A stretch of DNA of 25,854 nucleotides from a virus. Within the stretch, counting starts at the first letter, position 1, and each line of letters starts with the position of its first letter. The stretch lies in the IMG/VR virus record IMGVR_UViG_3300025701_000046, positions 1 through 25,854 of that record, one strand, 5' to 3'. A program made the translations under genes and the position numbers. This document shows positions 1 to 25,854 of this stretch, in pieces. Below the pieces are notes generated by a model. That model saw nothing but the letters and a program-made list of their open reading frames with translations, had not been told where the DNA came from and did not search any database.

Positions 1-2
1 TA

Positions 3-926
3 GATATAGCCTACCCTATTAATAGTAACTTTAAAATCTACCCCCTACTTAACGAAGTAGTCCTACTACAAGCAGCACCTGCTGTAGATAGAGATGAATC
101 TAATAGTAACAATTCAAGAAGCTACTACACTACTGTTGTTAACATGTGGAACAACCCTCACGTTAACGCATTTCCCGATACACAACAAGGATTAGAAGAA
201 TTAGGATATAACTTTGAAGATAAAGCTAATGTAGCACCGCTACAGCCTTTCCAAGGTGATGTTATAATTGAAGGTAGACAAGGTCAAACAGTCCGGTTTA
301 CTGGTGTAGATCACGAACAAATGTTTGTTGAGAATAACGACCAAAAACCGATAACCATAATAAGTAACGGTAAGAATGGAGCAACACCTGATTCAACTAT
401 AGTAGAGAATATAAACGATGATCCTGCTTCTATATATATGGTGGAAGACCATACAGTTAGCCTTACTCAAGCTAATGAAAAAAGAGATGCATGGGATGGA
501 GAACCTGATAAAGCAGATGCCTATCAAGGATCTCAAATACTAATAAACTCAGGAAGACTTTACTTTAACGCTAAAGAAGAGAGTATACTTTTATCTGGTA
601 CTGAAGCAGTAGCAGGAAACGCTAACACAATCAGCTTCGACGGACAAGAGTATGTAGCTCTAGACGCTACTAAAGTTTATCTAGGTACTGAAGCCTTTGG
701 AGAAAGAGAACCAGTTCTACTTGGAGCAACAACACAAGCATGGATGAAAGACTTATTATCCGAGCTAGAAAGGTTAGGTAAAGCTTTAGCAGGAGTAGCA
801 CCAGCTGGATCATCAGCCGGAGGGTTAACACAAATCAAAGCACATGGAGCTTCAATGGCTTCTCCATTAGGACAAATAAAAAAAGCCATAGACGATTTAG
901 ATTCACTAAAAGTATTTACAGAGTAG
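3..926 (+). CDS. gp5-like baseplate spike/hub protein, 5' truncated
   Basis: The reading frame is open from base 3, so the visible 307 residues are the C-terminal part of a longer protein; the ATG at 144 is internal. The first residues (YPINSNFKIYPLLNEVVLL, then a VNMWNNPHVNAFP segment) look like an OB-fold module of tail-spike proteins. A GDVIIEGRQGQTVRF segment follows, then PITIISNG. From about codon 180 come short beta repeats (QILINS, LYFNAKEESILLSG, TISFDGQEYVALDATKVYLG, EPVLLG), the pattern of a VgrG/gp5-like beta-helical spike. The last 60 residues are helical and Gly/Ala-rich. No lysozyme domain is visible in this part. Its place a few genes before gp25 and gp6 fits a baseplate hub or spike role in puncturing the host envelope. 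Family level is fairly secure; the exact T4 equivalent is inferred. Confidence 0.7.
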   Translation, partial: DIAYPINSNFKIYPLLNEVVLLQAAPAVDRDESNSNNSRSYYTTVVNMWNNPHVNAFPDTQQGLEELGYNFEDKANVAPLQPFQGDVIIEGRQGQTVRFTGVDHEQMFVENNDQKPITIISNGKNGATPDSTIVENINDDPASIYMVEDHTVSLTQANEKRDAWDGEPDKADAYQGSQILINSGRLYFNAKEESILLSGTEAVAGNANTISFDGQEYVALDATKVYLGTEAFGEREPVLLGATTQAWMKDLLSELERLGKALAGVAPAGSSAGGLTQIKAHGASMASPLGQIKKAIDDLDSLKVFTE

Positions 927-927
927 T

Positions 928-2358
928 ATGCCATTTGAAAAGTTTAAACCACCTAATCTACACGCTGCTATCGGTACACAAATCGGTAAAGCTCAAGGTA
1001 TACTTATAGCTAAAGGAATGAAAGCTGTAACCACTAGCACCAACAAGCTAAGAGCTAAAGGGTGCCCTGGTGATGCCGAACTAAACAAATTAGATAATAA
1101 GCTAACACAACTATCTTCTTTATCAGGTAAGGTAACAGCTAACGTTGCTGTATTTGCAGGCTTACCCCCTGGAATACGTGCTCCTATAAAAGGTATATTA
1201 GCAGCAGTAGATATCATATTAGCCCTACCTGTTCCACAAGCTATAGGTACTCCACCTGGACCTCCTGGAGGTTTAATATTTGCACAACCTACTAACTTTA
1301 CAACTAAGTTTGCAGACCTTCTTAACTTACTAAAAGAATTTGCAGCAGCTATGTTAATCACAGCCGACGCCATTGAACTTAGTTTAAAAGATGTATCTGG
1401 TAACGCAGGAGCAATTAGTAAAAACTTAAAAGCACTTGAAGCTCCTCTTAAAGTATGTAAGATAGAGAATGCTATGAAATCTAAACTCTCTAAAAAACAA
1501 CAAGCAACTTTAGGAATGTTAGATGAAAATGGGGATAGTATATTTGCTACATTCGGTTCTAAAGTATTAGAGAAAGAAAATAATAGACCTGCCAAAGAGC
1601 AAGTAGAGAATAAACTTAAAGAAAAGTTAGGTATAGCTTCTATAAAGATGGCTGGTGCAGCTACGTTAGATAGTTTACCTAAGAAAGAAGCTCTTAACCT
1701 AGTAGAAGAAGGTACAGGCTTTAGATTACCCCCTGTATTAATAGACGGAAAAAAGACAAACCCTATTGCTATAGTGGTAACTAAGAAAGACGAAAACGGG
1801 AATACAGTATTAGATAAAAACGGTATACCTGAAAAAGAAATTAAAACTGAAGCAGTTAACATAAAACCAGAAGCTCTTACCGGACAAGCAGTAGCATTCT
1901 CTCAGCTTGAAAAAGTATTACAAAATATTTCTGATAAGCTAACCCAACCTACTGGTGACAAATTACCTGCTAATAATCAAGAAACAGCCTCTACTAACAA
2001 CGATCTGACTAACAGCGATCTGACTGATAGTGACTTAGACAGTGGTAACTTAGTAAGTAGAGATAGTGAAGGTGATATTCCTTCAGAAATACTTGAAGAA
2101 CTTAGTAAAGATCTTAAAAGCATATCTGGAGATTTAATTACCAAGGAGGTAGAAACTAGAGAAGACCCTGACCTAACATATAAAGGTTATATACTTCAGA
2201 TTAGACGTACCCCCGAAACACCCGTCCTTGCTCCTCGACACTTTGCTGTTGCATTAAAAGACGGAAAAGTACAATTAAAAGGACCAAATTCATTTAGTTC
2301 ATCAAAAAAAGTACTTTTAGAGGAAATAAAATTTAGAATTGATAATCAACTTTCTTAA
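928..2358 (+). CDS. Putative virion structural protein, Ala/Lys-rich, unknown function
   Basis: This 476-residue protein starts one base after the stop of the gp5-like gene. I do not recognise a named family. Residues 1-150 are Ala/Gly-rich, with a hydrophobic stretch around 88-104 and a Pro/Gly run (GTPPGPPGG, 107-115). Residues 150-350 are mainly helical and Lys-rich. A short acidic repeat made of five-residue units lies near 357-376. A compact C-terminal part (about 414-476, containing YKGYILQIRR, APRHFAVAL and GPNSFSSSKKVLLEEIKF) looks like a separate small folded domain. Its position between spike and wedge genes suggests a baseplate or hub component, or a tail-assembly factor. There is no signal peptide. 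A long antisense frame lies over it but has no independent support. Confidence 0.6.
   Translation: MPFEKFKPPNLHAAIGTQIGKAQGILIAKGMKAVTTSTNKLRAKGCPGDAELNKLDNKLTQLSSLSGKVTANVAVFAGLPPGIRAPIKGILAAVDIILALPVPQAIGTPPGPPGGLIFAQPTNFTTKFADLLNLLKEFAAAMLITADAIELSLKDVSGNAGAISKNLKALEAPLKVCKIENAMKSKLSKKQQATLGMLDENGDSIFATFGSKVLEKENNRPAKEQVENKLKEKLGIASIKMAGAATLDSLPKKEALNLVEEGTGFRLPPVLIDGKKTNPIAIVVTKKDENGNTVLDKNGIPEKEIKTEAVNIKPEALTGQAVAFSQLEKVLQNISDKLTQPTGDKLPANNQETASTNNDLTNSDLTDSDLDSGNLVSRDSEGDIPSEILEELSKDLKSISGDLITKEVETREDPDLTYKGYILQIRRTPETPVLAPRHFAVALKDGKVQLKGPNSFSSSKKVLLEEIKFRIDNQLS
1996..2055 (+). repeat. 15-bp in-frame tandem repeat encoding five-residue units
   Basis: Two near-identical 15-base units (AACAACGATCTGACT at 1996 and AACAGCGATCTGACT at 2011) are followed by two decayed units. 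They encode NNDLT, NSDLT, DSDLD and SGNLV inside the structural protein at 928-2358. The pattern suggests expansion by strand slippage in an acidic linker. Four units are too few for a pentapeptide-repeat helix. Confidence 0.7.
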
Positions 2359-2363
2359 CTTAA

Positions 2364-2372
2364 CTATTTATA
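2364..2372 (+). promoter_or_regulatory. CTATTTATA motif in the gap before gene 2376
   Basis: CTATTTATA fills most of the 17-base gap and ends three bases before the ATG at 2376. The same 9-mer lies right after the stop codon at 23745, and TATTTATA lies at 10811. Its reverse complement, TATAAATAG, contains the T4 late promoter core TATAAATA, but that would fire leftward, against all genes. It sits too close to the ATG to be a conventional promoter for this gene. The role is unknown. Confidence 0.3.
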
Positions 2373-2375
2373 TAT

Positions 2376-2807
2376 ATGAAACTCGATCAATTACGCAAAA
2401 TCATACGAGAAGAAGTAAGAGCTGCCGTTAAGGAGGAGTTACAAGAAGTAATGAATGAAGCTGTTAAAATTGCTTCAGCTCCACAAGGCATGCAAAAATT
2501 CGCTGACTATAAGCCAGTCGTACAAAAAGACCTTAAAAGAACATGGTCTACAGGAAAAATGAATACAGGTACTGTACCTTTAGATGAGATGCTAAAAATG
2601 ACTAAGGCATCTATGACAGGAGAAGAGTACTCTAACATAATGGGAGGGTCTGGTGCACAGAAACCTAACTTTGCTAGCTCTATGGCTAATCAAATGGGAA
2701 TGACAGCATCACCTAATCAACCCGGAATAGATATAAGCAAATTAGACTTTGTAGCTAAAGCTAAATCAGTATTAGACAAGTCATACGAAAAAGATAGAAG
2801 TAGGTAA
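2376..2807 (+). CDS. Small helical virion-associated protein with charged N-terminal helix
   Basis: This 143-residue protein opens with a strongly amphipathic helix (MKLDQLRKIIREEV, continuing to about residue 35). The middle and C-terminal parts are Met/Ser/Gly-rich, low-complexity and probably partly disordered, ending in a Lys/Asp-rich tail. I recognise no enzymatic motif. The first twelve residues (Met-Lys-Leu, then IIRE) fit the shape of a T4-type capsid-targeting leader, which is cleaved after an (I/L)-x-E triplet, but a simple coiled-coil start explains them equally well. It sits two bases before gp25 in the baseplate block, so a structural or assembly role is the simplest reading. Confidence 0.6.
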   Translation: MKLDQLRKIIREEVRAAVKEELQEVMNEAVKIASAPQGMQKFADYKPVVQKDLKRTWSTGKMNTGTVPLDEMLKMTKASMTGEEYSNIMGGSGAQKPNFASSMANQMGMTASPNQPGIDISKLDFVAKAKSVLDKSYEKDRSR

Positions 2808-2809
2808 TT

Positions 2810-3220
2810 ATGGCATTTGAAGTTAAAAAGATCAACCCGTTAGATTTACAGCCTAGAAAAGCTGTCGGCTTAAATATTCCATTTAGAGCTAAAGACGTGT
2901 TTTCTTCTAACTATCAAACTAAAGAAGCTATTAAAAATAACCTTATTAACTTTTTCTTAACCGGTAAAGGAGAGAGATATTTAAACCCTCAGTTTGGTAC
3001 TAGGTTAAGGAATATGTTATTTGAGAATATAAACGAAGAAAAGATAGGTGAAATTGAATCCATAGTTAGAGAGTCAATAAACATATACTTTCCTAGAGTT
3101 GAACCTCAAGAGATTAAAACTGGATCAGATCCAGACAACAACGTAGTTACCTTTTATTTGGCCTATAGTATAAAGGATACAAATATAGAAGATGAACTAT
3201 TAATTAATATTGCTACATAA
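2810..3220 (+). CDS. gp25: Baseplate wedge subunit, gp25-like
   Basis: At 136 residues this matches the usual length of the gp25/GPW family (T4 gp25 is 132 residues). After a variable N-terminus, residues 38-71 carry the family hallmark: an amphipathic helix (IKNNLINFFLTGKGER) followed by a conserved turn and second helix (LNPQFGTRLRNMLFE). The C-terminal half is an alternating helix and strand region ending in an acidic strand. In contractile tails gp25 joins the inner baseplate wedge to the first sheath ring and the gp6 ring, and acts in the trigger for sheath contraction. The stop overlaps the ATG of the gp6-like gene by one base (TAATG), which suggests translational coupling and matches the partners' physical association. 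This is one of the two firmest assignments. Confidence 0.92.
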   Translation: MAFEVKKINPLDLQPRKAVGLNIPFRAKDVFSSNYQTKEAIKNNLINFFLTGKGERYLNPQFGTRLRNMLFENINEEKIGEIESIVRESINIYFPRVEPQEIKTGSDPDNNVVTFYLAYSIKDTNIEDELLINIAT

Positions 3221-5031
3221 TGGCGGAAACTAGAGACATAAAATATATTAACAGGAATTTTGACGATTTTAGATCTCAATTAATAGAGTATGCTAAATCC
3301 TACTTTCCTGATTCTTATAATGACTTTTCTCCATCATCACCAGGTATGATGTTAATTGAAATGGCATCTTATGTAGGAGATGTTCTGTCTTTCTATCAAG
3401 ATAATCAACTACAAGAAACGTTTTTACAACATGCTAAGAACCCATCTAACTTATATGCACTTGCTTATATGATGGGATATACACCTAAAGTTACTTCTGT
3501 AGCAGAAACGATTCTAGAAGTATCACAAACAGTAGATGCAATAGGAATAGACAGTAAACCAGATTTTGATCAAGCAATAACTGTTGCTGAAAACAGCACC
3601 GTTAAAGCTACAAGTCAAGGACAACCTACATATATTATATCAGATAAAGTAGACTTTAATTTCTCTAGTTCATATGACCCTACTGAAATTACTGTTAAAA
3701 CATTAGCAGGAGGTTCTCCTTCTGAATTTCAATTAAAGAAGAAAGCTCATGCTTATTCTGGGACTATAAAATCAACACAAGAAACCTTTAGCACATCAGA
3801 GAAGTTTGCAACACTAACTATCGATGACGAAAACATAGTTGGAGTACTAGACATTACAGACAGCGACGGAAACATATGGTACGAAGTACCTTTCTTAGGA
3901 CAGGATACTGTATTTGTAGATGAACAAAACTCTACACAAGATAAAGCACAAGCACCTAACATACTTAAACTTAAAAAAGTACCGAGAAGATTTGTAAGTA
4001 GATTTACCTCTAAAGGAGTATTACAAGTACAGTTCGGAGCAGGAATAAGCACTGAAGATGATGCAGAGTTTTTACCTAATCCTGTAACTACTACCTACTT
4101 CCCTAGACAAGGAGTTAAGAGGTTAGACTGGGCTTACGATCCGTCAAACTTTTTATTTACTAATTCATACGGATTAGCTCCTTCTAATACCACTCTTACA
4201 GTTAGGTATATAGTCGGTGGCGGTGTTGAATCAAATGCACCTGCTAACTCTATTACAACTATAGATGCTATAAATACAGCAGCAGTAGATTCCTCTAAAG
4301 TTGCTACTTTAAACTTCAATAACCCACAACCTGCATTAGGAGGAAGAGATGGAGACACTGTTGATGAAATTAGAGAGAACAGCGCTAGATCATTTGCAGA
4401 ACAAAAAAGAACAGTAACTCTACAAGATTATTCAGTTAGAGCATTAACACTCCCTCCAAGGTTTGGAACTATAGCTAAAGTATATGTTACTCAAGACGCT
4501 ACAACTAGAAGCAACGAATCAGTTCTTGGAGACAATCGCTTAGCTCTATCGTTATATGTTTTAGCATATGACAATCAAGGACATTTAGTACCTGCATCAG
4601 ACACACTTAAAAATAACCTTAAGACGTATCTTTCTGAGTTTATGATGTTAACAGATGCTGTAGAAATAAGAGATGCTTTTGTAGTAAATATAGGTGTGCA
4701 GTTTGAGATTGTTTCACTACCCAACTATCAATCAAGAGAAGTACTATTAAATTGTACATCTGAATTGAAGAAGTATTTTGCAAAAGATAAATTAACTATA
4801 AACCAACCTATTAACATATCAGCTGTATATACTGCACTCGATAGAGTAAAAGGAGTACAGACAGTTAAAAGTGTAACGCTTACCAATAAAGCAGGCGGTA
4901 GGTATAGTAGCTTTGGGTACGATACCAAAGGTGCAACTAAAAACAACGTATTATATCCTTCTTATGACCCTTGTTGCTTTGAAGTAAAGTATCCAAATCA
5001 AGACATAGAAGGAAGAGTAACAACAATATAA
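3220..5031 (+). CDS. gp6: Baseplate wedge subunit, gp6-like (baseplate J family)
   Basis: This 603-residue protein is slightly shorter than T4 gp6 (660). The N-terminus (residues 8-70) has the characteristic NRNFDDFRSQLIEYAK, SPSSPGMMLIEMASYVGD and FYQDNQLQETFL series of gp6/baseplate-J proteins. A long beta-rich insert fills 100-340. Around 372-420 comes the J-type core: a GGRDGDTVDEIRENSARSF segment, then the DY-containing VTLQDYSVRAL and the strand IAKVYVTQD. The C-terminal domain has alternating helices and strands, as in the dimerising part of gp6. Two gp6 copies per wedge form the inner ring that opens on contraction. It follows gp25 with a one-base overlap and is followed one base later by a beta-rich structural gene, so the block is probably co-transcribed. 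Confidence 0.9.
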   Translation: MAETRDIKYINRNFDDFRSQLIEYAKSYFPDSYNDFSPSSPGMMLIEMASYVGDVLSFYQDNQLQETFLQHAKNPSNLYALAYMMGYTPKVTSVAETILEVSQTVDAIGIDSKPDFDQAITVAENSTVKATSQGQPTYIISDKVDFNFSSSYDPTEITVKTLAGGSPSEFQLKKKAHAYSGTIKSTQETFSTSEKFATLTIDDENIVGVLDITDSDGNIWYEVPFLGQDTVFVDEQNSTQDKAQAPNILKLKKVPRRFVSRFTSKGVLQVQFGAGISTEDDAEFLPNPVTTTYFPRQGVKRLDWAYDPSNFLFTNSYGLAPSNTTLTVRYIVGGGVESNAPANSITTIDAINTAAVDSSKVATLNFNNPQPALGGRDGDTVDEIRENSARSFAEQKRTVTLQDYSVRALTLPPRFGTIAKVYVTQDATTRSNESVLGDNRLALSLYVLAYDNQGHLVPASDTLKNNLKTYLSEFMMLTDAVEIRDAFVVNIGVQFEIVSLPNYQSREVLLNCTSELKKYFAKDKLTINQPINISAVYTALDRVKGVQTVKSVTLTNKAGGRYSSFGYDTKGATKNNVLYPSYDPCCFEVKYPNQDIEGRVTTI

Positions 5032-5032
5032 C

Positions 5033-6085
5033 ATGGCAATATACAGAATATATCCTGAGAAAGACACAACTATCCTAAGCAAACCAGATGCTGCAGGAGT
5101 ATATGGTAATGCCGGATTAGATGAAATATTGGAAATTCGTTCATACCCTGATGACGATGGAATAGGCCGCTCAAGCCGGATACTAATTAAATTTAGAGAT
5201 CGAGACATTAACAGTGCTATTAACACTAAAGTGTCCGGCTCCTATTCCGCTTCATTAAATCTATACGTAGCCAGTGCATCTGAACTACCAGTAGGGTTTA
5301 ACGTTGAAGCATATCCTATATCATCTTCTTGGTCACAAGGTACAGGTAAACTACAAGATAGACCTAACAATATATCTGGAGCAACATGGAAATTTAAAGA
5401 CGCAGGTACAGTACAATGGACAAACTTAGGAGGAGACTTCCTTACAGGAGACTTAGCTTCTTCTCAAAGTTTTGATGTAGGTTCTGATTTAGATTTAAAT
5501 ATAGATGTAACATCATTTATTAGTTCATCATATGCTAATACTACTGACAATAACGGTCTGCTGCTTAAGCTACAGGATAACTTAGAGAACGAAACTACCT
5601 CTTCTATTGTTCTACAATACTTTGGTAATGATACTAATACTATTTTTCCTCCATACTTAGAATTTAAATGGGACGATTCAATATATTCAAGTACCTTAAA
5701 TGAATTAGGTACTGATATTGCTACTGTCTCTATAAAGAATTGGAAAGAAAAGTATATAGATTCGGATAAAGCAAGATTTAGAATATCTGCAAGACCTAAA
5801 TATCCAACAAGAACATTCACTACTGGTTCTATTTACCTTACTGAATATAAACTACCACAGGATACGTACTGGGCAATTAAAGATGAGTTTAGCGATGAAA
5901 TGATTATAGACTTCGATTCTAACTACACAAAGGTAAGTGCTGATAATACTAGCAGTTACTTCGACGTACATATGGATGCACTCCAGCCCGAAAGGTATTA
6001 TAGGCTTTTGATCAAAACAACATTAAATGGAAGCACTGTAGTACTTGATAATAAAAACGTATTTAAGGTAGTAAGGAATGGGTAA
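5033..6085 (+). CDS. Virion structural protein with DNRLRE/CBM96-like jelly-roll N-terminus
   Basis: The first 200 or so of 350 residues resemble the DNRLRE (CBM96-like) beta-sandwich seen in surface and adhesion proteins: an opening IYPEKDTTILS strand, an N-x-G turn (YGNAGLDEILEIR), an ILIKF strand, and then LNLYVASASELPVGFNVEAY followed by SSSWSQGTG. After about residue 205 comes a second beta-rich part with TFTTGSIYLTEYKL and an ending YYRLLIKTTLNG strand. There is no catalytic signature. Its place between gp6 and the gp7-like gene suggests a baseplate-peripheral or fibre-attachment subunit. The 3' end overlaps the next gene by 8 bases. The structural role is likely; ligand binding is only possible. 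Confidence 0.6.
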   Translation: MAIYRIYPEKDTTILSKPDAAGVYGNAGLDEILEIRSYPDDDGIGRSSRILIKFRDRDINSAINTKVSGSYSASLNLYVASASELPVGFNVEAYPISSSWSQGTGKLQDRPNNISGATWKFKDAGTVQWTNLGGDFLTGDLASSQSFDVGSDLDLNIDVTSFISSSYANTTDNNGLLLKLQDNLENETTSSIVLQYFGNDTNTIFPPYLEFKWDDSIYSSTLNELGTDIATVSIKNWKEKYIDSDKARFRISARPKYPTRTFTTGSIYLTEYKLPQDTYWAIKDEFSDEMIIDFDSNYTKVSADNTSSYFDVHMDALQPERYYRLLIKTTLNGSTVVLDNKNVFKVVRNG

Positions 6086-6449
6086 GAATATCAAAATACA
6101 AAAAACCGTATACCAAAAAGACTCCTTCGGCAAAGTCGTCGATAGGGGGTTTAAATCCTTTGTGTCTGCAGAAGAAGCTGTAGATGGGAGAACGGTTAAA
6201 CAGTTTTTTAAAGACTATGAAGATTTATATTTAGATATACCTGTAGAAGGAGACGGAGAATCACATAGGTACTTAGTAGAGAGAAGTAGTGAGTTATTAG
6301 ATCTAGAAGATAATTTACAAGATATACAACCACTATTAGACGAGATAGCAGAGTTAAGAGAACAGCTTTTAGAGTCTCTAACTAAAAATATAGATTTAGA
6401 AATTGAGATGGCTAATTTAAAAGCCGGAACAGAGAATGGCGACAGTTAA
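6078..6449 (+). CDS. Small baseplate-region protein with C-terminal coiled coil
   Basis: At 123 residues this matches no family I can name. The N-terminal half (IKIQKTVYQKDSFGKVVDRGF, then VDGRTVKQFFKDYEDLY) looks like a small alpha/beta domain. Residues 70-115 form a Leu-heptad helix (SELLDLEDNLQDIQPLLDEI, then LREQLLESLTKNIDLEIEM), a good coiled-coil candidate for oligomerisation. The start overlaps the end of the preceding gene by 8 bases, and its 3' end overlaps the gp7-like gene by 14 bases, so all three are probably made together. AAGGTAGTAAGGA lies immediately upstream, one of few purine-rich ribosome-binding candidates in the window. An assembly or wedge-linking role is inferred from position only. 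Confidence 0.6.
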   Translation: MGKNIKIQKTVYQKDSFGKVVDRGFKSFVSAEEAVDGRTVKQFFKDYEDLYLDIPVEGDGESHRYLVERSSELLDLEDNLQDIQPLLDEIAELREQLLESLTKNIDLEIEMANLKAGTENGDS

Positions 6450-9400
6450 GTACATAGTAAACGAAGTAGAGAATTTTGACTACACTACTAGGTCTGAGAT
6501 AGAAATCAAAGACAAGGTACTGGTAGGCCCTCTTTCTATCAATAGTACCTACAAACCAGATGTAGATATTATAGATCTACACTTCTATACTCTAGACGGA
6601 GAGTTGCTAAAAACTCAACACGACTATAGAAACGAATCACAAACCCTACTCGCTGCTGGTGCCGGTAAAGATGGTGCTTCTAATATTGAAGTTAATCCTT
6701 CTCAAGATGCTATAGCTAACGGGTTTAGAAACGGTGACGTACTACTTACATATAACTTTATATCTGACCTATTCTCAGATAATAAAATAGCTAAAAGGTT
6801 TTACTTAGAAGAAGTTTCTGCTGACCGTACTGAGATTAGGCTTTTAACGTTAGAGTTAACAGATGAAGAGCTTGAAACTAACGTTCAAGTCATAAAAACT
6901 AAACTACAGAATAACGCTTACTTTTACGACTTTAAGTTAGACTTTGGTAAAAACAACGTACATACTGTAATTAATATAGACACACAAGAGTATAAAAATA
7001 CCGTGTCTCTAATATTAAAGTTGTATGAACCTTTACCTAATGTATGGAGTAAAAAAGACCTTTGTAGAGTACTTGAGACAGTAGCTGATACAGTATCATA
7101 TAGTGTAACAGTAGAGTCAAGACCCGATGTAATCAAGGTACCAAATCTTAAAGGTCCTAACTTTGATGTAGAATTAGATAAAGAGAATAATAACCCTACA
7201 GAGTTCTTCAATTATGACGAGTTATTTAGTTACCCTGTAACTAGTTCTTACTACTCTTTATTCTCTCTATTCAATGAAAAGAGTGCTCAAATAAGTATTA
7301 ACCATACAGACTATTCTGATTTCATTCATTTTTCTTCTGCTGAAGAGCGTTTAAGAAACTTTAAATATAAGTTAGATCTTATAAATTCTTACGAAGATAG
7401 TATTGCCACCATAGCAGGTACAGGGTATACTAAAATAGGAATATCAGGCAGTGTAGACTATTACGAAGGTCTGATACAAGGTGTTGTAAAGAACTTTGAC
7501 CATTACGATAAGTATTTGTACTATGAAAGTAGTTCATACTCTTGGCCAAAATCTAATACAAAGTCACCGTATACTAATCAACGTAGTAATACTAACGATT
7601 CTTTAGCATGGTTTGATAAACAAATAGTATCTGCCTCTAATTTCGATATAAATAACTACGATGTATTAACTAACACTATACCTACTTACTTAAGAGAAGA
7701 TCCAGAAAACGAACCGTTACTGATGTTTACTCATATGCTAGGACAGCATTTTGATAACATCTGGATATACTTTAAAGCAACTTCTGATAAGTATGATGCG
7801 GATAATAGACTAGATTTTGGTATATCTAAAGACCTAGTTAGAAGCGCAATCGAAAGTTTTGGTTACAACCTTAAGAACAGTAACAGGAACTTAACCGACT
7901 TATTCTCAGCATTCACAGGTGATACTTACGATTCAGGTAGTACAGGTGAAGTAATCAATACATATAGACAAATTACCTCCGGTAGTGGATTAGAACATCT
8001 TCAACCAATGCCTGAAGATAACTACCAAAAGGAGGTTTATAAAAGAATATACCACAATATACCTTTCCTAACAAAAGCAAAGGGAACACATAGAGGATTA
8101 AGAGCCTTAATTAACTGTTTTGGTATACCCGACGGATTATTACAAGTTCGACAGAGAGGTGGAGCAAGAACAGATGGAGATAGATTCTTCCTAATACAAC
8201 AGGAAGTAACAAGTTCTTTAGATAAGATTAGATTAGACAACACTGGTTCAATAGCATCAGGAAGTACCTTATCTAGGTATTCTAGTATAGTTCAAAAGAC
8301 TCAAAAGTATTCTGATGACTTACATGATATTGAAGTAGGGTTTGACATTTCTGAACCTGCTAACAAAGTTATAAGGCTTAAATTTAGCTCTAGCTTTGAC
8401 TATGACGACTTTGTAGGAGATCCTAGAGACGCTCAATCTGACAAGTATCATGTTTTAAATAAGATAGGAGAACAGGTACTTGAAGAAGGATTCTCTCCTT
8501 GGAATATTTGGCAGAATGTAATAGAGCAATGGTCATTAGCTGATTTTAATTGGAACGACGATCTATATTCATACAGAGAGCCGACTGACTTTATTAGGTT
8601 AGTTAAATTTTTCGATAATGTTTTATTTAGATTAATTAAAGATTTCGTACCTGCTAGGTCTAACGTAACAACAGGAGTTATTGTTAGGTCTCACATGTTG
8701 AATAGAAGTAAAGCTAAACAAGTTGCAGTTTCATATACTAATGAAATTATAACCGGCTCTATAGCAGTAGGTGAATCTAGTGGATCAGATGCAGGATCTT
8801 TTGGGGTTGCTAATAAAGACCCTTATACAACTAACTATCCACAGACGTTTGTATCACCTGTAGGACCAGTACCTAGAAACATAACAGGTGAAGAACCTAG
8901 ATTTACAGGTGAGTTTAGCGGATCATTACTAATAGCAACAGACGGTGAGCTAAATAAAGCTAATCCGTTTAAATCTCAACAACAACCGAATACTGTATTT
9001 TCAGTAAGAGCTTTTAACTTCTCACTACCTATACCTTTATCGTGTACTGTAGAACTAGAAATAACTGTAGTAGGAGAATTTTATAAATTCACCCCAGTAG
9101 GACAAGGGCAAGTATCGATTACTTATCCAAAATATGCTCCATTTAGTAGCACTACTATAAGTCAATCTGTAGATTATGATACCTATCAATATATCTTAGC
9201 AGAAGCACAACCTAACTATCCATACTTTTTCGAAGGTTGGGGAACAGGTTCACTCTCTGCAAATCCTAAGATAATAACTACAAATAGATCTTTAACAATA
9301 TATAAAGATACACACCCAACGGTCGATCAATACTACGCTCACTTTAGTACAGATTTTGCAGACAGGGTTATTTATAATATAGAGACAGAGTACGAAGGAG

Positions 9401-9687
9401 GAGCTCCTGACAATCAAGTATTAACAGGTATATATGGAGGACAGACTGGAGTAACTTTAAACTACCCTGAGACAATAAATCTCACAGGAAGCTTTACTTA
9501 TAACCAAAACTGGAGTGCTTATCCAACAATGACAATAGAAGCACATGATGCAGTAGGAGCTGACTTTAGATTTGAAAAATGGGTCGATGCAGTAACAGGA
9601 AATGGAATAACTAATGCTAATCCATTTACATTTATATCTGGATCGATCAATACAGAGAATATAAAAGCGTACTATAGAATAGAATAA
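6436..9687 (+). CDS. gp7-like baseplate wedge protein with C-terminal InlB-type beta repeats
   Basis: This is the largest gene, 1083 residues, close to T4 gp7 (1032), and it lies in the right place after gp25 and gp6. Conserved blocks include YLREDPENEPLLMFTHMLGQ followed by HFDNIWIYFK (about residues 418-448) and KGTHRGLRALINCFGIPDG (from 549), which I associate with wedge proteins of marine T4-like phages. A helical segment near 680-745 (ILEEGFSPWNIW-like, then FVPARSNV) follows. From about 868 to the end lies an added beta region with two copies of a Bacterial/InlB-type repeat: a strand, then FFEGWGTGSLSANP (Trp935) ending in YYAHF, and FRFEKWVDAVTGNGITNANP (Trp1049) ending in AYYRIE. Such repeats are typical of adhesins and may decorate the baseplate rim. 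The gp7 equivalence rests on size, order and remembered motifs. Confidence 0.72.
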   Translation: MATVKYIVNEVENFDYTTRSEIEIKDKVLVGPLSINSTYKPDVDIIDLHFYTLDGELLKTQHDYRNESQTLLAAGAGKDGASNIEVNPSQDAIANGFRNGDVLLTYNFISDLFSDNKIAKRFYLEEVSADRTEIRLLTLELTDEELETNVQVIKTKLQNNAYFYDFKLDFGKNNVHTVINIDTQEYKNTVSLILKLYEPLPNVWSKKDLCRVLETVADTVSYSVTVESRPDVIKVPNLKGPNFDVELDKENNNPTEFFNYDELFSYPVTSSYYSLFSLFNEKSAQISINHTDYSDFIHFSSAEERLRNFKYKLDLINSYEDSIATIAGTGYTKIGISGSVDYYEGLIQGVVKNFDHYDKYLYYESSSYSWPKSNTKSPYTNQRSNTNDSLAWFDKQIVSASNFDINNYDVLTNTIPTYLREDPENEPLLMFTHMLGQHFDNIWIYFKATSDKYDADNRLDFGISKDLVRSAIESFGYNLKNSNRNLTDLFSAFTGDTYDSGSTGEVINTYRQITSGSGLEHLQPMPEDNYQKEVYKRIYHNIPFLTKAKGTHRGLRALINCFGIPDGLLQVRQRGGARTDGDRFFLIQQEVTSSLDKIRLDNTGSIASGSTLSRYSSIVQKTQKYSDDLHDIEVGFDISEPANKVIRLKFSSSFDYDDFVGDPRDAQSDKYHVLNKIGEQVLEEGFSPWNIWQNVIEQWSLADFNWNDDLYSYREPTDFIRLVKFFDNVLFRLIKDFVPARSNVTTGVIVRSHMLNRSKAKQVAVSYTNEIITGSIAVGESSGSDAGSFGVANKDPYTTNYPQTFVSPVGPVPRNITGEEPRFTGEFSGSLLIATDGELNKANPFKSQQQPNTVFSVRAFNFSLPIPLSCTVELEITVVGEFYKFTPVGQGQVSITYPKYAPFSSTTISQSVDYDTYQYILAEAQPNYPYFFEGWGTGSLSANPKIITTNRSLTIYKDTHPTVDQYYAHFSTDFADRVIYNIETEYEGGAPDNQVLTGIYGGQTGVTLNYPETINLTGSFTYNQNWSAYPTMTIEAHDAVGADFRFEKWVDAVTGNGITNANPFTFISGSINTENIKAYYRIE

Positions 9688-9694
9688 TTAAAAA

Positions 9695-10795
9695 ATGACT
9701 ATACTAGAATTCAAAGGAACAAACCCATCAGACTACGGAGTAGGTAATGTAAACCTGCTGTACAGTGGTAGTATAGGGAGTGGGCACTACGAGCTACCTT
9801 CTTCTAGGTACCCTAACGTAGTGTACGATTCTAGCAGTATAGACAGTAACGGGGATACAGTTTACTATAAAGCAAATGCATTTTTCCCTCCTTACATCAT
9901 TATAGGACTAACAATTCCTTTTACCAGTACAAACGGAGTATCACTAGAACAGACACTTAACCAAGTAACTTCAATTAAGTTCACTTTAGGAGCTGCTAGT
10001 GTGACTACCCCTGTGATAAATATATCTAAGCAGAACCAGTACTTTTATTTAGAGACAGATCCTACTACTGTATTTACTCTTCCACCAGAAGACGATACAC
10101 AAGGTACACCTTTAGATATAGAGGTAGAATTTATCTTCTTACCTTATATAAAAGAGAAATTTGATAATAGTGATTTTAATGCACTACAAGGAAACGCAAC
10201 AGGAATATTAAAGTCAAAAGCAGCTTTAGAAGTAGACAGAGATACAGACAACGTTAACCCTAGTAACCTAGCTGCTATTATTACTAGAACAGCTCAACCT
10301 GCTCAAATACAATACAGTAACTATACAACTCGAGGTTGGACTAATGCAAGATACGAAGGTAGTAAAAACGTTGCTGTAATACCTAGAGATAATCCTGCTC
10401 AATCATACAAAAGCTTTGTAGGGTCTATTCACCCTATGGATGCTGACGATGCAACTATATTATCCTCAGGTCAATCAGATCAAAATACTAAAAAACTATA
10501 CTTTAATGTAGAAGAGACACCAATCTTATTCTCACAAACAAGCTCATTAGGAGCATGGGAGATGGTTAGAGATAGACCGTACGATATAGCTGGTTCGTTT
10601 CCAACTGTTAAAAGAACCCTAACAAACGCTAGTGCTAGCCTTGCAAGAAGAGTAGTAGCTTCAGGAAGTATCATATACGAATCAGAAGGTAATGACTTCA
10701 TAAGGGTAGTTAACAAGAAAATACATGCTACGGATAAAGGTAGTATATTTATTACTGATGAATTAGGAATCATATATTATAGTGGTTCTTCATAA
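9695..10795 (+). CDS. Putative baseplate/tail-fibre structural protein
   Basis: This 366-residue beta-rich protein closes the baseplate block, starting 7 bases after the gp7-like gene with an A-rich leader and no Shine-Dalgarno sequence. The N-terminal third is rich in Ser, Gly and Tyr. A central FDNSDFNALQGNATG segment (around residue 160) followed by an AxxEVDRDT segment is a pattern I associate with structural proteins of marine T4-like phages. The C-terminal half has a short LYFNVEETPIL strand and ends in a predicted beta meander (IHATDKGSIFITDELG, then IIYYSGSS). No enzyme motif is present. T4 gp8 (334 residues) lies at the same place in gene order, so a gp8-like wedge is possible, but I see no sequence proof. 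Confidence 0.6.
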   Translation: MTILEFKGTNPSDYGVGNVNLLYSGSIGSGHYELPSSRYPNVVYDSSSIDSNGDTVYYKANAFFPPYIIIGLTIPFTSTNGVSLEQTLNQVTSIKFTLGAASVTTPVINISKQNQYFYLETDPTTVFTLPPEDDTQGTPLDIEVEFIFLPYIKEKFDNSDFNALQGNATGILKSKAALEVDRDTDNVNPSNLAAIITRTAQPAQIQYSNYTTRGWTNARYEGSKNVAVIPRDNPAQSYKSFVGSIHPMDADDATILSSGQSDQNTKKLYFNVEETPILFSQTSSLGAWEMVRDRPYDIAGSFPTVKRTLTNASASLARRVVASGSIIYESEGNDFIRVVNKKIHATDKGSIFITDELGIIYYSGSS

Positions 10796-10810
10796 AACAT
10801 ATATATTAGA

Positions 10811-10818
10811 TATTTATA
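10811..10818 (+). promoter_or_regulatory. TATTTATA motif in the 42-base A/T-rich gap before gene 10838
   Basis: The gap 10796-10837 is almost pure A/T and holds TATTTATAAT, which also contains a TATAAT -10-like hexamer at 10815. It separates the baseplate block from the fibre block and has room for a promoter and leader. No clear -35 element is visible. The eight-base core matches the motifs at 2365 and 23747. Confidence 0.35.
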
Positions 10819-10837
10819 ATAAACTCAATAAAACAAA

Positions 10838-11494
10838 ATGGGATATTTAGATAATTCGATCGTAACAGTGGATGCGATTTTAACTAAAAAAGGTAGAGAA
10901 CTATTAGCTAGAGGGGATGGTTCTTTCAAAATTACTCAATTTGCCTTGGCAGATGATGAGATTGATTACACCTTATACAATCCACAACATCCCTCAGGTT
11001 CTGCACTCTACGGTGAGGCAATAGAAAACATGCCATTGTTAGAAGCCTTTCCGGATGAGACACAAATTATGAAGTACAAGCTAGTAACCCTCCCAAGAGG
11101 TACTTCAAAATTACCGATATTAGATTTAGGATTTAGTGCTATTACTTTAAAACAAGGTGCTTCTATAGCCATTACCCCACAAACGCTTAACTTTCAAGGT
11201 GCAACAACAACCTTTGAAGCAGCAGGGTATACAGCTACTATAGCAGATATTAGAGTACTAAATACTTATACAGGTGTAGGTATTAACACTGAAGAAGCTG
11301 AACAGTTAAACACAACTACAACGATTGGTACTAATGTATCGAAAGGGGTTATTGGAACAACAGTTAACTTAACAGCAACTACAATCAACACACTATTTGG
11401 AGACAGAACACAACTACAAACTACATTAACAGTAGTAGGTAGAGATTCTGGTGCTAGATTAACGATTCCAGTAACAATTACTAAAACTAACTAA
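10838..11494 (+). CDS. Conserved virion structural protein with Ig-like C-terminus
   Basis: The first 120 of 218 residues form a highly distinctive module (GYLDNSIVTVDAILTKKGRELLAR, then ITQFALADDEIDYTLYNP, ENMPLLEAFPDE and YKLVTLPRGT), which I recognise as a recurrent structural protein of marine T4-like phages. The phrase ITQFALADDEIDY is the best anchor. After about residue 125 there is a switch to a Thr/Val-rich beta domain of Ig/Big type (ITPQTLNFQGATTTFE to the end TIPVTITKTN). The gene is the first of the fibre block and follows the longest A/T gap in the structural region. The leader AAACTCAATAAAACAAAATG has no Shine-Dalgarno sequence. The N-terminal module probably docks on the tail; the Ig domain is exposed. 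The function remains inferred. Confidence 0.7.
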   Translation: MGYLDNSIVTVDAILTKKGRELLARGDGSFKITQFALADDEIDYTLYNPQHPSGSALYGEAIENMPLLEAFPDETQIMKYKLVTLPRGTSKLPILDLGFSAITLKQGASIAITPQTLNFQGATTTFEAAGYTATIADIRVLNTYTGVGINTEEAEQLNTTTTIGTNVSKGVIGTTVNLTATTINTLFGDRTQLQTTLTVVGRDSGARLTIPVTITKTN

Positions 11495-11496
11495 TT

Positions 11497-12543
11497 ATGT
11501 CATTTAAAAGATTTGATCAACAAGACGTAGTAGTAAGTGCAGAATCAATTTCTACACCGGTATGGTCTGGTAACCAAACTACACTTAATACTTTTTTTAC
11601 TTCTTCTACACAAGTTGGAGGAGCATCGGGTGATTACTACTACAATATATACCAAACAGGATCTACCTTAGATTCTTCAAGAGTACAGTTCTCACTAGCC
11701 TACGGTAATAAAAACGGTCTAGGTACATTATACTACAACGCCAACGTTCCTGGTAAAACACCTTCTTCTACTATTTACGGTCAATACCGCTCTTTAATAC
11801 AAGGAGATGAAGATGCAGATTTTATTTTCGGAGGTGTCTCTTCAAACCACTTCTACGCTATATCAGTAGATAGAGCTAGATATAAAGAGAAACTTCTTCC
11901 TGGTACTTTAGATTTAGTACTTACTAATTCTGGAAGTGATGGAGGTATCTACTCTAGAAGATTAACCGATAATAGCCAAGTAACGAGTACAGTAACATTT
12001 ACCGATGCAGGTAGAGTATATGAATTAGTTTCTGGTTCTTTAGGAACTGTTCATTCTAGTTTCCAATCTAATGGATACACTCTAAACAGTGGTTCTTATG
12101 GAAAGGTATATCCAGACATTGGAGTTATACTACTTAACGCAAATGCTTTTGAACAACCGTATGTAAGTGGTGGTTTAGATTTAAGAATTACTACTGCTCC
12201 AAATACAGTTACTTTCTCTGGTAGTACCACAAACCTTTCAGAAGGATACGATTTATTCAATAGAGGAGGACACTTTAGAATACAGTCAGAAGAAACAGTT
12301 GCATCTAACTTTGTATTTGTTAGAGCAAGAAATAATGAATTTAACTACTCAAGTAACCCGTCCTTAATTACAGGATCAGGAGAAATCAGACACAACGTTA
12401 TGATTAACTCTCCACAGTCATATGTTACGACAGTAGGATTGTATAATGATAATAACGACTTATTAGCAGTAGCAAAATTGTCAAGACCATTGTTAAAAGA
12501 TTTTACAAAAGAATCGCTAATCCGCGTTAAGCTTGACTATTAA
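11497..12543 (+). CDS. Fibre-like structural protein, paralogue A
   Basis: This 348-residue protein begins with SFKRFDQQDVVVSAESISTP and continues through Ser/Gly/Thr-rich beta segments. The C-terminal 75 residues (NEFNYSSNPSLITGSG, then SYVTTVGLYNDNNDLLAVAK and LSRPLLKD) closely match the C-terminus of the next gene, so the two are paralogues. The conserved GLYN-NN-LLAVAK end is probably the docking or trimerisation part, while the N-terminal and middle regions have diverged. A SIYSRRL- and AxxYELVSGSLG-containing middle reads as a beta sandwich. No catalytic motif is seen. The start is two bases after the previous stop. A short tail-fibre or baseplate-decoration role fits the location before the S74 fibres. 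Confidence 0.62.
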   Translation: MSFKRFDQQDVVVSAESISTPVWSGNQTTLNTFFTSSTQVGGASGDYYYNIYQTGSTLDSSRVQFSLAYGNKNGLGTLYYNANVPGKTPSSTIYGQYRSLIQGDEDADFIFGGVSSNHFYAISVDRARYKEKLLPGTLDLVLTNSGSDGGIYSRRLTDNSQVTSTVTFTDAGRVYELVSGSLGTVHSSFQSNGYTLNSGSYGKVYPDIGVILLNANAFEQPYVSGGLDLRITTAPNTVTFSGSTTNLSEGYDLFNRGGHFRIQSEETVASNFVFVRARNNEFNYSSNPSLITGSGEIRHNVMINSPQSYVTTVGLYNDNNDLLAVAKLSRPLLKDFTKESLIRVKLDY

Positions 12544-12546
12544 TGA

Positions 12547-13581
12547 ATGAGCGCTTACAAAAAACTGAACCGACAAAGTGTATACGTATCTGATTATTCA
12601 GCCCGTAAACAATGGGAAGCATCAGGTAGCCTTTTAGAGACTTATAAATTAGAAACTTTAAGAGGCTTTTCTGGATCTACTCCCGGTTACCCCTATCCAT
12701 CAGACTTAAGAAACAATAGATATCAAAAGCTAGTTTGGGATAGTGTTAACCAAAACTTTTATAGAGGTGCATTAGGTAACGGTATATTTTCTGGTTCAAG
12801 TGATCTCTCTTTACAGACTACTATTACTTATAGTGGCTCTAGAGATATTAAATCAGAAGTAGCCGTAATATCAATACCTAGAGATGTCACTGGTACACAT
12901 GTTGTTCCTAATACATTCTCATTTAAACCACAGGTTGAAGCACAAGATGCTTTTATAGAAGGAGATTATGTTAAGGATAAATTAAGCGGCGATAATCAAT
13001 TCGTAGAGAATATAGAATACTGGTACGGATCTAATCCATTAGATAATGTAGACTACTTAGAAGATGAAAGTAACTTTGTAACTGAATCAGTAGCACCGGG
13101 AGAAGATATACAGTACGTTGACATAGACAGAGGTCAACAGAGAATAGAAATAATAGATAATGGAGATGGAGCATTAATTTACTCTGGTTCTAACCACTAT
13201 TACACAGAACCTACTAAAGTTGTAGGCGATATTATTTATAACAAAGGGCTGGCTGTGATAACAGATACAACAGTTGCTAGATATTTAAGTACTTATTCTA
13301 GACATAAGTTGCGATGGAAATCAAACCAACCTATTTATACATATAATGTTCATTGTAATGTAAAAGATTCTGAACTAAATTATACTTATAATTCAACTGC
13401 AACCACAGGTTCTTTTGGAAAAGTAAGTAATAATGTAACAGGAAGCGCATTTACACCTTACGTTACAACGATAGGATTATATAATAATGCTAACCAATTG
13501 TTAGCAGTTGCGAAAACAAACAGACCAATACAAAAGACTCATAATACAGATATGACCTTTGTAGTAAAAATTGATGTATAA
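12547..13581 (+). CDS. Fibre-like structural protein, paralogue B
   Basis: At 344 residues this is almost the same length as its upstream neighbour and shares the C-terminal module (SELNYTYNSTATTGSFG, then PYVTTIGLYNNANQLLAVAK and TNRPIQK, ending in VVKIDV). The N-terminus starts SAYKKLNRQSVYVSDYSARK and differs from paralogue A. Aromatic- and Asp-rich segments near 145-175 (YWYGSNPLDNVDYLEDE) could be a surface loop. The ATG at 12547 is chosen over the overlapping out-of-frame ATG at 12543. The stop overlaps the next gene by one base (TAATG). Duplication followed by divergence of the exposed part is the simplest history. Confidence 0.62.
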   Translation: MSAYKKLNRQSVYVSDYSARKQWEASGSLLETYKLETLRGFSGSTPGYPYPSDLRNNRYQKLVWDSVNQNFYRGALGNGIFSGSSDLSLQTTITYSGSRDIKSEVAVISIPRDVTGTHVVPNTFSFKPQVEAQDAFIEGDYVKDKLSGDNQFVENIEYWYGSNPLDNVDYLEDESNFVTESVAPGEDIQYVDIDRGQQRIEIIDNGDGALIYSGSNHYYTEPTKVVGDIIYNKGLAVITDTTVARYLSTYSRHKLRWKSNQPIYTYNVHCNVKDSELNYTYNSTATTGSFGKVSNNVTGSAFTPYVTTIGLYNNANQLLAVAKTNRPIQKTHNTDMTFVVKIDV

Positions 13582-14219
13582 TGGCTATAACATTTAGAGC
13601 AAATAAAGGACAAGCTTTAACGTATGCTGAAATGGATACGAACCTCGGTTCATATTACTTTTCTAGCTCTTTAGACGGAAACAACTTGTACCTACATTAC
13701 ACAGGCAGTGCTGAAGTTCCGATTAATCAAAGTTCTCACCGTATACCTTTAACAGCCGGCCAAGTAGCTGGTACTAACTTTAACGTTCAATACAATAATG
13801 CAGGTAACCTTGACGGTGCACCAGACTTTATTTATAGCGGTTCTAAAGTAGGGGTAAACAACAGTGTAAGTGATTTAACATACAACCTTGAAGTATCTGG
13901 TAGCATAAGAGCATCTGATGCATTGCTATCTAATTCTGACGAAAGGTTAAAAGAAAATATTTATCCTATAGATAATGCACTCTCTAGAGTAAGTCAAATT
14001 GAAGGAGTTTACTTTAATTGGAATAATAAAACAGAAAGACAAGTTGGCGTTATCGCTCAGCAAGTTGAAAAAGTACTTCCAGAAGTTGTTTCGGAAGATA
14101 AAGATTCGTATCTTTCTGTAGACTACTCTAAACTTGTTCCACTTTTGTTTGAAGCAATTAACGAACAGAGTAGCATTATAATGGATTTAGAAGAAAGAAT
14201 ATCTAAATTAGAGAAGTAA
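13581..14219 (+). CDS. Short tail fibre with S74 intramolecular chaperone
   Basis: This is a 212-residue fibre. Residues 1-40 (MAITFRANKGQALTYAEMDT) are an N-terminal anchor shared with the next gene. A short Gly/Asn beta shaft follows (FNVQYNNAGNLDGAPDFIYS). The C-terminal S74/endosialidase-chaperone domain runs from about 117 to 212: SDERLKENI carries the Ser119/Lys124 pair that matches the autocleavage dyad of this family, then VYFNWNN, VGVIAQQVEKVLPEVV, VDYSKLVPLLFEAI and a terminal helix. The domain normally drives trimer folding of the shaft and then cuts itself off. Only about 75 residues of shaft remain, very short for a receptor-binding fibre. Peptidase-chaperone assignment is secure; which virion position it takes is not. 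Confidence 0.85.
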   Translation: MAITFRANKGQALTYAEMDTNLGSYYFSSSLDGNNLYLHYTGSAEVPINQSSHRIPLTAGQVAGTNFNVQYNNAGNLDGAPDFIYSGSKVGVNNSVSDLTYNLEVSGSIRASDALLSNSDERLKENIYPIDNALSRVSQIEGVYFNWNNKTERQVGVIAQQVEKVLPEVVSEDKDSYLSVDYSKLVPLLFEAINEQSSIIMDLEERISKLEK

Positions 14220-14220
14220 A

Positions 14221-16068
14221 ATGGCTATTATATTAAGAGGTGATAAAGGAGCAGCGTTAACTCATACAGAGTTAGATAATAACTTTAGACAGTTTTATTA
14301 TTCTGCATCTGTTAGTGGAACAACTTTGAGTTTGTTTACTTCCGCTTCTTTAGCTAATTCAACAGACTTACCGATGAACCCTCCTTCGGGGTACGACTAC
14401 TACGTACAGTTCAAGAAAGGAAATAAGCCTTCTGGTTCGGAAGCTACGTTAAGCGGTTCTGCTAATTTCTTATATGACTTTAGACAAGAAACGTTTAAGC
14501 ATACTGGTTCGTTTATTAACGTAGGTAATGCTACAGTAGACGGGGATTTAACAGTTACCGGTACAGTTACTGCTCAAGAAATGAGAACAGAGTTTAATAA
14601 CTCTTCAGTTGTATTTGAATCAGGCTCTACTAAGTTTGGAGACACATCTGACGATACTCACTCATTTACAGGTAGTTTAGAATTACAAGGTAGCTTAACT
14701 AGCTCAGCAGATATACAAATAGCTGAATGGGGAAGCGTTTCAGCATCCTTAGCTTCTGACTTACAGTTTGCATTCGATGCATCTGCCTCTTTAGCAGCAG
14801 ACCTAACATCTACTAGCTCATCTTTAGCAACTCGTATACAATCAGGAAGTGATTCAGTACAGGCTACATACTTAAGAAATACAACAGATACCTTAGCAGG
14901 AAATCTAACAGTAACAGGTAGAATAAACGCAACAGAAATTAGCACTACTTATGTTACTTCATCTATACTTTATAACTCAGGTTCAAACATATTTGGAGAC
15001 GCTGCAAGTGATGTACATATCTTTACAGGTAGTATAGTTACCGAACAATCTATTACAGGGTCAGATATGAGAATAGACGAATGGGGAAGTATATCTTCTT
15101 CTTTCGCTAGCTTAAGTACCACAGTAGATGGTTTATCTACAAGCTACCCTGACTTACAGAATATACCATCAGGTATAGTTTCTGCATCAGCATTATATAT
15201 CCCTGCAGTACAAGGTACAATAGCTTTATCTACAAACGGAGTTGCTGGAGCCGCTCTTTCGTTACACAATTTATCACAAGGCGAATCACCATCATTTGCC
15301 GACTTATCTCTTACAGGCTTTAGTTCTGTATCATCTTCATTAGCATCATTAGTTGCCGGTACAATTACTATTAACAACGATGCTAACAACAGAGTTATTA
15401 CTGCAAACGGAGACAGTACCTTAAATGGTGAACAGTATCTTACATTTGACGGCAGTACATTAACCGTTGGAGGTAGTACAGTTATTGGAGCCTTTACAAA
15501 TGCTAACTCAGACATTACAGGTCTACTTGGAGGTTCAGCTTTCGGTTCTTTAATAGAAGGAGGATCAAGCGGACATATGGTAATAGGTGTACGTGATAAT
15601 GATACATCTGATTCTTTCTCGGTTATAGCCGGTGGAGGTGACTACTATACTAATACTACATACGATAAGTTATTATTCCAAACTAAAGCAGACGGAACTA
15701 CAACTATCGGTGGTAATACTCAAATTAACGGTACATTAGATGTAACAGGAGATATAACAGCATACTCTACTTCAGACGAAAGGTTAAAAGATAATATCAC
15801 TCCTATTCCATATGCATTAGAAAAACTACACCAAATAAATGGAGTAACTTGGGACTGGAATGACAAATCTGAAAAAGAAGGACATGATGTAGGAGTTATC
15901 GCTCAAGACATTGAAAAAGTTTTACCACAATTAGTTACCACTAGAGACACTGGTTTCAAGGCGGTACGTTATGAAAAAATAGTTGCCCTACTAATCGAAG
16001 CAGTTAAAGAGCAACAGACAGAGATAAATGAGTTACGTTCCACCCTACAAAATAAAGACACTAAGTAA
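14221..16068 (+). CDS. Long tail fibre/adhesin with S74 intramolecular chaperone
   Basis: This 615-residue fibre has an anchor (MAIILRGDKGAALTHTELDN) related to that of the upstream gene. The shaft (100-510) is rich in Ser, Thr, Gly and short beta phrases and contains a duplicated block (109-174 and 228-293). A LTFDGSTLTVGGSTVIG region and a Gly-rich part (SAFGSLIEGGSSGHMVIGV) precede the S74 domain from about 515: TSDERLKDNI with Ser518/Lys523 as the expected cleavage dyad, then VTWDWNDKS, VGVIAQDIEKVLPQLV, YEKIVALLIEAV and a C-terminal coiled coil. It is the best candidate for a receptor-binding fibre in this window. Its 3' end overlaps the next frame by 41 bases, where the surface-chemistry cassette begins. 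Confidence 0.88.
   Translation: MAIILRGDKGAALTHTELDNNFRQFYYSASVSGTTLSLFTSASLANSTDLPMNPPSGYDYYVQFKKGNKPSGSEATLSGSANFLYDFRQETFKHTGSFINVGNATVDGDLTVTGTVTAQEMRTEFNNSSVVFESGSTKFGDTSDDTHSFTGSLELQGSLTSSADIQIAEWGSVSASLASDLQFAFDASASLAADLTSTSSSLATRIQSGSDSVQATYLRNTTDTLAGNLTVTGRINATEISTTYVTSSILYNSGSNIFGDAASDVHIFTGSIVTEQSITGSDMRIDEWGSISSSFASLSTTVDGLSTSYPDLQNIPSGIVSASALYIPAVQGTIALSTNGVAGAALSLHNLSQGESPSFADLSLTGFSSVSSSLASLVAGTITINNDANNRVITANGDSTLNGEQYLTFDGSTLTVGGSTVIGAFTNANSDITGLLGGSAFGSLIEGGSSGHMVIGVRDNDTSDSFSVIAGGGDYYTNTTYDKLLFQTKADGTTTIGGNTQINGTLDVTGDITAYSTSDERLKDNITPIPYALEKLHQINGVTWDWNDKSEKEGHDVGVIAQDIEKVLPQLVTTRDTGFKAVRYEKIVALLIEAVKEQQTEINELRSTLQNKDTK
14545..15099 (+). repeat. Internal duplication in the fibre shaft (protein level)
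   Basis: Two blocks of about 66 residues, encoded at 14545-14742 and 14902-15099, align along their length. Both contain LTVTG, then SS...SGS..FGD...D.H.FTGS, and end with EWGS(V/I)S. The copies are diverged at the DNA level, so the duplication is not recent. It lengthens the shaft by a whole module. Confidence 0.65.
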
Positions 16069-16912
16069 TAGTGAATTTCTTTTTACCTGTATAAACGACA
16101 GCACTGACATCAGCACATTGCTACCAGATGTTAAACACCTATGTATATATACTTACAGAGGATATCCTAACTTAGAATATCTAGACAGTATAAAGGATAA
16201 GGTGTTTATAGTTGCTATTGTAGACACAGAGTTATACAGTGGAGTTAATGACATTCCTTTAAAGTTCAACTACGATTTTATTAATGTTGATAACCCAGAA
16301 ACTTTTAGTTCATATAACGACTTTCTCGCTAAATACGACAAACCTAAATACCTACACAGTAAAGATAAAGTTACTGCTGAAAAAATTAAAGATTGGTATT
16401 ATGCTAATCTAAGGTTACTCAATTCCTCTAAGTTTAAAATACAGTCTTTTGGTTCACTCTTAGGTAATGATTTAGATTTACTCATAACTAAGAAGACTAA
16501 GGTAAGTATAAAAGAAGTCTCTAAATTTTTAAATAGGTTAATCATAAGCGGTAAAGTTCACGGCATAACTGTAGAACCTTTTTTCTGTAACGATAAAGAC
16601 TATTTTGAGACATTCTATTATGAAGATAATAAGATAGAGGAGAAACCTGTACTTATGGGATGGTACAGCGATAAAGACTATCCGGCTAAAGGAAAGAAGC
16701 TTTATAAAGATAAGTTGAACTTAATGTACTACCCCTGGAAAGAACTATTCTTTCAGTCTTGTCATAAAGACGAAGCAAAAAAACTCATAACTAAATATAC
16801 AGAGCTAGAATCAATAGAAGGTGGTGTTCATATAAGTCCCAGCATATACTACTCTGTATTCAGTAGATACGGTAATTTAAAAACATTAAACGGGTATGGA
16901 AGTAATTTTTAG
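16028..16912 (+). CDS. Unknown protein opening the surface-chemistry cassette
   Basis: This 294-residue protein is alpha/beta and rich in Lys, Tyr and Asp. I do not recognise the family. The only ATG near the start (16028) lies inside the end of the fibre gene, giving a 41-base overlap. No other ATG or GTG suits, although an in-frame TTG exists about 90 bases downstream, so the N-terminus is uncertain. A segment near residue 140 (FKIQSFGSLLGNDLDLLITK) resembles the G-S...D-x-D core of nucleotidyltransferases, but its spacing is shorter than usual. The C-terminal part (LMYYPWKELFFQSCHKDEAK, then a GVHISPSIYYS stretch) carries many aromatics. The stop overlaps the next gene by 17 bases. A role in glycan or nucleotide-sugar chemistry is suggested by neighbours only. 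Confidence 0.5.
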   Translation: MSYVPPYKIKTLSNSEFLFTCINDSTDISTLLPDVKHLCIYTYRGYPNLEYLDSIKDKVFIVAIVDTELYSGVNDIPLKFNYDFINVDNPETFSSYNDFLAKYDKPKYLHSKDKVTAEKIKDWYYANLRLLNSSKFKIQSFGSLLGNDLDLLITKKTKVSIKEVSKFLNRLIISGKVHGITVEPFFCNDKDYFETFYYEDNKIEEKPVLMGWYSDKDYPAKGKKLYKDKLNLMYYPWKELFFQSCHKDEAKKLITKYTELESIEGGVHISPSIYYSVFSRYGNLKTLNGYGSNF

Positions 16913-17651
16913 TTTTTACAGTAAGTACGATAAATTCGCTTACTGGACAGGACACAGACGAGAGAATAATCTTATGTTCATGGAACTAGCTATTAAGTTA
17001 GCTAGACAGTACTACCCTGTTACTATGTATACAGATGAAAAACAAGCTAAGAGATTCAAACATCTAGTAGATGATATAAAGATACTAAACACCCAAGGTA
17101 GTAAATATAAGATATGGAGTCAAGCTAAATTTGAAGCTATCGAAAGACATGAAGGTACATTTCTACATTTAGACGGAGATTTATTTTTAGATGAAAAATT
17201 AGTAATACCCGATGGTGATATATATTATGATCATACGGAAACAAATCTATATGAAACTTACTACAAACATAATTTAGAGCTATTCGATAAAGAAGGAATT
17301 AAAAAAGTATTCCCAGAATGGACTAAAGAGTACACAGGAGCTTATAATATTGGTGCACTAGGATTCAAAAATAATTCTGTTAAAGAGTTATACCTAGATA
17401 GGTATCATAGACAACTAGATTGGCTTTACAACGAACTCCCAATCGAAAAACACCATGGAGTAACTAGCATGACTATTGGGGAACATAGTCTAGCTTGTAT
17501 CGCTAATCACCACAACTTAACTGGAGTTCCTCTTGCTGAACATAATGGATACCTTCATATGTTTAGTAGCCGCAAACATTTACCTGCATTTGTTAACTTT
17601 ATTAAAGAGTATAATAAAAAAGAATTCAAAAAGTACTATGAACTACATTAG
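16896..17651 (+). CDS. GT-A-like glycosyltransferase (DUF6734-like)
   Basis: This 251-residue protein has the layout of a small GT-A-fold enzyme: an N-terminal strand (VIFSFYSKYDKFAYW), a helix (FMELAIKLARQYYPVTMYTD), then FLHLDGDLFL near residue 90, whose D-x-D (LDGDLF) is the usual metal and nucleotide-sugar site. IYYDHTETNLYE and a TGAYNIGALGF segment typical of acceptor-side loops follow. The FLHLDGD context strongly recalls the DUF6734 family, often annotated as a glycosyltransferase. There is no membrane segment. It overlaps both neighbours, so it is probably co-translated. Substrate and acceptor (fibre, capsid or host glycan) cannot be read from sequence. Confidence 0.68.
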   Translation: MEVIFSFYSKYDKFAYWTGHRRENNLMFMELAIKLARQYYPVTMYTDEKQAKRFKHLVDDIKILNTQGSKYKIWSQAKFEAIERHEGTFLHLDGDLFLDEKLVIPDGDIYYDHTETNLYETYYKHNLELFDKEGIKKVFPEWTKEYTGAYNIGALGFKNNSVKELYLDRYHRQLDWLYNELPIEKHHGVTSMTIGEHSLACIANHHNLTGVPLAEHNGYLHMFSSRKHLPAFVNFIKEYNKKEFKKYYELH

Positions 17652-18138
17652 TAAGGACATAAGACAAGTAGTTCTTGAGCTACAAAGCAAAATAGGGAAG
17701 GATATTATCTTTACCGGTAGCATAGAAGACGTAGCTCATACAGGGAGAGCTCTTAACCCTGTAAGAGATATAGACGTATTATTAACAAGAGAGCAATTAG
17801 ATAAAGCAATAGACCATTATGACCTAGTTAATGGAGGTCCATCTTGGTATAATTGGTTTTTAGAAACAGAAGATAAAATAAGATATCTCACCGATATTGG
17901 TGATATAGAAGTTGAATTCTTTATTTATGTAGAAAGTGACCGTGAAGATAAGGTTTACAGTTACAGCGCCGAAGGCTTAACAATTTATACTAGAGGTATA
18001 GACTTTAAAATTAAAGCCGTAAATACTATGCTTAAAAAAGCTGAGAGTATTGATTTAGAATGGTTCCTAGATAAATTTAGACAAATCAAAAAAATATATG
18101 ACAATGCCAACACTACCTACCTGGACTTTTCAGGGTAG
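17638..18138 (+). CDS. Nucleotidyltransferase-fold protein
   Basis: I place the start at ATG 17638 (MNYISKDIRQVVLEL), 14 bases inside the preceding gene; a longer in-frame extension from 17533 only reads through that gene in another frame. The 166-residue product shows the Pol-beta/NTase core: a helix, then IIFTGSIEDVAHTG with Gly-Ser at 27-28, a DIDVLL strand with Asp44 and Asp46, and a third carboxylate candidate in IEVEFFIY (Glu91 or Glu93). This is the catalytic triad arrangement of the minimal nucleotidyltransferase superfamily. The C-terminal half is helical. Candidate roles are nucleotide-sugar chemistry or RNA/protein nucleotidylation. The active-site residues appear intact. Its setting among glycosyltransferases favours a sugar-linked role, but this is inference. 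Confidence 0.55.
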   Translation: MNYISKDIRQVVLELQSKIGKDIIFTGSIEDVAHTGRALNPVRDIDVLLTREQLDKAIDHYDLVNGGPSWYNWFLETEDKIRYLTDIGDIEVEFFIYVESDREDKVYSYSAEGLTIYTRGIDFKIKAVNTMLKKAESIDLEWFLDKFRQIKKIYDNANTTYLDFSG

Positions 18139-18589
18139 GCTTATAACAGAAATATCAGATATGCCAGAAGGCACTTACGGTTTTATTTATGAAACATTGT
18201 ATAAGCCATCCGGCTTGAAGTATATAGGAAAAAAAGTACTATATTTCGAGCGTAACAAAAGATTAGGAAAAAAAGCCCTTGAAGCTCTTAGATTAGAGCG
18301 TAAGGCAAAAGGTATAGGAGGAAGAACTCCTCTTAAGCAAAAAGTGGTAACAGAATCAGACTGGAGAGAATATTATGGTTCACACAAGGATATATTAAAA
18401 TTAGTAAAAGAATCAGAAGACCTAAGAGGGGACTTCGAAAAAAAAATATTAGCTTTTGTACCGAATAAGAAGCTATTAACGTATTTCGAGTGTAAGTACC
18501 TATTTATAAATGAAGTACTAGAGAATCGGGATAACTATATTAACGACAATGTACTTGGAAAATTTTATAGAAAAGATTTCGACTTATGA
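18098..18589 (+). CDS. GIY-YIG endonuclease, SegE-like
   Basis: This 163-residue protein carries a GIY-YIG nuclease core: YGFIYETLYKPSGLKYIGKK (27-46), with a basic helix (Arg52/Arg55) after it. A Ser-Asp-Trp-x-x-Tyr-Tyr-Gly-Ser block (87-95) and a YFECKYLF segment with the probable metal-binding Glu131 follow, then an Asn-rich end (NDNVLGKFY). The Trp-Thr-Phe-Gln-Gly segment (9-13) just before the core is common in SegE-like phage proteins, which supports the start at 18098 (or 18104) over the Met at 18161. Related proteins are homing endonucleases or freestanding phage nucleases. It overlaps the upstream gene by 41 bases and the downstream by 4 (ATGA), tighter than expected for a recently inserted mobile gene. 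Confidence 0.72.
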   Translation: MTMPTLPTWTFQGRLITEISDMPEGTYGFIYETLYKPSGLKYIGKKVLYFERNKRLGKKALEALRLERKAKGIGGRTPLKQKVVTESDWREYYGSHKDILKLVKESEDLRGDFEKKILAFVPNKKLLTYFECKYLFINEVLENRDNYINDNVLGKFYRKDFDL

Positions 18590-19368
18590 TTAAAATACAA
18601 GAACTCGTAGGAGTACCATCATTACAGTACCATATAGACAACGGTCTCTCTTTACATGAGAATGTCTACCGTTATAGCTCGAACGCCTTTATACAACTAT
18701 TCACTGAAGCAAGAGAAGCGTGGAGAGACGGTAAAATTAAACTTAACGAAGAAGATACTTACCTATTAGAGAATACAGATATTGGAGAGTATGCAGAATA
18801 CAACGGGATGAAAGTACCCTTAGACCTGCCTATGATATCAAAAGGTAAGGATCCTTTATTTGAAATAGGTTCACTAATTGACGAGATGTTAGAGAATGAA
18901 GACCTATTAGATGAAGGTAAAGGTATAGACGAGATGATTGACTATGAATTAGTCAAAGAACTAATCGAATCTATGGGAGCTACTATTAATATGGAAACAT
19001 TCAGAAAAGCAGTAAAGCTAAATGAAGATTTAGATTATTCTGGATTTGATATGCTTAAAGCTTCTGTTGACTATATTTCTGAAGCAGAATATCAAGGTAA
19101 AAAAGTAGCTCTTAATAAACCTAAGCGTGGCGGTTCTAAAAAGTTCTACGTCTACGTAAAGAGTAAAAAAGGAAACGTAAAGAAGGTATCTTTCGGTGAT
19201 ACTGGATTATCTGTTAAACTTAAACAGAAAGGTGCACGAGCATCTTTTGCTGCACGACATAAATGTGCAACTAAAAAAGACAAAACTAAAGCAGGATACT
19301 GGTCATGTAATATTGGCCGTTACTGGAAATCACTTGGCGGTGGATCTAACTTCTCAGGATACTGGTAG
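18586..19368 (+). CDS. DUF5872-like C-terminal domain fused to acidic N-terminal region
   Basis: The protein has 260 residues. The C-terminal 94 (from YQGKKVALNKPKRGG) form a domain I recognise from many phage proteins as DUF5872-like: KKFYVYVKSKKGNVKKVSFGD, then ARASFAARHKC, KTKAGYWSC. The HKC...WSC residues (His225, Cys227, Cys241) are the conserved core and could bind metal. The N-terminal 165 residues are acidic, with an HxDNGLSLHENVYRYSS segment, EAREAWRDGK and LENTDIGEYAEYNGMKVPLDLP; I cannot name that part. The function is unknown; structural or DNA-associated roles have been suggested for similar domains only by context. The start overlaps the nuclease stop (ATGA). Confidence 0.6.
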   Translation: MIKIQELVGVPSLQYHIDNGLSLHENVYRYSSNAFIQLFTEAREAWRDGKIKLNEEDTYLLENTDIGEYAEYNGMKVPLDLPMISKGKDPLFEIGSLIDEMLENEDLLDEGKGIDEMIDYELVKELIESMGATINMETFRKAVKLNEDLDYSGFDMLKASVDYISEAEYQGKKVALNKPKRGGSKKFYVYVKSKKGNVKKVSFGDTGLSVKLKQKGARASFAARHKCATKKDKTKAGYWSCNIGRYWKSLGGGSNFSGYW

Positions 19369-19492
19369 AATCTGCCGTAAGTGCGATAACGAAATGGAGG
19401 TATTTCACCCATCTGATGGACCATACTTCCTATGTAAAGAATGTAATAGTGTTATGATACCATTAAATGAAACCCTATACCGAAGTAATTAA
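19340..19492 (+). CDS. Zinc-ribbon miniprotein, probable GTG start
   Basis: This frame encodes a compact C-x2-C...C-x2-C zinc ribbon (ICRKCDNEMEVFHPSDGPYF, then LCKECN), about 51 residues from a GTG at 19340. The first in-frame ATG after the neighbour's stop (19394) would lose the first Cys pair, so it cannot be the start of a folded ribbon. A far upstream ATG (19196) only adds out-of-frame reading of the preceding gene. TTG at 19334 is an alternative. Zinc ribbons of this size commonly bind nucleic acid or protein partners. The gene overlaps both neighbours (29 and 26 bases), so coupled translation is likely. The exact start is uncertain. Confidence 0.55.
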   Translation: MDLTSQDTGRICRKCDNEMEVFHPSDGPYFLCKECNSVMIPLNETLYRSN

Positions 19493-19721
19493 AGATGGGT
19501 ACGTTATAAGAGAGTTCTCAGCAGAGACTTCTGCATTTGAATTTGTATGGCATAGAGATAAAGAAGACCGCTTAGTCGAAGCTCTACATGATACAGATTG
19601 GAAATTCCAACTAGATAACGAAATCCCTAAGAAAATAGATAGTGTATTTATACCTAAAGAGACTTACCATAGGCTCATAAAAGGTACAGGTAATTTAACA
19701 GTTAAAATAAAAGAGTTATAG
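19467..19721 (+). CDS. Small cupin-like protein
   Basis: This 84-residue protein has a single-domain layout: TEVIKDGYVIREFS, then FVWHRDKEDRLVEAL (His29), WKFQLDNEIP, and a closing VFIPKETYHRLIKG (His68) with a last strand LTVKIKEL. The WHRD...FxLDNE...HR pattern is one I associate with a family of small cupin-like phage proteins, in which two His and a Glu could hold a metal. It could be a metal-dependent sugar-modifying enzyme or a binding protein; cupins occur in both roles. It starts inside the zinc-ribbon gene and ends two bases before the GT25 gene. Placed among glycan enzymes, a role in sugar modification is possible. Confidence 0.5.
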   Translation: MKPYTEVIKDGYVIREFSAETSAFEFVWHRDKEDRLVEALHDTDWKFQLDNEIPKKIDSVFIPKETYHRLIKGTGNLTVKIKEL

Positions 19722-19723
19722 AA

Positions 19724-20536
19724 ATGAAGACATTCGTAATCACCTTAAGTAACAACAAAGACTCAGTTAGATCAGCAGAAAAGGTTAGACAATCTGCTAT
19801 CAAAGTAGGATACAAAGAACCTTTAGAGCACTTCGAAGCTATTACTCCTGATCAATGGCAAGACATATTACCAGATAACGGTAATAGAAGATTCCACATT
19901 ATGGATAGAGAAGCTGAAGCTGAATTTGGTAGACCAAATAATATAGGAGCAGCTTTTACCTCACATTACTTACTCTGGAAGAAATGCGTTGAATTAGGAG
20001 AACCTATTTTAATCTTAGAACACGACGCTATATTTGTAGATAATATCCCTGATATTGAATTTGATAAATGTGTTAACTTTGGTAGGCCAAGTTATATAAG
20101 ACCTTTTGCTATGTCGTATAAAGAGCCTGAAGACGGAGTACATTTACTAGATCAAGCAAACTTCTTAGGACATCATGCATACGCAATGAAACCAGAAGCA
20201 GCTGAAATATTTATAGCTGACGTAGAAACTAGAGAATTAATATGCAACGATATATGGATGGATAAAGTAACCTATCCTTGGTTAGAAGAATATAGACCCT
20301 TTCCAATTATTGCTGATACAGACTTCTCTACACTACAGACTAACTTACCACACGATAACGTCTTAATATCAGAATGGGCTAAAATTACTGCTGAAGATAG
20401 TCCACATAGAGCTTATATAGAAAAATACTTTCCTCAAGTATTAGTACCTCAATCTAATAGACATATCAAAGCTATAGAGACCGAACCAGAAATACCAATT
20501 CCTCTTTCTAATAAACCTAATGCTGAAAAAAAATAA
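19724..20536 (+). CDS. Glycosyltransferase family 25-like protein (first copy)
   Basis: This 270-residue protein begins with the GT25 opening strand (MKTFVITLSNNKDSVRSAEK), followed by an FEAITP segment, GAAFTSHYLLWKKCVELGEP and the diagnostic ILILEHDAIFVDNIP. Glu99-His100-Asp101 is in the position of the E-D-D metal and sugar-nucleotide motif of GT25 (LPS biosynthesis) enzymes. Later comes LGHHAYAMKPEAAEIFI, a family feature. The C-terminal 70 residues are Pro-rich. GT25 enzymes usually add a hexose to LPS or collagen. The substitution of His for the middle acidic residue is worth noting but does not exclude activity. A second GT25 gene lies 2.3 kb downstream. Confidence 0.72.
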   Translation: MKTFVITLSNNKDSVRSAEKVRQSAIKVGYKEPLEHFEAITPDQWQDILPDNGNRRFHIMDREAEAEFGRPNNIGAAFTSHYLLWKKCVELGEPILILEHDAIFVDNIPDIEFDKCVNFGRPSYIRPFAMSYKEPEDGVHLLDQANFLGHHAYAMKPEAAEIFIADVETRELICNDIWMDKVTYPWLEEYRPFPIIADTDFSTLQTNLPHDNVLISEWAKITAEDSPHRAYIEKYFPQVLVPQSNRHIKAIETEPEIPIPLSNKPNAEKK

Positions 20537-21248
20537 AAGAGTATTTAACTGGAGAGACATAAGCCCTGATTGTATGGAACTTGAAGGTGCATTAGCGTGG
20601 ATACATAAACCTATAGAAGATAACAAATACCTTTTAGTAAGCTGGAGAATGTCCGGCTCAGAATTCTGTAGAGAAGCTATACTCGAAAACTTCGAAAGTA
20701 TACAAACCGGACCCTACTGGAGTAAGTCTCATTCAATATTAGATAAAAAGATAACTAAGACTCTAAAGAAAGCAGGAACTAAAGTAGTAGTAGTTGTAAC
20801 AGATCCTAGAGAGGTAGCAATGAATATTCTACACTTCGATAACGGCAACCATCACTACCCCTTTGACTACCCAACACTAGATCATGGCAACCCTAACTTA
20901 AGAGAGCTACTAGATCTCACTGTAGAGAAAGAAGCAGAACTAATTAACTTTTATAGAAAAGAATTCAAAGAGAACTGCTTAATAGTCAGATATGAAGATG
21001 CTCTCTTCTACCCAGAGTACTTTCAAGATAGAGTTGCAGACTTTATTAATGAAGAACCTTTAAGAATAGATGGAGTAGAAAAGTATAAAAAGTCTATGTA
21101 TAAGAACTGTGGGTATTTTCATAGATTTTTTCCTTTAGATGATATTAAAGGTAACTATCATACCTATCGAGAATTTTATGATGAGTGGTATTATCCACTC
21201 TATGGACTAACCGGATTAAAGTATGCATGGTGTATAAACGGAACGTAA
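20520..21248 (+). CDS. Sulfotransferase-like protein (first copy)
   Basis: This 242-residue protein follows the P-loop sulfotransferase plan: LLVSWRMSGSEFCREAILEN (38-57) is a 5'-phosphosulfate-binding loop variant, VVVVVTDPREVAMNILHF (89-106) is the 3'-phosphate segment with the D-P-R-E-V-A motif, and LIVRYEDALFYPEYFQ (154-169) contains the YED triad common in this family. The usual Lys of the loop is replaced by Met (Arg-Met-Ser-Gly), so cofactor binding may be altered. A catalytic His candidate is not obvious; an HFDNGNHHYPFDYP stretch is His-rich. The enzyme would transfer sulfate from PAPS to a glycan hydroxyl. The next gene is a second sulfotransferase; the two overlap by 22 bases. Confidence 0.62.
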   Translation: MLKKNKRVFNWRDISPDCMELEGALAWIHKPIEDNKYLLVSWRMSGSEFCREAILENFESIQTGPYWSKSHSILDKKITKTLKKAGTKVVVVVTDPREVAMNILHFDNGNHHYPFDYPTLDHGNPNLRELLDLTVEKEAELINFYRKEFKENCLIVRYEDALFYPEYFQDRVADFINEEPLRIDGVEKYKKSMYKNCGYFHRFFPLDDIKGNYHTYREFYDEWYYPLYGLTGLKYAWCINGT

Positions 21249-22741
21249 TTATAGTAGCAGCAAGAAGAAGCGGTACTCACTTACTAGCAGATCTCATAGT
21301 AAATAACTTTGGGTACGAGAGTATTGATGAAAACTATCTAGACTTTACTAAGTTTGAACACCCGGGTTTAAATGGTTTTCAAGAGTTAATAGACGAAGGA
21401 AACAAAGTAACTTCTACTCACTCACACAACTATAGAGACCACTATAAACGTAACCATACTATTGACTTAGGTATTGACGAAAAAATAGATAAGATATTTT
21501 CTGAATCTAAAATCATATTAATCTTTAGAGATATTAGAGATATAATTAACTCTTGTTATCATAGACCTCATATCAAACAAAACTACAATTCTTTCTCAGA
21601 CTTTTACGAGAATTTTGATAATACAGGATATGAAACTCCTGGTATTGATTATGATAATCTAGGAGATATATTAATAGATTTTTACAAGAACTGGTTTTCA
21701 GTTTATATGAGTAGAGAGCTTCTCAATCTTGATATGGAAATTATTTCATTTGAGGATATAATTAATGACTATGAATCATCAGTAGATAAAGTAGGTAAGT
21801 TTCTAGAGCTACCAGTTCAAAAGCAGATAGATATAAGACTACCAAATAAAAATACTGACGGTATTAAGTATACTACTAATGACTTTAGATCTGGTAAAGT
21901 AGGTAGTTGGTCTTCGACTATGGATGCTAAACTCGGTGAACAGTTAGCTGATAAATATAACATTCATATAGGTAGCAGTGTGAAATGTTATTTAGAAGAT
22001 ATTAAAATAAATGAATTCCATATACCTGAGCGAAATAAATTTCAACTAGGAACTACAGATTGGACAGAAGAGATTAAGAAAGTAAATGCTGAATTAAGCG
22101 AGTACAGTTTTACTTCTATTATAGACTCTAAACATCTTATAGAAAATAGATACGCAGATTCAAAACTTACAACACTTCAAACTAATGGAGATTTTAGATA
22201 CTTTCATAAAGTATTTTACTATCAAGATTACGTACTAAAGTTTATTTACCCCTGCAAAGCTGTCTTAGATAAAATAACATTTAATACTACAGTACCAGTA
22301 GCATCTTTAAAACAGAAACTAGTCATTTTAAAAACAAATGATATCCTGTACAATCTCGGTATAATACCTAAACTATATGATGTCGGGATTTATAACGGAG
22401 TATTATATGTAGTTCAAGAGAGATATGAAGGGTATCAAGTTCTTTGTGCTAAGTACAATCTATACCCTGATTGGGACGATTGGGAATGGCCTGTAAGAAT
22501 TAATGTTTTTTCTCAAATGTTAAAACATTTTGAAGCAGCCCTTGAACATAATATCGTTTTAACTGATATTGTAAACGTATACAACTGTGCAATAGATGAT
22601 GAAGGTAATTTAAAATACTTCGATTTAGATGGAATTAAAGTATACAACACACGAAAAGAAATGCTAGCATCAGAAGATTATAAAAATGCTGTTGGTATAA
22701 TTCAAAAAGTTTCTTATATTTATAACAAAGTTAATAATTAA
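21227..22741 (+). CDS. Sulfotransferase fused to kinase-like domain
   Basis: I take the ATG at 21227 (MVYKRNVIIVAARRSGTHLL) as start; the longer frame from 21185 adds 14 residues that read through the previous gene. The 504-residue product has two parts. Residues 1-255 are a sulfotransferase: RRSGTHLLADLI (5'-PSB loop), IILIFRDIRDIINS (96-109, 3'-phosphate), IISFEDII and RSGKVGSWSS (221-230, the family's GKVGxW loop). Residues about 325-504 look like a protein-kinase fold: YVLKF with Lys338, VQERYEG (397-402) as hinge, HNIVLTDIVNVYN (His441, Asp447) as catalytic loop and YFDLDGI (Asp466/Asp468) as DFG-like. The catalytic Asn spacing is not canonical (Asn453 at +6), so it may be a distant or pseudo kinase. 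The kinase domain resembles sugar and LPS kinases in topology only. Confidence 0.6.
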   Translation: MVYKRNVIIVAARRSGTHLLADLIVNNFGYESIDENYLDFTKFEHPGLNGFQELIDEGNKVTSTHSHNYRDHYKRNHTIDLGIDEKIDKIFSESKIILIFRDIRDIINSCYHRPHIKQNYNSFSDFYENFDNTGYETPGIDYDNLGDILIDFYKNWFSVYMSRELLNLDMEIISFEDIINDYESSVDKVGKFLELPVQKQIDIRLPNKNTDGIKYTTNDFRSGKVGSWSSTMDAKLGEQLADKYNIHIGSSVKCYLEDIKINEFHIPERNKFQLGTTDWTEEIKKVNAELSEYSFTSIIDSKHLIENRYADSKLTTLQTNGDFRYFHKVFYYQDYVLKFIYPCKAVLDKITFNTTVPVASLKQKLVILKTNDILYNLGIIPKLYDVGIYNGVLYVVQERYEGYQVLCAKYNLYPDWDDWEWPVRINVFSQMLKHFEAALEHNIVLTDIVNVYNCAIDDEGNLKYFDLDGIKVYNTRKEMLASEDYKNAVGIIQKVSYIYNKVNN

Positions 22742-22742
22742 A

Positions 22743-22877
22743 ATGGCTAAAATACTAGTTGGTAATTATTTAGAAAAGAGTAGAAAGAAAAGACCAGGCG
22801 TACACGCTAAGTCTAAATCTTCAAAACTCAAAAATTCTAAAAATTATGTTAAAAAGTACCGCGGACAAGGAAAGTAA
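22743..22877 (+). CDS. 44-residue basic protein with RPGVHAK and YRGQGK motifs
   Basis: This small frame (MAKILVGNYLEKSRKKRPGV, then HAKSKSSKLKNSKN and YVKKYRGQGK) starts one base after the kinase-fusion stop with an A-rich leader. It is highly basic (about a third Lys/Arg) and ends in a conserved-looking YRGQG tail. I recall similar small proteins, with the RPGVH and YRGQG motifs, in other marine phages, which supports it as a real gene. Nucleic-acid binding is plausible given the charge, but nothing proves it. Its last 32 bases overlap the start of the GT25 gene. Confidence 0.7.
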   Translation: MAKILVGNYLEKSRKKRPGVHAKSKSSKLKNSKNYVKKYRGQGK

Positions 22878-23745
22878 AGTTATACATTATAAGGTTCCAT
22901 TATATAATTTTGGAGCTTATAAAGTTTATGTAATTAGCGATCCTAAAAATAAAAAAAGGAGAAAAGCTTTTGAAGCCGCATGGTCTCATTACTCTAACTT
23001 CGATTACACCTTTGTAGACGCAACTCTAGGTAAGAATTTAAACATAAATAAAATGTTATCTTCTGGAGAGCTATCCGATACATTTTTCGATCCTAACGGA
23101 TGTTTATCTAAAAATATTGTTGCCACCTCTATATCTCATAGATCTGTATACGAAAAGATTGTTGAAGATAATGATCAAACATCAGAAGGAAGATATTACC
23201 TTATACTTGAAGATGATGCAAGACCTACTTTAGATTTAGTCGAAGATATATACTCAGGTAATTTTAAGAAAACTATAGATAAAGTAAAAAAGCAAATGAT
23301 AGATATCGTTTGGTTTGGAAGGCAGAGAAGAAAGATAGCAGGAAATTATATATGTAAACACTTACAGGAGAATGATACTGAAAGAGATTATGGTGCTCAT
23401 GCATACTTAATTAACTCTACTCTTGCAGAAGAACTTTACGATAACCATGAAATAATTAGCTATGCAGCAGATGTATATATTGACGAATATACAAGGGTAG
23501 AAAAGAAAGTAATAAGAAGTACATACAGAAGTTATATTCAGCAACAAGGCATACTAATCAACAAATTTTTCGCTGAAGGAGATGATATAGACAAGCTTTG
23601 GAGCACTTCTACACAGGTTAATCCTAACGTAGATGAATTATATCCGGAACCATATCACAATATAAAGAAAGACATTTACAAGTGGGTCGACACAGTCATA
23701 GAGCTAGATGAAGGTGGGTTTATTGTAAAGCTCCACAAAACCTAG
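22846..23745 (+). CDS. Glycosyltransferase family 25-like protein (second copy)
   Basis: This 299-residue protein has a GT25 signature: a leading strand (YKVYVISDPKNKKRRKAFEA), FVDATLG, an SISHRSVYEKIVEDND helix and YYLILEDDARPTLDL (118-131), with the full Glu122-Asp123-Asp124 motif that the first GT25 copy lacks. An IVWFGRQRRKIAG segment and a DYGAHAYLINSTLAEELYD stretch complete the core. The only suitable ATG (22846) lies inside the basic-protein gene; the next Met is at codon 70, after essential core sequence. It ends just before a TATTTATA motif. Transfer of a hexose to a glycan or protein is the family role; the acceptor is unknown. The two GT25 genes are clearly diverged. Confidence 0.75.
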   Translation: MLKSTADKESKVIHYKVPLYNFGAYKVYVISDPKNKKRRKAFEAAWSHYSNFDYTFVDATLGKNLNINKMLSSGELSDTFFDPNGCLSKNIVATSISHRSVYEKIVEDNDQTSEGRYYLILEDDARPTLDLVEDIYSGNFKKTIDKVKKQMIDIVWFGRQRRKIAGNYICKHLQENDTERDYGAHAYLINSTLAEELYDNHEIISYAADVYIDEYTRVEKKVIRSTYRSYIQQQGILINKFFAEGDDIDKLWSTSTQVNPNVDELYPEPYHNIKKDIYKWVDTVIELDEGGFIVKLHKT

Positions 23746-23754
23746 CTATTTATA
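23746..23754 (+). promoter_or_regulatory. CTATTTATA motif immediately after the GT25 stop codon
   Basis: The nonamer begins right after the TAG stop at 23743-23745 and leaves 14 bases to the ATG of gene 23769. It is identical to the motif at 2364. Both are followed by genes beginning Met-Lys-Leu. See the finding on this motif. Confidence 0.35.
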
Positions 23755-23768
23755 CAAAAGTAAGTAAG

Positions 23769-24071
23769 ATGAAACTAAGCACTTTAATATTAGAATATAA
23801 ACCAGGATTTGAAGTTCACCGTATCAATATAACATATACTGATTTTGGAAGGTACTACGGAACATATCTCTATGAGAAACCAACAGAAGGTGGATTAAAT
23901 AACTGGAAAGACAAAATTAGATCCTATGATGAAGCTGCTGAGTATATCAAAAACCTAACAGGAATGGAGCTACCAAGAGATTATGCTCCTACTACTTTAG
24001 ATAAAATTACTGACGCAATTAAAGCTAAAGGGATCGATGCAGATCACGATGACGCAATGGACGTAAGTTAA
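23769..24071 (+). CDS. Small protein with capsid-targeting-like N-terminus
   Basis: This 100-residue protein of unknown function starts MKLSTLILE (1-9), the same length and kind of sequence as the T4 internal-protein leader (MKTYQEFIAE), which ends in an (I/L)-x-E site cut by the prohead protease. Residues 18-37 are beta-rich (VHRINITYTDFGRYYGTYLY), 45-67 helical, and the C-terminus (AIKAKGIDADHDDAMDVS) is acidic. I recall this DDAMDVS-type ending in other marine phage proteins. A TATTTATA motif lies upstream. Five bases after its stop comes the mini kinase, which begins with a similar leader, so the two may be packaged together. Confidence 0.55.
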   Translation: MKLSTLILEYKPGFEVHRINITYTDFGRYYGTYLYEKPTEGGLNNWKDKIRSYDEAAEYIKNLTGMELPRDYAPTTLDKITDAIKAKGIDADHDDAMDVS

Positions 24072-24076
24072 CATGT

Positions 24077-24505
24077 ATGAGACTATCAAACGTAATACTT
24101 GGCGAAATTCTATACTACGACCCAGGATTTGAAAGGGAAATAGATAAGATACAAGACTTAGGAGGTAAGCATTTAGGTTCCGGAGATTACGGTTCAGCTT
24201 ATTTACTTAACGGCAGAGTATATAAAGTTACTACAGACGAAATTGAATTAGAACATGCCCACGTACTTAAGGGTAAAAAAACAAATCATTTTGCTCATAT
24301 CTACGATGTAGAGGAAATTAATCCTAAACTCGGTATTATACAAATGGAAGTACTAGGAGAGTTTAAAGGAGAAATTCCTGAAGAATGGGTAGATGCAGTT
24401 AAAAAAGATGCTAAACGTTACGGTATAGACCCTGATGAATTAGACATCAGACCTTCCAACATTATGGTGAATCAAAAGAATCACCTTAAATTAGTTGATA
24501 TTTAG
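24077..24505 (+). CDS. Mini protein-kinase-like protein (142 residues)
   Basis: This short protein has the key elements of a kinase fold in order: glycine-rich loop LGSGDYGSAYLL (33-44), VYKVT with Lys50, an acidic helix (EIELEH, 55-60), hinge IIQMEVLG (87-94), catalytic loop LDIRPSNIMV (122-131) with Asp123 and Asn128 at canonical D-x4-N spacing, and LKLVDI (137-142), where Asp141 is in the position of the DFG Asp. The protein ends right there, so activation segment and C-lobe are missing, far below the usual 250 residues. The N-terminus (MRLSNVILGE) is leader-like and could be cleaved after LGE. Active-site residues look intact; real activity would need a very reduced fold. A bound partner might complete it. 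Confidence 0.6.
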   Translation: MRLSNVILGEILYYDPGFEREIDKIQDLGGKHLGSGDYGSAYLLNGRVYKVTTDEIELEHAHVLKGKKTNHFAHIYDVEEINPKLGIIQMEVLGEFKGEIPEEWVDAVKKDAKRYGIDPDELDIRPSNIMVNQKNHLKLVDI

Positions 24506-24525
24506 AATTATTTTTCTTATATTGG
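24494..24525 (+). promoter_or_regulatory. Possible Bacteroidota-type promoter before the primase
   Basis: GTTG at 24494 and TATATTGG at 24518 lie 20 bases apart, close to the Bacteroidota pattern TTTG-N19-21-TAnnTTTG, each with one mismatch. The site lies at the end of the mini-kinase gene and in the 45-base gap before the primase, where a switch from accessory to replication genes would need a promoter. TATAAC at 24528 is an alternative -10. In A/T-rich DNA such matches occur by chance. Confidence 0.25.
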
Positions 24526-24550
24526 AGTATAACTAGTTACGGACATTAGT

Positions 24551-25474
24551 ATGGATTATACATTCTTACTCGGTTCTGTTGAGAATCTTTTAGGTAAGTC
24601 TCACAAAAGAGCGAGAGATAATTACGCTTTCCATTGCCCTTTCTGCAACCACAGAAAGCCTAAGTTGGAAATCAATATGGCAACTAACGAACAAGGACAT
24701 AATCCTTGGGAATGTTGGGTTTGTCAAACTAAAGGTAGATCTATACGCTCTTTAGTAAGGCAGTTGAAAACTCCTAAGAGTATTGCTGATAGTATACTAA
24801 AGTACATACCAAGAGGCTCACAAATAGATTACCAGCCGCTATCTATAGTAGAACTACCGAAAGAATACCAACCATTGTATTCCGCTTCTACAACATCAGT
24901 TATTGCTAAACTAGTTAGAAATTATCTTTATGAGAGAGGACTTACCGACAATGATTTTATTAAATATGGGATTGGATACTGCACAACTGGAGACTATGGA
25001 GGACGAGTTGTTATTCCAAGTTATACTTCATCCGGTACACTCAATTTCTATGTTGCAAGAACTTACGATGGCAACTACTTTAAGTACAAGAATCCTGAAG
25101 CTTCCAAAGACATAATATTTTTTGAGAACTTAATTAATTGGAACGCACCTATTATACTATGTGAAGGAGTGTTTGACGCTATAGCTATACGTCGAAATGC
25201 TATACCTATACTAGGTAAGAGCGTGTCTAATGAACTATATAAAAAGATTATCACTAGTAATGTACAGGACATTTATATCGCATTAGATACAGATGCTAGA
25301 GATAAAGCAATACAAATAGCAGAAAAATTTTTAAACCAAGGTAAAAGAGTATTCCTAGTAGATCTTCCAGACAAAGATCCATCTGAAATGGGATTTACTG
25401 CTTTTACTAACTTTATACAACAAGCAGAGGAACTAGACTTAACGAAAATGATGCTGCACAAATTAGATCTATGA
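24551..25474 (+). CDS. DnaG-type DNA primase
   Basis: This 307-residue primase has an N-terminal zinc-binding module: HCPFC (Cys29/Cys32) and ECWVC (Cys55/Cys58), separated by a LEINMATNEQGHNPW stretch, then a VRQL helix. A linker leads to a core with YLYERGLTDNDFIKYGIGY and RVVIPSYTSSGTLNFYVAR. The TOPRIM part has ILCEGVFDAIAI (Glu205, metal-binding) and IYIALDTDARDKA (Asp246/Asp248), the E...DxD triad. At this size it is close to T4 gp61 (342). It makes RNA primers for lagging-strand synthesis with a helicase. Its stop shares the ATGA overlap with the nuclease gene, so they are coupled. Confidence 0.9.
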   Translation: MDYTFLLGSVENLLGKSHKRARDNYAFHCPFCNHRKPKLEINMATNEQGHNPWECWVCQTKGRSIRSLVRQLKTPKSIADSILKYIPRGSQIDYQPLSIVELPKEYQPLYSASTTSVIAKLVRNYLYERGLTDNDFIKYGIGYCTTGDYGGRVVIPSYTSSGTLNFYVARTYDGNYFKYKNPEASKDIIFFENLINWNAPIILCEGVFDAIAIRRNAIPILGKSVSNELYKKIITSNVQDIYIALDTDARDKAIQIAEKFLNQGKRVFLVDLPDKDPSEMGFTAFTNFIQQAEELDLTKMMLHKLDL

Positions 25475-25854
25475 TCAAACAAGGAATGAATATTCTCGAA
25501 CAAAACGAGAAAAAGAGACTAGACTTTAACCCCGATTTAAAGCAAATTAACTTTTTAGACCGGAGAGTCTATAAGAGAGGCGAAGGAGTATACTATCCTT
25601 CCGTAACTACTATACTCCAATATATGCCCAAAAATAAGTTCTTCGAAACATGGATGAAGGACGTTGGGCATAACGCCGATCTTATAATGAGAAAAGCAGG
25701 TAAAGAAGGTACTCAGGTACATGAAGCTGCTGAAAAGTTAGTAGAAGGAGAAGAAGTAAGCTGGATGGATGATTACGGTAGAGCTAAATACTCTCAGTTA
25801 GTATGGGAGATGATATTAAAGTTTGCTGATTTCTGGAAAGAATATAAACCTGAA
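25471..25854 (+). CDS. PD-(D/E)XK-type nuclease, 3' truncated
   Basis: The frame runs from ATG 25471 (overlapping the primase stop as ATGA) to the window end, giving 128 visible residues. VYYPSVTTILQYMPK and FFETWMKDVGHNADL are followed by KAGKEGTQVHEAAEKLVEG (about 87-105), the N-terminal signature of RecB/Cas4-type PD-(D/E)XK nucleases, in which the His of GTxVH helps bind metal. The D and E-x-K residues of the active site would lie past the window end. Such enzymes act in phage recombination, DNA processing or host-DNA breakdown. The position after the primase supports a DNA-metabolism role. Confidence 0.72.
   Translation, partial: MIKQGMNILEQNEKKRLDFNPDLKQINFLDRRVYKRGEGVYYPSVTTILQYMPKNKFFETWMKDVGHNADLIMRKAGKEGTQVHEAAEKLVEGEEVSWMDDYGRAKYSQLVWEMILKFADFWKEYKPE

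Follow-up and report, generated by a model that had tools for sequence, protein, structure and literature searches.

Two adjacent genes in a marine T4-like phage with candidate capsid-targeting leaders, one of them on a minimal protein-kinase-like protein

The proteins that a phage injects encounter bacterial defences before any others, yet outside bacteriophage T4 and a few giant phages hardly any are known. The T4 protein gp24 is a documented substrate of the gp21 protease. In T4, ten leader residues suffice for entry into the prohead core, and foreign fusion proteins have been packed and delivered; residues 4 and 7 of the leader matter in targeting, residues 8 and 10 in cutting, and leaders of the T4 type are about 10–19 residues long (PMC9026906). 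The core proteins gp22, gp67 and gp68 are likewise cleaved by gp21, and the internal proteins of T4 have been described as basic (PMC9026906). T4 internal proteins inhibit GmrSD, i.e., type IV restriction enzymes (PMC12373910), and among T-even phages internal proteins combine a conserved targeting sequence with diverse cargo (PMC3012670).

We analyzed a 25.9-kb stretch of viral DNA (25,854 nucleotides, hereafter the window), which is a fragment of a marine, T4-like contractile phage. Its genes run from baseplate wedge and tail-fibre proteins, labelled by inspection of the ORFs and by the gene order annotated in phage immuto, to a glycosyltransferase and a sulfotransferase, then to two small genes for proteins of 100 and 142 aa and finally to a DnaG-type primase. 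Neither head genes nor a gp21-type (S77) protease gene were found within the 25.9-kb fragment. A megablast search of the window against cultured phages gave no match; the closest cultured relative is Flavobacterium phage vB_FspM_immuto (immuto), with 43% identity for the kinase and 67% for the major capsid protein (MCP). The 142-aa protein is encoded at 60 loci of relatives with identities of 62–100%.

An earlier note on this DNA had drawn attention to two adjacent genes with leader-like starts, and we found both ORFs and their N-termini exactly as described there. ORF 23769–24071 encodes 100 aa and starts with MKLSTLILE (MKLSTLILEYKPGFEVH...). It is followed, after a gap of 5 bases, by ORF 24077–24505, which encodes 142 aa and starts with MRLSNVILGE (MRLSNVILGEILYYDPGFERE...). 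Searches of Pfam and PHROGs with the 100-aa and the 142-aa protein returned no family above threshold. The features of the two genes are as follows.

23769..23795, + strand: leader of protein 1 (100 aa), MKLSTLILE, predicted prohead-protease cut after Glu9; MKLS..ILE is invariant in 6 relatives and residues 1–10 have low pLDDT.
23796..24071, + strand: protein 1 cargo, 91 aa, 10.5 kDa, pI 4.9; small alpha/beta domain.
24077..24106, + strand: mini-kinase leader, MRLSNVILGE, predicted cut after Glu10; motif in 59 relatives, residues 1–11 with pLDDT <50.
24107..24505, + strand: mini protein-kinase-like cargo, 132 aa after the predicted cleavage, 15.1 kDa, pI 5.2; from AlphaFold2, Foldseek and VIA.
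24173..24193, + strand: glycine-rich loop LGSGDYG, residues 33–39; Gly34, Gly36 and Gly39 are invariant.
24224..24226, + strand: Lys50, candidate ATP-binding (VAIK) lysine, invariant in 24 sequences.
24443..24460, + strand: catalytic-loop-like DIRPSN (Asp123, Asn128); Asp123 is invariant in 23 lineage sequences and replaced in immuto, Asn128 is invariant in all.
24497..24502, + strand: Asp141-Ile142, DFG-motif position just before the stop; Asp141 is invariant.

With 9 and 10 residues and an (I/L)-x-E end, both window leaders fit the form of T4-type propeptides (about 10–19 residues). In MRLSNVILGE, Leu8-Gly9-Glu10 stand in exact T4 register, and MKLSTLILE is one residue shorter. The earlier note had likened the two leaders to MKTYQEFIAE of the T4 internal proteins, with cleavage after (I/L)-x-E. 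A T4-type start is indeed present, but the nearest T4 N-termini (NC_000866) are those of gp24 (MAKINELLRE), gp22 (MLKEQLIAE) and Alt (MELITELFDE), not MKTYQEFIAE of IPII and IPIII.

The kinase leader is highly conserved. Kinase relatives have the same start methionine in 59/59 cases and read M[RK]LS[NHR]V[IL]LGE. In diverged relatives the exact residues shift and the (I/L)xE end is kept, i.e., MKLSKIILEG, MKLSQIILEG and MKLYRIISEI, with MISIYNILKE in immuto. Conserved leader residues are encoded by several synonymous codons (five for Leu3, four each for Leu8 and Gly9), and we therefore conclude that it is the peptide that is selected. In the AlphaFold2 model of the kinase the leader, residues 1–11, is disordered. 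Judged from sequence comparison and this model, the leader behaves as a removable, interchangeable, disordered tag that is separate from the folded domain.

We scanned three near-complete relatives (G001–G003, 168–177 kb) with a broad leader pattern, M(x)[KR][LIVF]xx[ILVF][ILVF]x(0-2)E. It matched 8, 8 and 6 proteins, compared with about 0.3 for shuffled N-termini and none of about 2,740 internal Met positions. Because the patterns were devised post hoc, with the data already seen, the controls are safer evidence than the exact ratios. Among 249 bacterial ORFs the broad pattern was found in 2 and a strict pattern in none; of 147 ORFs in about 99 kb of T4 sequence, the broad pattern matched only gp24. 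In the three relatives, 6/8, 7/8 and 6/6 of the leader genes are found at most 30 kb from the MCP gene, an enrichment compared with other genes (P 0.004 to 0.0006). Further leaders of the M-(K/R)-L-S type, for which the earlier note had proposed a search, were found as well: other proteins in the relatives carry M-[KR]-L-[ST] starts. After removal of the first 12 residues, the tagged proteins formed 18 BLAST clusters, and profile comparison of these cargo clusters gave one plausible relation in 153 pairs (core181–core201, at 62%). A tagged 227-aa protein (L067:15858) was considered as an Alt-like ADP-ribosyltransferase and dropped, since Pfam gave no support.

These results also bear on whether MKLSxxILxE could be a general N-terminal habit unrelated to the head, i.e., a start context, a membrane or other targeting signal or a shared ancestral helix. 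Window ORFs with similar starts and no clean motif, MKLDQLRKIIREEV at 2376 and MIKIQELVG at 18586, would suit such a reading. We consider it very improbable, given that synonymous codons vary, that the cargos are unrelated, that the pattern is rare in bacterial ORFs and confined to gp24 in the scanned T4 stretches, and that the leader genes lie near gp23. Moreover, another lineage marks the same cargo with a different tag that again ends in xE (see below), and the leaders, with 4–5 hydrophobic residues each, fall short of the length of a signal peptide or a membrane anchor. The ORF at window 2376–2807 encodes a tail-region protein (start MKLDQLRKIIREEVRAAVKEEL) with a leader-like opening followed by a long charged helix, and it is conserved in relatives.

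Evidence on the protease and on the MCP derives from relatives. The gp21-like protease on which the proposed cleavage depends is present there, i.e., six of the seven large relatives have a Peptidase_S77 (gp21-type) gene (E about 1e-35 to 1e-37). The gene immediately after the protease carries a leader, MKLASIILE, MIKLANIILE or MKLSELILE. The MCP of the relatives is Gp23 (E 9e-82) and has a conserved LENQAKQIVAE or QIVSE at the site that corresponds to the cut in T4 gp23, query residue 61 being aligned with mature residue 10. The cleavage motif assumed in the earlier note thus appears to have its counterpart in the major head protein, as a matching [IV]xE at the aligned gp23 site. The scaffold-like protein of the relatives starts with MANKDLFKQAIAEAK, comparable to MLKEQLIAEAQ of T4 gp22.

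The tagged post-protease protein of G001–G003 (e.g., L068:11111-11650) has two long hydrophobic stretches and is encoded between the protease and scaffold genes; in immuto a similar protein sits beside the kinase instead. It is possibly a membrane-acting head cargo. Three further immuto proteins, gp092, gp077 and gp076 (L095:13806-14354, 27631-28632 and 28632-28931), have a common start, NFDLKKFLVENKLT, which is perhaps a second type of tag.

The leader was also found on probable core or head proteins, e.g., on an MHKLEKLILE protein of 517–822 aa near the terminase, hence the tag need not signify an injected effector. Tagged proteins might then be structural or assembly proteins associated with the core or the scaffold: the leader would bring them into the prohead core, but they would serve in morphogenesis or be degraded, and would not reach the host. 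The tags on the MHKLEKLILE protein and on the gene right after the protease agree with this, as do the gp21-cleaved core proteins gp22, gp67 and gp68 of T4 (PMC9026906). We nevertheless regard it as unlikely, because the cargos include enzyme folds (protein kinase, Zeta-like kinase, superoxide dismutase) and because the slot before the kinase swaps families freely, unlike assembly proteins.

In this slot, directly upstream of the kinase, four unrelated families alternate; the window type has 100 aa, the others about 115, 123 and 143 aa. Nearly every complete version has a start of the form MK[LI]xxI[IL]xE. The kinase genes of L015 and L016, for example, are 93.2% identical and are preceded by proteins that are unrelated to each other, both of them tagged. 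The idea that the slot proteins are a single diverged family was rejected by hhalign profile comparison. The family of protein 1 has 6 members in relatives and is also found in the C-terminal half of immuto gp094; a comparison of its predicted structure with the PDB gave no match below E 0.001. Counter-defence is a natural guess for these variable proteins, because type IV restriction enzymes are inhibited by the internal proteins of T4.

The earlier note had called the 142-aa protein a mini kinase. This was supported for the fold, i.e., the AlphaFold2 model (mean pLDDT 86.8) matched protein kinases in Foldseek (E about 1e-5, probability 1.00) and in VIA-align (Z up to 10.0, residues 16–142). 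The predicted fold comprises the N-lobe and the catalytic loop, and the stop follows Ile142, one residue past the DFG Asp. On the other hand, a full C-lobe and the activation segment are absent, and we therefore file the protein as kinase-like and not as a canonical protein kinase. Its PF00069 score of 13.9 bits lies below the curated cut-off of 31.7.

Leaders that load the head would be compatible with a pseudokinase or a nucleotide-binding adaptor as the 142-aa cargo, and we give this reading slightly less than an even chance. The missing activation segment and C-lobe remainder point to it, as does the loss of the catalytic Asp (Asp123) in the immuto homologue, but all 23 lineage sequences retain the Gly-loop, Lys50, Glu57, Asp123, Asn128 and Asp141. 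An active injected kinase is still a hypothesis, because the chain stops at the DFG Asp and the immuto version has no catalytic Asp. Such a kinase might modify a host protein early in infection, as Alt does by ADP-ribosylation. A second kinase-like domain is encoded near the mini-kinase: the N-terminal part of a 518-aa ORF (window 21185–22741) is a sulfotransferase domain (PF00685, E 5e-14), while its C-terminal part matches a FAM69-like kinase (PIP49_C, E 9e-4).

Other tagged cargos were found in the relatives. A Zeta-toxin-like P-loop kinase (PF06414, E 1e-10), encoded near the mini-kinase, has the leader on 79 of 80 homologues, and the exception is cut by the contig end. Its predicted cut site lies a few residues ahead of the first strand, and a search against cultured phages gave no match. 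Tagged Cys-rich proteins form a family of 138 aa (L041:39-455; L360:5659-6393). In Actinomycetia phage DSL-LC01 a homologue bears the annotation 'high potential iron-sulfur protein' and is encoded directly before genes annotated as capsid maturation protease. A PDB profile search with the 138-aa family found no match, the iron-sulfur name is therefore unconfirmed.

In one relative, L037:1743-2366 encodes a 207-aa Fe/Mn superoxide dismutase (SOD) with the start MKLSKLLLEEKE-FELPKLKY, where the leader adds 11–12 residues. Both SOD domains score above the curated cut-off (PF00081, 89.3 bits; PF02777, 117.3 bits), and the Pfam SOD domain begins at residue 12. Of the 80 closest bacterial SODs, 72 begin at the canonical Met and lack the leader stretch. 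Other viral SODs mostly have short N-terminal extensions, many of which end in hydrophobic-x-E (NVLLE, DLILE, FLTE). SOD-bearing contigs outside the window lineage contained gp21 or gp23 in 2 of 12 cases, which speaks against head loading, though weakly, as the contigs are fragments.

In contig L109, which belongs to another phage lineage, five of eight genes have starts of the MRAxDFLxE type, i.e., the SOD and four others. A sixth gene with a looser start, MRELITLIEA, is a homologue of the Cys-rich MKLTDILLKE protein of the window lineage. The tagged genes are neighbours in a run at L109:3266-7531. In the scanned T4 stretches (about 99 kb), the pattern of the L109 lineage matched only ipII and ipIII. 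As read from their N-termini, the same cargo families wear each lineage's own tag.

From sequences and models taken together we consider it probable that both N-termini are T4-type capsid-targeting leaders and that their cargos, including a minimal protein-kinase-like enzyme, are packed and most probably injected. Packaging, cleavage and injection, as well as kinase activity and its target, are what we infer here. The acidity of the two cargos (pI 4.9 and 5.2) counts against this reading, since the internal proteins of T4 have been described as basic. The leader of 9–10 residues would dock the protein into the scaffold core of the prohead. A gp21-type (S77) protease would then cleave behind (I/L/V)-x-E, at Glu9 and Glu10 in the two window proteins, and the folded cargo would be freed inside the head, packed with the genome and most probably enter the host along with the DNA. 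The 142-aa cargo would be a minimal protein-kinase-like enzyme made of an N-lobe and a catalytic loop. The 100-aa cargo would belong to a set of small, mutually unrelated proteins that take turns in a variable slot, much like the internal proteins of T4. The Zeta-toxin-like P-loop kinase, the Cys-rich protein and, in one relative, the Fe/Mn superoxide dismutase would be loaded by way of the same tag.

Whether T4-like phages share a delivery code, in which a lineage-specific N-terminal tag and the prohead protease pre-load working enzymes, among them the minimal protein kinase, the Zeta-type kinase, SOD and the Cys-rich proteins, for the earliest infection, we regard as an evenly balanced question. 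If they do, the tag, readable from sequence, would list the injected proteins of a phage. A search of the open-access literature for packaged phage kinases, packaged phage SODs and the use of such leaders by marine T4-like phages gave no direct precedent, and within the literature searched a packed protein kinase or SOD would be an early effector of a new kind. With T4 as control, a short sequence rule points out proteins that are probably loaded into the head in a marine lineage that is abundant and uncultured.

Compared with known systems, the locus resembles the T4 internal proteins in its build, with a short (I/L)xE leader on unrelated small proteins, variable genes behind it and a gp21-type protease in the genome. 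It differs in that the leader is MKLSxIILE and not MKTYQEFIAE, that the cargos are acidic and include enzyme folds, and that packaging is predicted. T4 Alt likewise is a head-borne enzyme whose leader looks similar (MELITELFDE); Alt, however, is an ADP-ribosyltransferase, whereas the cargo here has a kinase fold of unrelated sequence. The end motif of the leader is shared by the N-termini of T4 gp22 (MLKEQLIAE), gp24 (MAKINELLRE) and gp68 (MLLIPETHELVLE), which are shell or scaffold proteins, in contrast to the cargo enzymes proposed here. In SPN3US and phiKZ, ejection proteins are head proteins that a gp21-related protease cuts after x-x-E and that are ejected (PMC10052503), but in SPN3US the motif is A-x-E and propeptides are mostly long (111–254 residues), with two of 20 and 24 residues (PMC10052503). 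Polyvalent phage proteins are also effector enzymes predicted to be packed in the head and delivered at infection (Iyer et al. 2017, PMC5512222). They are large, multidomain proteins recognised by their domain content, in contrast to the small single-domain proteins described here, which have a common N-terminal tag.
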